DNA from: Candidatus Baltobacteraceae bacterium
GTDB taxonomy: Bacteria > Vulcanimicrobiota > Vulcanimicrobiia > Vulcanimicrobiales > Vulcanimicrobiaceae
Direction of reading: 5' to 3'
Length of the DNA: 64,000 bases
Assembly: GCA_036488875.1 (NCBI GenBank)
Contig: DASXGW010000012.1
Coordinates: 186,001-250,000, forward strand
Below are positions 1-64,000 of this stretch, in pieces (position 1 is the stretch's first letter; every line of letters begins with the position of its first letter). The notes under the pieces are model-generated. The model was not told where the DNA came from. It saw nothing but the letters and a program-made list of their open reading frames with translations, and did no database searches. The position numbers were made by a program, and so were the translations under genes.

Positions 1-154
1 CGGCCGCCCGTAGCTCGAAGGGCTCGTCACCTTGCAACAACGTCATTCCAGTACTGCCGTTCCAATGCAGCACCGTGAGCGTCGCCAGCTCCCAGCAATT
101 GGCAATCGCCGCAACGGCAAAAAGCCACGGCACCAGACGCCGAAACACAGTCAC
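1..154 (-). CDS. Membrane protein N-terminus, cut by window edge
   Basis: The minus strand is open from a GTG at 154 to the window edge (51 codons), with an in-frame stop a few codons upstream, so GTG is the only usual start. The peptide begins VTVFRRLVPWLFAVAAIAN and has one hydrophobic segment at about residues 6-26, then a polar part ending near GDEPFELR, consistent with an N-terminal membrane anchor or first helix of an integral protein. No clear Shine-Dalgarno is visible. The family cannot be named from this fragment. A 28-codon-longer overlapping minus frame (27-281) looks like a shadow. Confidence 0.4.
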   Translation of the reverse strand, partial: MTVFRRLVPWLFAVAAIANCWELATLTVLHWNGSTGMTLLQGDEPFELRAA

Positions 155-386
155 CTGCTTGAATCGTTCGTGTAGGAGCGCAGCATCCCCCTGGGAACCT
201 TACGCCCACGAGCGTAAGAGCGACCATCGCATGGTCGCAAGCCGTCGAAGCATTTACGAAAACGAAGCACGAGCGCATCAAGCACGAAGCCCTAGCTGCG
301 CGAAAGCGATCTGCTCGGTTACCCTTCCTTTGATAAGGCCCTCAGACGCAGCAGATTGGCCTCTCCGCGATCAGGTGGCGCTGCCC

Positions 387-1700
387 ATGGACGTTTGGCT
401 GTATAAGGGGTTGCGCCGGGGAGGAATCTGTGAGACACTCCTTCCCGCCCAAAGCGCGATCTTTCGAGTGGTCGATGAATTGCGCCCACCGAAAGATAGG
501 TTCGATATTTCCACCTTTTTAGAACTTCCGTTGAACGCTGCAATTCTTCGCGGCATCGCGGACCTCAACTTTACCGAGACTACACCGATCCAGCGCAAGG
601 CCATTCCCGTGGCCCTTGCCGGTCACGACGTCTTTGCAAGCGCTCCAACCGGAAGCGGCAAGTCCGCGGCGTTCGGCATCCCGCTGCTGCAAACGTTGCT
701 CGAATCGCGCGGCCGTCGAAGCACCGCGCTCGTACTGACGCCCACGCGCGAGTTGGCAGAGCAAGTCGCTCGGTTCCTCCGGCAATTAGCGAAGCACACG
801 GAGTTGCGCGTTACGCCGATATACGGCGGCGTGGCGATGAATCCCCAAATCAAAGCCATGCGGCGCGGCACCGACGTCATCGTCGCAACGCCCGGCCGGC
901 TCATCGATCTGATGCAGCAGAACGAAGTCTCGCTAGCCAACGTTGAAGTCTTCGTGCTCGATGAAGCCGACCGCATGCTCGACATGGGATTCTTGCCGGC
1001 CGTAAAGCGCATTATCGCCAAGCTTCCAGCCCGCCGCCAAACGTTGTGCTTTTCGGCCACGCTCGACGGTGAAGTCGCGCTGCTGGCACGCGATTTCATG
1101 CGCGAACCGGTGCGCATTGCGTTAGCGCCGCGTACCGTGCCCGTCAGCACCGTGACCCAGTCGGTATACGACGTGGAGCCGCACAAGAAAACGGACCTGC
1201 TCGTGGACTTGCTCAAAGACGGCCGCATCTTCAACGCCATCGTCTTTACGCGAACCAAATCGCGAGCCGAGCGCGTTGCCGGAGCCCTGATGCGGCATCA
1301 GGTCGGCGTGGATCGCATTCACGGCGATCGCTCGCAGGCGCAGCGCTCGCGTGCCCTCGAGGCATTCAAAAAGGGGCGCCATCGCGTCTTGGTCGCCACC
1401 GACGTCGCCGCGCGAGGAATCGACATCGACGACCTCGGGCACGTCATCAACTACGACGTCCCCGCGGAGCCTACCGATTACGTCCACCGAGTCGGACGCA
1501 CGGGACGGGCTCAGAAATCCGGCGAAGCTATTACCTTCGTATCGCGCGACGAGGCCGGCTTGTTCGCGCGTATCGAGGGCGCCATCGGCGCGCGTTTACC
1601 GCGCACGGAGCACGAGTTCGTCGACTTGGGTGCCGAGCGTGCATTGACAACCCCGCCGGAAGTGCGCCGCAGGACGTTTCAGCGGCGGCGCCGCCGGTAA
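387..1700 (+). CDS. DEAD-box ATP-dependent RNA helicase
   Basis: A 437-residue RhlE/DeaD-type RNA helicase that unwinds structured RNA with ATP. All core motifs are visible in order: Q-motif (TTPIQRKAIP), Walker A ASAPTGSGKS, PTRELAEQ, ATPGRLID, the name-giving DEAD in VLDEADRMLDMGF, SAT (CFSATLD), and in the second RecA lobe FTRTKSRAE, ATDVAARGIDI and HRVGRTGR. A short basic tail follows. The frame stays open 104 codons further upstream, but that part is low-complexity and unlike helicases. ATG 387 has AGGTGG eight bases upstream; GTG 468 would also leave the catalytic core intact. The gene is followed 21 bp later by an IF-1 gene, suggesting a joint RNA-structure or cold-type role. Confidence 0.95.
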   Translation: MDVWLYKGLRRGGICETLLPAQSAIFRVVDELRPPKDRFDISTFLELPLNAAILRGIADLNFTETTPIQRKAIPVALAGHDVFASAPTGSGKSAAFGIPLLQTLLESRGRRSTALVLTPTRELAEQVARFLRQLAKHTELRVTPIYGGVAMNPQIKAMRRGTDVIVATPGRLIDLMQQNEVSLANVEVFVLDEADRMLDMGFLPAVKRIIAKLPARRQTLCFSATLDGEVALLARDFMREPVRIALAPRTVPVSTVTQSVYDVEPHKKTDLLVDLLKDGRIFNAIVFTRTKSRAERVAGALMRHQVGVDRIHGDRSQAQRSRALEAFKKGRHRVLVATDVAARGIDIDDLGHVINYDVPAEPTDYVHRVGRTGRAQKSGEAITFVSRDEAGLFARIEGAIGARLPRTEHEFVDLGAERALTTPPEVRRRTFQRRRRR

Positions 1701-1721
1701 AGCGGAGAACGGAGGATCGCT

Positions 1722-2024
1722 ATGCCAAGACGCAATCGAAATCGCAATGCAAACCCGCGCGTTTCGAAAAACCACACGGTAAAAGACACCAAGGAAGCGC
1801 CGCTGGAAGTCTTCGGCAGCATTCTACAGGTCTTCCCCAGCACGACGTTTTCGGTCGAGCTGGATAACGGACATACCGTTCTAGCCCATATCGCCGGCCG
1901 TTTACGCCGGCATCACATCAAGATTCTTCCGGGCGACCGCGTAGACGTCGAACTTTCCCCCTACGATTTGACGAAGGGCCGCATCGTTTATCGTTATCGT
2001 GCGGGCGAAGCGCGCAAATCCTAA
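1722..2024 (+). CDS. infA: Translation initiation factor IF-1 with N-terminal extension
   Basis: A 100-residue IF-1: the OB-fold that sits in the 30S A-site during initiation. Residues from about 29 match the family ([57 protein letters not shown]). The family is normally about 72 residues; here some 28 basic, Asn/Arg-rich residues precede the fold. GGAGG lies 7 bases before ATG. It is placed behind a DEAD-box helicase rather than in a ribosomal-protein cluster, so it is probably an accessory copy; whether another infA exists in the genome cannot be seen. Confidence 0.93.
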
Positions 2025-2040
2025 ACGCGACTCGAACGCG

Positions 2041-2451
2041 CTAGATCGTTATCCGAAAGGCGCCCGAAGCGCAAATCTCGGCGATGCGTTCGTGACTTAG
2101 GCGTAAAAATTCGACGTTGGCATAGAGAAACGGCTCGCCGGCCTCGACCGCATCGTAGTTCGCCTGAGCGCCGGGATTGAGGGACGGCCGTTGGCGCAGC
2201 GTCTGCGTCTTCAGATTCACCCGATAGGCACACCGGGCTCCAAAGAGGCTCACTTCCCCGCGAGCGTTCGCATAGCCGCCGTAGATCGGTTCGAACGATT
2301 GATCGGGGAGGTCATTTTTCTTGGCCCTTCGGCCGACTTCCAAAACGGCGATTGGTACGCGCGAGTCTTCTACCGGATTTTCCACTATAGGTGCCTTATT
2401 CCCCGAGTAGCATGGAAAGTGCTCTATAGTACACCGTCCAAGCAACCACAC
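2041..2451 (-). CDS. Hypothetical protein
   Basis: An open frame of 136 codons, convergent with infA. The C-terminal two thirds (from about RRAKKNDLPDQSFEPIYGG to LSHERIAEICASGAFRITI) have a protein-like composition, while the first ~30 residues look non-coding, so the real start may lie inside. No family recognised, no signal peptide and no obvious ribosome site. An opposing frame at 2191-2478 is a weaker alternative. Confidence 0.35.
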   Translation of the reverse strand: MWLLGRCTIEHFPCYSGNKAPIVENPVEDSRVPIAVLEVGRRAKKNDLPDQSFEPIYGGYANARGEVSLFGARCAYRVNLKTQTLRQRPSLNPGAQANYDAVEAGEPFLYANVEFLRLSHERIAEICASGAFRITI

Positions 2452-2537
2452 ACTCTCTCTAGGCCCAATCCAAGGTGACCCTATGGCTGCGGCGCGCTTA
2501 CTTGTGAAGAGGCGCGATGCGTCCTGCCGACGCCGCG

Positions 2538-3725
2538 TCAGGGCGTAAATGCATACAGCGTGCCTTGGTTACCGTTGCCGCCGTTTGCGGTCGTGCCGTA
2601 AAGCGTTCCATTGAGAAGCGTCAGCGCTGCGAACGGCGAGAAACCGTCGGACCCGCTACCGAAGCTGTGTAGTACGCGTTCGCTACCGGCGGCCGTCAGG
2701 CTGTAGATCGTTCCGCCGCCGTTCGCCCCGCCCGAAACCGTCGTACCGTAGAACGTTGCGCCACGAACGGTCAGGGCTGCAAGCGGCTGCAGACCGTCGG
2801 GCCTATTCGTGAAGCTGTGGATGACGTGTTCCGCGCCGGCTTGCGTGATGCTGAAGACGGTTCCGAAATCACGCGTGCCGCCGAACTGCGTGGTGCCGTA
2901 GAGCACCTTGCCCGCCTTGATCAGGCCTGCGGCGGGACTTGCGCCGTCGGGTTTCCCTTTGAAGACGTGCAAAATGCGTTCTACGCCGTTGAGCGAGAGC
3001 CGAAAGACGATACCGGCTCCGGTGCTTCCCGGCCCCGTACGGGTCGTTCCAAAGAGCGCTCCATTGGCAAACAGCAAAGTGCCGATGGGATGACTCCCGT
3101 CGGAGGCTGCGCCGAACTCGTGGAGCACGTGCATCCTGCCGTTGGGCAATAAGCTGAACGCCGTTCCGCGGTTGAACTTGCCGCCTTCCGACGTAATGCC
3201 GTAAAGCGTACCGGCAACCATGACGATGCCGTACGGAAACGAACCGTCGGAGCGTTGAAAAGCGTGGACGATCTGCTCGGTGCCGCCACGCGTAATCCGG
3301 AAAACGGTTCCGCAGCCGCTGCTCAGACAGATACCGTCGCTGCCCCCGCCGAACGTCGTGGTTCCGTACAGGTAGTTCTTGGCGGTGGTCAACCCGTAGA
3401 CCGGCCGCGCTCCGTCTTGGCCTTTCCCGAAGACGTGCAGCACGCGCACTTTTTCGGCCGCACTGAGCGCATAGACGACGCCCCCGTCCTTCGCCCCGCC
3501 TTTTTCGGTAGTTCCGAACAAGACGTTTCCGTCGGCCTCCAACGCACCATACGCTGGATGTTGGCCTCCGGCACCACCCGGGAAACGGTAAACGATGCGA
3601 TACGAGGAAGCGCGAGAGTGCGTGACGTCATCGATTGACCCGCCGTATTGCGACGGTGAGATTCCGGGCGCAGAACACCCCGCGACGCCGATCGCGAGCA
3701 GCGCCCCGAGGACCGGTCGAATCAT
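2538..3725 (-). CDS. GloVer-type tandem-repeat lipoprotein
   Basis: A 395-residue exported lipoprotein. The start is followed by a signal peptide ending in the lipobox VAGC (Cys17). The rest is about eight ~40-residue repeats of the form LYGTT-x-GG-x(3-5)-GTVF-x(10)-VLHSF-x(6)-DG, the pattern NCBI describes as 'choice-of-anchor tandem repeat GloVer', predicted to fold as a beta-propeller on the cell surface. Function is unknown. Two relatives occur in this window (16243-17409 and a fragment at 29699-30139), with independent signal peptides, so the family is expanded here. Confidence 0.85.
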   Translation of the reverse strand: MIRPVLGALLAIGVAGCSAPGISPSQYGGSIDDVTHSRASSYRIVYRFPGGAGGQHPAYGALEADGNVLFGTTEKGGAKDGGVVYALSAAEKVRVLHVFGKGQDGARPVYGLTTAKNYLYGTTTFGGGSDGICLSSGCGTVFRITRGGTEQIVHAFQRSDGSFPYGIVMVAGTLYGITSEGGKFNRGTAFSLLPNGRMHVLHEFGAASDGSHPIGTLLFANGALFGTTRTGPGSTGAGIVFRLSLNGVERILHVFKGKPDGASPAAGLIKAGKVLYGTTQFGGTRDFGTVFSITQAGAEHVIHSFTNRPDGLQPLAALTVRGATFYGTTVSGGANGGGTIYSLTAAGSERVLHSFGSGSDGFSPFAALTLLNGTLYGTTANGGNGNQGTLYAFTP

Positions 3726-3786
3726 GAGTGATTGTTCGGGGGTTACCTTATTCGATCATTTCAGCGCACGCTTCGCGCTGGGGACT

Positions 3787-4068
3787 TTAGTCCTTACTCC
3801 GTCCTCGGCCGCGCGAAACGGCAAGGCCTTGGGACGTCAAGCTTAAACTCAGGAGCTCCCAATCGGCGAGGGCAACGCCGATATGTTCTTCGTAAGGATA
3901 CCAGCCGCGCAGCGAACGCAGGGTCGCGCCATGAAGTTCGAACTCTGCGAGGGCAAGCGCAAGGCCGGCACCGAGAGCGCCAAAGGTGCGCGAATCTTGA
4001 ACGCGCTCGTAGGACGTCCTTACTTCATCGCGGACGCGGCCGAACAGGATCTCGTCGTCAGGTGCCAT
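3787..4068 (-). CDS. Small hypothetical protein
   Basis: A 93-residue frame starting at ATG 4068 and reading away from the next gene. It begins MAPDDEILFGRVRDEVRTSY and has Leu/Ala-rich, probably helical middle and an acidic C-terminal part with a basic tail. Composition is protein-like and the three-base pattern favours this strand, but no family is recognised and the ribosome site is weak. Confidence 0.45.
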   Translation of the reverse strand: MAPDDEILFGRVRDEVRTSYERVQDSRTFGALGAGLALALAEFELHGATLRSLRGWYPYEEHIGVALADWELLSLSLTSQGLAVSRGRGRSKD

Positions 4069-4193
4069 GGGGGCTTAGTGTTATCCGCAGGTTATCCACC
4101 TTCCCGGTGACGATTAGGCGCCTTCTCGCTGGGCCGGACCTATCGCCGGCAGCCCAATAGGCGTACGATGAGACCCACCGATCGGAGGTAAAC

Positions 4194-4397
4194 GTGCCGT
4201 CCAAAAAAGCCCATGCCGAACTAAAAGTCGGCGATAACGTTTCCATCTCGGGAGAAGGCCTTCGCGGTGTCGTCTCGGACGTGCATCCGCACGAGGCTAT
4301 CGTGAAGCTCGAATCGGGCGAACATCGCCGGTTCGCGCTCGAGTCAATTCATCGCGAAGCAACGCTCGACGAGATCTCAAACTTCGTCGATCATTGA
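4194..4397 (+). CDS. Small KOW-like hypothetical protein
   Basis: A 67-residue protein with GTG start preceded by GGAGG at six bases, a strong ribosome site. The sequence (LKVGDNVSISGEGLRGVVSD followed by HPHEAIVKLESGEHRRFALES) reads as a small beta-barrel of KOW/SH3 style that could bind nucleic acid, an inference from pattern only. The stop overlaps a TTG (4394) that could start the following AraC-type gene, so the two may be cotranscribed. Confidence 0.7.
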   Translation: MPSKKAHAELKVGDNVSISGEGLRGVVSDVHPHEAIVKLESGEHRRFALESIHREATLDEISNFVDH

Positions 4398-4405
4398 GCA
4401 TCGCG

Positions 4406-5293
4406 ATGGAGACGCTCGACGTCACCGTAAACACTGAGGACTCGGCACTCGGCCAATGGACCGTGGCTCGTTGGTCTCCCCCGAGCGCGTCGCAGCTGTC
4501 GGACTTCGTAGAGCATATCTGGTATTTCGACGGCGCGTTGGCGCACCCGCGCGAGCGCGTTTTTCCCGACGGCGGTGCAGAGCTCATCGTGATGCTCGAC
4601 GAGCGGCACCGTGACGGTGATAAGGAGACGCTCGCGCCGTTTCCCGCCGTGTGCATCAACGGCTTGCGCACGCGTCCGTCGGTCGTGGTCGCGCCACGCG
4701 GACGGTGCCGGGTTCTCGGAATCGCTTTCAATCCGCTCGGTGCCGCGTCACTTCTGCGTTCGAAGATGAGCGATCTCCTCGACGTCACGATCGATTTACG
4801 CAGCGTGCTGGGACGAGGCGCCGACGAACTCGGCGCACGCTGCTCGGACGCCGCGGAGTCCTCAGCGTGGAACGCGTCCCGAAATGCCGATGCGATCGTG
4901 CGCGCCGCCGCGGATTGGACGGTGAGTCACATCGACGCCGGCGCTGACGGCGACCCGCTGGTCCACTTCGCAGCGCGTGCCATTCGCAACGCCAACGGGG
5001 TCGTCTCGGTGAACGGCCTCGGTAGTGCGCTGGGGATTTCCCGGGCTCGATTTGCTCGACGCTTTCGCGATCGGACGGGAGTAACGCCGAAGTACTTCGC
5101 TCGTATCGTGAGGTTCAGCTCGGCCCTCTCCGCGCTATCGCACAGCGAAAGCATCGTTGGAGCGGCTGCCGAGCTTGGCTATTACGACCAAGCCCACATG
5201 TATCGCGACTTCGAAGAATTCGCGGGAATGACGCCCGGCGAATTCCTCGCCGGGCACCGGTATCCCGGATCCGCGAGCCTCGCCGAGCCCTGA
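4406..5293 (+). CDS. AraC-family transcriptional regulator
   Basis: A 295-residue regulator. The N-terminal ~150 residues (FVEHIWYFDGALAHPRERVF, PDGGAELIVML) resemble the DUF6597 sensor domain that accompanies many AraC proteins; the C-terminal ~100 residues carry the two helix-turn-helix units, with LGSALGISRARFARRFRDRT and the signature AAELGYYDQAHMYRDFEEFA followed by GMTPGEF. ATG 4406 is chosen; TTG 4394 in the same frame overlaps the preceding stop and would add four residues. It may control the VOC-protein gene downstream. Ligand unknown. Confidence 0.88.
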   Translation: METLDVTVNTEDSALGQWTVARWSPPSASQLSDFVEHIWYFDGALAHPRERVFPDGGAELIVMLDERHRDGDKETLAPFPAVCINGLRTRPSVVVAPRGRCRVLGIAFNPLGAASLLRSKMSDLLDVTIDLRSVLGRGADELGARCSDAAESSAWNASRNADAIVRAAADWTVSHIDAGADGDPLVHFAARAIRNANGVVSVNGLGSALGISRARFARRFRDRTGVTPKYFARIVRFSSALSALSHSESIVGAAAELGYYDQAHMYRDFEEFAGMTPGEFLAGHRYPGSASLAEP

Positions 5294-5339
5294 TCATTTT
5301 TCCAATACGCCTCCGAGCACGACGTGCTAGCATCGACCC

Positions 5340-5765
5340 ATGAATACAACCGAGAAAAACACGATACAAAGCATCTATCCAGCCGTCCGCTACCAAGATG
5401 CGAAAAAAGCGATCGCATGGTTGAAATCAGCGTTAGGTTTCGCGGAGCACGTGGTATACGAAGGCGACGGCGGGCGGATCGAGCACGCACAGTTGCAGCT
5501 CGCGGGAAACTTGATCATGCTGGGCAGCGAGAAAACCGACTGCTACGGCTCGAGCCCGCGCAGTCTCGGTGGCACGACCGGCACCATTTACATTGCCCTT
5601 GAATCCCCGGCGCAAATTGACGAGTGCTATGAGCGCGCGAAAGCGGCAGGTGCCGAAATCGTTCGCGAACTGGGCGACACCGATTATGGCTCGCACGATT
5701 TCGGCGTGCGCGACCTCGAAGGCCATATCTGGAGCTTTGGAACCTATCGACCACAGGCGACATAG
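5340..5765 (+). CDS. VOC-family (glyoxalase/bleomycin-resistance fold) protein
   Basis: 141 residues with the vicinal-oxygen-chelate fold: an N-terminal betaalphabeta unit (YPAVRYQDAKKAIAWLKSAL, GFAEHVVY) and a C-terminal one ending in the diagnostic DLEGHIWSFGTY. His and Glu residues at HAQLQL and in EGHIW could bind metal. Proteins of this PhnB-like branch range from fosfomycin/bleomycin-type resistance to lyases; the substrate is not predictable. It follows the AraC regulator by 46 bp in the same direction. Confidence 0.85.
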   Translation: MNTTEKNTIQSIYPAVRYQDAKKAIAWLKSALGFAEHVVYEGDGGRIEHAQLQLAGNLIMLGSEKTDCYGSSPRSLGGTTGTIYIALESPAQIDECYERAKAAGAEIVRELGDTDYGSHDFGVRDLEGHIWSFGTYRPQAT

Positions 5766-5873
5766 TCTAGACCACCCACGGCATTTAAGAACCTCTTAAG
5801 GGGCCGGCGCGCGTCCCCATCGGTGGATGCTTATGCACAAGGCGTGAAAGGCATCAGGCGGTAAACCGGTTCT

Positions 5874-8039
5874 ATGAGAATCGCCAGATATCGCGTTACT
5901 AATTTTCGCTCGGTCGTCGATAGCGGTTGGATCAACCTTGACGACGTAACCACATTGGTCGGCGAAAACGAAACGGGCAAGACCAACCTGTTGCTGCCGC
6001 TGTGGAAACTCAACCCGGCCGGAGGCGGCGGTGAAATCGAGGTCTTGGCCGACATTCCTCGCCGTCACTATTCGGAAATGCGGCGACGTCTGGGCGAAAT
6101 CACTTTCATCGAAGCGGAGTTTCACGTCGACGAGGAGTTGGCGAACGAACTCGGCGGTTTGGCGGGTTGCGACGCCGATCAGATGAGAACCGTCATCATC
6201 GGTCGTGCTTATGACGGCGAATACAGCGTGACGTTTCCGCAAGCCGACCCGATTTTAGTAGTGTCCCCCGCGCAAGTCGTCACCGCGCTCCGGAATATCG
6301 TAAGCAGCCTCTCGCAACTCGCCTCACAGGATCACGCGACTTGGACGGCCGCGTTACACGCCGCGCAAGCGCAACTTCTAGCAGCGCAGCGAGACACCGA
6401 TTGCTACACCCATGCCGCCGCGGCTAAGCGAATAGCGGCCATTACTGCCGCGATGTTGCCCGACGATGCCGTACCCAGCCACGACGTCCGTCAAATGATG
6501 CTCGACGAGGTCGAAGCGCTCTTTGCCGGCGCCAAAGCGCAGCGGCCGAACGACATTGCCAGCGTCAATCGGCTCGTCATCGAAACGATGCCTCGATTCA
6601 TCTACTATTCGGATTACGGCACGTTGGATACCCGAATTTACTTGCCGCGGGTGATCGAAGACTTGAGCCGGCCGACCGAAGACCTCGGGCGCCGAGCGGC
6701 CGCGCAGATGCGAACGCTGCGCGTCCTATTCCAGTTCGTCGGTCTGTCACCGAAGGAAATTATGGATCTCGGGCTCGAGGGAGAGCCCGACACCGATCTC
6801 GGTCAGGAAGAAATGCGGCGAACGGCACGGCGTAAGGAAGAGCGCGAGGTGCTGCTGGTTTCGGCTGCGACCGCGTTGTCCGAGCGCTTCAAAGACTGGT
6901 GGAAGCGCGGGAACTACGCGTTTCGCCTTAGCGCCGACGGTAACTATTTTACGATCTGGGTATCCGATGCCACACGTTCGGAGCCCGTCCAGCTCGAAGG
7001 CCGCAGCCACGGCCTGCAGTGGTTCTTCTCGTTTTTCATCGTCTTCCTCGTCGAGCGCGCGGCCGAGCACAGCAATGCCGTGCTGCTCCTGGACGAACCG
7101 GGTGTAACGCTTCATCCCCTGGCGCAAGAGGATCTCTTCCGATTTTTTGCCGGCCTTGCACAGGACAATCAACTGATTTACACGGCGCACTCTCCCTTCC
7201 TCATCGATCCCGATCGGCTTGCGAGCGTGCGCGTCGTTTTCATCAACGAACGCGGCGAAACGGAGGTCTCCGCAGACTTGCGTAAGCCCGAGCGCGATCG
7301 ACGCCGCGCCAGGGCAATGTTCGCAGTCGACGCGGCGCTGGGACTGTCCGTGTCGCACCCGCTTATGCGCTACGCGAGTCCAACGATCGTGGAGAAGACG
7401 AGCGACCAGACGTATCTCACGATTGCCAAGACGGCGCTCATTGCCGCCGGACGCATCAAGCCTTCGCGCGAGCTCGTCTTTTTGCCGGCGTCGGGAGCTG
7501 ACGCCATCGAGGCAACCGCATCAATCGTGGGCTCGAAGGGACCACCGCCGGTCTTGCTCGCGTCGTGCGCGACGGGTCAGCAGACGGCGCGTGCGCTTCG
7601 CGATCGCCTCTACACCTGCGCTCCGGATCGCGTTCTCGAAGCCGGCGAGTTCGCCGGCGTTCCCAATGCGGGGATCGAAGATCTCATGCCCCGCGACTTG
7701 ATGCTTTCAGCGATCGCGTTTCTCTACCGTACGAATGACGAGAGGCTTTTCAGCGAAGACTACGATGCAGCGCGTGCCATCGTCCCTCAAGTTGAAGCCT
7801 ATTGCGAGCGCCAGGGTATCGTTTTGCAGCCGGGCTGGCGAGCCGATCTCGCTCTCGACGTTCAGCGGCGCGCGATGCGTAAACCCGAGAGCGTGCCGGC
7901 GGAAACGATGGATTGCTGGCAACATCTCTTCGAGCGCATCGCGGCGACGGAATCCGAACGCTCAATGCAGCCCGGAGAGGGTGTAAGAATCTCCCTGCCC
8001 GCGATCCCGACGGCTATATCTACTGGCGCCACCGGTTAA
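5874..8039 (+). CDS. OLD-family ATPase with degenerate TOPRIM region
   Basis: A 721-residue protein. Residues 1-60 hold the SMC/RecF-like ABC ATPase start (FRSVVDSG, P-loop GENETGKTN at about 30-38); a long helical insertion follows; the Walker B LLLDEPG lies at about 404-410 and the switch YTAHSPFLIDP with His439 follows, as in OLD (overcoming lysogenization defect) nucleases. The C-terminal ~220 residues have the TOPRIM layout, with Glu507 in TIVEKTSD, but the metal-binding DxD is replaced by Ala563-x-Cys565 (LLASCATG), so nuclease activity is doubtful. It is a single-gene (class 1-like) OLD without a UvrD partner. The 3' end overlaps the opposing coiled-coil gene by 20 bp. Antiviral or DNA-repair role is inference from the family. 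Confidence 0.85.
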   Translation: MRIARYRVTNFRSVVDSGWINLDDVTTLVGENETGKTNLLLPLWKLNPAGGGGEIEVLADIPRRHYSEMRRRLGEITFIEAEFHVDEELANELGGLAGCDADQMRTVIIGRAYDGEYSVTFPQADPILVVSPAQVVTALRNIVSSLSQLASQDHATWTAALHAAQAQLLAAQRDTDCYTHAAAAKRIAAITAAMLPDDAVPSHDVRQMMLDEVEALFAGAKAQRPNDIASVNRLVIETMPRFIYYSDYGTLDTRIYLPRVIEDLSRPTEDLGRRAAAQMRTLRVLFQFVGLSPKEIMDLGLEGEPDTDLGQEEMRRTARRKEEREVLLVSAATALSERFKDWWKRGNYAFRLSADGNYFTIWVSDATRSEPVQLEGRSHGLQWFFSFFIVFLVERAAEHSNAVLLLDEPGVTLHPLAQEDLFRFFAGLAQDNQLIYTAHSPFLIDPDRLASVRVVFINERGETEVSADLRKPERDRRRARAMFAVDAALGLSVSHPLMRYASPTIVEKTSDQTYLTIAKTALIAAGRIKPSRELVFLPASGADAIEATASIVGSKGPPPVLLASCATGQQTARALRDRLYTCAPDRVLEAGEFAGVPNAGIEDLMPRDLMLSAIAFLYRTNDERLFSEDYDAARAIVPQVEAYCERQGIVLQPGWRADLALDVQRRAMRKPESVPAETMDCWQHLFERIAATESERSMQPGEGVRISLPAIPTAISTGATG

Positions 8040-8439
8040 ACTCTTCGGTAAAATAAACGAATCTGCGCTCGAAGGCTGCAAACTTCTGCTCGAATGCCGC
8101 AAAGCCGTGCTCGGATTGCGTAAACCGAAGTTCAAACGCTGTAAAACGGTGATCGAAGGTAATAAAGGCTTGCTCGAAGGTCGAAAACCGACGTTCGAAG
8201 GCCGTAAACTCTTGGTCGAAAGCCGTAAATTTTTGCTCGAAAGCCGTGATGCGACGCTCGAGCCCCGTGAGGAGCCCGTCGATGACCGTATCTCGCGCGT
8301 CGACGTGATCGAAGGCCGCGCCGACGGAATCGAACTTCTTTTCGAGGAACGACCGAAGCTCGATAAATTGGTCGCGAAGCTGTTCGGCTAACGTACCTTC
8401 CGAGGTTCGCCCACTAATAGACACGCCGTCTTGCTGCAA
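8020..8439 (-). CDS. Heptad-repeat coiled-coil protein
   Basis: 139 residues starting at TTG 8439 (GTG at about codon 6 is an alternative). After ~50 residues, nearly the whole rest consists of ten exact seven-residue units of the type F-x-A-F-E-x-K/R (FTAFEQK, FTAFDQE, FTAFERR, FSTFEQA, ...), the DNA counterpart being a 21-bp tandem repeat at about 8050-8260. Phe at positions a and d predicts an unusual aromatic-core coiled coil. No domain identified. It ends inside the 3' end of the OLD gene. An opposing frame (8107-8391) also open is a by-product of the 21-bp periodicity. Confidence 0.65.
   Translation of the reverse strand: MQQDGVSISGRTSEGTLAEQLRDQFIELRSFLEKKFDSVGAAFDHVDARDTVIDGLLTGLERRITAFEQKFTAFDQEFTAFERRFSTFEQAFITFDHRFTAFELRFTQSEHGFAAFEQKFAAFERRFVYFTEEFNRWRQ
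8050..8260. repeat. 21-bp tandem repeat (about ten degenerate units)
   Basis: Units of 21 bp with the recurring core GAAGG/GAAAG(C/T)CGTAAA can be read across this stretch; they encode the Phe-rich heptads of the minus-strand coiled-coil gene. Because the unit length is a multiple of three, frames on both strands stay open. Confidence 0.75.
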
Positions 8440-8598
8440 CCGGCATCGCGATGGTTCCTTTTGGCCGGTTGACTACGGACCGTGTGCTCGCCAGCGAAAC
8501 GGAGAGCCTAAGATGCCTCACGCCGGACGGGTACGGAGGCGTGACGGGCGAAACGTGCCATGGATCGCCGTGGAATAACGCGGCCAGGGAGAAGTGCA

Positions 8599-9712
8599 AT
8601 GGATATCGATGTCGCCAAACTCGACCATCTGCTGACGGCGCCAAAACCCAGCGGCGATCTGATCCTCGATACGCGGGATCCGCAGGCCGCCGCGCGATGG
8701 CATCCGGAGGGCCACGGCGCCCGCTATCTCAACGTTCCGTACGATGCCTTTGAAAGCGATGCCGAAGCTGCCGTTGCGCAGCTTCCCCAAGATGCGCAAA
8801 ACGTTCACGTGCTCTGTGCACGCGGTATTTCGGCCGCCGACATTGCCGAGATTTTGCGCGGCCATGGGATAGCGGCCGGCATCGTCCAGGGCGGCATGGC
8901 GGCGTGGGCGACCTATCACCGCGTCGTTCGAGTGAGTGCGCCCGACGAGGCATTTGCGATCTATCAAGTAGTCCGTCCGGCCAAGGGCTGCCTGTCCTAT
9001 CTCGTGGTTTCCGGAACGCAGGCACTCGCGATCGACTGCACGCGTCTGACCGACGTCTATCGTGACCTGGCAGAGCGGCTTGGCGTTACGCTGGTGGGCA
9101 TCGCCGACACGCATCTGCACGCCGATCACGTTTCAGGAAGCTCGGCGCTTGCCTCCGGTGCCGCACCCTACTACCTGGCCGACGACGATGCCGAAGGTGC
9201 GACCGTTGCTCGTGAATCGATTCCGCGTACGATCGACGTCGGCGAGACGCCGATTCGCGTCCTTTCGCTGCCGGTTCCGGGTCACACGCTTGGAAGCACG
9301 GCGTTCTCCGTTGGCGGGCGGTATCTCATCAGCGGCGACACACTGCTCCCCGACGGCATCGGACGCCCCGATCTTGGAAATCACGCCCGCGAATGGACCG
9401 AGCATCTTTACGACTCTGACCGCCGTCTCGGAAGCGTGCGATTCGCGGATGACCGTACTCCCGGCGCATGCCGGCTCGGTTTCGCATTACGACGATCGCG
9501 GCGCGTGCGTGCGCGTCTTGAGCGACCTGCTGGCCGCGCAGCTCGATTCGGACCGCGCGCATTTTGTGGAACGCGTGAGCACGACCGCGGCCGCAAGCTC
9601 GCAGCCCGCGGAGTATGCCGAGATCCGGCGCGTCAACCTCGGCGCTGAGGTTCCCGCAGCGCGCATCGCCGAACTCGAAACCGGCGTAAACCAATGTGCG
9701 CTAAAGCGCTGA
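8599..9712 (+). pseudogene. Rhodanese + metallo-beta-lactamase fusion, frameshifted
   Basis: Start ATG 8599 follows GGGAGAAG. Residues ~1-110 are a rhodanese domain (LDTRDP, catalytic Cys in LCARGIS, GGMAAW); residues ~120-360 are an ETHE1-like metallo-beta-lactamase domain with metal motif THLHADH, PGHTLGS and GDTLLPDGIGRPDLG. Such fusions oxidise persulfides/handle sulfane sulfur. The frame is lost at about 9453-9454 (extra C in GATGACC): frame one reads ...RFADD, and from 9455 the next frame continues VLPAHAGSVSHYDDRG to a normal end at 9712. Every conserved element is present across the break, so this is a single-base indel: real decay or assembly error. Confidence 0.8.
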
Positions 9713-9918
9713 CGTTATCGTAGGCAAGGTTTGTAGACGCCCGCTCGCCCTACGCTCTAGCAACCCATTGGTGGTGCGCTTAGCGAGCAGAAACTGGCAC
9801 GTTTCTTAACGCCGACGCGATGGCCGACTGCGGGAGTAACTGCCGATAAGCATTATGTCGGCGACCGTCGCCTCGCTTAGTCGGTCGCGCTTGTAGTCTA
9901 TTAAGAAGGGTCTCGTCC

Positions 9919-11547
9919 ATGAGTCGTCGTTTGCAACGCTCTGCTTTGCTATGTCTTTTTGCCGCATCGATCGTCGCGTGCTCCAGAGGCGGCGTCTCAC
10001 CGGGCGGACCCGCTGCCTTGCCGCCGGTCGCCGACGCGCATCGCTTGAAACAGGCCGTAAGCGGACAAATCACCATTGAAGGCCGAGTTACGAGCATCGT
10101 ACCGACGCCGTACTTTCACGTTGTGGTGGACGTCAGTGGGCAAAGCGCTTCCGTCTACACGAGCGAGCTAAAAACGGCCAAACCGGGCGACACCGTTAGG
10201 GCCGTCGGCTTTTACAACTCATTGGGCAACTTTCAGGCTTCCTCCGCGAGCATCGTTTCGACGGCCTCCAGCTCGCCCACGCCGAGCAGCTCGCCGCTGC
10301 CAAGTACGTCGCCGTCGCCGGTGCCGGCGCCCAGTAGCGAGGTGCCCGGCGTCATAAAGCAGTTCCAGGTTTTCGATTACGACATCACGGCAGCGCAATC
10401 GACCAGCAACGCGCCGAAGATGAGCGTGGTCTGGGGCGCGGGCATCGGAGATGCCGGCGCAAACCCACACACCTGGCTTGCCGGGAACTCGCACCTCGCC
10501 GCGACGCAGTACGTCGTGCAGCCGACGGATCACTATGCGGTTTCGCACCACGACCTCGCGTGGTGGCAATCCAATCACCCCGACTGGATCGTATACGATT
10601 GCGACGAGTATAACCGTCCGACACGCACCGTAGCCTATCAGCCGGGCTTGCCGCAAGACGTTCCGCTGGACATTCACAATCCCAGCGTCGTAAGCTATCA
10701 AATCCATACCGCGGCCGCCTTTGCGATTGCACACGGTGCAAATGCGATCGCTGCCGACCAAACGCTGTTCTTCGATTACGATGGTAATCAGCAACCCGGC
10801 TGGTTCGGCTGCGGCGTGTACGCGCGCGACGGAAGCTTCGTCCGTCGCTGGGGCGCAGCGAAGGGCGGTTTTCCGAACTACGATCCGCAGTGGAATCACG
10901 ACGTTGCTGGTTGGGTGGCGAGTGCGAAAACGATTCTTACCACCGACGAGGCTCTAGAACCTCACCACATCAAGCTCTTCGTCAACCATCCGGCGGGATC
11001 GGTCAGCAATCCAGACGAGCTGACGGTCGCCGCCAACGTTGACGGCGACGTCAACGAAACCGGATTCACGGACTACGGTCACTACGCGACCAGTCCCCAT
11101 CTCTTTAAGTCGACGCTCGATTACATGGAACTCGTTCAGGCAAAAGGTAAGCAAGCTTTAGAAGTAGCGAAGTTCGGTGGGGGCATCTCGCCGGCGCAGC
11201 TCGCGTATGCAATCGCGACGTTCCTAATCGGGAACGAGGGCCGTGCTTCGCTGTTTATCTCGCCGGGCTCGTACGGGGAAATTATCAACTACCCGCAGAT
11301 CTCGACCGTTAACTCGAAGCTCGGCACAGCCTGTGGGTCGTATAGCACCATTGCCGGCGGGTATGCGTACGAGCGCAAGTTCAGCGGCGGGTTGGTGATC
11401 GTGAATCCTGGGGTCGGGGGAACGGTTAGCGTGTCGCTTTCGCACGCGTACGCGAACCTCATGGGAGGCACCATCGGCATCGGCGCGTTGTCGGTGGGCC
11501 CAGCCCAAGCCTACGTCCTTTTGACGAGCTCGAACGGGTGCGTTTAA
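9919..11547 (+). CDS. Lipoprotein with OB-like domain and putative GHL15 glycosidase domain
   Basis: 542 residues. Signal peptide with lipobox IVAC (Cys21); residues ~50-115 (GQITIEGRVTSIVPTPYFHV, GDTVRAVGFY) look like a small OB/DUF5666-like beta domain; a Ser/Pro-rich linker at ~118-142; then a ~390-residue domain with DWIVYDCDEYNRPTR, NAIAADQTLFFDYDG and GGLVIVNPG resembling the hypothetical glycosyl hydrolase family 15 (GHL15, TIM-barrel). Asp residues in these motifs are the likely catalytic pair. Substrate unknown; placement outside the membrane suggests polysaccharide work. Domain naming is by memory of the family, hence moderate. Confidence 0.7.
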   Translation: MSRRLQRSALLCLFAASIVACSRGGVSPGGPAALPPVADAHRLKQAVSGQITIEGRVTSIVPTPYFHVVVDVSGQSASVYTSELKTAKPGDTVRAVGFYNSLGNFQASSASIVSTASSSPTPSSSPLPSTSPSPVPAPSSEVPGVIKQFQVFDYDITAAQSTSNAPKMSVVWGAGIGDAGANPHTWLAGNSHLAATQYVVQPTDHYAVSHHDLAWWQSNHPDWIVYDCDEYNRPTRTVAYQPGLPQDVPLDIHNPSVVSYQIHTAAAFAIAHGANAIAADQTLFFDYDGNQQPGWFGCGVYARDGSFVRRWGAAKGGFPNYDPQWNHDVAGWVASAKTILTTDEALEPHHIKLFVNHPAGSVSNPDELTVAANVDGDVNETGFTDYGHYATSPHLFKSTLDYMELVQAKGKQALEVAKFGGGISPAQLAYAIATFLIGNEGRASLFISPGSYGEIINYPQISTVNSKLGTACGSYSTIAGGYAYERKFSGGLVIVNPGVGGTVSVSLSHAYANLMGGTIGIGALSVGPAQAYVLLTSSNGCV

Positions 11548-11713
11548 ACGGGCGCGCGATCCCACGGTTGATCTGAAGGGCTATCGCCGCACGCGATGAA
11601 GGTGGTCCATACATTAGCTCGCGGCCACCCTCAGACAGAGAGAAGCGAGGGAAAACAGCGGGCGGAGGAGGTGGTCGTCGTTAGTATAGACAGTAGTAAC
11701 CAGATGATCGGAG

Positions 11714-11733
11714 GTGCCGCCCGTTAGGGCGGC
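11714..11733. terminator. Hairpin between converging genes
   Basis: GCCGCCC-gtta-GGGCGGC forms a seven-base-pair GC stem with a tetraloop between the ends of two converging genes. Only a weak T-rich tract follows on the plus strand, so it may act as a bidirectional terminator of modest strength. Confidence 0.5.
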
Positions 11734-11737
11734 ATCT

Positions 11738-12160
11738 TCACTTTCCGGGCGAAATCGAAAGGCACGCGAACTCGATGTTCTCTGTGCCGTTGCCGGGATC
11801 GCCGTCGGTTCCAAAGGTGTAGATGCGCGACGTCGGGCAGGTGATGGTTCCCACCGTCGCGCCGCCCTTGACGGCCTTCACCGTCAGCGTCACGTCCGGC
11901 GGCTGAGCGTTCTTAAAGATGTCGCGATCCGATGCTGCGACAAACGGCCGCGTAAATGCAATCGCTTTGAAGCCCGGGCCGCCGGCCGATGAATCGAAGC
12001 TCGTTGCGGTGTACGTGCCGTTCTCGACCTTCATCTTCATGTTGTTCCACGTGCCGAGATCGTGCGCGCCGTACGTGATGGCGTACGTGGTAAGGCCGGT
12101 GCTAGCAGCCGCGGGTACGGCTATTGCCGCCGCAAGTGCGGCCAGGACGACATATCGCAA
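11738..12160 (-). CDS. Exported hypothetical protein, TTG start
   Basis: 140 residues. The frame is open upstream, but TTG 12160 has AGAAGGAGG ending seven bases before it and begins a clean signal peptide (MRYVVLAALAAAIAVPAAAS), so it is chosen. The mature part (~118 residues) is rich in beta-type stretches (GLTTYAITYGAHDLGTWN, DVTLTVKAVKGGATVG) with two Cys (ITCPTS, EFACLS) that could pair. No family recognised. It faces a divergently oriented TonB-like gene 110 bp away. Confidence 0.7.
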   Translation of the reverse strand: MRYVVLAALAAAIAVPAAASTGLTTYAITYGAHDLGTWNNMKMKVENGTYTATSFDSSAGGPGFKAIAFTRPFVAASDRDIFKNAQPPDVTLTVKAVKGGATVGTITCPTSRIYTFGTDGDPGNGTENIEFACLSISPGK

Positions 12161-12269
12161 GTGGAACCTCCTTCTAGTAGGCGTTCGTCGCTTTTCCGCC
12201 TCGGAAGCTGCCACACCCGTGCCGAGGGGCTCAGAGGTGCCTTGGCGGGTCGTGCTATGATTTCTCCTT

Positions 12270-13019
12270 GTGATCTCCGCTCCACTCGACCGTCGTCGCA
12301 GGGCGCTCGCATCATCGACGATCGTTTCGCTGATCGTTCACGTTCTCGTTTTGAGCGTTCTGTTCGCTCTGCTTGCGCGCGCGATCGTGCCGCAGGGCAC
12401 TCGGGAAAGCGTTTCGCAAATCACGGTCACATCTATTGAACGAGCCCAGCCGGCGACACCAACGGTTCGTAGTGCGAAACGCCGGCTCGTCGTCACGCCT
12501 CCCGCAACGTCGCCGGCGCAGCACGAGCTTTCGAAGACGCTGCCCCACGCCGCCGCGGAGCCTCCGCGGCACGCACCGTTAGAGTCACGGCTCGATCGCG
12601 ACCGGGCGCAGTTCGCGCGCGAGGTCGCCATGCTCAACAAAAGCGACGATCCGCACGCCATACCAACGATCGACCCTGCATCGCAAGGATCGACGATGAA
12701 GACGTATCAGTTTCAAATTCCCGCGTCGATGCGTGGTGACGAACACGGAAACGGCCTCATCACGCCCACGACGAGTTGGCACGACCACGGACTAAACTGT
12801 TATTACGGACGCTACGAATACACGTACCCGGACGGTGCGGAAGAGTCGGGTACGATTGCTTGGCCGTTCTGTTACGAGCCCGGCGTAGATCCATTCAAAG
12901 AACCTCCGCATCCGATGCCGTTTCCGCCGCCGCCGGTAGGCTACGTGCTGCCGGCCGGTACCGATCTGCCGCCGATCGAGAAAGACTTTTACGAACACTG
13001 GGCGGCCGGCGGAGCCTAA
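12270..13019 (+). CDS. TonB-like single-span envelope protein
   Basis: 249 residues, GTG start. A basic start (DRRRRALAS) is followed by one transmembrane helix at ~17-40 (TIVSLIVHVLVLSVLFALLA), then a Pro/Ala-rich region and a C-terminal periplasmic part with Tyr- and Pro-rich segments (CYYGRYEYTYPDGAEESG, PFPPPPVGYV) and two Cys. The layout is TonB/TolA-like but the C-terminal TonB fold is not evident. It precedes the BNR-repeat exoprotein by 44 bp and may be cotranscribed. Confidence 0.65.
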   Translation: MISAPLDRRRRALASSTIVSLIVHVLVLSVLFALLARAIVPQGTRESVSQITVTSIERAQPATPTVRSAKRRLVVTPPATSPAQHELSKTLPHAAAEPPRHAPLESRLDRDRAQFAREVAMLNKSDDPHAIPTIDPASQGSTMKTYQFQIPASMRGDEHGNGLITPTTSWHDHGLNCYYGRYEYTYPDGAEESGTIAWPFCYEPGVDPFKEPPHPMPFPPPPVGYVLPAGTDLPPIEKDFYEHWAAGGA

Positions 13020-13062
13020 TACTCCGAAAGGCGCGTGAGGGCTATCCCCGAAGTCCGGCCCG

Positions 13063-16000
13063 ATGAGGATGCTTCGATATCCGGCGCTATGTGCCGCGTT
13101 TCTGGCTGCGCTTTACGGAGCGGCCTCAGCCGCCGTTCCATCACCGTTCGCGAAGCTCGAGTTTCGCAGCATCGGACCGACGACCGGCCGCATCGACGCC
13201 GTTGCCGGCGTTCCGGGAAACTCGCAAACCTACTACGCCGGCGGCCTCGGCGGACTTTGGCTCACGACCGACGGCGGGGTTACGTGGCAACCCATCTTCG
13301 ACAAGCAGCCGGTGAGCTCGATCGGCGCCATTGCGGTTGCTCCGTCGAATCCCAAAATCGTTTACGTCGGAACGGGCGAACCGAACATGCGCAACGACAT
13401 CGCGTTTGGCGACGGCGTGTGGCGCTCAGATGACGGCGGAAAGACCTGGCGGCACCTCGGCCTCGACGGGACTTCGCAGATCGCTCAGATTGCCGTCGAT
13501 CCCCACAATCCCGACGTCGCCTACGTCGCGGCGGTCGGCGATCCGTTTGCGCCGGGAACCAGCCGCGGTGTCTACGTGACGCGCGACGGTGGGAAACATT
13601 GGGTGCGTTCGCTCTATACCGGACCGACGACCGGCGCATCGACGGTGGCGATTTCTCCGGCAAATCCCTCATACGTCATCGCGGGAACGTGGACGGTGCA
13701 GCGCCGCCCGTGGATGCTTACCAGCGGGGGACCGGCCGATGGCATTTTCGTTTCGCACGATGCCGGCGCGCACTGGGCTCGCCTTTCCGGAAACGGCCTT
13801 CCCAATGGATTGATGGGGCGCATCGGCGTGCGTTTCGCGCCTAGCGATCCGCGGCGCGTCTATGCCGTGATTGAATCCAAGAGCGGGGTGTTTTGGAGCA
13901 GCAACGACGGCGGCGCGCACTGGCGCCTTGCGAGCGACAAGCACGTGCTCGATCAGCGGCCGTACTATTTCTCGCAGTTCACCATCGATCCGAAAGATCC
14001 AAAACACATCTTCTTCATGTCGATCTTTCCCAACGAGTCGTTCGACGGTGGGAAGTCCATCAAGAAGATGGACACCAACGGTTACGATCACCATCAGATG
14101 TGGATCGATCCCGCTCGGGGTAAACGCGCGATCATCGCTGCCGATGCCGGTGTTCGCCTTTCGCTCGATGGCGGCAAAACGTGGCGCGATCCGCAGCTGA
14201 TCGTCTCACAGCCCTATCACATCTCCGTCGACGACGAGATGCCGTACACGATCTGTGGGGAGTTTCAAGATCCGGGAGCGGTTTGTGGACCGAGCATGAG
14301 TTTCAGCGGTGCGATCACGCCGGATCAGTGGTTCTCGCCCAACGGCGGTGAAAGCGGCTGGATCGTTTTCTCGCCGGCAAACCCAAACGTGATCTACAGC
14401 ACTGGATATCAAGAGGCGGTGATTCGCTACGATCGCACCTCAATGGCGACGCGGCTCATCAGCCCGTGGCCGGACACCTATTCGGGAACCGGAGCCGATG
14501 CCTATAAGTATCGGGGAGCCTGGGTCGCGCCGGTCGCCGTCTCTTCGCTCGAACCCAACGCCTTATACTTCGGCGCGCAAATGTTGTTGCGCACCGATGA
14601 CGGCGGCAGCACGTGGACGGCGATCAGCGCCGATCTCACACGCAACGACAAGAGCAAACAGGTCGCGTCCGGGCGGCCGATTACGGTGGATAATGCAGGC
14701 ACCGAAGTCTACGACACGATCGCGTGCATCGCGGAATCGCCTACCGTGAAAGGCGAGATCTGGGTCGGAACCGATGACGGCCTCGCGTGGCTGACGCGTG
14801 ACGGCGGAGCGCACTGGACGAACGTCACCGCGGCGCTTTCCGGCTTGCCGCAGTGGGCACGTATCGAGAACATCGATCCGTCGGCCGCTGCCGACGGCAC
14901 CGCGTATCTCGCCGCCGAAAATCATAAGCTCGGCGATCGTGCACCCTATCTGTACGTTACGCACGACTTCGGCGCGCACTGGTCCTCGATCGTCTCGAAC
15001 CTTCCGCGGGAGAGTTACGTGCGCATGATTCGCGAGGATCCCAAGCGCGCAGGATTGATCTATGCCGGAACCGAGACCGGCCTGTGGTACTCGCTCGATG
15101 CGGGCGTCCATTGGGACTCGCTGCAGAACAATCTCGCGCACGTTCCGGTCTACGACTTCGTCGTGCAGCCGCGTTTCGACGATCTGGTTGTAGCAACGCA
15201 CGGACGCGGGGTCTGGATTCTCGACGATATCCGTGCTTTGCAAGAGTGGAAGCCGCAAATCGTCTCCGAACGCGCACACCTCTTCACACCCGGTAACGCG
15301 TATCGCTGGAACGGGACGCGGGGAACGTGGGCAACCGGCGAGGGCGCCGGCGATAATCCGCCAGGCTTAGGGGACGTGACGTTTTACCTTGGCGTGATGC
15401 CCGAAAAGAAGCATCCGGCGAAGGTTGAGATTCTCGACGGATCGACGGTCATTCGCAGCATCAACGTGGAGCATCCCGTCGTTGGGATGAACCGCGTCTG
15501 GTGGGATCTCATGTACGATACGGTTCCGCTCGTTGCGGACTATCACGCACAGCAAGGCGGTTTCACGGGGCCGCAGGCATTGCCGGGTGATTACACGGTG
15601 CGGCTCATTGCCAACGGCACGCAACAGGACGCGCCGCTCCACGTGTTGGCCGATCCACATACGCCTGCCACGGTCGCCGAGATGCGCGATGCGTTCGCGC
15701 TCGCGATGCAGCTGCGCGACGGCTTCACTCGCACCGGGAAAGAGATTGAGGCGTTACGCGCGCTTCAGAAAAAGCTCGCCCAGACCGCCAAGCTCGCACG
15801 CGCAAGCGACACACGGCACGCAATTGTCCAGATGCAGCAGACGGCGACGGCGGCGCTCGCCGGCCTTTACATTGCCGATGCGCAAAGCTCGGAAGACACC
15901 CTGCGCGAACCGAGCCGGCTCTACGAGCGAATCCCGAGTTTGGCAAGCAGCATGATCGGAAATGATTACGCACCCACTCAAGGGCAGCGCGAGTTAGCGG

Positions 16001-16128
16001 TGTCGCTTCAAACCGATCTCAAAGAGGCGATCGCCTCCGACGATTCGCTCTTTGGCGCAAGCCTGCAGTCGCTCAATGCGCTGCTCCAACGCGATCGCCT
16101 AACGCCGATCTCCCTGAAGCGGAACTAA
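13063..16128 (+). CDS. Sortilin/BNR-type beta-propeller exoprotein
   Basis: 1021 residues. A signal peptide (cleavage near AASAA) is followed by a large domain (to ~730) packed with Asp-box/BNR repeats (TTDGGVTWQ, SDDGGKTWR, TRDGGKHWV, SHDAGAHWA, SNDGGAHWR, LDGGKTWRD, TDDGGSTWT, TRDGGAHWT, LDAGVHWDS), typical of VPS10/sortilin-like 'WD40/YVTN/BNR-like' proteins often annotated as glycosyl hydrolases. The C-terminal ~290 residues are a beta-sandwich and helical tail. The protein is likely periplasmic or surface bound; related proteins are abundant in soil bacteria but lack a proved activity. Confidence 0.85.
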   Translation: MRMLRYPALCAAFLAALYGAASAAVPSPFAKLEFRSIGPTTGRIDAVAGVPGNSQTYYAGGLGGLWLTTDGGVTWQPIFDKQPVSSIGAIAVAPSNPKIVYVGTGEPNMRNDIAFGDGVWRSDDGGKTWRHLGLDGTSQIAQIAVDPHNPDVAYVAAVGDPFAPGTSRGVYVTRDGGKHWVRSLYTGPTTGASTVAISPANPSYVIAGTWTVQRRPWMLTSGGPADGIFVSHDAGAHWARLSGNGLPNGLMGRIGVRFAPSDPRRVYAVIESKSGVFWSSNDGGAHWRLASDKHVLDQRPYYFSQFTIDPKDPKHIFFMSIFPNESFDGGKSIKKMDTNGYDHHQMWIDPARGKRAIIAADAGVRLSLDGGKTWRDPQLIVSQPYHISVDDEMPYTICGEFQDPGAVCGPSMSFSGAITPDQWFSPNGGESGWIVFSPANPNVIYSTGYQEAVIRYDRTSMATRLISPWPDTYSGTGADAYKYRGAWVAPVAVSSLEPNALYFGAQMLLRTDDGGSTWTAISADLTRNDKSKQVASGRPITVDNAGTEVYDTIACIAESPTVKGEIWVGTDDGLAWLTRDGGAHWTNVTAALSGLPQWARIENIDPSAAADGTAYLAAENHKLGDRAPYLYVTHDFGAHWSSIVSNLPRESYVRMIREDPKRAGLIYAGTETGLWYSLDAGVHWDSLQNNLAHVPVYDFVVQPRFDDLVVATHGRGVWILDDIRALQEWKPQIVSERAHLFTPGNAYRWNGTRGTWATGEGAGDNPPGLGDVTFYLGVMPEKKHPAKVEILDGSTVIRSINVEHPVVGMNRVWWDLMYDTVPLVADYHAQQGGFTGPQALPGDYTVRLIANGTQQDAPLHVLADPHTPATVAEMRDAFALAMQLRDGFTRTGKEIEALRALQKKLAQTAKLARASDTRHAIVQMQQTATAALAGLYIADAQSSEDTLREPSRLYERIPSLASSMIGNDYAPTQGQRELAVSLQTDLKEAIASDDSLFGASLQSLNALLQRDRLTPISLKRN

Positions 16129-16242
16129 AGCGAACTGGCGGCCGCCGTCAACGTTGCACGCAGCCACCACCGCTAGCTTGCCAGGTTCAAACTCCGGCGG
16201 GGCAGTATGCCTACTCCTCTGCTGTGCGGTGAGGTGGTGACC

Positions 16243-17409
16243 ATGCGCATCGTTTTCGTAATTTTGAGTTGCGTCGCGCTTGCGTCTTGTTCCGGTGCGA
16301 TTCGCTCGCTGCCGCCGTCTTCCGCGGCCGATCGCGCTTTGGGGCCGAGCCGGGCGTCGAGCACCTACAAGTCGATCTTTTCGTTCGATGGGGCCAACGG
16401 AGCTGTTCCGTACGCCGGACTCGTCGACGTGAACGGCACGCTTTACGGCACGGCGTCAATCGGCGGCCAAGGCCCGGGCGTCGTGTTTAAAATTACGCCG
16501 GCCGGAGCGCAAAGTGTGCTCTATAGTTTCAAAGGCGGGTCGAGCGGAAGTGCACCGTACGCGCCGCTGATCGTCGCAGGCGGCTCGCTGTACGGTACGA
16601 CGATTACGGGCGGAGCCGCTAGCTGCGGCGTTGTCTTTAGAGTGACCTTGGCCGGCGCGGAAAAGAAGCTCCACAGCTTCAAAAACAACGCCGATGGCTG
16701 CTTACCGGAAGCACCGTTGCTCGACGTCAAGGGAACGCTCTACGGCACAACGAGGAACGGCGGGACGCATAGTGATGGTACCGTTTTCAGGATCACAACG
16801 TCAGGATCGGAAAAGGTGCTCTACGCTTTCAAAGGCAGCACGTACGACGACGCCGGATCCCCGACAGCCGGCCTGACCGACGTGAAAGGTGTGCTGTACG
16901 GCACAACCAATGGGGGCGGCCCAAAACAAGAGGGAACGGTTTTCAAGATCACGTTTTCCGGCAACGAAAAAGTCATTCACATCTTCAACGGCAGCAACGG
17001 CAACGGTCCACTTAGCAAACTCCTCGCAGTTAAGGGTATCCTTTACGGAACCACGTCCAGCGGCGGCGCGAAGAACCTTGGAACGGTGTTTACAGTGACG
17101 AAGTCCGGTGCGGTAAAGGTGCTTCATAGTTTTCGCGGCGGTGCCGACGGCGCAACCCCGCCATTCGGGGGACTCGTGGACCTCAAAGGAACGTTGTACG
17201 GCGTGACGAGCGTCGGTGGGAAGAACAATACCGGCACGATCTTTAGCATCACGCCCGCCGGTAAAGAAAGCGTGCTATACAGTTTCAGCGGCGGCGTCGA
17301 TGGGGCCAACCCGAGCGGCAGTTTGGCGAGCGTAGGAAACGTGCTCTTCGGCACGACAACGGCCGGCGGATTGAACGGGAAAGGAACGGTTTACTCGATT
17401 CAACCCTGA
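16243..17409 (+). CDS. GloVer-type tandem-repeat lipoprotein
   Basis: 388 residues from ATG 16243, which directly begins a signal peptide with lipobox LASC (Cys16); the 12 codons before it are not needed. At least eight repeats with LYGT(T/A)-x-GG, GTVF-x-IT and VL(Y/H)SF-x-GG are seen, as in the minus-strand gene at 2538-3725. Predicted surface beta-propeller of unknown role. Confidence 0.85.
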   Translation: MRIVFVILSCVALASCSGAIRSLPPSSAADRALGPSRASSTYKSIFSFDGANGAVPYAGLVDVNGTLYGTASIGGQGPGVVFKITPAGAQSVLYSFKGGSSGSAPYAPLIVAGGSLYGTTITGGAASCGVVFRVTLAGAEKKLHSFKNNADGCLPEAPLLDVKGTLYGTTRNGGTHSDGTVFRITTSGSEKVLYAFKGSTYDDAGSPTAGLTDVKGVLYGTTNGGGPKQEGTVFKITFSGNEKVIHIFNGSNGNGPLSKLLAVKGILYGTTSSGGAKNLGTVFTVTKSGAVKVLHSFRGGADGATPPFGGLVDLKGTLYGVTSVGGKNNTGTIFSITPAGKESVLYSFSGGVDGANPSGSLASVGNVLFGTTTAGGLNGKGTVYSIQP

Positions 17410-17439
17410 GCATGACGCCGATTGATGCCTTCGAGGCAC

Positions 17440-17889
17440 TCATGGCGAGCTTTGAACTTGCTGTTCGGCATTTTTCAGTTCGGGGGACGGGCTCATCGGC
17501 GGACAGGACGGCGTAGCGGAAACGGAGTTGGTGTTGAGCACGCCGGCGGCAGCTTTAGCTACGCAATTCGGATCGGGGACTTGATTGAGGTCGCCTTGCG
17601 CGTTCGCATTCCCGGCCGGCGCAGCTGCGTCCGCCGGCGAACCGGTCGGCGCGGGAAGCGCGGAGGGCGCAGCGACAGGCGCAACGGCTGCCGTACCACT
17701 GCCCGCGTCGCTGCCGCCGCCGCCCAACGGCATTTGCATCGAACCGCCGATCTGAGCGTGCGGCGCCGCGGCACACAGCGGGATCCTGAACGTGAAGACC
17801 ACTGCGAGAGCGGCAGATTCCACGAGCACGATGATGACCAGAATCCAGGTGCCAACGTGACGCGATCGTCGTGGTGTCGCATTTTGCAT
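17440..17889 (-). CDS. Single-span membrane protein with Ala/Pro-rich exterior
   Basis: 149 residues from ATG 17889, which starts a basic head (MQNATPRRSRHVG) and a single hydrophobic helix at ~14-35 (TWILVIIVLVESAALAVVF). The rest is a low-complexity Gly/Ala/Pro region with three Cys (PLCAAAP, DPNCVAK, TPSCPPM). Longer upstream frame up to 18162 overlaps the divergent lipoprotein gene and is rejected. Function unknown. Confidence 0.6.
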   Translation of the reverse strand: MQNATPRRSRHVGTWILVIIVLVESAALAVVFTFRIPLCAAAPHAQIGGSMQMPLGGGGSDAGSGTAAVAPVAAPSALPAPTGSPADAAAPAGNANAQGDLNQVPDPNCVAKAAAGVLNTNSVSATPSCPPMSPSPELKNAEQQVQSSP

Positions 17890-18001
17890 GTAAGAACGAT
17901 AACGCGGCGCCGTGCGCGGTGCGTGCGCTTCGGGGTCCGCACGCCCGCGGCACGTCCGTGAGATACGGTTACGTCCGACGCTTCCGAAAGGACTAATCGT
18001 A

Positions 18002-19498
18002 ATGAGAATATCGTTGTGGGCTGCACTGGCTCGATGGGCAGGCGCAACCGTGTTAACGCCGCACAAAACCCGGCTCGTGCTCGCGTTGGCGCTCTTGACG
18101 GGCTGTTCGCACGCGCCCACTCCCACGGCCGCGCAAGGGGCCGGGCCAGGTGCGGCACCCACACCGATGATGCCGACGCAGACGACGTTTGACGTTCAGT
18201 GGAAGCCGCAGACGGTCGTGCTGGACAAAGATCTCGTGGCGCGCACGTATCGAGGCGCGAGCAGCCGCGACGGCACGTTGACGTTCGATCCGTCGGCAAC
18301 GCCGATCGCATCGCTTGCTGCCGGGACCGTCGTCGTCATTCCCGGCGTCGCGCTGCTGCGAGTCAGCGGTGTAACCAACGATGGCGGTCTGCTTCACGTC
18401 GCGGGGAAGCCGGCCGCGCTCGACGAGGCGATTTCAAACGGTCATATCGCCGCTACGTTGCCCGTAGACTTTTCGCGGATCGCGTTGGAACCGCTACCCG
18501 GCATGCACCGCGTCGACGTTGCCGACGATCTGGAGTCTCGTATCGAGCGGCAGCTTGCGGCCCCGGCTGATGCCGAGGACATAGATACCGGCGTGCATGT
18601 CGAGAGCGTGGGCCGCGGTTTCCATGCCAAGGGCGAAGTCCATGAATGGGAAATCGACCTGACCGTCAAGCCCGACAACAACAATCTGGACATGGATTTC
18701 GATGCAAAGAAAACCTTTGGCGGCGGCGGCGCGGTCATCGATCTCAGCGGAACGGGGAGGATCGAGAACCTCACCAACTCGCTCGACGTTCAGCTCAACA
18801 ACGGAAGCACGACTCGAGTGACGTTCAACAACGACAACCTACGCGGCTCGGTCGACATGAAATGGGCGGTACAGTTCGACAAGGACAACGGCCCCGCGAG
18901 TCTTGCGGCGCTAAACGTGCAGCATGTCGAGAACTTGCCGTTTGGCTTCGAGCTACCGTTTTTCGTCGGCCCGATACCGTTTAAGATCGCCGTCAAGACG
19001 GGATTTGCGTTTGCGCCGGTCTTCACGAGTAAGACGACGGTCGCGCAAGGAGAGTACCATGTAACGTTCGGCGGCGGTGCGACCGCAACGGCTTCAGCGG
19101 ATGGGTCACCGAGCGACGCTGGGTCGGAATCGCTAAATGGTGACGCTACGATCGACTCGTACGGTGGGACGCTTTCCCTCGCTCCGCTGGGACTATCTGC
19201 CTCGCTCATGATGCCGAGTGTGGGTCTCGAGGTCGGCATCCCGGAAGAACTCTCCGAATATTTGGGTGGTGAAGAAAACGGTGGCGGCCCGTACGTCGGA
19301 GTGATCTACGAGGCGTCGTTTGTTGCAACCGGCCCCGTTTCAATCGTGCCCTGCGAACGTCGGGAGCTTGCCGTCATCGGCGTCGTCGGTTATAAGGTGG
19401 GGCTCTTCGGCGTCAACCTCGCCGCCAAGCGCAGCCAGACGATCCTTAAGGACGTCAAGATGGTGATTCCCAGAGGCATAGCGATGTGCCAAAATTGA
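18002..19498 (+). CDS. Large exported hypothetical lipoprotein
   Basis: 498 residues from ATG 18002 with GAAAGGA upstream. The hydrophobic segment ends in LLTGC at about residue 39, a usable lipobox behind an unusually long n-region. The mature part contains long beta-rich stretches (GRIENLTNSLDVQLNNGS, VDMKWAVQFDKDNG, YHVTFGGGATATASADG) and ends VIPRGIAMCQN, which suggests a repetitive beta structure such as a lipid- or polymer-binding sheet. No family recognised. Downstream gene starts about 85 bp later. Confidence 0.7.
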   Translation: MRISLWAALARWAGATVLTPHKTRLVLALALLTGCSHAPTPTAAQGAGPGAAPTPMMPTQTTFDVQWKPQTVVLDKDLVARTYRGASSRDGTLTFDPSATPIASLAAGTVVVIPGVALLRVSGVTNDGGLLHVAGKPAALDEAISNGHIAATLPVDFSRIALEPLPGMHRVDVADDLESRIERQLAAPADAEDIDTGVHVESVGRGFHAKGEVHEWEIDLTVKPDNNNLDMDFDAKKTFGGGGAVIDLSGTGRIENLTNSLDVQLNNGSTTRVTFNNDNLRGSVDMKWAVQFDKDNGPASLAALNVQHVENLPFGFELPFFVGPIPFKIAVKTGFAFAPVFTSKTTVAQGEYHVTFGGGATATASADGSPSDAGSESLNGDATIDSYGGTLSLAPLGLSASLMMPSVGLEVGIPEELSEYLGGEENGGGPYVGVIYEASFVATGPVSIVPCERRELAVIGVVGYKVGLFGVNLAAKRSQTILKDVKMVIPRGIAMCQN

Positions 19499-19583
19499 CC
19501 ACCCGCGGTTGGGCGCCCCTGGCGCGATCGTAAAAACGCGCGCGGAATGGCACCGAGTTGCCAATGCGGAACCATTAGAACCG

Positions 19584-20006
19584 ATGCAACAACGATCGCC
19601 CCAGAGTCTAAGTTGGTCCGCCGTCCTCGCAGAGCTGCGAAGCAGCGTCGGTGAATCCGTGTATATCCGTGATGGCAAGGTTACCGAACCGGCCGGCTCG
19701 GTTCGTAACCGCTCAGCGGCAAAGGGCACCGAACTCTGTTTGTTCCCGGGCGAGCACGCGTCGACGCGGCTTGATCTCATCGCGCAACTCGAGGCGCTGG
19801 CGAAACGCACCGGCCGGCGCTTCGCGACCTCGGCTCGAGTGCGCGTTGGTATCTCACATCTGCTGATCGAGAACGTGGCCGATGAGGACATCGACGGAGC
19901 CACGGTAACCGTGATTAGAGCGCGCCGCCCGAAGCTCGGCTATAACCAAAGCCTGCAAAGCGGTGATTCCACGACGCTACGCTCGAAACGCATCAAGAAC
20001 GGCTGA
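19584..20006 (+). CDS. Hypothetical protein
   Basis: 140 residues from ATG 19584 (a TTG 25 codons earlier is possible). Polar, mixed helix/strand sequence, e.g. WSAVLAELRSSVGESVYIRDG and LDLIAQLEALAKRTGRRFAT, then a beta-like tail. No signal or membrane segment and no family recognised. It ends six bases from the converging multicopper oxidase gene. The opposite strand is open too but reads as low-complexity. Confidence 0.45.
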   Translation: MQQRSPQSLSWSAVLAELRSSVGESVYIRDGKVTEPAGSVRNRSAAKGTELCLFPGEHASTRLDLIAQLEALAKRTGRRFATSARVRVGISHLLIENVADEDIDGATVTVIRARRPKLGYNQSLQSGDSTTLRSKRIKNG

Positions 20007-20011
20007 CTAAA

Positions 20012-22270
20012 TCACGGGCGGACGGTTATCGGACGCATCATGTCGTTGTCTTCGTGGTCGATCAGGTGGCAGTGCCAGACGTATCCGGGGCCGGCCGTTG
20101 GATCGAACGGGAAGAGATTCCGGCCGGTGTAATCTATCGCGACACCGTTTTTGATGGCTGGGACGTCCTGCGGCGTTATTCGCACGACGATGCGCGTAAC
20201 GTGGCCGCACGCGGCGATGACCGTATCCTTCCAGCCGCTTTCTTCGGGACGAGCGGGTCCGGTCGTGCCGTCGTAGATGCCATCGTCCAAACAATACTTC
20301 TGCACCTTATCGATGAAAAACGGCGTCACGTCGGGATTGCCGCCGACCGCACCGGCAGCATTGGGAGCGTCGTACGCGTTGGGCGGTCCTTTACCGGGTT
20401 CGCACATGTCGTGCGGAAACGCCGCATAGTACTTCGCACCGTAGGCTTGCATGTCGAACGGAATGCGTCCGATCACTTGGAACTGCACCAGGTGAATGTG
20501 GATCGGGTGATCGTCGTTGCTGAAGTCGATCAGATCCCACACTTCGGTCGAACCGACGCGCGGCGTCTCGGTCGCCTTCCCGTGGAACCCTTCGTTATTG
20601 AGCATCATCCCGTCAATCCGGTCGGTTTCGCCGCGTCCGGGCCAGTGACAGCCGCCGGATTCGAAGATCGGATTGAGCGTGAGCTGGCGGTAGACTTGCA
20701 CGGCATTGCCGTCGGCGATCGGTTTTCGCAGCGGCAAACCCCCGGGCGTTCCCGGAAGGCGCACGATCCTATCCAACTTTGGAGCGACCGTGCTGCCGCT
20801 GCCGCGTAGTGCTCCGCCCTTGGACGGATCGTAGCTGCTATCGGACGAAGGGGAATCGGCGACGAGGATGCGCATGACGCGTCCTTGCAGCGACGGCGTA
20901 AACTTCGCAAACGCGCTGGGATACGGTGTCTCCGCATTGTTTCGAACCATCACCATTTTTCCGCGGACTTTGGCAAAATCCACGATAACGTCGTAACGCT
21001 CTCCGGGTGAAAAGAGCAGATGCGTCACGCGCACCGGAGCGTCGAGAAGGCCGCCGTCGTTAGCGATGACGTAAAAGGGAACGTTCGTCTCGCCCTTGAG
21101 GCAGGCGGTATGCCCGTCGTCGGCGCCCGTGCCGGCGTTGACGCAAAACTGTAAGTTGAAGAATCGCACCGACGCTCCCTCGAGCAATCGAAAGCGATAG
21201 CGTTTCGCGGCGACACGGAACTTGGGCCAGCTCTTGCCGTTGACGGTAATGACGTCGCCGAAAAACTCGGGCATCCAGTACGGATGGACGTTGGGCTCTT
21301 GGATCGGGCCGTCGAGGCCGGACGGATAACCGTCGGGGAACAAGAGCTGTCCGTTGGTATCGAACTGTCGGTCTTGCAGCGCGAGTTCGACTTCCTGGCG
21401 CCCGGCAGGCAGTTTGCCCGCTCCCGGGATTCCGTCGTCGCCGTTACCGCGAATCAAATAGAAGGCAGCCAATCCGGAGAACACGTTGGTTCGCGTCAAT
21501 CCGATGGTATGGTCGTGGAACCAAAGCGTGGCCGGCTCTTGCTCGTTTGGATAATAGTAATGGCTCGCAACGAAGGCGGATCCGCGAAAACCTCTGTGGT
21601 TACCATCGTTGCGCGTGCCCTCGGCACCCGGGGTGAACCACTGGTTCGGGCCGCCGTCGAACGACGAGGGATCCTCGGCACCGTGAAGGTGGGTGACCTG
21701 CGGAAGCGGGCCGAGGTACGGCTGTGCGTTTCCCATGCCGTTCATCTGCATCGGGGCGTTCATCGGATTGGCCCAATGGATGCTCTGGTCGATGGTGACG
21801 GTTCTCTCGAGGCTGGGACCCTTGGCGTTGCGGAACTGCCCGGGCAGGTTCGGATCGGCAAAAAGGTTGTTGTGATAGTCCACAATCGCGCGATGGTCGC
21901 GCGTCACTACCACCGTGTAGCCGGGATAGAGTCCCTTGCGAGGGAGAGGCGGATAATGCTTCGAGCCCTGATCGATCCCATAGCCGAAGACCATCGTCCC
22001 GGCCGAGTACGGCGCCGGCAACTTCGCATAAATCGATGATGGTAGTACTTTTTGCTGAAACTCTTCGGACCGCACCGTGTACGGAATGTCACCGTTCACG
22101 CGGCCGGTCGCCGAAAAGTCCGGAAGATCGTCAACGAACTGCGGTATGGGCGACGCATCCAGCGGCGTCTGCGCGACGAGTTTGCTCGCGCGCACCGACG
22201 AACGTCCGATCGCAAAGACCAAAATGCCGACGATGAAGATGAAAAAAACGCGCCTGCTAGGACGTAGCAT
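20012..22270 (-). CDS. Multicopper oxidase (CotA/bilirubin-oxidase type)
   Basis: 752 residues from ATG 22270 (GGAAG upstream), with one N-terminal hydrophobic segment (VFFIFIVGILVFAIG) as signal or anchor. All four copper-binding motifs are present: THLHGAEDP, LWFHDHTIG, HPIHIHLVQF and the type-1 motif WHCHLIDHEDNDMM with axial Met. The enzyme oxidises phenols, bilirubin-like compounds or metal ions with O2 reduction to water, outside the cytoplasm. At 752 residues it is longer than CotA (~510), with insertions between domains 1 and 2. The window's CsoR, cupredoxins and this enzyme suggest copper-rich exported redox chemistry. Confidence 0.93.
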   Translation of the reverse strand: MLRPSRRVFFIFIVGILVFAIGRSSVRASKLVAQTPLDASPIPQFVDDLPDFSATGRVNGDIPYTVRSEEFQQKVLPSSIYAKLPAPYSAGTMVFGYGIDQGSKHYPPLPRKGLYPGYTVVVTRDHRAIVDYHNNLFADPNLPGQFRNAKGPSLERTVTIDQSIHWANPMNAPMQMNGMGNAQPYLGPLPQVTHLHGAEDPSSFDGGPNQWFTPGAEGTRNDGNHRGFRGSAFVASHYYYPNEQEPATLWFHDHTIGLTRTNVFSGLAAFYLIRGNGDDGIPGAGKLPAGRQEVELALQDRQFDTNGQLLFPDGYPSGLDGPIQEPNVHPYWMPEFFGDVITVNGKSWPKFRVAAKRYRFRLLEGASVRFFNLQFCVNAGTGADDGHTACLKGETNVPFYVIANDGGLLDAPVRVTHLLFSPGERYDVIVDFAKVRGKMVMVRNNAETPYPSAFAKFTPSLQGRVMRILVADSPSSDSSYDPSKGGALRGSGSTVAPKLDRIVRLPGTPGGLPLRKPIADGNAVQVYRQLTLNPIFESGGCHWPGRGETDRIDGMMLNNEGFHGKATETPRVGSTEVWDLIDFSNDDHPIHIHLVQFQVIGRIPFDMQAYGAKYYAAFPHDMCEPGKGPPNAYDAPNAAGAVGGNPDVTPFFIDKVQKYCLDDGIYDGTTGPARPEESGWKDTVIAACGHVTRIVVRITPQDVPAIKNGVAIDYTGRNLFPFDPTAGPGYVWHCHLIDHEDNDMMRPITVRP

Positions 22271-22341
22271 ATGCGACTTCCTTTGTAGGCGAGGTTTCGC
22301 CCTCAGAGGAGCGCCGTCTTGCGAGTGATAAGCAAGTTTGT

Positions 22342-23292
22342 GTGAAGCATCAACCTGCTCTCGCTTTTGCATTTGCCGCGGCGCTTGCCTACTCTATTGC
22401 TTCTGCCGCGAGCGCGGCACCTTCCACCTTCTCGCGCATGTTCGACGGCCAGTGCTTTGTAAATAAGCTATTCATACTCACTCCGCCGTACGCGACGCCC
22501 CCCGTGCCCGTAGCGGCGATAGCGCAACCCTGTGCCAACTCCATCGCTTTCGACCCGAGTGGCGTAATGGCCGTGACATCGGGCGGCGTATTCGGGAAGC
22601 TCTCGATTCGGCTGTACCATCCGCCGTATTCGGCGGCGTCGGTTCCCGCCGTGACGTTTACGCCCCGCCGACTCGTGCATCCCCGCGCGGCCGCGTGGGA
22701 CGCTGACGGCAACCTCTGGGTGACCGACGACGAAAGCAATAGTATTTTCGAGTTTCGTCCGCCGTTTAGCAGCACGACGGAGGCGATTGCGACGTTGAAG
22801 GTCGCGACGCAGCCCGTCGATGTATTCGTGGATCGCGCGACGAAACTGATGTTCGTTACCGACGTGGGGGGCAATCATGCGTGCGAAAAGACGGCCTGTC
22901 ACGTCTTCGTCCTTAAACCTCCCTATCTCGGAAGGCCGGTCGTCACGTGGACGTTCCCACACGCGCAACCCTACGTTGCGACGGTCGATTCGACTAATCG
23001 GCTTTTCGTGGAAATGGATCGCAGCGAAACGGCCGCAGATATCGACGTGTACGAGCCCCCATTTGCGGACGACGAAAAACCGGCGTTGGTTTTGCATCTC
23101 CGCGGCCCGGTGCGCGCGTTGGCATTCGATCCGCAGGGCAATCTCTTCGGGCAGCTACTCAAAACGGGAGGTCTCATCGAGTTTGCGGCGCCCATCGCCG
23201 GCAACCGCGCGGCGCCGACCGCATCGTTCGGATGTCCCAAAGGTGTCACGTGTAAATCCAAGAGCTGGGCGGGCTTAGCTTTCGGTCCGTGA
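22342..23292 (+). CDS. Secreted NHL/SMP-30-like beta-propeller protein
   Basis: 316 residues from GTG 22342, divergent from the multicopper oxidase with a 71-bp shared promoter region. A signal peptide (AFAFAAALAYSIASAASA) precedes five to six ~45-residue blades with the recurring ...YxPPY/F (LTPPYATPP, YHPPYSAAS, FRPPFSSTT, LKPPYLGRP, YEPPFADDE) and AFDPxGNL motifs, a pattern of secreted NHL-like propellers. Four Cys are visible. Ligand unknown. Confidence 0.75.
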   Translation: MKHQPALAFAFAAALAYSIASAASAAPSTFSRMFDGQCFVNKLFILTPPYATPPVPVAAIAQPCANSIAFDPSGVMAVTSGGVFGKLSIRLYHPPYSAASVPAVTFTPRRLVHPRAAAWDADGNLWVTDDESNSIFEFRPPFSSTTEAIATLKVATQPVDVFVDRATKLMFVTDVGGNHACEKTACHVFVLKPPYLGRPVVTWTFPHAQPYVATVDSTNRLFVEMDRSETAADIDVYEPPFADDEKPALVLHLRGPVRALAFDPQGNLFGQLLKTGGLIEFAAPIAGNRAAPTASFGCPKGVTCKSKSWAGLAFGP

Positions 23293-23310
23293 TCCCATCG
23301 CCGCGCGCTC

Positions 23311-23962
23311 CTATTTAGGCCTTAGCCAAAGAAAGGCTTTTTGCAAGAACGTCTTCGCGTAACTGTCGATGCAGTCGCCGTGAGCGACGATGACTTTGTC
23401 GAAATCCCACGATAGTATCTTGTCTAACGAGCGCCGCGCGAGTGACTTTGCAGTAAACGATAACCTGATGTCCCGTGGCACGCCGCCTTCGAGCACGCCG
23501 CCCAGGTTCATGAGCGCGTTTACCAAAGGGCGATTTTCTTGTGCAGAATAGTTTTGTATGAAATCCGCGAAGATTAGCGTACGCGATTTCTTGTGCAGGA
23601 ACTCAACTTCATCCAGAAAGACGTTGCCCCGGAAGACGACCTGGTCGAGATCTTGCGCCCACTGCGCCGGCGATTCATCGCTTAGTTCGTTAGCAACCGG
23701 CATAGATCGGTGACGGCGTCGCATCGTCGGGGCCACCCAAACCGTCGCCGCCGGAAACGCAGCCCTCCAACTTGCGAGCCTCCACACGTGCAGCGGCGTT
23801 GGAGCAATCAGATGGCTTATCGGCGCGATCCGTCTAATCTCGTCCATCTCAGATCGCGTCGCTGCGATGGGGGAATTTATCCAAAGAGTGCCGTCGTTTA
23901 GTAAGACCACAATCATGCGCGTCGGAAGTCCAGATATTCGGTCCGAACTCCTCGATCGTCAC
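23311..23962 (-). pseudogene. DUF4336 (metallo-beta-lactamase-like) protein, frameshifted near start
   Basis: The 201-codon frame from ATG 23916 (MIVVLLNDGTLWINSPI ... VIVAHGDCID) matches DUF4336, distant metallo-beta-lactamase-fold proteins. Just upstream, in the next frame, GTG 23962 overlaps the stop of the CLC gene as GTGA and reads VTIEEFGPNIWTSDA, the usual family N-terminus. One extra base at about 23920 separates the two. The overlap and the matching N-terminus indicate that the true gene starts at 23962 and carries a single-base insertion, from decay or assembly error. The short form from 23916 might still fold, lacking its first strand. Confidence 0.75.
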
Positions 23963-25686
23963 GCCGAGAGTGCGCTCCGATAAGCAATCAAGAGGTCTCG
24001 TCGCGTCACTATTCCTACCAAACGATCCTCACCAGCGATGACGGGTAGCAACGGCGCGCGAGGATCCGCCATGAGTGTCGCAGCACGCTCGAGCGAGTCA
24101 CTGGGAGAAAGGATGCCGCCGGCGGGCAGCACGATCGTCGCAACCAGCCGATCTCCATTGCCGGCGGCTAGCGCACGAGAGAGGTCTGCCAGATTCAGCA
24201 CCCCCACGAAGCGGTCCCCATCGCACACCGGCACCGCCAATTCCGTATCCCCCTTCTCTTCGAGCGCGATGGATCGAATCGTTTGATTCGATTGAGCGAT
24301 AAGCGGCGGCGTTCTCCCGACCTGTGATACGGAAATGCGTGCAAACACACGTGGCTTGCGGATGCGCTGCCAGTCGATGCCGCGTCGAAGCAGCTTACGT
24401 TCGTATATCGTCGATCCGAGCAGCCTTCGTCCGAGCAGCGCTGCAATGACGACAGCAACCATGAGCGGAAGAATAATCGTATAATCGTCGGACATTTCGA
24501 AGACGATCATAATCGCGGTAATCGGTGCCTCGGAAGCCGCGGCGAAGACTGCAGCCATTCCAACCAATCCGTACGCAGCCGCCGGACCCGTCCAGGCGGG
24601 AAACGCATGATGCGCCAGCGCTCCAAAGCCATCGCCTAAGAACGCGCCGGTAAACAGCGAGGGCGCGAACACGCCGCCGGAACCGCCGGCGCCGAGGGTC
24701 AGGGACGTGGCCACCGGTTTGAGCACGGCCAAGATGAATGCATGCGCGGCCGGAACGTGCGAGTAGAAGACCTGTTGAATCGGTCCATAGCCGACTCCGA
24801 AGATCTGCGGAAACCAGATGCCGATGACGCCGACCGCTCCGAAACCGATCGCTCCCTTAAGCCACTGGGGCAGCGCGAAACGCTCGAAACCATCTTCGAG
24901 TGCGTAGAGAAGATTCACAAATCCCATTGCCCATACGGCTGCGATGGCGCCGAGAACCGCGTACAGTACTAGCTCAACTGGAGAGACGAGCGCGAACCCG
25001 GCTGCCGAAAATGAGGGATGATTCCCCAGGAAAGAGCGCCCGATTACGGCCGCGATCACCGACGAAACGACGATGGCAGCAAAAGAGCGCGGCGCAAACT
25101 CGCCGAGAATCACCTCGGAAGCAAAGAACACGCCGCCGATGGGTGCGTTGAACGTTGCCGAGATGCCGGCCGCCGCACCGCAGGCAACCAGCGTGCGTAC
25201 GATGGGAGCCGGGGCCCGCGATGCCTGTCCAAGCACCGAGCCAATTGCCGATCCTATTTGCACGATGGGCCCTTCGCGACCGCAGCTGCCGCCGAAGCCG
25301 ATCGAGGTCGCCGACGCCAACGCTTTGACGGCGATAACGCGTGGCCGCATCATGCCGCCGCGCAACGCAACGGCTTCCATGACCTCCGGTACGCCGTGCC
25401 CTTTTGCTTCCGGCGCGAAGCGCGTCGCAACGAATGCAGCAATCGCACCGCCGAGAGCGAGTTGCAACACGACGCCAACGGATCCGACGTGGCGCGCAAA
25501 AAAAGCACCCACGACATCGAATGCAAGCCAGTTCTCTCCCGCTATCAGCGCTCGAAAGCCTACGGCGCCGAACCCGCCGCCAAGCCCCACCACGATTGCG
25601 GCGAGCACCATAAACGTGCTCTGCGAGATCGACGCGCTTCCGATTTTGACGATATAGCGCCCATCACCGGGTACGAAGCTGACCAT
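23959..25686 (-). CDS. CLC-family chloride channel/antiporter with CBS pair
   Basis: 575 residues. Residues ~20-420 form the CLC membrane domain with the selectivity motifs GSCGREGPIVQIG (gating Glu in GREGP) and GSGGVFAPSLFTGA, plus GKGxGxP-like AKGHGVPEVMEAV. The C-terminal ~120 residues are two CBS domains (VPVCDGDRFVGVLNLADLS and LPVIAGEDRLVGIVTRRDL), which usually bind nucleotides. The protein moves Cl- (in exchange for H+ if the internal proton Glu exists). It is directly downstream of the CsoR gene, 10 bp apart, and is coupled to the DUF4336 gene by a GTGA overlap, so the three probably form one transcript. Confidence 0.93.
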   Translation of the reverse strand: MVSFVPGDGRYIVKIGSASISQSTFMVLAAIVVGLGGGFGAVGFRALIAGENWLAFDVVGAFFARHVGSVGVVLQLALGGAIAAFVATRFAPEAKGHGVPEVMEAVALRGGMMRPRVIAVKALASATSIGFGGSCGREGPIVQIGSAIGSVLGQASRAPAPIVRTLVACGAAAGISATFNAPIGGVFFASEVILGEFAPRSFAAIVVSSVIAAVIGRSFLGNHPSFSAAGFALVSPVELVLYAVLGAIAAVWAMGFVNLLYALEDGFERFALPQWLKGAIGFGAVGVIGIWFPQIFGVGYGPIQQVFYSHVPAAHAFILAVLKPVATSLTLGAGGSGGVFAPSLFTGAFLGDGFGALAHHAFPAWTGPAAAYGLVGMAAVFAAASEAPITAIMIVFEMSDDYTIILPLMVAVVIAALLGRRLLGSTIYERKLLRRGIDWQRIRKPRVFARISVSQVGRTPPLIAQSNQTIRSIALEEKGDTELAVPVCDGDRFVGVLNLADLSRALAAGNGDRLVATIVLPAGGILSPSDSLERAATLMADPRAPLLPVIAGEDRLVGIVTRRDLLIAYRSALSA

Positions 25687-25696
25687 ACTTTCCGGC

Positions 25697-26002
25697 TTAG
25701 AGGAAACGCGAGTCGTAAGCGAGCGTGCTCAAGAGATCGGCAACCGCCTCACGCTCCTCGTCCGAGCGCACCAGCTCCGTGAAGCACTGCTCGAGGTGGT
25801 GCTGCACGATAAGGTGGCTAATGCCCTCGAGCGCCGCGCGAACGGCGAAAAGCTGCCGCAGCAGATCGATGCAGTGTGCGTCGGCGTCGATCATTCCGAG
25901 GATTCCCTCGACATGCCCACGGGCCGTCTTGAGCCGGAGTACCACCTTGGCCCGAGACTCATCGGAAAGCGGAACCGCGGCAACCCTCTTAGTCCTTTTC
26001 AT
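25697..26002 (-). CDS. csoR: CsoR/RcnR-family metal-sensing repressor
   Basis: 101 residues from ATG 26002. The four-helix CsoR fold is clear: RLKTARGHVEGILGMIDADA, HCIDLLRQLFAVRAALEGIS, HLIVQHHLEQCF. The Cu(I)-binding C-H-C set is present as Cys in DAHCIDL, His in VQHH and Cys in LEQCF, which argues for copper rather than nickel sensing. A 35-bp palindrome with C/G tracts overlaps its start region, so it is probably self-regulated and also controls the divergent exported protein at 26070. Frames extending to 26140 run through the operator and are rejected. Confidence 0.9.
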   Translation of the reverse strand: MKRTKRVAAVPLSDESRAKVVLRLKTARGHVEGILGMIDADAHCIDLLRQLFAVRAALEGISHLIVQHHLEQCFTELVRSDEEREAVADLLSTLAYDSRFL

Positions 26003-26004
26003 TG

Positions 26005-26039
26005 GGAATACCCCATACCCCCTGGGTAGGGGGTATTCC
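26005..26039. promoter_or_regulatory. CsoR operator palindrome
   Basis: Centre at 26022; 15 of 17 base pairs match on the two sides (GGAATACCCC ... GGGGGTATTCC, with inner TACCC/GGGTA). It lies 3 bp before the csoR start and 31 bp before the divergent gene, matching the TACCC-n-GGGTA style of copper CsoR operators. Repression of both divergent units by CsoR is inferred. Confidence 0.85.
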
Positions 26040-26069
26040 TTGCTAGGGCGCCCAACAGGGGCTTTCATC

Positions 26070-26918
26070 ATGGTTAAAGGCATCGCTTGGGCCTGCGCCC
26101 TTTTAACGTCGCTCGCGGTCGCCGTCGCGGCGGATCTCATTCAAGGAACGTTTGCGCTGCAGGGTGGTTCCGTCAGCACGGTGGGCTATCTGAAAGCCGT
26201 GGAGATCCATCGTGACCCGTTGGCCCTTCACCTCGATACCTGGCTGACGCCGCGAGGATCAGACACCCCAATCAGATCCTATGGGATCGATATGACAAAG
26301 CGCTTGCATATGATCATCGTTACCGACGATTTCCGAACGTTTTTGCACGTTCATCCGACGCTGCAATCCGACGGACACTTCCTACTCGATCAGACACTCC
26401 CTCGGGTTGCGCTCTATCACATATACTCCGATACCCAACCGACCAGCCGCACAAAGCAGGTGTTTCGCTTCGACCTTGGCGCCGGCACTTCAGTTCCTGC
26501 GGCGGCTCGCGACCTCAGCGAACGCGCACTCGCAGTAAAGGCCGGTCCGTATTGGGTGCGACTGTCCTCAAATACATTAGTGGCCGGAAGTGAAGCGCAC
26601 ATCGTAATTCACATCCTCAAGAATGGCGAACCCGCCACCGACCTGCACCCGTATCTCGGCGCGGCGGCGCACGCGGTATTTCTCAACGCGCGCGATCTGA
26701 GCTACGTTCACGCTCATCCTATGCCGATCCGCACGACCGCCGGCATGCACGGGCACTTGACGGAAACAGACATGATGCAGATGCCGCCGACCGCAGTATC
26801 CCCGCCTAACATGATGCTGCACGTCGCCTTAAGCGAACCCGGAATATATAAGCTCTGGCTGCAATTTCATGGTGGAACGCAGCTCTACGTCGCCGAGTTC
26901 GTGATTACGGCCTCGTGA
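26070..26918 (+). CDS. Exported His/Met-rich protein, probable copper-related
   Basis: 282 residues from ATG 26070; signal peptide GIAWACALLTSLAVAVAA. The mature part has two similar halves, each with a His-rich motif (FLHVHPTLQSDGH and LSYVHAHPMPIRTTAGMHGH) and a tail with TETDMMQMPP and NMMLHV, suitable for copper binding. Proteins of this kind, with YtkA-like beta domains, accompany copper-resistance loci. The CsoR operator in its promoter supports a role in periplasmic copper handling. The open frame extends back to 25725 but crosses csoR and is not part of the gene. Confidence 0.75.
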   Translation: MVKGIAWACALLTSLAVAVAADLIQGTFALQGGSVSTVGYLKAVEIHRDPLALHLDTWLTPRGSDTPIRSYGIDMTKRLHMIIVTDDFRTFLHVHPTLQSDGHFLLDQTLPRVALYHIYSDTQPTSRTKQVFRFDLGAGTSVPAAARDLSERALAVKAGPYWVRLSSNTLVAGSEAHIVIHILKNGEPATDLHPYLGAAAHAVFLNARDLSYVHAHPMPIRTTAGMHGHLTETDMMQMPPTAVSPPNMMLHVALSEPGIYKLWLQFHGGTQLYVAEFVITAS

Positions 26919-27017
26919 CGTCCCGTAGGCGCTAGACACCCGGAGCGAAAGACGCGGACTTTCGACGGGAGCACGGGTGCGGGGAACGACTGAGGGCAAA
27001 CGAACGTACTCTACGAT

Positions 27018-27989
27018 ATGCAACTTATGCGTTTTGCCTTCTCCGCTTTGGCGACGGCCACGCTAGCCTCGTGCGGCCCTGCCTCCCTCGCGCCCCGCGG
27101 CGCGACGCAGCCGGGATTCTCTGCCGCCTCCGATTTTGCCGGTCGCTCGGCGCGTGCGCGCGATTGCGGACTCGCGGAGCAGCCCCTACCGGGGAAGTAC
27201 GCGATCCTGCGCGTCGATGGCCAACTCGCCTTCAAGAAATTCGTCGGATCCGGCGTCTGGGAGTACGGCACGGTAACGCCGTCCGCCGAACCGGCGCCGA
27301 CCTCCGAACCAAGCCCGCCGCCAACCGCGGTGTACGTGTACGTCGGGCGTTATCATCTTACGAAGTTCCACCAGGACGGCTGCGCGTATCTCATCACGAC
27401 GCAAAGCGGTAAGGCGATCGACGGCGCCAATAACGGCATGTTCGATGGCGCTCCCCGCTTCGCGCACGAGTCCTTCACGATCGCGGCGACGAGCGGGGGC
27501 AGGCTTCGCGTCGACCTTGAGATGACCGAGAAGGGCGGCACGGGCACGCTCGCCCTCTCGGACGGGAGCACCGGTACCGTGAGATTCGACCGGCGTGAGG
27601 TTGAATCGGATGGCATCACGGAGGCGATGCATCCCGACTTCTCGTTCTCGTGCGATCCCACGGCGTATCAATATAAGACGCTGCAGACGGCGAAGCCGGG
27701 AACGTCGCGCGGATTCGGGTTCACGCCGAAAAACCCCGGCGCGGACTACCGGCTGCGGTTCAGTTTTTGCACGACCGAGAATTCGTATCTGACGGCGAAC
27801 GAAGTGACAAGCACGCAGAGCTATGCATTCTCGCACGGCGCACTCGACTATCGGTTGACCGGCACCTTCAGCACGGGTGTCGATTGGGCTCACCGACCAG
27901 ACGTCGTCGTATGGGAAGAAGCCTACCGCTTCGACGGCACGCGCGACAACCTGAGCGACATTCTCCTAGCGCTAGTTCGCGTGCGTTAA
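27018..27989 (+). CDS. Hypothetical lipoprotein
   Basis: 323 residues. Signal peptide with lipobox LASC (Cys19), a Pro/Ser linker (SAEPAPTSEPSPPPT, ~95-110) and a C-terminal beta-rich domain with four Cys (QDGCAYL, FSFSCDPT, RFSFCTTE and DCGLAE near the start). No family recognised. The linker suggests two extracellular domains. Followed by a GC hairpin at 28053-28081. Confidence 0.65.
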   Translation: MQLMRFAFSALATATLASCGPASLAPRGATQPGFSAASDFAGRSARARDCGLAEQPLPGKYAILRVDGQLAFKKFVGSGVWEYGTVTPSAEPAPTSEPSPPPTAVYVYVGRYHLTKFHQDGCAYLITTQSGKAIDGANNGMFDGAPRFAHESFTIAATSGGRLRVDLEMTEKGGTGTLALSDGSTGTVRFDRREVESDGITEAMHPDFSFSCDPTAYQYKTLQTAKPGTSRGFGFTPKNPGADYRLRFSFCTTENSYLTANEVTSTQSYAFSHGALDYRLTGTFSTGVDWAHRPDVVVWEEAYRFDGTRDNLSDILLALVRVR

Positions 27990-28052
27990 AGACCGCGGAA
28001 CGATCCAGCTGCAGTTGCGTCATGCGGCCGAATCGTGTACGAGAGAGTTAAG

Positions 28053-28081
28053 AGGCCGCAAGGTGCTACACCCTGCGGCCT
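28053..28081. terminator. Probable transcription terminator hairpin
   Basis: AGGCCGCAaGG-tgctaca-CCcTGCGGCCT forms an 11-pair stem with one mismatch about 65 bp after a lipoprotein gene. The T-tract behind it is weak (TTGATGCGCTT). The rest of the 290-bp gap up to 28281 shows nothing else recognisable. Confidence 0.5.
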
Positions 28082-28280
28082 TGATGCGCTTGTGCCGTTT
28101 AGTGTACTGCCGCTACCTAGCGTAATCTACATCACGAACGCGTCGCTCAACGCGACGTGCCGCCGCGTCCGAATCGTGCCTATTGAACTCGACCGATCTC
28201 GTTGATCGCTCGCTTGCTTGACAAAGCAATAGAGTCCGCGCATGTTTCTCTTCTGCGCGCTATCTGAAATGGAGTCGATA

Positions 28281-28727
28281 ATGGACGAAGTACAAGTTGA
28301 GCAGTCGAGTTATCGGATGCCACCCCAAGACGGGTTTACGATTACGCACTTTCTTACCGTTGCCGACCTCGAACGCTCTATGAATTTCTACGCAACCGTC
28401 TTCGGTGGCGAGATCGTGAGCCGCGGCGATGGAAACGCTCCGCCGTACATCAGAATCGCCAACACCTGGCTCATCATAAACGTTGGAGGCGGACCGACTC
28501 CGGACAAACCGACCGTTACGCTCCGAACGCCCGATCCCAATCTGATAAGTAGTTTCATGAATATCCGCGTCGCCGATATTCAGGCGTGCTACACACTTTG
28601 GAAAAGCCGCGGAGCGACGTTCCTAACCGAACCGATTGCGAAGTATGGTGAGATTCGCTGTTACATCCGTGATCCTGACGGTTATATCATCGAGGTCGGG
28701 CAAAGCACCGATCTTCCCTACGGTTAA
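28281..28727 (+). CDS. VOC-family (glyoxalase-like) protein
   Basis: 148 residues from ATG 28281, chosen because GGAG lies six bases before it; ATGs at 28242 and 28269 are also in frame. Contains the VOC betaalphabeta halves: FLTVADLERSMNFYATVFGG and IRVADIQACYTLWKSRGATF, ending YIRDPDGYIIEVGQS with the metal-ligand Glu. Probable lyase, dioxygenase or resistance protein of unknown substrate; 41 bp upstream of an alpha/beta hydrolase gene, likely cotranscribed. Confidence 0.85.
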   Translation: MDEVQVEQSSYRMPPQDGFTITHFLTVADLERSMNFYATVFGGEIVSRGDGNAPPYIRIANTWLIINVGGGPTPDKPTVTLRTPDPNLISSFMNIRVADIQACYTLWKSRGATFLTEPIAKYGEIRCYIRDPDGYIIEVGQSTDLPYG

Positions 28728-28768
28728 CGCTCGGCCGGGATCACTCTAAAAAGAATAGGAGTAATAGC

Positions 28769-29581
28769 ATGCGTTCAAAAACAAGCGGCGTCAAACGCGG
28801 TCGATTTCTTGCCACGAGCGCGGCAGCGGTCGGTGCCGCCGCGGCGAGCTACTCCTTTGCATCGGCGCAAATGGAAGTGGCTGCAACGACGAACGGCGCC
28901 GGCAAGCCTAGCATAGTTTTCTGTCATGGCCTTTGGGCCGACGGGTCGTGTTTTACCAAAGTGATGGGGCCGCTGCAAGCGCAAGGCTACGATTGCATCG
29001 CTGCACAGTACCCGCTCAACACACCCGAAAACGACGTCACCTTTGCCAAGTGGGCGATGGACGTGGTGGACGGTCCGATCGTGCTCGTTGGACATTCATA
29101 CGGCGGCGCGGTGATTACGGCCGCCGGAACCGACCCGCGCGTGAAAGCCCTCGTTTATATCAACGCGCTTGCTCCCGATACCGCTGCCGGAGAGACGTCG
29201 CAGAGCATACAGCAGAAGTTTCCGACGACCGACGTGCTCAAGCACATCAAGGTCGTCGACGGACGTATCTGGCTGACCAAAGAAGGCCTACAGTATTTTT
29301 GCGGCGATCTCCCGGCAGCTGAGCAGCAGCTCGTGTGGGCGACACAAGGCGCGCCGGCTGCCAACATCTTCGCGCACGATGCGCCCGGCGTTGCGTGGAA
29401 GACCAAACCGAGTTGGTACATCGTCGGAAAGAAGGATCACACCGTCAACCCGGAACTTGAACGCTTTCTTGCGAAACGCATGAATGCCAAGACGACCGAA
29501 CTCGATTCGAGTCACGTTCCGATGCTCTCGCAACCAGACCGCGTGGTCGAAATAATTCTCAGCGCTGCGCGGTCGGCGTAG
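28769..29581 (+). CDS. Exported alpha/beta hydrolase
   Basis: 270 residues. N-terminus KRGRFLATSAAAVGAAAAS resembles a Tat-like signal. The hydrolase core shows the oxyanion segment FCHGLWADGSCF, nucleophile elbow GHSYGGAV, an acidic residue in GKKDHTVNPE and the catalytic His in DSSHVPML. The family (EstC-like, 'alpha/beta hydrolase' of the pyrethroid/lactone esterase type) hydrolyses esters or amides of small molecules; substrate unknown. AATAGGAG is placed 7 bases before ATG. Confidence 0.88.
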   Translation: MRSKTSGVKRGRFLATSAAAVGAAAASYSFASAQMEVAATTNGAGKPSIVFCHGLWADGSCFTKVMGPLQAQGYDCIAAQYPLNTPENDVTFAKWAMDVVDGPIVLVGHSYGGAVITAAGTDPRVKALVYINALAPDTAAGETSQSIQQKFPTTDVLKHIKVVDGRIWLTKEGLQYFCGDLPAAEQQLVWATQGAPAANIFAHDAPGVAWKTKPSWYIVGKKDHTVNPELERFLAKRMNAKTTELDSSHVPMLSQPDRVVEIILSAARSA

Positions 29582-29698
29582 AAGTCGGATTAAGGTGGTC
29601 GCCTTACGATGAGTTGCCGGGCGGCGGCGCGGTCCGCGCCGGTTATTCGTGTGACGTATGCCCCAACGAACGCATCGAACTCGTCAACGCACGCGTAA

Positions 29699-30139
29699 CG
29701 GGAAGCGGGCCGCAATTGCGGAAAGCAAACATTCGACGGCGGTTGCGGCATCGTCTATTCGTTGTCGCCGGCAAAAAACGGTTCGTACGTCGAGTCCATC
29801 ATTCACCGGTTTGGACCGTTCTCGGATGGACAAAACGCCGCCAACATAACCTACTATAACGGCACGATCTACGGCATTACCGTTGCGGGCGGTGTCGACA
29901 ACGCATCCTGTCTTAGTCCCCAAGGAGCTTTTGGCCAAAACCCGCACCGCGTGGGGTGCGGTACGATATATAGCGTAAAACCCCACGGTAGAGATTTTCG
30001 AGTCTTATATCGATTCCAAGGCAACGCCGACGGGAATTGGCCGCTGGCAGGGCTGGTTGTGTCGAACGGCTCGCTGTACGGCACAACGCTATTGGGAGGC
30101 AAGTTCGGCGCGGGCGTCGCGTACAAACTTACGCCGTAA
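29699..30139 (+). pseudogene. Remnant of a GloVer-repeat gene
   Basis: From the stop at 29696 to 30139 the frame codes for about three GloVer repeats (FDGGCGIVYSLSPAKNG, IYGITVAGG, CGTIYSVKPHG, LYGTTLLGGKFGAGVAYKL) but there is no signal peptide and no ATG or GTG; the only start is TTG 29762. The full-length relatives have about eight repeats, so the 5' two thirds are missing and no matching sequence is seen in other frames upstream. Likely a decayed gene fragment next to the hydrolase. Confidence 0.6.
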
Positions 30140-30236
30140 TCTCCGTAACTCCAGCCTGGCATGGCTTAGCGAGGCTCTCGAAGCATTTGTTGGTCCTACA
30201 CGCAGTGCCTGACACTTGCAGTCGTCGCCCGTCACA

Positions 30237-31622
30237 TCAGTAATTGTCCGGCGGACGCAGCGACGGGGCCTTGCTTACAAAAAATGACGGCGGGTACGGA
30301 GCCGGGATGCTTTTGTAGGGTCGAGGAGCGATCGTGAAGTCAAAGCTGTCGAGCAAACTGTTGGCCCGCGCATCGGTGTAACCGGCACTTTGCGTACCGA
30401 GGGCCGGCAAGCTGAAAACCTGCTCGACGAACTTCAGAACGCTGCCGAACTCGTACACAGTGTGGACGACATGCGGCTGAACGTAGGGCGAAATGATCAA
30501 ACACGGCACGCGAATGGACAAGCCGCGAAAATCTTTCTGCGGCGGCGCCGCATCGTCGAACCAGCCGCCCCAGTCGTCCCACACGACGACGATCGCGGTC
30601 GTCTTCCACGCGCTCGACGCGCCGATTGCGTTAACGACGGCGGATACCCACGACGGACCGTAAGCCGTTCCATAGTCGGGGTGATCGGACCAGTTAGCGT
30701 CGGGGATTACCCACGATACGCCGGCGAGCTTTCCGTTCGCCGCATCGCTGAGAATTTGCGTCGGCGGTGAAATCACGCGGTTGGTCCAATCCGAACTATA
30801 ACGCACCTTCTTGATGGCATCGAACGACGACCACGTGCTTCCGCCCGACTGTGAAATCTTTGGCGCGTAATACTTCCACGAAACGCCGGCGGCATCGAGC
30901 GTATCGGCCATCGTCCTAAACTGCGTAAAACAGGGCGCATATGGCTGACCGAATTGCTCGACCCGATTGGCGTTGTAGGTCGCCGTCTTCGTGCCGGCCG
31001 GCGCATCGCAACCCCACGGAAGCGCCGTCGGCACGTCGGCCTCCGACAGCGTTGGGGTAAGATCCGCCGTTCCCGCGATCAGCGTGAGGTGCGCCGTAAA
31101 GCTAGCACCCCATAACGTGGGAAACATGTTATCCGCGAGCACGTATTGCTGCGCCATCGTCCAATACGGCGCAGTTTGGCTGCGCTGAACGTAGGAATAG
31201 GGATATTTCCCGGCGAGCGCTCCGTTCGTCGACTTCTCCAGATCGAACTTGTCCATCTTGCCGTTGTCCCAGTCGCCAATCGCCGTTTTCAAATAGTGGT
31301 CCAAGTACCGCTGTTGAAACGGAATTTGCTGCAGCGTGACCTTCGTGCCGTCGTGGAGATAGCCGTACGTATGTGCGTCGGCATTCGGATAACCGGCGAA
31401 GAGATTGTCGAAGCTGCGATTCTCTTGCACGATGATGACGACGTGCTTGATGTAGGTACCGGCGGCAGCGGTCGTGAGGCGCGCTTGCGGCGCGCTCGGC
31501 ACTACTCCGTCGTTGCCGGCGAGAGTGTTTGGCGGATGAGCGCCGGCGCAGCCGGCTAGGCAGAGGGCTGCGACGTACGGCCAGTATCGCGGTTGCATGG
31601 AGGAGGGTTCGCGCAAACGCAC
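30237..31622 (-). CDS. Phosphoesterase-family lipoprotein (acid phosphatase/phospholipase C type)
   Basis: 461 residues from GTG 31622 (GGCGGAG just upstream); ATG 31598 is an alternative giving 453. Lipobox LAGC follows a short hydrophobic stretch. The mature enzyme has the PF04185 signature: KHVVIIVQENRSFDNLFAGYP (metal/catalytic Asn-Ser region), MAQQYVLADNMFPTLWGASF and IVVVWDDWGGWFDDAAPP, then IISPYVQP and FGSVLKFVEQVF. The family splits phosphate mono- or diesters (phospholipase C, AcpA) outside the cell. Substrate class uncertain. Confidence 0.88.
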   Translation of the reverse strand: MRLREPSSMQPRYWPYVAALCLAGCAGAHPPNTLAGNDGVVPSAPQARLTTAAAGTYIKHVVIIVQENRSFDNLFAGYPNADAHTYGYLHDGTKVTLQQIPFQQRYLDHYLKTAIGDWDNGKMDKFDLEKSTNGALAGKYPYSYVQRSQTAPYWTMAQQYVLADNMFPTLWGASFTAHLTLIAGTADLTPTLSEADVPTALPWGCDAPAGTKTATYNANRVEQFGQPYAPCFTQFRTMADTLDAAGVSWKYYAPKISQSGGSTWSSFDAIKKVRYSSDWTNRVISPPTQILSDAANGKLAGVSWVIPDANWSDHPDYGTAYGPSWVSAVVNAIGASSAWKTTAIVVVWDDWGGWFDDAAPPQKDFRGLSIRVPCLIISPYVQPHVVHTVYEFGSVLKFVEQVFSLPALGTQSAGYTDARANSLLDSFDFTIAPRPYKSIPAPYPPSFFVSKAPSLRPPDNY

Positions 31623-31692
31623 GCTCTCCGCCTAGGGGCCTTACTACGGGTAGGCCGCTTGAGATTTTAGCGCCGTACTCGATAGCGCCTGC

Positions 31693-32598
31693 TCAAGCTT
31701 GTCGCGAGTCTCGCGCGAAGCGCATTGGTGGAATGCCGACGTAGCGCGTAAACGCAACGCTGAACGTGCTTGCCGAGCTGTAGCCAACGCCTTCGGCAAC
31801 AGTGGCGACAGCCGCATGTTTCTGCCGCAGCAGCTTCTTTGCGAGCGCCATACGCCACGCGAGCAAATAGTCCATCGGCGTAACGCCAACGACACGGTTA
31901 AAACGATCGAAAAATGCCGAGCGTGAAAGCGCTGCCTCTTTTGCCAGCTCCGCAACCGTCCATTGCCGCGCCGGGTCTTCGTGCAAACGTCGAAGGGCGA
32001 CCGAAAGAAATTCGTCGTGGAGTCCGCGTACGAGCCCCGGGGAAGCAGATGTTTCAAATGCTCGAAGCGCTTCAATGAGGAGCACTTCAAGTAAACGCGC
32101 AAGAACAACGTCACGCGCCGGACGTTGCGCGCGCGCTTCCTCACTCACGAGTTGCGCGAGAGTCGCAAGCCTTTTCTCTCCGCGAACGTGAACGAGATGC
32201 GGAATCAGCGATACGAGTAAAGCGGCGTCGGACGAGCGAAATTCACAGTAGCCGATCAACAAGCGCACTTCTGCCGGGCCGCGCTGATCGCCGAGTCGAT
32301 ATTCGCCATCGGCCATTCGGACAGGTGCTTGCTCTTCAAGGGCCGCCTCGAGGCTCGTCATCGTAAAGCTGTCCGCCGCGGGGATCAACGCAAAATCACC
32401 TTGCTGGAGCACGATCGGTTCTTGCCCGTCGACCGCGAGGGTGGCTGATCCATAGGCGCACAGGCAGTAGAACGGCCGCCCGTATTCGGAGCGGCGTACC
32501 CGCCATCGGCCGGCGGCATCGACGACCTTCGTGAACGGCGCACCGGGTTGCAACAGCCCGACAACCTCGGTAAGGGGATCCGCCAATTTGGACTCCAA
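31693..32598 (-). CDS. AraC-family regulator with cupin sensor
   Basis: 301 residues from TTG 32598. Residues ~15-190 are the cupin_6 domain typical of this AraC branch (CLCAYGSATLAVDGQEP, QGDFALIPAADSF, LLIGYCEFRS, LVSLIPHLVHVRG). The C-terminus carries both helix-turn-helix units: ELAKEAALSRSAFFDRFNRV and AEGVGYSSASTFSVAFTRYV-GIPPMRFAR. It is divergent from the SDR gene (61-bp interval), which it probably controls, as is common in this pairing. Confidence 0.88.
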   Translation of the reverse strand: MESKLADPLTEVVGLLQPGAPFTKVVDAAGRWRVRRSEYGRPFYCLCAYGSATLAVDGQEPIVLQQGDFALIPAADSFTMTSLEAALEEQAPVRMADGEYRLGDQRGPAEVRLLIGYCEFRSSDAALLVSLIPHLVHVRGEKRLATLAQLVSEEARAQRPARDVVLARLLEVLLIEALRAFETSASPGLVRGLHDEFLSVALRRLHEDPARQWTVAELAKEAALSRSAFFDRFNRVVGVTPMDYLLAWRMALAKKLLRQKHAAVATVAEGVGYSSASTFSVAFTRYVGIPPMRFARDSRQA

Positions 32599-32658
32599 GC
32601 GAAATGTTCGGGACTATTTAGTATAGCAAGTCCAGCTACAGCGGTCTAAGCTCGTTCT

Positions 32659-33399
32659 ATGAGTACAGTTCTAATCACCGGATGTTCGTCGGGCTTTGGG
32701 CTCGAGACCGCCCACTACTTCCTGGAGCGCGGGTGGCACGTCGTTGCCACCATGCGCGTCCCGCGCGAAGCTGTTCTGCCACAGTCCGAGCGCTTGCGGA
32801 TTCTTCCCCTCGATGTCACGGACGCGCATAGCGTAAGGCGTGCGATCGAGAGCGCAGGGCCCATCGATGCGCTGGTCAACAACGCCGGCATCGGCTTGAT
32901 GAGCGTGTTCGAAAACACGGACATGGGCACGGCGCGCGAAGTCTTTGAAACCAACACTTTCGGAACAATGGCAGTGACGCACGCAGTGCTCCCGCAGTTT
33001 AGAGAACGCGAAGCCGGTGTCGTTGTGAACGTTACCTCGAGCGTGACGTCTCGCCCCCTGCCGCTTCTCTCGATCTACACCGCAAGCAAAGCTGCCATCA
33101 ATGCATTTACGGAATCACTTGCGCTGGAGCTCGAGCAGTTTAACGTGCGCGTGCGCTTGGTGATACCGGGCTCTTCTCCGGAAACCGCCTTCCGTCACAC
33201 CGCACGCCTACGAATGCAGCGCGCTGCACCAACGGAGCAGTACGCTGATTTTGCGCAAGCCATCTTCGCGAGAATCGGTCAGCAGTCCCTATTCACAACG
33301 TCGCGGGACGTGGCCGAAGCGATCTGGTACGCAACAACCGACCCAGCTTCACCAACGCGAATTCCCGCAGGCGCCGATGCCGTTGCGCTCTCAGCGTAG
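32659..33399 (+). CDS. Short-chain dehydrogenase/reductase
   Basis: 246 residues, classical SDR Rossmann enzyme: cofactor loop TGCSSGFG, NNAGIGL, catalytic Ser in NVTSSVTS, and YTASK with catalytic Tyr and Lys. The basic residue after strand 2 (TMRVPRE) suits NADP(H). Lacks extra domains. Oxidises or reduces an unknown alcohol/ketone; regulated probably by the divergent AraC gene. Confidence 0.92.
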   Translation: MSTVLITGCSSGFGLETAHYFLERGWHVVATMRVPREAVLPQSERLRILPLDVTDAHSVRRAIESAGPIDALVNNAGIGLMSVFENTDMGTAREVFETNTFGTMAVTHAVLPQFREREAGVVVNVTSSVTSRPLPLLSIYTASKAAINAFTESLALELEQFNVRVRLVIPGSSPETAFRHTARLRMQRAAPTEQYADFAQAIFARIGQQSLFTTSRDVAEAIWYATTDPASPTRIPAGADAVALSA

Positions 33400-33473
33400 T
33401 GTAGAATAGCGGGCAATGAAAAGATACAAGCCCCCGATTCGTGCGTGAATCAAGGGCTCAAGTTGGTAGCGCC

Positions 33474-33614
33474 AACGGGAATCGAACCCGTTATCGAGAC
33501 TGCAGATTGATGCAACCTATACGGGAATTCGGTCGAATTCGGTCCTTTTTCCTTTCTATCATATGCAGATTGATGCAATCTGATGCAAACCATTGGTAGA
33601 CATTTGGGTAGACG
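33474..33614 (-). repeat. Attachment-site-like repeat, copy A
   Basis: On the minus strand the last 31 nt are a tRNA 3' end: T-arm ACGGG-TTCGATT-CCCGT, acceptor strand TGGCGCT, A, CCA (33474-33504). The 5' half of a tRNA (would begin AGCGCCA) is absent within 150 bp. The adjoining ~110 bp, with GCAGATTGATGCAA twice and GGTAGAC-atttg-GGTAGAC, is shared with copies at 37030 and 63362. Past the CCA on the minus strand, a hairpin (AGCCC..GATTC/GAATC..GGGCT, 33429-33458) resembles a terminator. Confidence 0.85.
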
Positions 33615-33636
33615 CTGCAGCAGAGGAGCCGCAAGG

Positions 33637-34170
33637 CTATCGGCTTAAGGCACTCTTCCTTCGTCTGGTCGATTTAACCGTGCGCTTGTTGGCTGGTAAT
33701 AGTGGCTCGTGAGCATTCGCTATCAGGCGCCGGTCGATCACGGTGGAATAGACAACCGAGGTGGCCGTCGGCCCGAATCGGGACAGAGCCGCAGCAACGC
33801 TTTCGAGATCACTCATCGTCGCAACCGATACCTTCACGATAAAGCAATCTTCGCCCGTGATGTGGTGGCACTCCAGAACTTCTTGAGTCGCCTCAATGAG
33901 ACGCTCAAACGGCTCGTACTTTCCCCCCGTAAAGCGCACGCGGATGAACGCTGAGATAGCACGCCCAAGCTTCGTAGGATCAACGGCAGCATGATACCCA
34001 CGAATCACCCCGTGCTCCTCGAGTCGGCGAATGCGCTCCGCAACGGCGGGTGGGGTGAGACCGACGATGCGCCCCGCTTGCGCGAGTGTCACGCGCGCAT
34101 CCTGTTGGAGATGTCTCAATAGGGCCCAATCCGTGTCATCGCAATCGAAAGTCATTTTGGATATTACCAT
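33637..34170 (-). CDS. Lrp/AsnC-family transcriptional regulator
   Basis: 177 residues from ATG 34170 (ATG 34155 also possible; the frame is open further, to 34353, through the divergent promoter). N-terminal helix-turn-helix (LLRHLQQDARVTLAQAGRIV, LTPPAVAERIRRLEEHGVIR) and C-terminal RAM effector domain (FIRVRFTGGKYEPFERLI, HHITGEDCFIVKVSV) fit Lrp/AsnC, which senses amino acids and their derivatives. A basic tail (NKRTVKSTRRRK) is extra. It is divergent from the rhodanese/ATP-grasp/decarboxylase operon and likely controls it in response to an amino acid substrate. Confidence 0.9.
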   Translation of the reverse strand: MVISKMTFDCDDTDWALLRHLQQDARVTLAQAGRIVGLTPPAVAERIRRLEEHGVIRGYHAAVDPTKLGRAISAFIRVRFTGGKYEPFERLIEATQEVLECHHITGEDCFIVKVSVATMSDLESVAAALSRFGPTATSVVYSTVIDRRLIANAHEPLLPANKRTVKSTRRRKSALSR

Positions 34171-34275
34171 CGATTCATAAGGTAGGTCCGCCGGATAAGT
34201 ATATAATACCTCTGCCATTTTGACCATAGTGCTTGTACTATGAAAGGAAAGCCCCGTTCGAAGGAAGGGATTTCG

Positions 34276-34695
34276 ATGTCCACAAGCTACTCGCCGAAAT
34301 ACAGCGCTGTCAGTGAATTTGTCCCCGTTGCGCCAGACGAAGCAATCCGGCACTTCGAGGGAAAGTTGAAGCTAGAAGTGGACCCCGCCGACGTCCATTA
34401 TGACAATGGTAAAGGTGTCAGTACATTTGTCGTTATCGATACGCGTTCTGAGGACGACTATCGGCGCGAACATATTCCCGGCGCGATAAGCCTCCCACAC
34501 CGGAAAATGGACGCGCAAACTACGAAGGACTTGCCGCGCGATCGCATCGTGGTGACCTACTGTTGGGGCACCGCATGTAATGCTTCCACAAAGGGCGCGC
34601 TTCAGCTGGCGCGATTAGGGTTTCAGGTCAAGGAAATGATTGGTGGCATCGAGGGATGGAAGAGTGACGGATACTCGACAGTTTTGGGATCGTGA
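34276..34695 (+). CDS. Rhodanese-domain protein
   Basis: 139 residues from ATG 34276, preceded by AAGGAAGGG; a 12-codon longer form from ATG 34240 lacks such a site. After ~45 residues (EAIRHFEGKLKLEVDPADVH) comes a single rhodanese domain: VIDTRSEDDYRREHIPGAIS, active loop TYCWGTACNAS with Cys at its start, and GGIEGWKSDGY. It may carry or release sulfane sulfur, or serve as a substrate-binding helper. First gene of a three-gene unit; its stop overlaps the next start as GTGA. A TATAAT at 34202-34207 lies in the AT-rich divergent promoter. Confidence 0.88.
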   Translation: MSTSYSPKYSAVSEFVPVAPDEAIRHFEGKLKLEVDPADVHYDNGKGVSTFVVIDTRSEDDYRREHIPGAISLPHRKMDAQTTKDLPRDRIVVTYCWGTACNASTKGALQLARLGFQVKEMIGGIEGWKSDGYSTVLGS

Positions 34696-35558
34696 GCGTC
34701 GCTCTGATAACGTGCCAGCGCTTCGCTAAGCTTCCCTCCGATGAACGGCTCCTCGTTGACGCGCTTGCGCAAAGAGGAGTCGCGGCGTTTCCGCGCGTGT
34801 GGAGCGATCGATCGGATGATTGGGATCACATTGAACTTGCGGTGTTGCGATCGTGCTGGGATTATCACGAGAAGCCGCGGCGATTCCGCTCGTGGGTTAA
34901 GCTAACGTCCCGCGTGACGAGAGTCTTCAACCCGCCAGAACTGATCTTATGGAACATGCACAAGGAATACTTGGCCGAACTTGCCGCTGCTGGGATTCCC
35001 ATCGTCCCGACGATACTTGTAAGAATGGGACAATCAGCCTCGGTTGACGACCTACGCCGTAAGCTACTGACGGAAGAGTTCGTCATTAAGCCGGCGGTGT
35101 CAGCCAGCGCGTCTCGTACGACTGTTATTGGACGCGGGCACGTCCCGTTTGATAGTGCGCAGCGCGACCTTGACGATCTTCTTCGTGATCAGGATGCGCT
35201 GGTACAACCGTTCTTGCGAGAAATCTACGATCTTCAGGAGCGATCGCTGATCTTCATCGATGGCGCATTCTCGCATGCGGTGAAACGACCACCGCTGTCG
35301 ACCGGCGCAGCAGGAGGTGACTCCCGCGAGTCTCTAATCGATCCCAGCGCCGAAGAAATCGCGTTGGCGAACAGGGTTCTAGCCGTCGCACCCTCCGAGA
35401 CACTCTACGCCCGCGTTGATCTGATACCACGCTACGACGGATCCTTCGCACTAGCGGAGCTGGAGGTCATTGAACCGGCACTGTACCTTGGGCACCATGC
35501 GCCGAGCGTGGCGAAGCTGGCTGATGCGATTATTTCAAAACTCGAGAACCGATCGTGA
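34692..35558 (+). CDS. ATP-grasp ligase, DcsG-like
   Basis: 288 residues, GTG start overlapping the previous stop. Layout of the glutathione-synthetase-type ATP-grasp: AVLRSCWDYHEKPRRF (the [R]S-x-WDY signature of the DcsG-like branch), NPPELILWNMHKEYLAELAA with Lys near ATP, EFVIKPAVSASASRT (ATP-lid Lys), LVQPFLREI, and metal-binding ARVDLIP and LAELEVIEPALYL. These enzymes activate a carboxylate with ATP and join it to an amine or hydroxyl; DcsG closes the cycloserine ring. Substrate here unknown; coupling to a decarboxylase suggests that an amino acid-derived amine is ligated. Confidence 0.85.
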   Translation: MSVALITCQRFAKLPSDERLLVDALAQRGVAAFPRVWSDRSDDWDHIELAVLRSCWDYHEKPRRFRSWVKLTSRVTRVFNPPELILWNMHKEYLAELAAAGIPIVPTILVRMGQSASVDDLRRKLLTEEFVIKPAVSASASRTTVIGRGHVPFDSAQRDLDDLLRDQDALVQPFLREIYDLQERSLIFIDGAFSHAVKRPPLSTGAAGGDSRESLIDPSAEEIALANRVLAVAPSETLYARVDLIPRYDGSFALAELEVIEPALYLGHHAPSVAKLADAIISKLENRS

Positions 35559-36979
35559 CGGTCCCTCATCCACTGTTTCTAGCTGACGTCGAGCGACATG
35601 AGGCGTTTCACGATGCGATCGCTACTATTGATCGTTACCTAACCAACGTCGAGAGCCTCCCCGTCGAGCGCGCCATCGATGCTTCAGAAGTCGCGCGGTT
35701 CATCGAGCGAATTAATTTCGCAGTGCCCATGAAACCGGACGAGGCGATCGCGTATGTCAACGAGGCGATGCTTCGCTTTCAAACGCACACAGGGCATCCA
35801 GGGTACTTTGGGCTATTCAATCCGGCATCCACCGCAATGGGTATCGTGGGCGAAGCGATGGTCGCGGCGTTCAACCCACAGCTCGCGGCTTGGTCTCATG
35901 CGCCGTTTGCCGTTCAGCTTGAGCAGTTCCTCATCCGGTCAATGGGCCGACGCTTCGGCGAGGAATTCAGTTATGGAGCGTTTACCTCTGGCGGGGCTGA
36001 AGCCAACTTCACCGCGACATTGTCAGCTCTCGCGAAGCGCTTCCCAACGTTCTCTTCCGCCGGAGCGCGCTCTCTGCCCGGGCAACCCATTGCCTATGCT
36101 AGTGCGGCCGCACATCATTCCATGATCAAGGTTGTCCGCGCGCTTGGCCTAGGCACCGAGGCGCTGCGTATCGTTCCTTGCGATACGTCGTATCGAATGG
36201 ACGTTGACGCACTGCGCGACGCGATCGAGTCGGATCGCCGTGCCGGTTCCTATCCGTTTTTTGTTGTCGGAACGGCCGGGGCAACTGCCACCGGAATCAT
36301 TGAACCCCTTGCCGCGATCTCGGACGTCGCTACTGACAATGGCTTGTGGTTTCACGTGGACGCGGCGTGGGGCGGCTTTGCGGCCTTCGTTCCCGAGTTC
36401 CGAAGCCTCCTCGCCGGCGCTGAATTCGCAGATTCTGTGACGTTCGATCCGCACAAGATGCTCGGGATCCCGATGGGCGCAGGTATGTTCCTCACGCGCC
36501 ACGGGAGCATTCTGGGAGAAGTCTTCTCCGTCACCACGAGCTACATGCCGGCGAGTACGTCGGATGACCAGCTCGATCCGTTTACACACTCGATGCAGTG
36601 GTCTCGGCGCTTTATCGGACTTAAGCTGTTTCTCTCATTGGCGGTCGCCGGGTGGGATGGATATGCGGAGGTTCTGCGTGACCAGGTGCGATTGGGCAAT
36701 CTCTTGCGCAAACAGCTGGTGGCCTCGAACTGGAAGCTACACAACCGTACACCGCTGCCGATCGTATGCACGACTCCAATGCTCACATCGAAAGCGCCGG
36801 CTAAGATAAGCGAGGATGTCAAGCGCCGTGGTAGATCTTGGGTGTCCTCGGTTATTCTTCCGGATGGAACACCAACCATTCGCGCCTGTATCTGTAACTA
36901 CCGGACATCGGCAGCCGACATAGAGAGGTTGATCGTCGACCTTACGGACGCCGCCTCAGAGAGTGTCAGTCAGGCTTAA
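35555..36979 (+). CDS. PLP-dependent group II decarboxylase
   Basis: 474 residues, GTG start overlapping the ATP-grasp stop (GTGA). Fold-type I group II amino acid decarboxylase: HPGYFGLFNP, AFTSGGAEANFTA, HHSMIKVVRALGLG with PLP-stacking His, WFHVDAAWGGFAAF (Asp to pyridine N) and SVTFDPHKMLGIPMGAG with Schiff-base Lys301. Relatives decarboxylate aromatic amino acids, glutamate, or 2,4-diaminobutyrate, giving an amine and CO2. The exact amino acid cannot be set. Last gene of the operon; copy B of the attachment-like repeat begins 50 bp after it. Confidence 0.92.
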   Translation: MTVPHPLFLADVERHEAFHDAIATIDRYLTNVESLPVERAIDASEVARFIERINFAVPMKPDEAIAYVNEAMLRFQTHTGHPGYFGLFNPASTAMGIVGEAMVAAFNPQLAAWSHAPFAVQLEQFLIRSMGRRFGEEFSYGAFTSGGAEANFTATLSALAKRFPTFSSAGARSLPGQPIAYASAAAHHSMIKVVRALGLGTEALRIVPCDTSYRMDVDALRDAIESDRRAGSYPFFVVGTAGATATGIIEPLAAISDVATDNGLWFHVDAAWGGFAAFVPEFRSLLAGAEFADSVTFDPHKMLGIPMGAGMFLTRHGSILGEVFSVTTSYMPASTSDDQLDPFTHSMQWSRRFIGLKLFLSLAVAGWDGYAEVLRDQVRLGNLLRKQLVASNWKLHNRTPLPIVCTTPMLTSKAPAKISEDVKRRGRSWVSSVILPDGTPTIRACICNYRTSAADIERLIVDLTDAASESVSQA

Positions 36980-37029
36980 GTAGACGTTCGCAGAGAGGTG
37001 CGCTAAAAAGCCTTAGGCTATAAGACTTT

Positions 37030-37177
37030 TGGTAGCGCCAACGGGAATCGAACCCGTTATTGCGGATGCAGATTGATGCAGCCTATACGGGAAATCGGCC
37101 GAATTCGGCCGATTTCCCATTTTTAATCATATGCGATGCAATCTGATACAAGTACTTGGTAGGCATTTGGGTAGACA
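37030..37177 (-). repeat. Attachment-site-like repeat, copy B
   Basis: Same 31-nt tRNA 3' end as copy A at 37030-37060 (minus strand), then the shared GATTGATGCA..CCTATACGGG segment, a perfect 30-bp palindrome (37089-37118, GGGAAATCGGCC centred on GAATTC) with a T-run behind it on the plus strand, and GATGCAATCTGATACAAG..GGTAGGC-atttg-GGTAGAC. Beyond CCA on the minus strand a hairpin AAAAG.CTTA/TAAG.CTTTT with a T-run (about 37003-37030) looks like a terminator different from that at copy A. Confidence 0.85.
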
Positions 37178-37234
37178 TCGCGACCCGTGACTAACCGTCA
37201 GCGGAGGAGGGTGGTTCCGTCCCGCCGCGTTCTT

Positions 37235-37903
37235 CTACCAGCCGCCGCCTGGGGGGGCGGACGTTGGTTGCGAAGACGGCGCCGGGCTCGGCGTCGGTCC
37301 CGGCTTGGCCCCATCCTTGATCACGATAACGTCTTGCATACCTTCTGCGTAGTGAAACGCGCAGCCGACCAGATACGTGCCCGCCTTGGAAAGTTTGACT
37401 CTAACGGATCCGCCCGGCTTGATCGGACCGCTTGCATAGCCGGGGCCGAACACTCCGTTCCCGCGTGCGCTAACCGAAAGGTTTATGTTAGCCGGAAAGT
37501 GTGCCGGCGGACCGCCGACGGCTTTGACAAAGTCGAACGTATGCTCATCGGTTTTCGAAAGATTGTGAATCGTGATCACGGTTCCGGGCGGAAAAGCGAG
37601 CGTTTGTGCGCGCCGCGTCTGTGTAAAACCACCAACCATGCCCCAGGGCTTGTGATCTGAAGTGCCGACGCCCTCTGCGGGAAGTTCTTCGCCAACGCTG
37701 TTTCGGGGTAACGTCGCCGTTAGTGAAAGGTCGTCGCTCATCCTCATGACGTGTCCCGGCATAGCAGGCGTGAGATTGTTGCTACGGGCATTGAGCGGGA
37801 AGGCGACGCCGCTACCTGCATTTTGAGGCGTCAGGCCTCCTCCGCAGGCAACGAGGCCGCACGCGACCAGCCCCATTGACAAGGCTGCTAGTTTTCTGAA
37901 CAT
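37235..37903 (-). CDS. Cupredoxin-domain lipoprotein
   Basis: 222 residues from ATG 37903 with TTGGAGGA at a fitting distance. Lipoprotein signal (LVACGLVACGG), a ~70-residue linker region, then a plastocyanin-like cupredoxin with His in DEHTFDF and the C-terminal copper loop GCAFHYAEGMQ (Cys-x2-His-x4-Met). A Pro/Ser tail follows (PSPAPSSQPTSAPP). Expected to carry one electron at a type-1 copper outside the membrane. It is first of a run of exported copper proteins on this strand. Confidence 0.85.
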   Translation of the reverse strand: MFRKLAALSMGLVACGLVACGGGLTPQNAGSGVAFPLNARSNNLTPAMPGHVMRMSDDLSLTATLPRNSVGEELPAEGVGTSDHKPWGMVGGFTQTRRAQTLAFPPGTVITIHNLSKTDEHTFDFVKAVGGPPAHFPANINLSVSARGNGVFGPGYASGPIKPGGSVRVKLSKAGTYLVGCAFHYAEGMQDVIVIKDGAKPGPTPSPAPSSQPTSAPPGGGW

Positions 37904-38009
37904 CGAGTCCTCCAAAGAATCTTGTTGATTTACTGGAGTTTACGCGATGGTCATGAAGAGAGTATAAATCGTTTGATGACTCGCGCCCTTACGCACGTTT
38001 TATTTTGCG

Positions 38010-38885
38010 CTATCCGAGAGTTATATCGTGCGTCGTAGCGTTTCCCGCGTGCATCTCGATCGTACGATAACCGATCGCGTGCAGAAGCTGATTTGGCGGA
38101 AGCGCCAGCGGCCCCGGCTTCGGCGCGCTCCCGGGTGATGGCTGCGGATACGCGGTCGCATTGGCGGTCGCGAATCGAATGTTGCCTTCGGTGTGCTCGA
38201 TGACCTGATGGATGTGTCCGTTGAGTACGGTCACCGCATCGAAACCAGCGAGCATTGCGAGCGCTTTCGATCCATCTTCCGTCGTCCAACCCCATTGCGG
38301 ATAGAGCGCGTAGAGCGGTACGTGAGCAAAGACGACGATCGGACGGGATTTCGGAACCGCAGCGAGGTCGTGCTGCAGCCAACCGAGCTGGTCGTTGCCG
38401 AGCTTACCCATATTCTCGAAGTCAAAGACGTTAACGAGCGCAACGTAATGGACGTCTTGCGCTTCCCATGAAAACCAGCCGTCGGCTCCCGACTTGGCCG
38501 GGAAGTTTGCGTAAAACGGTTTCAAGCCGTCCTGCAGTGCATCGTGCTCGCCCGGCAGTACGATCGTTGGCGCCTTGAGCGAACCCAACAGCTGCTTGCC
38601 GAGATCGAATTGCTCAGGCTTTGAAAGATGCGTAACGTCGCCGGTGTGAATGACGAAACTCGGCTGATTTGGAAGCGCGTTGATCTTGTCGATCGCCTGC
38701 TTTAGCGTGCCTGCAACATCCGGGTTCGCAGGCTGGTGAAATCCGAGGTGACTGTCGCTGATCTGAATGAAATACGGATCTTCCGGCGACATGCCGGCCG
38801 CGCGAACGATGCCGCCTGCTGTCATTGCGTACGCGATACCCGCGCCGGTCCAGCCGACGTGTCCTAGAAAGTCGCCGCGTTTCAT
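38010..38885 (-). CDS. Exported metallophosphoesterase
   Basis: 291 residues. N-terminal segment KRGDFLGHVGWTGAGIAYAM resembles a Tat-type leader. Calcineurin-like metal motifs follow: QISDSHLGF (D-x-H), HTGDVTH (GD), PGEHD (in place of GNHD), FAHVPLYA and NGHIHQV. Acts on a phosphoester outside the cytoplasm, substrate unknown. Its ATG overlaps the stop of the amicyanin-like gene (ATGA), so the two are translationally coupled. Confidence 0.88.
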   Translation of the reverse strand: MKRGDFLGHVGWTGAGIAYAMTAGGIVRAAGMSPEDPYFIQISDSHLGFHQPANPDVAGTLKQAIDKINALPNQPSFVIHTGDVTHLSKPEQFDLGKQLLGSLKAPTIVLPGEHDALQDGLKPFYANFPAKSGADGWFSWEAQDVHYVALVNVFDFENMGKLGNDQLGWLQHDLAAVPKSRPIVVFAHVPLYALYPQWGWTTEDGSKALAMLAGFDAVTVLNGHIHQVIEHTEGNIRFATANATAYPQPSPGSAPKPGPLALPPNQLLHAIGYRTIEMHAGNATTHDITLG

Positions 38886-39211
38886 GGCGTGGTTCCTCCC
38901 GTGGGGCGCACGACGATGACACCCTTCATATATGGGTGCAGCGCGCAGAAATAGGCGTAAGTCCCCGGCTTGCTAAAGGTGTGCGTCCAGCCGTCGCCGG
39001 TATCCATGCCCGTTGAGTCGAATGATTTATCGACCGCGGTTACCGTATGCGCCTCACCGTCGTCGTTGACGAAATGTACGGTCGTACCCGGCGCAACGGC
39101 GAGCGTTGCCGCGTGGTACGCAAAGTCTTTGATGTGCACCGTCGGGCCGGCGGGGGCCGGAGCCGCGCCCAAGGCGGCCAACATGGCTGAGGCTAGTAAG
39201 AGAACTTTCAT
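38882..39211 (-). CDS. Amicyanin-like cupredoxin
   Basis: 109 residues from ATG 39211, opening with a signal peptide (KVLLLASAMLAALGAAPAPA). Cupredoxin strands IKDFAYHAATLAVAPGTTVH and FVNDDGEAHTVTAV (copper His) and the loop FCALHPYMKG (Cys-x2-His-x2-Met) match amicyanins. Soluble periplasmic electron carrier. Coupled to the metallophosphoesterase downstream; 55 bp after the stop of another cupredoxin-type gene. Confidence 0.9.
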   Translation of the reverse strand: MKVLLLASAMLAALGAAPAPAGPTVHIKDFAYHAATLAVAPGTTVHFVNDDGEAHTVTAVDKSFDSTGMDTGDGWTHTFSKPGTYAYFCALHPYMKGVIVVRPTGGTTP

Positions 39212-39266
39212 ATCGCTACTATGCGCAACTACCGACGCCGGTTCGTCTAAGGGCAATTTACTCCGA

Positions 39267-39779
39267 TCAAAGATTCATCGTCCTGTTCCGGTCGAGGGTG
39301 AGACCCCGCGTGTGGTCGACGCCATCCGCCGTGATGAAGTGAATGGTGTATTTTTCGGGCGGGAGTCCGTCGATTTCGAACCTTCCGTCCCGGACCAAGG
39401 CGTACGGGCCGCCGGCAACCACGATCGTTCCATGCATGGACGCGTGAATGTGACAGCGCAGAGGCACGACTCCGGGACGAGTAAACGTCACGGTCTTACC
39501 GGGTCCGGTGTCGTAATAACCGAGATCGAAGCCGTTGGCTTCGTCGGTGGAATAGATGCTGTGATAGAGCGGGTCCTCGTTGGAAAACCGCACCCGGCTT
39601 CCGGCGGGAACGACGATCATCTCCGGCTTGAACGCGAGACCTACGTTGCGCATTACGAATTCGCCGGCTGCGGCTCTATCCGCCGGGCCGCTCACCCAAA
39701 CTGCAAAGCCGCGCGCCGCCGTTCCGCTAAGCGAAAAGGTTTGCGCGACCGCTAACGCAGCCAACACGAACGCGTTCAC
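39267..39779 (-). CDS. Exported cupredoxin-like (methylamine-utilisation type) protein
   Basis: 170 residues from GTG 39779, which overlaps the HD-GYP stop as GTGA; a signal peptide (NAFVLAALAVAQTFSLSG) follows at once. Contains FKPEMIVVPAGSRVRFSNED, LYHSIYST (His), RPGVVPLRCHIHASMHGTI (Cys-x-His-x3-Met-like loop) and a C-terminal carboxypeptidase-regulatory-like strand set (GRFEIDGLPPEKYTIHF). Such proteins sit with cytochrome/copper oxidases in other bacteria. Role inferred as periplasmic copper/redox protein. Confidence 0.82.
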   Translation of the reverse strand: MNAFVLAALAVAQTFSLSGTAARGFAVWVSGPADRAAAGEFVMRNVGLAFKPEMIVVPAGSRVRFSNEDPLYHSIYSTDEANGFDLGYYDTGPGKTVTFTRPGVVPLRCHIHASMHGTIVVAGGPYALVRDGRFEIDGLPPEKYTIHFITADGVDHTRGLTLDRNRTMNL

Positions 39780-41029
39780 GCTTGCTGCCCAAAGATATCG
39801 GCAAGTTCCTCGACGTTTGCGGCACGCGGGGGCGGTGGGACCAAGCCGCCATCGATCAGCCCGATGAAGGCCTTCACACAACTCGAATCCCACTGAATGC
39901 CCGAGCCGCGCAGCAGTTCCACGCGTGCATCGTGAGGTGTTAGCGCACGGCGATAGGGGCGGTCCGTAGTCATTGCATCGTACGTGTCGGCAACAGCGAT
40001 TATTCGCGCGCCCAAGGGGATGTCGTCACCGGCAAGCTCGCTGGGGTAGCCGCGTCCATCCCAGCGCTCGTGGTGGTGCAGAATGCACGGCATCGCTTCG
40101 CGCATTGCCTCGACCCCGCTCAGAACATCGCTCGCGATTCTCGGGTGGGAGCCCATGATCGCTCGTTCGTGCTCGTCGAGCCTCGCGGGTTTAAGGAGGA
40201 CGGCGTCCGGAATGCCGATCTTCCCCACATCGTGCAGAAGCGCCGCGATCTCGATCGTTTCGCCGAAGCGAGCGCTGAGGCGCATGCGCTGCGCCAGCTT
40301 TACCGCATATCCCGAAACGCGCTCAGAGTGGCCGGCCGTGTACGGGTCGCGCTTGTCGATGATGGCCGCGATGCCCATCATCGTCTGCTTGAAAGTCTCA
40401 TCGGCCAAGCGGCGTTGGCGGTTGAGCTCGCGCTGAGCCTGGAAAGCTAACGCGAACAACGATATGAAGATGAATCCGCACGCGATCCATGTGACCTTGA
40501 AAACGAACGGCTGCGCTTTTTTGTAATCGGCGTCGAACTGCGCTTGTGAAAAATCGACGCCAATCACGACGGCTACGCTGTTGTCGTTCGGATTCCCATA
40601 AGGCGAGTACGCTCGGAAAAGACTTTCTCCGTTTATGGACTGCTTGGGGCCGACGACGTACTCGCGAGCCGCGATCGCCTTCGAGACCAAGGCCCGCTCG
40701 GGCGGGGTGCCGGCTGGGAAAACGGCGGTGCCGTCCGATCGGTACAAGAACAGCGCGCGATCGCCGGGTATGCCGGCCAGGCCCGCCAGATTCTCACTTT
40801 CCTGAGTTAGGGTTGCCTCAAGGCCGCGCGGAATCGGATGGCTCATGTCGGTATGCTCGAAGGCCGGCGTGAGATCCGAGCTCACACGGGCCAACGCAGA
40901 GTAGACTGCGGCTCGGGTTTGTTCGGCCTCTTGGCCAGACGCGAACAGGTAAGAAAGCACCATCGCCGTGCTCAATGAAAGCACCAGCGTCATCAAGCCG
41001 AAGCGCACGAGGAAATCGAACTTCCGCAC
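39776..41029 (-). CDS. Membrane-bound HD-GYP phosphodiesterase
   Basis: 417 residues from GTG 41029, 15 bp after the peroxiredoxin stop (an open frame to 41092 overlaps that gene). Two transmembrane helices (~8-28 and ~160-180) flank a periplasmic sensor region with LFLYRSDG and GESLFRAYSPYGNPND. The cytoplasmic domain is a complete HD-GYP: IIDKRDPYTAGHSERV, LLHDVGKIGIPD, GSHPRIASDVL, HHHERWDGRGYP and IIAVADTYDAMTTDRPYR. Expected to hydrolyse cyclic di-GMP in response to an external signal. Its operon mates are redox and copper proteins. Confidence 0.9.
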   Translation of the reverse strand: MRKFDFLVRFGLMTLVLSLSTAMVLSYLFASGQEAEQTRAAVYSALARVSSDLTPAFEHTDMSHPIPRGLEATLTQESENLAGLAGIPGDRALFLYRSDGTAVFPAGTPPERALVSKAIAAREYVVGPKQSINGESLFRAYSPYGNPNDNSVAVVIGVDFSQAQFDADYKKAQPFVFKVTWIACGFIFISLFALAFQAQRELNRQRRLADETFKQTMMGIAAIIDKRDPYTAGHSERVSGYAVKLAQRMRLSARFGETIEIAALLHDVGKIGIPDAVLLKPARLDEHERAIMGSHPRIASDVLSGVEAMREAMPCILHHHERWDGRGYPSELAGDDIPLGARIIAVADTYDAMTTDRPYRRALTPHDARVELLRGSGIQWDSSCVKAFIGLIDGGLVPPPPRAANVEELADIFGQQA

Positions 41030-41043
41030 GTTTTTATTAAATG

Positions 41044-41590
41044 CTACGCCGAAGCGAGGACGGCGATTCCGGGTTTCCAATTGGCGGCACATAAGCCGCC
41101 GCTCTGCAGGGCTTGGAGCATGCGCAACACTTCGTCCACGCTGCGGCCGACGTTATTGTCGGTGACCGTAGCAAACTTCAAAATGCCCTTCGGGTCGATG
41201 ATAAACAATCCGCGCTGCGCCAGGCCCGCATCGTCGAGAACGTCATAAGCTCGGGCAGTGTCTTTGCTCATGTCGGAGGCTAACGGATACTTCACGCCGG
41301 CGATTCCGTTGCGCTCCCGGGGAGAGCACAGCCAGGTCCAGTGTGACGAGAGGGAATCCACCGAACAGCCGAGGACGTCGGCACCCAGGCGTGCGAACTC
41401 GTCATAGCGATCCGAGAACGAAACGATTTCCGTGGGGCAGATGATCGCGAAATCTTTCGGATAAAAAACAGCACAAGCCACTTTCCCTGGTAGTCGGCGA
41501 GCGATACCTCCTTACCGAGGGTAGCCTTATCGGTCGCATCCTTCGTGCTGGAAACCGAAAGTCGGGGGCGCGTTTACCAACCTTTATCAC
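41044..41590 (-). pseudogene. Typical 2-Cys peroxiredoxin, two frameshifts
   Basis: GTG 41590 begins IKVGKRAPDFR; one base is missing near 41552-41557 (CGG before TTT); the next frame reads STKDATDKATLGKEVSLADY and QGKWLVLFF; a T is missing from the T-run at 41463-41468; the third frame reads YPKDFAIICPTEI with peroxidatic Cys and continues to GGLCAANWKPG with resolving Cys. Joined, the protein is a complete ~180-residue AhpC/Prx1-type peroxidase reducing H2O2 and organic peroxides. Two homopolymer-linked deletions in an otherwise perfect gene suggest sequence error as much as decay. Confidence 0.85.
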
Positions 41591-41854
41591 AAGTTTGTAC
41601 TCTCTCTCTACAGCATGAGAACGATTTGGTTACTCGTTGGGTCAAGCTTAGTAGGCGCAACTAAAGCGCACGGTTCGTCCGATCGGCGGGATCGAACGCG
41701 GCGTCATTTATACGCCCGAAAGCCGTTTTCGGTTCGGCCTTGGCGAGGTTGCCGGTGCACCGTCCTACCGAGTTACCGAGTTTCAGACTTTCTTCAGAAC
41801 TTTGGCGGCATGGTATGCTAGTAACATTCTCCCGCTAAAAAACATGGAGACACC

Positions 41855-42496
41855 GTGCGCATCGTTTGTCTTTTTATTTGTGCCTTGCTGATTGTTCCAC
41901 AAGTAGCGCTTTCGGCGAGCAGCCAGGATAACGTATCTCTCAGCGGCATCGTAGTGTCGGTCAACGGCAAGGCCGTTGTGGTGGAAACGTCATCCGGGCG
42001 TAAGACTGTTGCTTACTACGCAAAAGTTCGCCTCTTCGGCATTCGCAGCTCATCGCTGGATAAGGTCACGGCGAATTCCTTTGTCGGAACGACGGTTTCT
42101 CCTCAGCCGGACGGTTCGTTTCAATCGACCGAAGTGCACATCTTTGCGCCGTCCTTGCGCGGCACCGGTGAAGGTTTCACAAAGATGGACGACGGTCGAG
42201 GCCACATGATGGCAAACTCTACGGTGCGAACGACCGTTCAGCCGAATATGATGGCGAATTCAACGGTGAGGTCCGTCGGCGGGAGTACCGCCGGAAAAAC
42301 GATCACGATGGTCTTTCCCAGCGGCACAAAGGTGATTCACATCCCGGCCGGCGTTCCAGTTGTTTACATCGAGCCGGGAACGACCGCCATGCTGACGCCC
42401 GGCACGCACGTTCGCGTCGCGGCCACGGAGAACGGCCAAACGCTTGTTGCAAGGTTTATCATCGCGGGAGAGCATGGGTTGATCCCTCCGATGTAA
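41855..42496 (+). CDS. Exported hypothetical protein
   Basis: 213 residues, GTG start behind GGAGACACC; signal peptide IVCLFICALLIVPQVALSA. An OB-like first half (NVSLSGIVVSVNGKAVVVET) is followed by GTGEGFTKMDDGRGHMMANS and two copies of NxMMANSTVR, then a beta-rich end. The GTGEG..MTNGTV-like centre is shared with exported proteins in proteobacteria that have been loosely annotated as metal-transport proteins. Function unknown; Met/His residues could bind metal. Confidence 0.7.
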   Translation: MRIVCLFICALLIVPQVALSASSQDNVSLSGIVVSVNGKAVVVETSSGRKTVAYYAKVRLFGIRSSSLDKVTANSFVGTTVSPQPDGSFQSTEVHIFAPSLRGTGEGFTKMDDGRGHMMANSTVRTTVQPNMMANSTVRSVGGSTAGKTITMVFPSGTKVIHIPAGVPVVYIEPGTTAMLTPGTHVRVAATENGQTLVARFIIAGEHGLIPPM

Positions 42497-42635
42497 GCTC
42501 CGGCGAAGGACGTGTCGCCGCGAGTTCCCTCGCTACCGGAGTCGCGGCCATCGCGATCAACTCCGGAAGTTCCCAATCCGGATAGCGCCGCGTCATCTCC
42601 TCGGTCAGCTGCCGTGTTGCCAGTTCGGGCATGAC

Positions 42636-42863
42636 CCAACGCGACGCCAATTTCACCAAGACAGGGCCGCCATCGCCCGCGAAATGGTGTCGACGCTGCG
42701 AGCCAACCACGCACGCGTCGAGGATGGCACAAAAATAGAGCAGCTGGCCGCAGAGCTTTCAGCCACGAACGCCGAATTTCAGGCGCTGTGGGAGGGCAGC
42801 GATATCACGGTCGACTTTCATTCACGTACTCCGCGCTTGCACCCCGGGAGGCTCAGACAGTGA
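42636..42863 (+). pseudogene. C-terminal fragment of an MmyB-type HTH regulator
   Basis: In one plus frame ending at TGA 42861-42863 the text FHQDRAAIAREMVSTLRANH, ELSATNAEFQALWEGSDITV resembles the last third of the MmyB-like ligand-binding domain found in XRE-type regulators. No start, no DNA-binding part and no continuation upstream. The 42497-42635 stretch holds nothing recognised on the plus strand; a minus-strand frame (42459-42710, containing ELATRQLTEEMTRRYPDWEL) might be another gene remnant. Confidence 0.55.
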
Positions 42864-42946
42864 CGCTCGTCGTCGCTCTCCCACATGACGAGGAGACCCG
42901 TGCTAAGCTTCGGTATTGAAGCAGATTGCTGGCGAGGAGCTGAATC

Positions 42947-43408
42947 GTGAAACACACCGCAATCTCACCCGGCGAGGCCGCCGATAGACTTGCCATCCGC
43001 GAACTTGTTGAAACCTACGCCTATTGCGCTGACCGGCGCGAAGCCGCAGCTCAAATGGCATTGTTCACGGCAGATACACACTTCGTCGTGTTTATGGACG
43101 CCAAAAATCCGAAGCCGTCGCAAGAACTACACTCCCGCGATGCCCTTGCCCCCGTTTTCGCGGATCTGAATAGATATCAGGCGACTATGCACTTCGTGGG
43201 ACAGAGCACGATATCGTCGCTCACGGAGGACCGCGCCACAGGGCAAGCCTACTGCCTGGCCCACCATCTCACCGTCGACGGCGATCGCCGACGCTTGATG
43301 ATCGCGACGCTTCGCTACCTTGACACGTTTTCGAAATTGGACGGTGCGTGGCTTTTTGCCGAGCGACTGCTTTATGTTGATTGGTTGGAGGAACGCAATC
43401 TGTCCTGA
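42947..43408 (+). CDS. SnoaL/NTF2-like protein
   Basis: 153 residues, GTG start. Opening helices DRLAIRELVETYAYCADRRE and ALFTADTHFVVFMD, then the curved sheet (MHFVGQSTISSLTEDRATGQ, YCLAHHLTVDG, ATLRYLDTFSKLDGAWLFAE) match the SnoaL_4 branch of the NTF2-like cone fold. Members include small-molecule isomerases, dehydratases and hydrolases; many are uncharacterised. A stand-alone gene between remnants. Confidence 0.85.
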   Translation: MKHTAISPGEAADRLAIRELVETYAYCADRREAAAQMALFTADTHFVVFMDAKNPKPSQELHSRDALAPVFADLNRYQATMHFVGQSTISSLTEDRATGQAYCLAHHLTVDGDRRRLMIATLRYLDTFSKLDGAWLFAERLLYVDWLEERNLS

Positions 43409-43424
43409 CCGTTTGTGAATTTCG

Positions 43425-43463
43425 TGCAGATTGACGTGATCTGAAGCGAGTACTTGGTAGACG
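43425..43463 (-). repeat. Partial attachment-like repeat, copy E
   Basis: GTGCAGATTGACGTGATCTG then AAGCGAGTACTTGGTAGACG corresponds to the right-hand portion of copies A-C (GCAGATTGATGCAATCTGATGCAAGTACTTGGTAGAC) with a few substitutions. The tRNA 3' end and the palindrome segment are missing, so this is a decayed or truncated copy. Confidence 0.65.
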
Positions 43464-43481
43464 TGTTGCCCACGGGCCATT

Positions 43482-43889
43482 CTAATCGATCTCGGAAGCG
43501 TCCTCAAAGCGACGCAAACCAGACGCTTCGATTTCGTCGATCGATCGGCGATAGACGATGCCCCCATTTGCGCTAACTGCGTCGTTGATTGGCACGGGGT
43601 CGGACTCGACGACGCGGGCCAGCAGCGCGTGCATACCTGCCGGCATCACCTCGGTGAGCTCGTCGCGAGCCTCTTCATCGCCGCCTCCCGGCAGCGCGGC
43701 GACATCGATCAGCATCGAAGCATCCGTGTCGGATCCTTCTGAAACGAGCTCCCCATCGACCGACCGTCCAACTAACTCCGAGCGCTCGAGACGAATGACT
43801 CCCTGGCGAGAAAGGTCGAGCAGTATCGCATTAGCAGCGGCAGCTTCCTCGAGCGTCGGAAAGATCGCAGCAATGTAGTTCTCGATCAT
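43482..43889 (-). CDS. Short DUF1269-like protein
   Basis: 135 residues from ATG 43889, one base after the stop of its partner gene. MIENYIAAIFPTLEEAAAAN and the end INDAVSANGGIVYRRSIDEI match the two flanks of the full-length relative at 55269-55829, but the central Gly/Ala-rich membrane-like hairpin is missing and replaced by an acidic stretch (DGELVSEGSDTDASM). A natural short paralogue that might bind its partner's soluble domain; function unknown. Confidence 0.75.
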   Translation of the reverse strand: MIENYIAAIFPTLEEAAAANAILLDLSRQGVIRLERSELVGRSVDGELVSEGSDTDASMLIDVAALPGGGDEEARDELTEVMPAGMHALLARVVESDPVPINDAVSANGGIVYRRSIDEIEASGLRRFEDASEID

Positions 43890-43890
43890 G

Positions 43891-44451
43891 CTATGGCGCG
43901 TATTCGGGATCATAATCATAGGGGTAAAGGTAACCGGGATAGCTGTAATCCCAAGCGTCGTTGTGAATGTCGGTCTTACTGCGACGAAAGATCGTTGCAC
44001 CAAATTGCTTGGCGATTGTATCGATCGGTGTGGTCCAATCCTCGGAAACCTCGGCGATAACCGCCGACTTTCCCGGCTTGATAACGAAGTTCGTTTCGTA
44101 AGCAGCCTGATCGTGTTCGTCCGCCTTTACCACGTCGGCGGTCAGTCCAGCGACGCCACCTGCGGCCGCTCCGATACCGGCGGCAGCGCCCGCCGCTATG
44201 GTTGCTCCGGCGGCGGCCCCGATCGGGCCGGCGAGCGCGCCCAGCAGCGCACCGATTCCAACGCCAAGAACCGTGCGCAAACCGGGGTCGGTATCTTTAG
44301 TGCGCACCTGCGTGTAGCCGAACTTGTCACGGTGAACGACGGCCGCGCCATGCACCGTAATATCTCCACTGTCATCCAGGCGCCAAATCGCGTGAAGCGC
44401 ATCGAATGCTTGGGTGTCATTGTCAACGACGATAGCTACGTAACTGTCCAC
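43891..44451 (-). CDS. DUF1269-family protein
   Basis: 186 residues. Begins DSYVAIVVDNDTQAFDALHA, a ferredoxin-like strand-helix unit, followed by TVHGAAVVHRDKFGY, a Gly/Ala-rich hairpin (GVGIGALLGALAGPIGAAAG and continuing to ~115) that could dip into or attach to the membrane, VIAEVSEDWTTPIDTIA, and a Tyr/Asp-rich tail (YPGYLYPYDYDPEYAP). Nearly the same protein is encoded at 54708-55265 on the other strand (about 75% similar by eye). DUF1269 proteins are membrane-associated and stress linked, without defined activity. Confidence 0.85.
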   Translation of the reverse strand: MDSYVAIVVDNDTQAFDALHAIWRLDDSGDITVHGAAVVHRDKFGYTQVRTKDTDPGLRTVLGVGIGALLGALAGPIGAAAGATIAAGAAAGIGAAAGGVAGLTADVVKADEHDQAAYETNFVIKPGKSAVIAEVSEDWTTPIDTIAKQFGATIFRRSKTDIHNDAWDYSYPGYLYPYDYDPEYAP

Positions 44452-44552
44452 TGTTTACGCCCCCTGGGTACTCCGCTGTCTAAAAGCTAACAGACCGCCC
44501 CGACGATAGGGAGGAAGTCGGAGTCCCTGCCTCATTCGCAGAATAGGGTCAG

Positions 44553-46946
44553 ATGACGTTCGGCGAACTGCTACGCCGGCATCGGAAAGCTGCCGGGATC
44601 GCCCAAGAAACCCTTGCCGAGCGCGCCCACCTCAGCGTCGAAACCGTCGGCGCGCTCGAACGCGGCACGCGCCAAAGGCCCTACCTCGACACGATCTCAT
44701 CGCTGGCGGAAGCCCTCGGGTTGTCGGTCGACGATCGTGCCGAACTCGAGAGGGCGGCATCGCGTGGCGATGACGCGGCTCGGCTCCCTGCGAACAATCT
44801 TCCGGCGGAGATCTCGAGCTTCATCGGCCGCGAGCACGACGTTACCAAGGTGCGTGAACTTCTCACGTCCCATCGTATCGTCACGCTGGTTGGTCCTGGG
44901 GGCGTCGGCAAGACGCGCCTAGCACTTCGCGTTGCAGGAGATCTGGTAGCGGCGAGATCCGACGGTGCCTGGTTTGTCGATTTCGCACCCATAAGCGAGG
45001 CTTCGCGGATTCCATCGGTAATTGCAGCCGGCGTCGGACTGCCTCAAAGCCTGAGGCTAAAATCGCTGATAGACGCTCTGCGTACTATGACGATTCTTCT
45101 CGTCGTCGACAACTGCGAGCACCTCGTTGGCGACATTGCGTTAGCCGTCAACGCCATACTGCGCGAGTGTCCGAATATAGCGATTCTCGCGACCAGCCGA
45201 GAGCCGCTATCAACGGAGGCCGAGCGCTTATACCGGGTGCCGACGCTCGAGTTGAACGATGCAGTTAAGCTGTTCGTCGATCGCGCTCAAGGCGCCGATA
45301 GCCGATTTGCACTTGACGATCCAGGGCGGAAAACCGTCGCAGACATCTGTCGGCGACTCGACGGCATCGCCTTAGCGATCGAAATTGCTGCCGCGCGCAC
45401 TGGCGTGGTTTCACTGGAAACCGTGGCCTTGGAGCTCGGTGAGCATCTGAACGCTGCTATTGGACGGCGCCGCACTGTAGTCTCTCGGCAACGGACGATG
45501 GAGACGCTCTTTGACTGGAGTTACGGCCTCCTTGACGAGCGCGAGAGCCTCGTGTTTCGCAGACTTTCGGTGTTTGTAGGCGGCTTTTCGGAAGAGCTCG
45601 CCGTCGCCATTTGTGCGAATTCAAAGATGTCGAAACGTGCGGTATCGGGCGCGTTGGCGTCGCTCGTCACCAAATCCCTCGTACAGGGCGAAACTGACGG
45701 GGCTGCCCCACGTTATCGGCTGCTCGAACCGGTAAGACAGTATGCCCGGGAGAAACTGCGCGCACGAGAGGAAGACGGGGATAGCGCACGCGCGCACGCT
45801 CTCGCGTTGCTTGCGCTAGCTGCGCCTTTTGACACGTCCCTGGAAGTACCATCCGATCGCCTTTTCAATGCGGTGGTTCAGCCGGAACGCGAAAATTTCC
45901 GCGCGGCGGTGGAATGGAGTTTGAGCAAGAACGGGAACGTCGAGATCGCGCAGCGTCTGGTCGGATCCATCACGGTGATGTGGTACGGCGTCATGTCGGG
46001 CGAAGGGCAGCGGTCGATGATTCAGTCCGCTTTGAACACGTGCGACGCAACCACGCCGCACAAGGTACGCGCGAGGCTCGAGCTCGCAGCCGCTCGGCAT
46101 GCAACGGAGTTTGCATCGGATATGCGGGCAGCGCTTGCCGCCGCCGAGCAAGCTCTGCACGGACAGCCGCCGGACGATATCCGTGGAATAGCCAGCGCCC
46201 AATATCTCGTCGGATTGGGACTCAGCCGATGCGGCCGCATCGTCGAAAGCGAGTCGGCGTTTCGACAAGCGCTCGCGAAGGCACGTTCCGCCGGCGCTAA
46301 AGGTACCATCGCTGCTGCGAACGCCGGCCTTGCGGCCGTACGTTTGCTAACCGGTGATCTCGACGAGGCGCGGAGCCTCGTTCGTGAAGCACTCCACATC
46401 CACCGCGATGCCGAGTGCGAACGGCTGGGCGCTGCAACCGCGGTCCACATGGCTGAGATCGAATTTGCCGCCGACCAAACGGAAACGGCGCTATCGTTGA
46501 GCCAAGACGCTTCGAATTTCTACCGCAAGGAACGTAACTGGTGGCTTCTGGCCTTCATCTTGGCAAATCAATCGGCCTACGCCGTCGCATTGGGTCGCTA
46601 CGATCAGGCGCGTGACGACGCGCGCGAAGCTCTGCTACTCGGGGATAGGATTGGCCTACGCCGGAGTGCGTCGTGGGCATTGCAACATCTTGCTGCCGTT
46701 GCGGGCTTTCGCAACCACGTGGAAGCGGATCGACGCGATGTCCGGCGTTCGGCGCAGCTACTCGGCTTCGTCGACGAAGCGTATGGTCGAGGCGGGGCGA
46801 TTCGAGAACATACCGAGCAACGCGAGCGCGACAAGCTGATCGCAGCCCTGCGGGAAGCTCTTGGTGAGACAATGCTCGTTGCGCTCATGGCCGAGGGCGC
46901 GAGTTGGACCGAAGACCGGGCTCACGCTGAGGCGCTAGAGATCTGA
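44553..46946 (+). CDS. XRE-NB-ARC-TPR (STAND) transcriptional regulator
   Basis: 797 residues. Residues 1-60: XRE helix-turn-helix (LLRRHRKAAGIAQETLAERA, LSVETVGALERGTRQRP). Residues ~85-330: NB-ARC ATPase with P-loop GPGGVGKT (113-121), Walker B ILLVVDNCEH, ILATSREPLS, RRLDGIALAIEIAAART (GxP-like region) and winged-helix part with LFDWSYGLLDERE. Residues ~380-790: TPR-like helical repeats. These switch proteins hold a signal-bound ATP state that activates nearby genes. A second, truncated copy starts at its stop codon. Confidence 0.9.
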   Translation: MTFGELLRRHRKAAGIAQETLAERAHLSVETVGALERGTRQRPYLDTISSLAEALGLSVDDRAELERAASRGDDAARLPANNLPAEISSFIGREHDVTKVRELLTSHRIVTLVGPGGVGKTRLALRVAGDLVAARSDGAWFVDFAPISEASRIPSVIAAGVGLPQSLRLKSLIDALRTMTILLVVDNCEHLVGDIALAVNAILRECPNIAILATSREPLSTEAERLYRVPTLELNDAVKLFVDRAQGADSRFALDDPGRKTVADICRRLDGIALAIEIAAARTGVVSLETVALELGEHLNAAIGRRRTVVSRQRTMETLFDWSYGLLDERESLVFRRLSVFVGGFSEELAVAICANSKMSKRAVSGALASLVTKSLVQGETDGAAPRYRLLEPVRQYAREKLRAREEDGDSARAHALALLALAAPFDTSLEVPSDRLFNAVVQPERENFRAAVEWSLSKNGNVEIAQRLVGSITVMWYGVMSGEGQRSMIQSALNTCDATTPHKVRARLELAAARHATEFASDMRAALAAAEQALHGQPPDDIRGIASAQYLVGLGLSRCGRIVESESAFRQALAKARSAGAKGTIAAANAGLAAVRLLTGDLDEARSLVREALHIHRDAECERLGAATAVHMAEIEFAADQTETALSLSQDASNFYRKERNWWLLAFILANQSAYAVALGRYDQARDDAREALLLGDRIGLRRSASWALQHLAAVAGFRNHVEADRRDVRRSAQLLGFVDEAYGRGGAIREHTEQRERDKLIAALREALGETMLVALMAEGASWTEDRAHAEALEI

Positions 46947-47650
46947 TGTTCGGCGAGTTGCTGCGCCAGCACCGGCTCGCGGCCGGAATACCCCAGGAGA
47001 CGCTGGCCGAGCGCGCCGGACTCAGTGTCGAAACCATTAGCGCGCTTGAACGCGGGGCACGCCAGAAGCCTTATCTCGACACGATCGCGCAACTGTCGCG
47101 AGCGCTCGATTTATCAACGGACGATCGTGCCGAACTTGAGCGAGCAGCGTCGCGCCGCAGCGCCATCCCCGCGGTACCCGTGAATAATCTCCCGGAAGAA
47201 ATCTCGAGTTTCGTCGACCGCGAGCACGACGTCGTAAAAATCATTCAGATTCTTACAGCTCACCGGCTTCTCACGCTCGTCGGTATCGGCGGCATCGGAA
47301 AGACGCGCCTCGCACTTCGCGTCGGTAAGGAACTCGCGAATACGAGGTCGTGCGGCACATGTTTTGTCGATTTTGCGCCCATACGCGATGCACTGCAGAT
47401 TACGTCGGCGATCTCAGATGGGATCGGACTCCATTCGAGTCCCGATCTCCGCAGACTGATCGCCTTTTTGCGAAGGAAGACGATTCTGGTGATCCTCGAC
47501 AACTGCGAGCATCTCGTCGACGATATCGCTTTGACGGTCGAGGGCATCCTGCGCGCCTGCCCCAACGTAACGATCCTCGCCACGAGCCGCGAACCCCTCT
47601 CGATCGCAGGCGAACACGTGCACCGAGTGACGCCGCTGGAGCTAACCTAG
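46946..47650 (+). pseudogene. Truncated XRE-NB-ARC regulator
   Basis: ATG 46946 overlaps the preceding stop (TGATG). The 234 residues align almost end to end with the first ~235 of the upstream gene: XRE domain, P-loop GIGGIGKT, ILVILDNCEHLVDD, ILATSREPLSI, then VTPLELT followed by a stop at 47648. Everything after (ARC2, winged helix and TPRs, ~560 residues) is absent and the following bases do not resemble it. It is a tandem duplicate that lost its 3' part; a DNA-binding NB fragment may still be made. Confidence 0.8.
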
Positions 47651-47712
47651 AGCAACTGTACGGGTACTCGCCGTGGTCTGGGCAACGGCTTCTGGGCGAC
47701 AATTAAGGCCTG

Positions 47713-48072
47713 ATGGCACCACAGGCGTGCGCCAGTCCGCTCTCGCTAGATGAGGAGCGGCGCGCAAAGCTGAAGCTATTTCTCGTCGAAGCGCGCTCTC
47801 GGTTGAAACCCCACGACGTCGGCCTGCCCTCAACCGTGCGCCGCCGCGTTAGTGGCTTGCGACGCGAAGAGGTCGCCGAACTCGTCGGCGTCTCGAGCGA
47901 TTGGTACCGTTGGTTTGAAAGTGGCCGGCACATTCGCGTTTCGATCGGATTTCTGTCGAAGCTTTCCCAAGCGTTGCGGCTCGAACCCCTCGACCAGATC
48001 AACCTGTTCTATCTAGCTCTCCCCGAGATGTACGAAGCCTATATGGCGGTGCGGCATCGGACGGTGGCGTAG
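47713..48072 (+). CDS. XRE-family HTH protein lacking sensor domain
   Basis: 119 residues. KLKLFLVEARSRLKPHDVGL, PSTVRRRVSGLRREEVAELV and GVSSDWYRWFESGRH are the DNA-binding part of MmyB-like regulators (compare LP-x-GRRRTPGLRREEVA). FLSKLSQALRLEPLDQINLF ends the HTH; the usual 150-residue PAS-like sensor domain is missing, replaced by a short tail. A natural short repressor or a truncation product; a C-terminal fragment of the same type is found at 42.6-42.9 kb. Confidence 0.8.
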   Translation: MAPQACASPLSLDEERRAKLKLFLVEARSRLKPHDVGLPSTVRRRVSGLRREEVAELVGVSSDWYRWFESGRHIRVSIGFLSKLSQALRLEPLDQINLFYLALPEMYEAYMAVRHRTVA

Positions 48073-48079
48073 GGTATTT

Positions 48080-49048
48080 TTAAACCCCGTTGGACCTTCG
48101 GATCGCCGGCGCAATGATTTGCACGACGACCACTTCGAGCGCCGCGGCGGCCGGCACTGCCAAGAACGCCCCAGGGATCCCCAACAATGCCCCTCCCAAG
48201 ACTGTGGAAAAGATGACCAACAGGAAGCTCAACTGCACGCGCTGTCCAAAGATAATGGGGGAGATCACGCTCTGATCGATGACTTGCATTCCGATGAAAA
48301 CGGCCAGAACGATCAGCATTTTCGTCCAACCGGCCGTCGCAAGCACCACTAGCACAACAATTGGGCCTGATATCACCGCTCCAAGCATGGGAAGCGCTTG
48401 GAGCAGCCCGGCGACGAAGGCGAGTAGGAGCCCATACGGTACGCCGAGTAGTGCCAGCGCTACGCCGATCGTAACACCGACTACAGTTCCGTTGATGACG
48501 ACCCCCTGCGCGTACGCTCCCAGGCGTGTTCCAATCGTGTCGAACGCGTGCTTCCAGTCGTGTCGCCTCGGGGCCGGCAGAAGACCCAGCGCGAAAGACG
48601 CGAGTTGGTCCGATGAAAGCGTCCATCCAATCGCCAGCAGTACAACGATCACGGTATCACCGACGACGCTCGCGACGAGCGTGGAGCCGGCTACGATATG
48701 GGCGCCGGCACTGCTCAATGCCCCGGCCGCGCTACCCGCGAGCGCTCCAGCGAACTGCCGCGAAAGCTGATCGCTTTTGACGAAGCGTTGGGCGGCTGCG
48801 AGCTCCGCCTGCAAAGATTTCACGTAGCCCGGCACGTCCAGCAGAAGGCGCTGAAACTGCCCGCCTAGCGGTGCAATCATCATGTAATCGATAATCGCCA
48901 CGATGAGAAAGACGGCGCCGAACGTAACGCCGACGGCCGCGCCAAACGGCATCCGGGAGCCAAGGCGGTCGACGACCGGACGCAACGCGGCTGCGATCAG
49001 AACCCCCATGAAGAGTAAGACGAACGCCGATATGGCGCCGCTCATCAC
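48080..49048 (-). CDS. AI-2E family transporter
   Basis: 322 residues, seven to eight transmembrane helices, PF01594-type: FMGVLIAAALRPVVDRLGSR near the N-terminus, a soluble stretch (LQAELAAAQRFVKSDQLSRQ), and the conserved permease core GVPYGLLLAFVAGLLQALPM, GMQVIDQSVISPIIFGQRVQ (usually IEGxxI/QxxENxxLxPxI) and ALLGIPGAFLAVPAAAALEV. The family exports or exchanges small solutes; the AI-2 role is proved only for a few. ATG overlaps the upstream stop (ATGA), last gene of a four-gene unit. Confidence 0.9.
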   Translation of the reverse strand: MMSGAISAFVLLFMGVLIAAALRPVVDRLGSRMPFGAAVGVTFGAVFLIVAIIDYMMIAPLGGQFQRLLLDVPGYVKSLQAELAAAQRFVKSDQLSRQFAGALAGSAAGALSSAGAHIVAGSTLVASVVGDTVIVVLLAIGWTLSSDQLASFALGLLPAPRRHDWKHAFDTIGTRLGAYAQGVVINGTVVGVTIGVALALLGVPYGLLLAFVAGLLQALPMLGAVISGPIVVLVVLATAGWTKMLIVLAVFIGMQVIDQSVISPIIFGQRVQLSFLLVIFSTVLGGALLGIPGAFLAVPAAAALEVVVVQIIAPAIRRSNGV

Positions 49049-49677
49049 GGCGTTGCAAACATGGATGGGTCGACGCTTGCATTCGGCCTGTAATCGCTGA
49101 ACGTCACAGTTCCATCGACGCTATAGCCTGGAAAGCGTGCTCGGATGTCAAGCACCGACGTCAGACGGAATTCACCGACTTTCGTGTACGTCTGATCGAG
49201 GTCCAGCGTCCCGCCGTTGGTATACGACCATTTTGCGTGACTGACGAGTGCGGACGAATCGTTGACGCTCAGCGTGACGGCCCTGACGCGACTGCCCGAT
49301 TTCTTAGGAACCGCCGAGTATGTCGACACTGTGCCATCGTCTGCGATGGGAGTAATCGTGTATTCGTCGACCGCCGCATCGTAAGTTGGCGTCGACGCCG
49401 CGAGATCCTTAAAACGACTCAGCGGACCAGTAACGTTTCGGAACTCAATTTTGCGCTTCGGCTTGAGATAGTAGACCGTGCCGCTGAACGTCTTGCTATA
49501 AGGGACCATGACGTGCAGGGTAGCCGAGAGCTGTGCCGAGGCGGTGTACGACTGAAGCGTTGGGTTCGGGTTGGTCGCACGGCGAAGTAGAGCCAAGGAC
49601 GCGGTCTGCGCGGACGCAACTTCGCGTAGAGCGGCGAACGCGCAGACGGCGAGCGTGACGATAGTTAAGCTTTTCAG
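49045..49677 (-). CDS. LolA-like exported protein, probable CTG start
   Basis: About 210 residues. The reading frame has a good signal peptide (KSLTIVTLAVCAFAALREVA, cleavage near SAQ) but the only codon before it is CTG 49677, which overlaps the preceding stop as CTGA; the first conventional start, TTG 49596, would delete the signal. Mature part LQSYTASAQLSATLHVMVPY, TFSGTVYYLKPKRKIEFRNV, and SYTNGGTLDLDQTYTKVGEF fits LolA/outer-membrane lipoprotein-sorting-like beta half-barrels. A similar protein is at 50634-51281. Ends by ATGA overlap with the AI-2E gene. Confidence 0.72.
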   Translation of the reverse strand: MKSLTIVTLAVCAFAALREVASAQTASLALLRRATNPNPTLQSYTASAQLSATLHVMVPYSKTFSGTVYYLKPKRKIEFRNVTGPLSRFKDLAASTPTYDAAVDEYTITPIADDGTVSTYSAVPKKSGSRVRAVTLSVNDSSALVSHAKWSYTNGGTLDLDQTYTKVGEFRLTSVLDIRARFPGYSVDGTVTFSDYRPNASVDPSMFATP

Positions 49678-49985
49678 TGTGCCAGTGCGGCCTTTGCAGC
49701 GTCGATGCTCGCTTTGAGATGCGCCTGAACCTGCGCACCGTTGGCGTTCATCGCCGCTTTCGCGGACTGCGTCGCCTGCTGAAGTTTTTCCATCGCGGCC
49801 TGCGCGTCGGCTTTGGTTTGCGCGTTATCGGATTTCAAATAGGCCTGAAGCTTCGTCTTTGCCTCGTCGGCGTGCTGCAGGGCGCTGCGGATCTGCGCCT
49901 TCGCTTGGTCGCCGTCTTTCAAGGCGGCCGCCTGGAGTTGGTCGTTGAACGATTTGAGATGGTCCTTGACGGTGTCAGTCTGCAC
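49674..49985 (-). CDS. Small Ala/Gln-rich helical protein
   Basis: 103 residues from GTG 49985, with GAAAGGA eleven to thirteen bases upstream. Entirely helical and polar: DHLKSFNDQLQAAALKDGDQ, AKTKLQAYLKSDNAQTKADA and NANGAQVQAHLKASIDAAKA, predicting a long antiparallel bundle. Similar in style to the gene at 54320-54697. It probably lies in one transcript with HdeD (upstream) and the LolA-like gene (downstream, overlapping). Function unknown; stress-linked by association. Confidence 0.75.
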   Translation of the reverse strand: MQTDTVKDHLKSFNDQLQAAALKDGDQAKAQIRSALQHADEAKTKLQAYLKSDNAQTKADAQAAMEKLQQATQSAKAAMNANGAQVQAHLKASIDAAKAALAH

Positions 49986-50001
49986 GATCGATCCTTTCGA
50001 T

Positions 50002-50556
50002 TTAAACGTTCTTGAGTTTGAAGGCAAGCGACGACCACGCGATGCCGGCGAAGATAAAGTTGACGCCGACTGCGAAGCCGATGAACCAAAGAGCCGAAAT
50101 CGGCCACTGCATCCACAACAGGACGCCGAATACCAGCGTCAGCAATCCGGAGAACGCCACCCAGCCGTAATGCGGGAATTGCAGCCACAAGGCCGCGACG
50201 AAGCGGAAAACTCCGCCGAACACCAGCAGCACGGCGAGGAAAAGCGTGAGAATCAGAGCGCCGAAATCGGGGTGCTCGGCGAGCATTAGACCCACGATGA
50301 TGTCGAGCGCACCGACGAGGAGCAGAAGCATGACGTGGCCGGCGCCGCGCGAGAAGAACGCTGCGGCTATTTGGACCACGCCAGCGAGCAGCACGATGAT
50401 GCCGATTGCTAGAACCGACGCGATCGTCGCAACCGACATCGCGTAAATCGAGTAGGCACCCAAAGCGATGAGCGCGATGCCCAACGCCAGGTACCAGCCC
50501 CACTCCTTGTGGGCCTCCTGGATCGAACCGACGACGTCGGCAACTGCTGTTTTCAT
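50002..50556 (-). CDS. HdeD-family membrane protein
   Basis: 184 residues from ATG 50556. Six transmembrane helices, with the HdeD (DUF308) repeats: LGIALIALGAYSIYAMSVAT, SVLAIGIIVLLAGVVQIAAA, GALDIIVGLMLAEHPDFGAL and AFSGLLTLVFGVLLWMQWPI. HdeD aids acid resistance in E. coli. A second HdeD gene is at 55842-56399. The promoter region contains an inverted repeat at 50591-50611 shared with other genes nearby. Confidence 0.9.
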   Translation of the reverse strand: MKTAVADVVGSIQEAHKEWGWYLALGIALIALGAYSIYAMSVATIASVLAIGIIVLLAGVVQIAAAFFSRGAGHVMLLLLVGALDIIVGLMLAEHPDFGALILTLFLAVLLVFGGVFRFVAALWLQFPHYGWVAFSGLLTLVFGVLLWMQWPISALWFIGFAVGVNFIFAGIAWSSLAFKLKNV

Positions 50557-50590
50557 GCGTCGAGGGTATCGCCTGATACGCGCTGTATGA

Positions 50591-50611
50591 AGGGAGTGGA
50601 ACTCACTCCCT
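50591..50611. promoter_or_regulatory. Inverted repeat (AGGGAGTG-n5-CACTCCCT)
   Basis: Perfect eight-base arms separated by gaact, in the 78-bp divergent gap between the HdeD gene and the LolA-like gene. Related sequences occur at 53370-53387 and 53491-53517 and as a half site near 54279, each ahead of a gene of the same functional cluster; a common operator is inferred. Confidence 0.6.
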
Positions 50612-50633
50612 CGCCCTCTGCGGTTTAGATACA

Positions 50634-51281
50634 ATGGTCGAAATGGTGAAGGGCGTTCTTTGCCTCGGCGTTGTAGCTGGAATTGCTGCGGCTCCAGCTT
50701 CGGTTGGGGCTCTGTCCGGCGACGAAATACTCGCCCGGGCCGCCACGTCGAAGGGTCTCTCTTCGTATTCTGCGCCCGTTCATTTCGACGTGCACATGCA
50801 CAAGCCGATCGGCCTCAAGTCTGGGGTCGACGGCGTCGCTTATTATAAAGCGCCGGGGAAAGCCGCCATTGCGATCACCCACATGCCGGGGCCGTTAGGC
50901 GGATTTTTTAAAGGGTCGTATACACTCGATATGGTGCCGCAGACGTGGCCGGCGAAGTACGGCGTTACTTCGGTAACACCGAGCAGCACCGGCGGAACGC
51001 AAACGTATCTCTTGCAGGCGCAGCCCAAAAGCGACCCGTCGGTCGACCACGTCGTCTTCGGGGTGACGGAGGCCGACTATCAGCCGGTCTCCGCGCATTG
51101 GTTCTATAAAGACGGATCGTCGATCCAGCTGGCTATCCAAAACCAGCAGATCCAGGGCTACATCGTACCGCAAACCGAGACGATCTCGATCGCAATGCCG
51201 CAATATAATCTCGACGCGACCGCAACCTACGGCCAGTATTCGATCGACACGCCCGTCGCCGATTCGGTGTTCGCGCACTAG
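50634..51281 (+). CDS. LolA-like exported protein
   Basis: 215 residues; ATG 50634 or 50643. Signal peptide GVLCLGVVAGIAAAPASVGA, then a LolA/DUF-like beta half-barrel (YSAPVHFDVHMHKPIGLKSG, VAYYKAPGKAAIAITHMPG, HWFYKDGSSIQLAIQNQQI). Likely binds a lipid or lipoprotein acyl chain in the periplasm. One base separates its stop from the Nramp GTG start, so both are translated from one message. Confidence 0.78.
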   Translation: MVEMVKGVLCLGVVAGIAAAPASVGALSGDEILARAATSKGLSSYSAPVHFDVHMHKPIGLKSGVDGVAYYKAPGKAAIAITHMPGPLGGFFKGSYTLDMVPQTWPAKYGVTSVTPSSTGGTQTYLLQAQPKSDPSVDHVVFGVTEADYQPVSAHWFYKDGSSIQLAIQNQQIQGYIVPQTETISIAMPQYNLDATATYGQYSIDTPVADSVFAH

Positions 51282-51282
51282 C

Positions 51283-52542
51283 GTGTCGCCGATACGTAAG
51301 CTCGTATCGGTACTTGGACCGGGGCTGATTTCCGGCGCTTCCGACGACGATCCGTCCGGAATATCGACGTACAGCGTCGCCGGCGCTTCAACCGGCTATT
51401 CGATGTTGTGGGTGATTCTCGTCACCACGCCGATGATGGCCGTCGTTCAAGGCATGTGCGCGCGCATTGCATTGGTGACCGGCGTCGGCCTCGCGACGGC
51501 GATGAAGCGCCGCTTTGCGCGCTGGCTGCTACGGCCTCTCGCCGTCGCCATCATCTTGGCGAACACTGCCAACGCGGGAGCCGATCTCGAGGGCATGGGA
51601 GCATCTGCCCAGATGCTGTTCCACCTTCCGGTCATTATCTGGATCGCGATCTCCGGCGTTGCCTTGATTGCTATTCAGGTCTTTCTTTCGTATCGCCAGT
51701 TCTCGTCGATCGTCAAGTGGCTTACCCTGGCATTGTTCGGCTACATCGTTACCGCGTTTGTCGTGCATCCGCCGTGGGGCTCGGTGCTGCGACATCTCGT
51801 CACTCCGGAGGTGCACTTAACCGCAGCTTGGCTGACCACGCTCGTCGGCGTCCTGGGAACCACGATTACGCCGTATATGTTTTTCTGGCAAGCGGCACTC
51901 GAGGTCGAAGAACAAGCACAGCGCGGCCGCACGACCGAGGAATCGCGGCGCGGAGCGACTCGCGAGGAAATCGCGGATATGCATCTCGACGTCAACTTCG
52001 GCATGATCTTCTCTAACCTCGTCGCGTTCTTTATCATCGTCACGACGGCTGCTACGCTTGGGGCACACGGCATGCACCAGATTTCGTCAGCACAAGATGC
52101 GGCTCGAGCGCTCGAACCGATTGCCGGCCCGCTAGCCTCGTGGCTCTTTGCCGCGGGAATGATCGGCACCGGCCTGTTAGCGGTTCCGGCATTCACCGCG
52201 TCGTCGGCGTACCTCATCACCGAGGCGTTCGGCTTTCGTGAAGGGCTGGCCGAAAAGGCGAAAGATGCGCCGCAGTTCTACGCGCTGATCGTGGTAGGCA
52301 TGTTGATGGCGATGACCATGGGCTTGCTACGTGTCGATCCGATCGCCGCGCTGTTTTGGTGCGCTGTAATTAACGGCGTCGTCGCCGTACCGCTGCTCGC
52401 GGCAATCGTCGTGCTGGCGAGCGATAAACGCGTGATGGGCGAGTGGACCAGCAGCCTTCCGGCGCGCGCCTGGGGCTGGGGTACCGTTGCAGCGATGGGT
52501 CTAGCCGCCGTCGGCATGTTCGTGTTCTGGGGCCAAAGCTAA
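51283..52542 (+). CDS. Nramp-family metal transporter, divergent subgroup
   Basis: 419 residues, GTG start just after the preceding stop, about eleven transmembrane helices. TM1 has GPGLISGASDDDPSGISTY, where classical Nramp has DPGN, and TM6 has GTTITPYMFFWQAALEVEEQ where classical Mn/Fe Nramp has MPHNLFLHS; both metal-ligand positions differ (Asn to Ser/Gly, Met to Thr). Such variants are common in soil bacteria and resemble Nramp-related Mg/other-metal transporters. The cation is thus uncertain. The acidic/basic loop EEQAQRGRTTEESRRGATRE is a subgroup mark. Confidence 0.88.
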   Translation: MSPIRKLVSVLGPGLISGASDDDPSGISTYSVAGASTGYSMLWVILVTTPMMAVVQGMCARIALVTGVGLATAMKRRFARWLLRPLAVAIILANTANAGADLEGMGASAQMLFHLPVIIWIAISGVALIAIQVFLSYRQFSSIVKWLTLALFGYIVTAFVVHPPWGSVLRHLVTPEVHLTAAWLTTLVGVLGTTITPYMFFWQAALEVEEQAQRGRTTEESRRGATREEIADMHLDVNFGMIFSNLVAFFIIVTTAATLGAHGMHQISSAQDAARALEPIAGPLASWLFAAGMIGTGLLAVPAFTASSAYLITEAFGFREGLAEKAKDAPQFYALIVVGMLMAMTMGLLRVDPIAALFWCAVINGVVAVPLLAAIVVLASDKRVMGEWTSSLPARAWGWGTVAAMGLAAVGMFVFWGQS

Positions 52543-52548
52543 GCAGCG

Positions 52549-53337
52549 TCAGCGTAGGAACGACTCGTCTTCCTTTTTCGGTACGTCGAACGGCGTTGCC
52601 GACGTTTTGTTGCTGTCGAAGTTCGCGAAACGCGCGGGATTCTGCTGGAAGTGCTGCTGCAGTGCAGAGATGCGGTTGGCAAAGTCCGGGTGATCGGAAA
52701 GAATCTCCGGCGGCTGCGGCATTTTCGCGTTGGAAAAATCTTGGAATAACCAGACGAGTCCCCACGGATTATAGCCGGCGGCGGCGCACGTGTCCGAGCC
52801 GGTGAGGTCGGCGGCCTCCTCGGCTTGACGCGAATAGTGGTTCGAGTCGAGCTGCCCGATGAGACCGACTGCAAGCAATACCTTCGGCCCGAGTAAGATC
52901 GTGGCCGCGATCGCCCGATCGCGGATCTTCGTGTTGTCTTGCATGAGTTTTTCGGAGTCGTGGTGGAGCAGATGCGACGTCTCGTGGCAGAGCGTTCCCT
53001 CTAGCTCCTGTTGATTCTTCACGAAATAAAAGAGCGAGTCGGTTACGTACACATTGCCGCCAGGCGCGGCAAACGCGTTCGGCTGCGGTTCGTGCACGAC
53101 GTAAAAATGAATCGGATATTGATACTTGGGCTGCACGACGCGCGTGAGGTTTTCCGCGATCGGGCGAAGCGAGTCGTACAACGGAGACGAACTGACGATT
53201 TCGCCTTGCGCCCTGAGTTGTTTGAATAGCTGTGCCCCCGTCTGCTGCTCGTCGTCAGCTTGCGCGCGTGCCGTCGCTGGGATCAGGAGCGTCAGGGCAA
53301 CGAGGGTAATGAAGCCTCGAAATCTTCCATCTATCAT
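52549..53337 (-). CDS. Exported M48-family metalloprotease
   Basis: 262 residues with signal peptide (GFITLVALTLLIPATARA). PIHFYVVHEPQPNAFAAPGG and NVYVTDSLFYFVKNQQELEG lead to the zinc motif LCHETSHLLHHD (HExxH) and the third-ligand region RQAEEAADLTG (Glu). Fits BepA/YfgC-like soluble periplasmic Zn proteases that process or degrade outer-membrane proteins, here without TPR domain. An imperfect copy of the shared inverted repeat lies 33 bp ahead of its start. Confidence 0.9.
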   Translation of the reverse strand: MIDGRFRGFITLVALTLLIPATARAQADDEQQTGAQLFKQLRAQGEIVSSSPLYDSLRPIAENLTRVVQPKYQYPIHFYVVHEPQPNAFAAPGGNVYVTDSLFYFVKNQQELEGTLCHETSHLLHHDSEKLMQDNTKIRDRAIAATILLGPKVLLAVGLIGQLDSNHYSRQAEEAADLTGSDTCAAAGYNPWGLVWLFQDFSNAKMPQPPEILSDHPDFANRISALQQHFQQNPARFANFDSNKTSATPFDVPKKEDESFLR

Positions 53338-53369
53338 GTACCGACGCTAGCAACATCGACGGCCGCGAT

Positions 53370-53387
53370 GGAGTGAGTGAGACTCCC
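53370..53387. promoter_or_regulatory. Imperfect inverted repeat (GGAGTG-n5-gACTCCC)
   Basis: GGAGTG-agtga-gACTCCC shows the same arms and five-base spacing as the site at 50591-50611 with one mismatch, in the promoter of the M48 protease gene (minus) and upstream of the alpha/beta hydrolase gene (plus). Confidence 0.45.
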
Positions 53388-53490
53388 TTCCCGCGCTGTC
53401 CGCCTCAGCGGCAACCAATTCCTCGATCGCGAGGACGCAGTGCACGACCGCCGGGAGCAGTGCTATCGTCGGTATTCGTCAGGTGCTCCC

Positions 53491-53517
53491 GAGGGAGTGA
53501 CCACAGGTCACTCCCTC
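53491..53517. promoter_or_regulatory. Perfect 12-bp inverted repeat
   Basis: GAGGGAGTGACC-aca-GGTCACTCCCTC is a perfect dyad, 32 bp before the alpha/beta hydrolase start. It contains the GGGAGTG/CACTCCC arms of the other sites with wider spacing (nine bases). It could be an operator of a dimeric regulator, or a hairpin in the leader. Confidence 0.6.
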
Positions 53518-53548
53518 TCTCAGCTTCGTCGCTCTACCGTAAGGCATC

Positions 53549-54262
53549 ATGGAACGAGAAGTCGTTTTTATCCCTGGCCTGTGGCTGAAGCCGTCGAGTT
53601 GGGATCGGTGGGCCGAGATTTTTGCGACGGCGGGATATCCCGCCGTGCGACCTGGCTGGCCTGATGCTCCCAGCGCGTTAAGCGACGTGGTGGATCATTT
53701 CGCTGCGACGATTGCGTCGCGCAAGGGTACACCGGTCATCGTCGGTCATTCACTCGGCGGGCTCATTGCCGAAGTGCTGGCCGGGCGTGGGCTCGCGGAA
53801 GTCACCGTGGCGGTTGCCCCGGCTCCTCCGAACGAACCGATGCCGTATCTCATCACCGCAAGACCGCCGTCGTTCGAGCGCTTTCGAGCATCGTTTGCCA
53901 ACATGGTAAGCGAGGATGAAGCTAAGGAGCTCTACGTCGCCTACGTGGTTTCGCCCACGAATGCAGCCGCGTTCGAGGTGTCACCGGAATACATTGATTA
54001 CAAAACCGAAGACCGACTCGTGAAGAACCCTTTACGCGGACCACTGACGATCATTTCCGGCGGCAACGATCTCACGGTTCCACCTGACGTAGCGCGCGAG
54101 GCGTACGACGCGGAGAATCGCGACGGGCAGATTACGGATTATACCGAGATGCGCGGACGCGGCCACTCTCTAACGATCGATAGCGGCTGGCTCGACGTCG
54201 CGACGATGGCGCTCTCTTATGTGGAGCAGTATGCACCGAACGCATCTTCAACGAGAGCGTGA
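53549..54262 (+). CDS. Alpha/beta hydrolase
   Basis: 237 residues, no signal. VVFIPGLWLKPSSWDRWAEI (oxyanion loop), GHSLGGLIAEVLAG (nucleophile elbow), SGGNDLTVPPDV (Asp) and RGRGHSLTID (His) complete the catalytic triad. Close in style to small esterases/lactonases of the 'alpha/beta hydrolase' class. It is in the cluster of stress-like genes and preceded by the perfect 12-bp dyad. Confidence 0.88.
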   Translation: MEREVVFIPGLWLKPSSWDRWAEIFATAGYPAVRPGWPDAPSALSDVVDHFAATIASRKGTPVIVGHSLGGLIAEVLAGRGLAEVTVAVAPAPPNEPMPYLITARPPSFERFRASFANMVSEDEAKELYVAYVVSPTNAAAFEVSPEYIDYKTEDRLVKNPLRGPLTIISGGNDLTVPPDVAREAYDAENRDGQITDYTEMRGRGHSLTIDSGWLDVATMALSYVEQYAPNASSTRA

Positions 54263-54319
54263 GAGCCGGGAACTTAAAGTCACTCCCACCATGCCGCCAG
54301 GAAAGGATAGGCTAACGAC

Positions 54320-54697
54320 ATGAGTACTGCAACGCAAGCGCTTTCCAAAGCGCGAGGAGACGCGCAAGCGCTCCACAGCAAAATACAAGTGACTACTTCG
54401 AAAGATCATACCGCGATTCGCATGCACCTCGAAGAGGTTGCAAAGCAAGCGCAAGCCTTATCGCAGTCAGTGAAAGATCTGACGGAAAGCCAAGAGGCCG
54501 ACGCGCGCCAGCATCTGCGCGATGCCGCAACAGTCCTCGATGGTGCCGCACACGAAGCGAAGGACCTCGCCAACGCCGGCAAATCCGACGTGCGCGAGAG
54601 CAACATAAAGCTCCTCGCCAAGGCAACGATCGCGGCTCGTCTATTGAGCCGGGCCCTTGCTGCCGCTCGCGCCAACAAGAAACTCGTCCGTTCTTAA
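54320..54697 (+). CDS. Small helical protein
   Basis: 125 residues, ATG with GGAAAGGATAGG upstream. Ala/Gln/Ser-rich helices (STATQALSKARGDAQALHSK, LEEVAKQAQALSQSVKDLTE, RESNIKLLAKATIAARLLSR) ending in a basic tail. Similar in length and style to 49674-49985. Starts a run with two DUF1269 genes and an HdeD gene. Function unknown. Confidence 0.78.
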   Translation: MSTATQALSKARGDAQALHSKIQVTTSKDHTAIRMHLEEVAKQAQALSQSVKDLTESQEADARQHLRDAATVLDGAAHEAKDLANAGKSDVRESNIKLLAKATIAARLLSRALAAARANKKLVRS

Positions 54698-54707
54698 AGG
54701 GAGAATT

Positions 54708-55265
54708 ATGGACAACTACATTGCGATCGTCGTCGATAACGACGAGAAAGCATACGATGCACTTCACGCGCTGTGGGCGCTCGATAACAGCGGCGACGTG
54801 ACGGTTCACGGCGCGGCGGTCGTTCACCGCGACGCGAACGGCTACATGGACGTCGCGACAAAGGACACCGATCCCGGCTTGCGCACGGCCGTCGGTATCG
54901 GCATTGGCGCGTTGCTCGGCGCACTGGCAGGTCCTATTGGCGCCGCGGCGGGTGCGAGCATTGCAGCGGGAACCGCGGCAGGCATCGGCGCCGCCGCGGG
55001 CGGTGTTGCCGGATTGACCGCAGACGCGGTAAAGGCCGATGAACACGACCAAGCTGCTTACGAAACGAGCTTTGCTCTGCCGCGCGGAAAAGCGGCCGTC
55101 ATCGCCGAGGTTTCGGAAGACTGGACCACTCCCTTGGACACGCTCGCGCAGCGCTACGGCGGTGTCGTATATCGTCGTTCCAAGAGCGCGATCCGCAACG
55201 ACCAATGGGACTACGACTACAGCGATTACTTGTATCCCTACGACTACGCGCCGGCGTACGCGTAA
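54708..55265 (+). CDS. DUF1269-family protein
   Basis: 185 residues, AAAGGGAG six bases before ATG 54708. Same order as its paralogue at 43891-44451: DNYIAIVVDNDEKAYDALHA, TVHGAAVVHRDANGY, long Gly/Ala hairpin (GIGIGALLGALAGPIGAAAG onward), VIAEVSEDWTTPLDTLAQRY and a Tyr/Asp tail (YSDYLYPYDYAPAYA). First of a DUF1269 pair; the second follows three bases later. Confidence 0.88.
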   Translation: MDNYIAIVVDNDEKAYDALHALWALDNSGDVTVHGAAVVHRDANGYMDVATKDTDPGLRTAVGIGIGALLGALAGPIGAAAGASIAAGTAAGIGAAAGGVAGLTADAVKADEHDQAAYETSFALPRGKAAVIAEVSEDWTTPLDTLAQRYGGVVYRRSKSAIRNDQWDYDYSDYLYPYDYAPAYA

Positions 55266-55268
55266 ACG

Positions 55269-55829
55269 GTGGTGCGCAACTACATCGCGGTCGTCTTCAA
55301 CCAGAGCAAAACCGCGCGTCGCGCTCTGCACGAACTCTGGCGCCTGCGCCACGACTCGCTGCTCACCGTGCATGGCGCCGGAGTCGTGTACCGTAAGTCC
55401 GACGACGAGATCGTCGTGGACGTCGACGATTCATCGGTTCCGTTCGCAACGGGTTTGGCGATCGTGGTGGGAGCGCTGCTCGGCGCCTTAGCTGGACCGG
55501 CAGGCGCTGCCGTCGGAGCCGCCGGCGGGGCGGCGATAGGCGGCGCAGGGGGCGCCGTCGCCGGAAGTATCATCGATATTGGCGGCCAGCGCACGCAAAA
55601 GCAGGCGCTCAACGAGGCGGGACTCGTTTTGCCGTCCGAACACTACGCGCTCATCGCCGACGTTGCCGAATCGGATCCGCATCCGTTGACGCAGACGATG
55701 CATTCACTTGGCGGCAAACTCTATCGGCGCGCACGCAGCGAAGTCGATAGCGACGGCATCGACAACATGTTTCAAGCGCTCAAACCGTACCGCTACGACC
55801 CCGTAGCGGCGGCCGAACGCAAATCGTAG
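55269..55829 (+). CDS. DUF1269-family protein, second of pair
   Basis: 186 residues, GTG start at 55269 or 55272. RNYIAVVFNQSKTARRALHE, LTVHGAGVVYRKSDDEIVVD, Gly/Ala hairpin (GALLGALAGPAGAAVGAAGG), ALIADVAESDPHPLTQTMHS and LYRRARSEVD. It is the long form of the short paralogue at 43482-43889. The two pairs are in opposite orientation, 11 kb apart, suggesting block duplication. Upstream of HdeD by 12 bp. Confidence 0.85.
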   Translation: MVRNYIAVVFNQSKTARRALHELWRLRHDSLLTVHGAGVVYRKSDDEIVVDVDDSSVPFATGLAIVVGALLGALAGPAGAAVGAAGGAAIGGAGGAVAGSIIDIGGQRTQKQALNEAGLVLPSEHYALIADVAESDPHPLTQTMHSLGGKLYRRARSEVDSDGIDNMFQALKPYRYDPVAAAERKS

Positions 55830-55841
55830 AGGAGCACGCTC

Positions 55842-56399
55842 ATGATTCAGGCGCTCACCAATAGCTGGTGGCTCTTTCTCCTGAGAGGTTTGGCGGCAAT
55901 CGCAGTGGCCGTATTGGCGTTCGCCGCACCGGCTGCGACGTTGCAAGCTGTGGTTTTCGTCCTAGGGTTCTACATCTTCTTGGCGGGGTGCTTCGCTTTT
56001 GCGGCGGCGATGAGTGGCGTAGCCGGCGACCGCTGGTGGGCGGCACTGCTCGAAGGTCTGGTCGGCATCGCCGTCGCCTTCGTGATCTGGTTTATGCCGC
56101 AGGGCAGCACCGAAGTTTTCGTGTATCTCTTTGCTGGCTGGGCGATCGTGACCGGCGTGTTAGAGATCGCCGGCGGGATTCAATTCCGCGACCTTCTCGG
56201 TGCCGGCGAGTGGCTGTACATCATTAGCGGCATCGTCTCCGTTGCTTTCGGCGTGTGGGTCGTCCGCAGCCCGTCGCAAGGCGCGTTGGCGGAAATCTAT
56301 GCCATCGGGTTCTACTCGGCGTTCTATGGCGTCGCGCAGGTAGCATTCAGCATGCGGTTGCGTTCGTTGATGTCCACCGTGAAAGCAGTCGCTGGGTGA
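55842..56399 (+). CDS. HdeD-family membrane protein
   Basis: 185 residues, GAGGAG nine bases upstream. Six transmembrane helices in DUF308 repeats: WWLFLLRGLAAIAVAVLAFA, VVFVLGFYIFLAGCFAFAAA, LLEGLVGIAVAFVIWFMPQG, and WLYIISGIVSVAFGVWVVRS. Like the HdeD at 50002-50556, likely linked to acid or envelope stress; last gene of the run beginning at 54320. Confidence 0.9.
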   Translation: MIQALTNSWWLFLLRGLAAIAVAVLAFAAPAATLQAVVFVLGFYIFLAGCFAFAAAMSGVAGDRWWAALLEGLVGIAVAFVIWFMPQGSTEVFVYLFAGWAIVTGVLEIAGGIQFRDLLGAGEWLYIISGIVSVAFGVWVVRSPSQGALAEIYAIGFYSAFYGVAQVAFSMRLRSLMSTVKAVAG

Positions 56400-56490
56400 C
56401 CGACGAGAGCGGCGTTTCTTGCGTCATCGACGGAACGAGTGAGCGCTCGAGACGCAAAACGGAACGGCCCCGATTGACGCACACCAGCGG

Positions 56491-57363
56491 CTATTTGAGG
56501 CCGGCGAGCTGTTCAATCGTCGTTATCGTTAGTCGGGGCGCGGCGAGCATGATGTAATGCCAGGCGTTAGGCACGACGCGATGCGTTCCAGCCGTGGAAA
56601 GTTGGGCAATCTCAATTTGCCCCTCGCTCCAGAGATGTTCGAAGCTCGGATAGGCTTTGTGGAGCTGGCGATCGATCGCGCGATTCTGTGACGGTCCCAC
56701 CTTTGGATCGTGTGAGAGCACCCGTAGCGAAAGAGATCCCAGGTTCGTGACGCTCTGCATCTCCTGCTTCACGGCGCTAGGGTCATACTTCGCAGCGTGA
56801 AGCTCTTGGTCGAGGATGGGAATCGCGAACACCGGAAGCCAGGTGGCATCGAGAACAACTTCGCCGGAGACCTCGTTGCCGTACTTACTCGCGTAGTACA
56901 CGGCCATCGATCCGCCGATGGAATGCCCGACGATATATTCGGGCGACGGTATTTTGGCGGCCGCAAGCAGCGCGTGAAGGTCGGAAGCCTCTTTGGCCAA
57001 GTTCGTTGTCTTGCCCAGCATCGGGCCGCTGTCGCCGATACCGGCCGGATCGTAACTACAGGTCAGAGCGACCTTCGAAAGCGCCTGCTGGACTTGCGAC
57101 CACACTTCGAGCGTATCACCGGCACCGTTTACGAAGACGATGCGAGTGCCGCGTACGGGTCCGGCACAATGCATGAAGAGCGCGCGATGATGACCGATAC
57201 TTACGAGCTTCGTGAAGTTGACGAACTTCGCCGAGTTCGCGATCGCACCGGCGACGTTGGAAGCGGGCAGCAGCGGGGCCGAGGTTCGGCTGCACGCACC
57301 AATCAGAATCAGAGCGGTGAGCGGTAAAAAGCGGAAGCACCTGGTTAACGCACTCATGGGCAT
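56491..57363 (-). CDS. Alpha/beta hydrolase lipoprotein
   Basis: 290 residues from ATG 57363 (or 57357). Lipoprotein signal (LPLTALILIGAC, Cys at ~24). Hydrolase core: IVFVNGAGDTLEVWSQV, CSYDPAGIGDSGP, nucleophile elbow GHSIGGSMAVYYA, DATWLPVF, and C-terminal His in VPNAWHYIML. Surface-bound esterase or related enzyme of unknown substrate. Divergent from the MFS gene. Confidence 0.85.
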   Translation of the reverse strand: MPMSALTRCFRFLPLTALILIGACSRTSAPLLPASNVAGAIANSAKFVNFTKLVSIGHHRALFMHCAGPVRGTRIVFVNGAGDTLEVWSQVQQALSKVALTCSYDPAGIGDSGPMLGKTTNLAKEASDLHALLAAAKIPSPEYIVGHSIGGSMAVYYASKYGNEVSGEVVLDATWLPVFAIPILDQELHAAKYDPSAVKQEMQSVTNLGSLSLRVLSHDPKVGPSQNRAIDRQLHKAYPSFEHLWSEGQIEIAQLSTAGTHRVVPNAWHYIMLAAPRLTITTIEQLAGLK

Positions 57364-57499
57364 CTACTACGGGCGTTCGTTATTCTGTCCTGCACGCTAG
57401 TATTTCGTTTGGTTGCTTCGCTTTTTGGTGGAGCGTGAAGCTGCGGGCGTTTGCTTGGGGAACGCAATTTGCGGCGCTTGCGGGGTATATAACGGCGGC

Positions 57500-59419
57500 A
57501 TGGCTGCCGTTATAACAAGCGCTCGCAAGCCGCGCGTGGGGGTAATCTTTGGAGCGCTGCTGCTTGGCATGCTTCTTGCCGCACTCGATCAGACGATTGT
57601 TTCGACGGCGCTGCCCACGATTGCGCGAGATCTCGGAGGGTTAGATCAGCTCTCGTGGGTCGTTACGGGCTATTTGCTCGCGTCGACGGTCTCGACGCCG
57701 CTCTGGGGCAAACTTGGCGACTTGCTCGGGCGTAAGGCCATCTTTCAGAGTTGCATCGTCATCTTTCTCATCGGGTCAGCGCTCTGCGGTCTGTCGCACA
57801 ACATCTTGGAGTTGATCCTGTTTCGCGCCCTGCAGGGACTCGGCGGCGGAGGACTCATGGTCACCGCGCAAGCGATTATCGCCGACGTCGTTTCGCCGCG
57901 CGAACGCGGACGATACCAAGGCGTGTTTGGTGCGGTGTTCGGTATCACTAGCGTTGCGGGACCGCTGCTCGGCGGCTACTTTGTCGATCATCTTTCATGG
58001 CGCTGGGTCTTTTACGTCAACATTCCCGTCGGTGCAGTGACGTTGTTCGTGACCGCTGCAGCGCTACCCACCATCGCGCGGGCTGCCCGCGTGCGGATCG
58101 ACATACTAGGAACGGCGTTTATCGCCGCCGGCACGACGTGCCTAATTCTGCTGACGTCGCTAGGTGGAACGCGCTATCCGTGGCTTTCCTATCAAACCGC
58201 GAGTTTGGCGGCTGCCGGTATCGCGCTCTTTGCGGCATTTGCGTACTCGCAAACACGCGCTCCCGAACCGCTGCTTCCACCACGCCTCTTCCGTTTGCGC
58301 GCGTTTAGCACGAGCTCCGCAATCGGCTTCATCGTCGGCTTTGCGATGTTCGGTTCGATCACGTACCTGCCACTCTTCATGCAGACCGTGCAAGGGGTAA
58401 GCCCGTCCGATTCCGGCCTCCGAATGGTCGCCATGATGGCCGGCCTGCTGTTCACCTCAATGACGAGCGGGCAAATCATCTCGCGTACCGGAAAATATAA
58501 GCTCTTTCCGATCGCCGGCACGGCGATTTTCTCACTCGGGTTGTTTTTGCTTTCGCGCGTAGGGCAGCATACCGGCACGTGGACGCTCGAAGCGTACATG
58601 TTCGTGCTCGGTTTCGGCTTGGGGATGGTGATGCAAGTGCTCGTCATCGCGGTGCAGAACACCGTCGATTACCGCGATCTCGGGGCGGCGACGTCGGGTG
58701 TCACGTTTTTCCGCTCCATCGGCAGCTCGTTTGGCGTCGCCGTATTCGGCGCGATCTTCGCCAATCAAATCGCCGTACAACACATGTCGTCGCATGCTGC
58801 CGCCTACGCCGCCGCACTCCATCCCGTCTTCTACACCGCCGGCTGTTGCGGCATCGTGGCGTTTCTCATCGCGTTGATGATGCCTGAGCAGCCCCTGCGC
58901 ACGGTCGTCAAAGCGACCGACTTTGAAGAAACGTTTGCGATGCCGATGGAGCGCACCAGCGCCGAGGAGATCGAGCGCGCGCTCTCCGTTTTGGCGACGC
59001 GCGAAAACCGGGCGCGCAGTTACAGCAGGCTGTCGGAAATGGCTGATGCGGGCTTGACGGCCGCGCAGACGTGGCTGCTGCTGCGAATCGGACAGAACGG
59101 CGAGCAGTCCCCCTCGCAACTCGCCGAGAAACTCAATGCGCCGGCCCAGCCGTTTACGATCGTCATCGGAGAGTTGCGCGACCTGGGATACGTTGCCGCC
59201 TCCGATCCCGTGCGCGTGACGCCGATCGGCAGCACCGTGTACGAAAAGCTCGTATCGGCGCGCAATCGCGGACTAGAAGCCTATCTGGCCGACTGGCCGC
59301 CCGAACAACGGGCGCAAATGCAGAGCGTGCTGCTCTCACTAGCGGAGCGCATCTTCCGCGAGGACTTTTCCGATCAGCTTCGCACTGCCGCTCGCACAAT
59401 TTTCAAACAAACTAGGTAG
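57500..59419 (+). CDS. MFS multidrug exporter (DHA2) fused to MarR-like domain
   Basis: 639 residues from ATG 57500 (open frame to 57413 has no support). Residues ~10-470: fourteen-helix DHA2/EmrB-type exporter with [20 protein letters not shown] (motif D1), [13 protein letters not shown] (motif A) and [20 protein letters not shown] (motif C), driving drug/H+ exchange. Residues ~500-630: winged-helix, MarR-like segment ([60 protein letters not shown]). The cytosolic fusion could bind the drug or DNA. Partial repeat copy D follows its stop. Confidence 0.9.
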
Positions 59420-59423
59420 ACAG

Positions 59424-59483
59424 GCAGATTGATGCAACCTAAACGGAAACTCGGCCGAATTCGGCGTTTTTCTCGTTTTATCA
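59424..59483 (-). repeat. Partial attachment-like repeat, copy D
   Basis: GCAGATTGATGCAACCTAAACGG, then a CCGAATTCGG palindrome with T5 and CGTTTTATCAC, matches the left-centre part of copies A-C (closest to copy C). Neither tRNA 3' end nor the distal GTAGAC pair is present, although GGTAGAC occurs just before it. The rest of the 195-bp gap to 59614 has nothing else recognisable. Confidence 0.65.
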
Positions 59484-59613
59484 CTAGTTAGGGAAGGTTC
59501 GCCTGCTTTGCCGCAACGCGTACAGCTTCTCGCGCTCGCTAGAACTGCAGCCGAGCTGGCGAGCAAGGTATCGGGCGAAGGCGCTCTACGTAGTCTAGCG
59601 AAGCCCGTGACCG

Positions 59614-62271
59614 ATGTCTTCGGACCAGCTGGTACCTACCGGCTATCTTACGTTTCTCTGTGCCGATATTGACGTCGCTAACCGCGACCTGTCATTACAT
59701 ACGAATCCCCGCGAACTGGCGTGCACGATGCTGCAGCCGATTGCCGAGCGCTTCCACGGGCGACTGTTTCGGACGCAGGGTAATACGTTTTTCTTCGTCT
59801 TCAAAAGGCCGCAAGACGCGCTCCGGTCCGCCATTGACGGCCAGCGTTCCGCGTGTGGGAACGATCTCACGTCTGGGTCGCAAGTGCGCGTGCGGATGGC
59901 GCTGCATAGCGGTCCAGCGGTATTACGAGACGGCAACTATGTGGGACCGACGGTAAGCCGTGTTTCGAGGTTGGCAAAGACTGCGGAGAGCAGCCAAATC
60001 CTGCTCCTGTCCGTGACGCTTTCCAAACTGTCGCATTACCTCGATGGAGTGCAGGTGCGGGATCTTGGAATGCATCGCTTACGTGACTCGGGCGACTCGG
60101 AACGCATCTTTCAGATCGTCGCGAAAGGCTTACCGGAATCTGATGTCGTGCCGGCGGTTCCCAACAATCTGCCCATCGTGACGTCATCTTTCGTCGGGCG
60201 CCAGGACGATCTGCGCCGGCTACGTAGGATGGTCCGCGCTCATCGTCTCGTCAGCATCGTCGGGTTTGGCGGCATAGGCAAAACCCGATTGGCACTTCAG
60301 CTCGCCAATGAATTTTCGACCGAGTTCGCCGATGGCGTATGGTTCGTCGGGCTCAAAGACGTTGACAACGCCGCCGTCATTCCTCAAGCGGTGGCCGACG
60401 CTCTCCACCTGCCGGCCGTCTCCAGCGACGTGATCGAAGACGTGCTGCTCGCAGACATGGCCAAGAAGCATGTGCTAATCGTCATCGATAACGCCGAACA
60501 TTTACTTTCTGGGGTCGCACAGTTCGTCCACCGGTTACTCCAAGTGACCAACGACGTTCGCGTCATCGTGACGAGCCGGCAGCCCCTACGCGTCCAGGGT
60601 GAACGCATTTTGCGTATTGCAGCCTTGGACGAAGCGGTTCGTCTGTTCCTGGAGCGAGCTCGCTCGTTTGGTTCTGCCCTAGAAATGAGTGAAACGACAT
60701 CGCAGCTGGTCACAACGATCTGCGATCGCTTAGGTGGGATTCCTCTGGCCATCGAGCTGGCTGCTGCGCGTGCGACATCAAAGACGCTTGAAGAGCTTCA
60801 ATCCATACCATGGATTGAAGTTGCCGCAACGCCTCTCAGTTCCACGATTGAGTGGAGTTTTCGCTTGCTGCCGCCCGACGAGCAACGCGCATTGATGAGC
60901 CTCGCCGCATTTGACGGCAGCTTTTCGTTCGAAGCGGCGGAAAAGGTAGCATTCGATAACGCGCTCCGGGGCAAATCGTTGGGACTCTTAGGGTCGCTCA
61001 CCGATAAGTCGTTAGTCTCTTACTTTAGCGATCCGTACAGCTCGCGCTACTATCTACTCGAGGTCGTTCGCGACTTTTTGTTATCGCGGCTCTTTGAATG
61101 CAGCGAGCTTCCCGCGATTCGAAAACGGCACTGTTCGTATTTCCTCAACGTCGCGCTCGCTTTGACCGAGCCGAATATAAAACCGCAGGTGAGTCTCGAA
61201 GGCATTGCGCGCGAGTGGAGAAACATTCGCGCGGCCTTACGCCTGGCGCTCGAGGATGAACTTGAGGTCGAGCGCGGCCGTTGGTTGGTTTCGCGGTTGT
61301 GGCCGTTCTGGTTGGCTACGGGCCGCACGAGCGACGCGTGGGACTGGATTCGACTCGCGCTGCGTGGATCGGACGTCCCGTCGCGGCTGCGCAGGGAACT
61401 GTTACAGCGCGCTGCGCAGATCGCGCTTGGGCGCAACGATCCAGCAGCGCCGGCTCTCGCAAAGTCCTTGGTTGAGGCACAGGAACGTGCTGGCGATCCG
61501 ATCGCGCTTGGCAACGCGTTATTGTTGCTGGCAAACAGCAAGGTGGCTACGGGCGCGGGCACCGAGGCGGAGCTGCACCTCCATCGCGCACTCGAGCAGT
61601 TTCGTGCGGCCGATGATCGGCGAGGCGTCGCGGTGGCGCTTTGCGCATTAGGGACCGTCGCGGGGCAACAAAAACTCAATTACGCCCAAGCAAAACGGCT
61701 CCTGAGCCGCAGCCTGGAAATGTTCACCGCCATCGGCGATTTCTACGGTTGCGTTGAGGTACTCGGCAACCTTACCGTCACGTCCATGCGGGCCGGCGAG
61801 TTCCCTCAAGCATTGGATTACGGGGAGCGCAGCCTGGCGCTGCTGAGGCGGTTGGGCAATGACGCCGATGCCGTCCTCGCGCATATCAATATTGCAGAAG
61901 TCTATCTCGAATGGGGAAAACGGCACAAGGCGTTAGAGGTACTCGTTGCGGCGCATCAAGGTATCGGCACGGGCAACCGGCTATACGTCGCGTACTTCTA
62001 TGAAGCGGCTTTCAAACTCGCCGTCGACGTTGGCGCGCATGAAACGGCCGCGCAGATCTATGGCTACGCGCAACGACAGCGGCATAACAGTGGCACGCCG
62101 CTTCAGCCCGACGAAGCAGCCGTACTCCAGACGCGTAGCCGACGCCTTACGCAGAGCGTAGACGAAGCAACGTTGGCGTCGCTAGTCCGACACGGGACGA
62201 CGCTGGATACGACGGCGATAAAGGAGCTGATCGAGAGTCTCGACGCTCCTTGCCGTCTTTTTTGCGCCTAG
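59614..62271 (+). CDS. Cyclase-homology/NB-ARC/TPR (STAND) regulator
   Basis: 885 residues. Residues ~10-170: class III nucleotide-cyclase homology domain (YLTFLCADIDVANRD, HGRLFRTQGNTFFFVF, NYVGPTVSRVSRLAKTAESS). One metal Asp (18) is kept, but the second is Asn57 in QGNTFF, so catalysis is unlikely. Residues ~195-440: NB-ARC with P-loop GFGGIGKT (217-224), VLIVIDNAEHLLSG, VIVTSRQPLRV, GGIPLAIELAAARAT and IEWSFRLLPPDEQ. Residues ~500-880: TPR-like repeats. A signal-switch of the AfsR/adenylate-cyclase-STAND type; it converges on two small peptide genes with stop codons overlapping at CTAG. Confidence 0.9.
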   Translation: MSSDQLVPTGYLTFLCADIDVANRDLSLHTNPRELACTMLQPIAERFHGRLFRTQGNTFFFVFKRPQDALRSAIDGQRSACGNDLTSGSQVRVRMALHSGPAVLRDGNYVGPTVSRVSRLAKTAESSQILLLSVTLSKLSHYLDGVQVRDLGMHRLRDSGDSERIFQIVAKGLPESDVVPAVPNNLPIVTSSFVGRQDDLRRLRRMVRAHRLVSIVGFGGIGKTRLALQLANEFSTEFADGVWFVGLKDVDNAAVIPQAVADALHLPAVSSDVIEDVLLADMAKKHVLIVIDNAEHLLSGVAQFVHRLLQVTNDVRVIVTSRQPLRVQGERILRIAALDEAVRLFLERARSFGSALEMSETTSQLVTTICDRLGGIPLAIELAAARATSKTLEELQSIPWIEVAATPLSSTIEWSFRLLPPDEQRALMSLAAFDGSFSFEAAEKVAFDNALRGKSLGLLGSLTDKSLVSYFSDPYSSRYYLLEVVRDFLLSRLFECSELPAIRKRHCSYFLNVALALTEPNIKPQVSLEGIAREWRNIRAALRLALEDELEVERGRWLVSRLWPFWLATGRTSDAWDWIRLALRGSDVPSRLRRELLQRAAQIALGRNDPAAPALAKSLVEAQERAGDPIALGNALLLLANSKVATGAGTEAELHLHRALEQFRAADDRRGVAVALCALGTVAGQQKLNYAQAKRLLSRSLEMFTAIGDFYGCVEVLGNLTVTSMRAGEFPQALDYGERSLALLRRLGNDADAVLAHINIAEVYLEWGKRHKALEVLVAAHQGIGTGNRLYVAYFYEAAFKLAVDVGAHETAAQIYGYAQRQRHNSGTPLQPDEAAVLQTRSRRLTQSVDEATLASLVRHGTTLDTTAIKELIESLDAPCRLFCA

Positions 62272-62399
62272 GCGATTTTTATCAGATTATCCGCGCCTAA
62301 GATCACGAGCGCTTCCAAGAATTGTTGGAGCTCTTTGGAAAGCGTCTCTTCGAAGCTCGTACTGGTCCGTTTTGGCGGCTGCGGCATCACGTAAGGCAT
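62268..62399 (-). CDS. Small 43-residue peptide, tandem copy 2
   Basis: ATG 62399 behind AGGGAGAACACC, stop TAG at 62268-62270 which overlaps the stop of the opposing STAND gene. The peptide begins MPYVMPQPPKRTSTSFEE, continues LSKELQQFLEALVIL and ends DNLIKIA. It matches the neighbour at 62434-62568 in the first eight residues, in the SKELQQ-x-LEALV helix and in the last KIA. No Cys, no long hydrophobic segment. No family recognised; signalling, RiPP precursor or protein-bound peptide are options. Confidence 0.65.
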   Translation of the reverse strand: MPYVMPQPPKRTSTSFEETLSKELQQFLEALVILGADNLIKIA

Positions 62400-62433
62400 G
62401 GTGTTCTCCCTATCGTCTTGCAGGTATGTAACT

Positions 62434-62568
62434 CTAGGCGATTTTGGAAAGAGTCTCGACGTCGAAGAGCACCAGCGCTTCCAAGAGCTGCTGGAGCTCT
62501 TTAGAAAGAGTGTCCTCTCGCGCTACGGGCGACTGTTTTTCGCTGGGTTGCGGCATCACATACGGCAC
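62434..62568 (-). CDS. Small 44-residue peptide, tandem copy 1
   Basis: GTG 62568 is eight bases behind GGAGG; stop TAG at 62434-62436. Sequence starts MPYVMPQPSEKQSPVARE, has LSKELQQLLEALVLF and ends ETLSKIA. About half of its positions equal those of the next peptide gene, 34 bp downstream, and differences are mostly conservative in the helix and free in the middle, a pattern of selection rather than random duplication. Role unknown; context is between a STAND regulator and an RsbW-like kinase gene. Confidence 0.65.
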   Translation of the reverse strand: MPYVMPQPSEKQSPVAREDTLSKELQQLLEALVLFDVETLSKIA

Positions 62569-62762
62569 TGTTGGTTCCTCCAAGAAGCAAGAGGGTTCTA
62601 TATTGGCACCCCTAGGAAAGGAACCTTGGCGCGATAATTATGGCTTTCAAGGAAGAAACTGGTCGCCTATTCGCCATTCTTGAGAGCGGCCGGTCTGTTC
62701 GTCGCTGCTGGCGCCGTTAGAGTGATAATCGAAAGAATTGCGAAGAGAAGCGCGCAAGAAAA

Positions 62763-63188
62763 GTGCGGACGGCGTCTGAGTCGATCTACCGACGGTCTGC
62801 TCGCAATGCGAGCTGGATTCGGCATGTACTGCGCTGCCGTGCGCAACAGTGGCTTGACGCGGAACAGCTGATTGACTACGAGCTAGCAGTCGGTGAACTG
62901 CTGGCCAATGCCGTCGAACACGGTAGCGGCGAAACGATTCGCGTCGCCTGTTGGTACGAGCATCCTAGCCTCATCACAGAGGTCAGCGATAGCGGTGCAG
63001 GCCCGACGTTTTCCGACAATCCAGCGTTACGCACGAACGGTCGTGGCCGAGGCTTCGGACTCTTTCTCATTCGTACGCTCGTCGACGAGCTGCAGCTCGT
63101 CGACGGCGGTAAGAAAGCTCGCTTGCGGAAAATCGTTTATCGTCACCAAATCCCCAAGGCCGACTCGACGCTCGCGAGGTCCCCTTAG
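62763..63188 (+). CDS. RsbW-like ATP-binding (anti-sigma/serine kinase) protein
   Basis: 141 residues, GTG start. GHKL ATPase domain: N-box ELAVGELLANAVEHG, G1 VSDSGAGP, G2 GRGRGFGLFLIRTLVDEL. Single-domain, as in RsbW/SpoIIAB-like anti-sigma kinases and HATPase_c_2 regulators, which bind a sigma factor or phosphorylate an STAS partner; neither partner is seen nearby. Divergent from the small peptides. Confidence 0.82.
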   Translation: MRTASESIYRRSARNASWIRHVLRCRAQQWLDAEQLIDYELAVGELLANAVEHGSGETIRVACWYEHPSLITEVSDSGAGPTFSDNPALRTNGRGRGFGLFLIRTLVDELQLVDGGKKARLRKIVYRHQIPKADSTLARSP

Positions 63189-63361
63189 CACTTATTCATC
63201 GCGTGGGATCGCGTCGTCTGGATTTTGGTCGAAGATCGAAGTTTAATCCTCGGCGAGTAAACGTCATCCCGAACGGAACGTCATTGGGCGCGGCGAGATG
63301 CGAGCCGCGCGTCTAGACATCAGCGCGGACACGAGAAAAGCCCAAATTAATGGGCCGAATA

Positions 63362-63512
63362 TGGTAGCGCCAACGGGAATCGAACCCGTTATTGAGATTG
63401 CAGATTGATGCAACCTATACGGGAAATCGGCGGACTTCGACCGCTTTATCGTTTTATCACATGCAGATTGATGCAATCTGATGCAAGTACTTGGTAGACA
63501 TCTGGGTAGACG
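63362..63512 (-). repeat. Attachment-site-like repeat, copy C
   Basis: Same tRNA 3' end (63362-63392, minus strand with CCA), then GCAGATTGATGCAACCTATA, CGGGAAATCGGCGG..CCGC with T-rich tail, CATGCAGATTGATGCAATCTG and GGTAGAC-atctg-GGTAGAC. The hairpin next to CCA on the minus strand (GCCCA/TGGGC then TTTT, about 63339-63358) differs from those of copies A and B. The 63189-63361 stretch contains nothing else recognisable. Confidence 0.85.
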
Positions 63513-63520
63513 TGGGAAGG

Positions 63521-63889
63521 CTAACCAACGAGTTCCTTCGCTGCCTTAGCGACGACCTTCTTGCGCCGGGCAGGGTCACGCGGCATCAAAAGCGTGACGA
63601 CGTCGTAACCCACGGCATCAGCCAGCTTGCGAACGCGACCAAGTTTGGCTTCACTGAGGCCACCGTGCAGGTCGCGGGAAATCGATGCCGGCTTACTTTT
63701 CACGCGCTTTGCCAACTCCGCTGCTGTTATCTTTTGTTCGTCCATCGCATCGATAAACTGCTGCTCCAGGCGAATCTCTTCTAAGTACCGGTCAATGCGA
63801 GCAGCCCTCTTCGGATCCTTACGCAGGCGCTCAGACAGACTAGGGATTCCCTTTGCACATCGTGCTTCTCGAGCCTCACGCGCGTTCAT
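63521..63889 (-). CDS. XRE-type antitoxin-like HTH protein
   Basis: 122 residues. N-terminal ~55 residues basic and helical (LRKDPKRAARIDRYLEEIRL), then a helix-turn-helix ITAAELAKRVKSKPASISRD-LHGGLSEAKLGRVRKLADAVGYD and a basic tail. The architecture (short HTH with N-terminal helix) is that of XRE/HigA-like antitoxins. The small basic gene upstream overlaps its start, as in toxin-antitoxin operons. It is directly next to copy C of the repeats. Confidence 0.8.
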   Translation of the reverse strand: MNAREAREARCAKGIPSLSERLRKDPKRAARIDRYLEEIRLEQQFIDAMDEQKITAAELAKRVKSKPASISRDLHGGLSEAKLGRVRKLADAVGYDVVTLLMPRDPARRKKVVAKAAKELVG

Positions 63890-64000
63890 AGTACATACCT
63901 TCCTTCACTCTGTGCTCATAGTCCGTTTTCGCTCTGACCGTCCTCTTTATGGATGCCTTACCAATCTTGTCGAGCTTTCGTTTCTGCTTCTTGTAGTAGT
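63876..64000 (-). CDS. Basic small protein, partial (possible toxin partner)
   Basis: C-terminal 40 codons visible before the window edge: YYKKQKRKLDKIGKASIKRT, then VRAKTDYEHRVKEGMYYERA and stop TGA at 63876-63878, overlapping the XRE gene's first 14 bases. Lys/Arg-rich. The pairing suggests the toxin of a toxin-antitoxin unit but the fold (for example RelE-like) cannot be confirmed from this part. Confidence 0.5.
   Translation of the reverse strand, partial: YYKKQKRKLDKIGKASIKRTVRAKTDYEHRVKEGMYYERA

Follow-up and report, generated by a model that had tools for sequence, protein, structure and literature searches.

A rhodanese, ATP-grasp and decarboxylase operon between tRNA-Glu-derived repeats in a Candidatus Baltobacteraceae genome

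Flexible genomic islands that grow by addition at tRNA genes are known from Alteromonas, according to the available part of one report (PMC4119200), and the islands of Methylophilaceae, in the available part of a second one (PMC10872708), repeat the last 20 nt of tRNA-Lys ahead of segments that range from 330 bp to 42 kb with 1 to 63 CDS. As described in these excerpts, both resemble the locus presented here in their tRNA target, in their repeated tRNA 3' ends and in their variable segments, which bear metabolic or resistance cargo much as our cassette bears enzyme genes. In contrast to those islands, the cassette is found at tRNA-Glu(UUC), in a genome of the Eremiobacterota/Vulcanimicrobiota type, and features three scars with a common arm of ~120 bases. 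Tycheposons, as outlined in the same excerpt of PMC10872708, likewise have cargo at a tRNA border; however, they hold a tyrosine recombinase gene inside the element, whereas the contig of our cassette (C12) has no match to Phage_integrase (PF00589).

Here, we describe a cassette of three enzyme genes and a divergent regulator located in a window of 64,000 nucleotides from a Candidatus Baltobacteraceae bacterium. The cassette very probably represents one segment of a serial, additive island at tRNA-Glu(UUC), and it is a real and open operon within a known kind of island.

Repeats and the surrounding tRNA-Glu(UUC) island

The two repeats that flank the cassette (A and B, Table 1) align in blocks of 93 and 42 nt with 87% and 86% identity, spaced 3,566 and 3,563 bases apart. 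Their first 29 bases are identical with the terminal 3' portion of a tRNA-Glu(TTC) gene, which is intact on the minus strand of the same contig (C12, 268770-268844), outside the window; within the window, ARAGORN found no tRNA genes. On the plus strand, scar A consists of the tRNA 3' end and then ~120 bases of shared arm. The tRNA-Glu core recurs along the contig at positions 219463 (A), 223029 (B), 249362 (C) and 253571, in one orientation throughout, and is bare at the last of these, whereas A, B and C carry the arm. Since a 26-base core gave five matches in the genome, all in the same orientation, and its reversed control gave none, the repeats are not due to chance. With at most one mismatch, this core was present in 63 of 99 family genomes, mostly as a single copy, and the single-copy sites are the tRNA gene itself among those run through ARAGORN. 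The locus displays the tandem repeats by which additive islands are recognized, copies of the 3' end of a tRNA gene that is still intact close by. The proposal of the initial annotation that the cassette is one delimited unit between repeats was borne out by the flanking scars, and the reading of these repeats as tRNA scars held as well.

Table 1. Features of the cassette and of the scars around it (window coordinates)
Feature	Coordinates	Strand	Remark
Scar A	about 33463-33613	-	29-base tRNA-Glu(UUC) 3' end, tRNA sense on minus strand
Lrp/AsnC-type regulator	33637-34155	-	divergent; start placed according to the onset of the HTH
BH2092-like rhodanese	34276-34695	+	alternative ATG 34240
DcsG-like ATP-grasp ligase	34692-35558	+	
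Group II PLP-dependent amino acid decarboxylase, Phe343 variant	35555-36979	+	
Scar B	37029-37176	-	same tRNA-Glu 3' end plus arm; right border of the cassette segment
Terminator-like 13-pair palindrome with T run, in the arm of scar B	37089-37118	+	
Scar C	63362-63512	-	complete third copy; delimits the following 26-kb segment on its right

Between scar A and the tRNA gene, the island comprises four segments of ~3.6, 26.3, 4.2 and 15.2 kb. The tRNA-proximal segment holds matches to LmuC, LmuB and LmuA (the latter across two frames) and to RT-Toprim, which suggests Lamassu-like and RT-Toprim-like defence genes. Pfam scans of 14 of 28 chosen frames in the 26-kb segment, and of 8 frames in the last two segments, returned transporters, HTH and STAND proteins, hydrolases, beta-propellers and a reverse transcriptase, and no recombinase among these frames. 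A strain with an empty site was not found among the genomes sampled (one per species), and in the sole congener drawn (G111) the tRNA-Glu core is absent altogether.

The initial annotation had regarded the cassette as a candidate self-contained mobile module. This could not be upheld: the contig is devoid of Phage_integrase matches, Pfam scans of a part of the frames, which served to look for serine recombinases, gave no recombinase, and none of the cassette frames matched a recombinase family. With no such match on the contig, a reading as non-autonomous cargo is preferable to one as a self-contained module. A related alternative is that the genome encodes a recombinase which still moves the island units in trans, so that the cassette would be live and not a fossil. 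This would agree with the likeness of the arms (83 to 88% identical to that of copy A), with the occurrence of a scar with a related arm in another genus (G042; 93% over 83 bases including the tRNA part) and with the presence of PF00589 matches elsewhere in the genome, on contigs C2 and C14 only. However, the stretches of 12 kb and 18 kb inspected around the C2 and C14 integrase matches contain no tRNA-Glu core, even with 4 mismatches allowed, the frame on C14 is only 157 residues long, and recombinases that were since lost would leave equal arms too, which makes ongoing movement unlikely in our view.

Some scars in other genomes have integrases close by. In two relatives, a frame homologous to integrases stops near the scar, 104 bases away at L222 and 128 bases away at L217, as att sites would have it; the scars there carry other arms, and we rejected these frames as integrases of the window's arm type. 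The best lead for such an integrase is a fragment on contig G106:C110; 1.2 kb separates it from a scar whose arm is that of the window, and its orientation is the opposite one.

The operon and its predicted proteins

The reading frames agree with the initial annotation in that rhodanese, ATP-grasp and decarboxylase genes are joined by GTGA overlaps (34692-34695 and 35555-35558) and accompanied by a divergent Lrp/AsnC gene. The cassette had also been said to fill exactly the 3.5 kb between the repeats; nearly all of the interval is indeed filled, but the four genes span 3,343 of 3,415 bases, that is, of 3.4 kb. For the regulator, whose open frame extends at most over 33637-34353 on the minus strand, the Pfam HTH begins only at residue 42 of the translated 208-residue frame (33637-34263), and ATG 34155 is therefore the likely start. 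The rhodanese probably starts at ATG 34276, just after AAGGAAGGG, rather than at 34240. The palindrome in scar B is a possible candidate for the operon terminator, in a region whose set of 6 terminator-like palindromes is not significant (3.7 +- 2.2 in shuffles) and whose 2 promoter-like sites show no excess (2.1 in shuffles). Two further readings of the cassette were rejected. Its GC content (0.563, as opposed to 0.598 in the window) is not decisive for a recent transfer, and an anti-phage role found no backing in PADLOC, which gave no match for the Lrp, rhodanese and ATP-grasp proteins and weak PLP-fold matches alone (SspA, DndA) for the decarboxylase.

Pfam and NCBIfam confirmed the four family assignments made initially. 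The regulator matches AsnC_trans_reg (1.6e-13), and its AsnC-type HTH and AsnC_trans_reg domains pass their cut-offs with 53 versus 27 and 50.8 versus 25 bits. The rhodanese matches Rhodanese (3.6e-16; 59.9 bits versus a cut-off of 22.2) and shares with BH2092 (3o3w, 3nhv) homology over the whole domain and a TYCWGxACN loop around the active-site cysteine, which reads TYCWGTACN in the cassette and TYCWGPACN in BH2092. The ATP-grasp frame has no Pfam match; it matches NCBIfam DcsG (NF058666) with 2.2e-53 and 181.3 bits, below the cut-off of 360, and 6jil with 1.1e-28 across residues 6-284. Its likeness to the D-cycloserine synthetase DcsG thus consists of whole-length homology and conserved ATP-grasp residues, the differences being the bit score and that no other D-cycloserine gene is named in the cassette. 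Residues K133, E183, R241, D243, E256 and E258, which we take to be catalytic, are invariant in a 13-row alignment.

The decarboxylase (Pyridoxal_deC, 2.3e-59; 201.4 bits versus a cut-off of 27) falls into a clade of its own, which comprises 13 rows (99/98) over several phyla, with members sharing 39 to 49% identity with the window's protein. In the 13-row alignment, H187, D269 and K301 are invariant, presumably the stacking histidine, the aspartate and the lysine of the PLP site; Y330 is kept, and C405 and C445 are invariant as well. The fold family and these three residues connect the enzyme to the group II PLP decarboxylases of known structure (4rit/4rlg from Sphaerobacter; 4obu) and to the GAD, CSAD, DABA and aromatic decarboxylases, from which it differs by its separate clade and by Phe343. 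A check of the active site against characterized group II enzymes, as had been suggested, shows that H187, D269 and K301 are retained. Position 343 is phenylalanine (codon TTT) where all 12 clade relatives have tyrosine. The alanine at position 185, where 11 of 12 clade relatives have glutamate and one has glutamine, was considered as a second active-site oddity and dismissed, as the solved relative 4rit also has alanine.

In plant aromatic decarboxylases, a change of the loop tyrosine to phenylalanine yields aldehyde synthases, according to the available part of PMC11308512. By comparison with these enzymes, Phe343 may make a plain amine product less certain. The position is a putative equivalent of the catalytic loop tyrosine, the residue that protonates the intermediate, and since the solved relatives hold tryptophan (Trp349 in 4obu) or glycine (4rit) at this column, Phe343 as a putative reaction switch is just a lead. 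The decarboxylases common in the phylum have their loop tyrosine two columns past 343, which, like the residues of the solved relatives, speaks against carrying the plant rule over directly.

Distribution of the gene set

To look for a second instance of the gene set, we inspected loci around each of the three enzymes. Genome contigs were scanned around the best 80 of at least 553 ATP-grasp relatives, with flanks of as much as 8 kb per side, although at 8 loci one flank was shorter than 1.5 kb. Neither a rhodanese nor a decarboxylase was near any of these 80 (tblastn, 1e-3), and Lrp was near one, on an Eremiobacterota contig. Within the phylum, where 34 of 148 genomes, our own included, have ATP-grasp matches, an Lrp gene adjoins the ATP-grasp homologue at 9 of 29 loci of other genomes, and a rhodanese or decarboxylase at none of the 29 (<=1.5 kb on each side). 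The decarboxylase clade was represented by 12 loci drawn from 149 phylum genomes, from samples of 377, 398 and 396 genomes of three other phyla and from two plasmids; ATP-grasp or rhodanese genes were found at none. Finally, 16 rhodanese loci, picked among 30 matches listed of 108 plasmid records, contained no ATP-grasp or decarboxylase gene. The neighbors of these BH2092-type relatives differ from those in the cassette, being FtrA-like at 8, MocR-like at 2 and Lrp at none of the 16 loci; the FtrA- or MocR-like gene is upstream of the rhodanese and divergent in nine of ten cases, the tenth (L260) having the same direction. Three of the 16 plasmid loci have a GNAT gene downstream of the rhodanese.

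With no co-occurrence of the three enzymes in the loci examined, the triple looks assembled locally, that is, as a combination put together in the present lineage rather than an inherited known pathway. The expectation of a recurring pathway was accordingly not supported in these sampled loci, and rare co-occurrence was an outcome that the initial annotation itself had named as counting against its reading. The literature, as far as available in part, yielded no related description of an operon of rhodanese, ATP-grasp and decarboxylase, and a search for an Lrp gene divergently transcribed from a rhodanese gene found nothing.

The histories of the single genes point in different directions. A rhodanese match at E<=1e-18 was found in one of 148 phylum genomes, namely our own (blastn of the rhodanese DNA against E. 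coli genomes gave no match), and decarboxylase matches better than ~1e-58 were confined, among 149 phylum genomes, to G134 (47% identity). This rarity in the phylum fits acquired genes. Not every cassette gene looks foreign, as the ATP-grasp protein is placed within a same-phylum group with L026, L019 and L021/L084 (98/95), apart from the Lrp-linked clade. Common descent of the window's Lrp/ATP-grasp neighborhood with the Lrp-linked pairs of relatives was not supported, with a p-AU of 0.003 when the window's ATP-grasp was held with nine Lrp-linked rows (31 rows in total; group chosen after the first tree). The genome has only three Lrp-family matches, and the window's Lrp groups with the one on contig C8 (95/96) in a 10-row tree with long branches, from which the C7 Lrp was left out for want of a tblastn match.

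These data bear on two further explanations. According to the first, the operon is a conserved, dedicated biosynthetic module that moves between species, in which an amine is made, ligated by the ATP-grasp enzyme and supplied with sulfur by the rhodanese. The overlapping genes with their common divergent regulator speak for it, as does the fact that all three enzyme families have members within or next to secondary metabolism, namely DcsG, a decarboxylase relative in G134 that adjoins frames which are, by eye, NRPS-like and aminotransferase-like, and a rhodanese relative on a Xenorhabdus plasmid that adjoins annotated pvdA and ectB. Nevertheless, with no second instance in the 80 (best 80 of at least 553), 12, 16 and 29 loci we consider it quite improbable. 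The second explanation has a substantial chance of being right, if somewhat less than even: three enzymes of separate function, with roles in sulfur metabolism or stress (rhodanese), in amino acid use or acid stress (decarboxylase) and in some ligation (ATP-grasp), may share a promoter and regulator through having been trapped in one segment. Consistent with this, the three families are apart in the examined loci and differ in their histories, the rhodanese being restricted to our own genome in the phylum sample, the ATP-grasp belonging to a phylum group and the decarboxylase being spread over several phyla. However, the two 4-base overlaps and the divergent regulator suggest that selection has favored expressing the genes together, and the adjacency of Lrp to the ATP-grasp family recurs. 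The tie among the three enzymes is none beyond the operon itself.

Proposed mechanism and significance

As a whole explanation, we think it likely that the 3,566-base unit at 33463-37028 is non-autonomous cargo of a tRNA island that encodes the following chemistry. The segment would have been inserted through recombination at the 29-base core, by a tyrosine recombinase that either worked in trans or has disappeared in the meantime. An amino acid signal would lead the Lrp-type regulator to switch the operon, whose PLP enzyme would decarboxylate an amino acid. The product would be an amine or, should Phe343 have the effect known from plant aldehyde synthases, an aldehyde formed oxidatively. For its part, the ATP-grasp enzyme would spend ATP to couple a carboxylate with an amine, and the rhodanese could act either as a sulfane sulfur carrier for this chemistry or as protection against it. 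Taken alone, the amine- or aldehyde-plus-ligation chemistry is a tentative and rather doubtful part.

A bolder scenario, to which we give little credence, is that lineages of this family use the tRNA-Glu 3' end and the arm to capture and stack integrase-free units, each with one or a few metabolic genes, in trans and in an integron-like manner, and that the operon is an amino acid pathway of fresh assembly whose decarboxylase variant forms an aldehyde. The parts worth testing are the residue change in the decarboxylase and the segments that have arms in common but no integrase. The decarboxylase, with its possible reaction-switching residue, is open to testing, and the cassette offers a view of how a little-studied lineage gains enzyme operons at a tRNA site; if its units are indeed moved in trans, this would amount to a tRNA-based, integron-like gene-capture system.

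Scars and defence genes beyond the cassette

One locus in another genome (L221) carries three tRNA-Glu scars, the weaker being that at position 161, and the segments between them measure ~0.7 and ~1.4 kb. Read by eye, each of these segments seems to contain a single small gene (cupin-like, glyoxalase-like). In the tRNA-proximal island segment to the right of the window, a Lamassu-like set comprises matches to LmuC, LmuB and LmuA, with the LmuA match split across two frames, and is followed by a match to RT-Toprim type I-C.

Features located in the window and at other loci
Feature	Location	Strand or arrangement	Remark
tRNA-Glu scars (n=3)	L221 (G142:C146) 161, 828, 2230	(-)	
Scar-arm piece	window 59424-59483		60 bases, 85%; tRNA core absent
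Lamassu-like genes and RT-Toprim match	L038:11987-18506 = C12:261987-268506		tRNA-proximal island segment
Lrp-type/ATP-grasp pairs	L008-L013, L015, L016, L018	divergent	
Rhodanese/FtrA-like pairs	L256, L257, L258, L261, L265, L267, L268	divergent	

Regulators beside the ATP-grasp and rhodanese genes

The pairing of a DcsG-like ATP-grasp gene with a close, divergent Lrp-type gene recurs in nine relatives. An FtrA-like regulator divergent from a BH2092-like rhodanese recurs across several replicons.

Neighbourhoods of the decarboxylase clade

The other member of the decarboxylase clade within the phylum (L073, G134:C215) is surrounded by frames that, by eye, are NRPS-like, aminotransferase-like and flavin-oxygenase-like; these surroundings are perhaps a siderophore cluster. 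Near the clade decarboxylases of L204 and L210 lie frames judged by eye to be aldehyde-dehydrogenase-like, neighbours that would suit amine or aldehyde metabolism.
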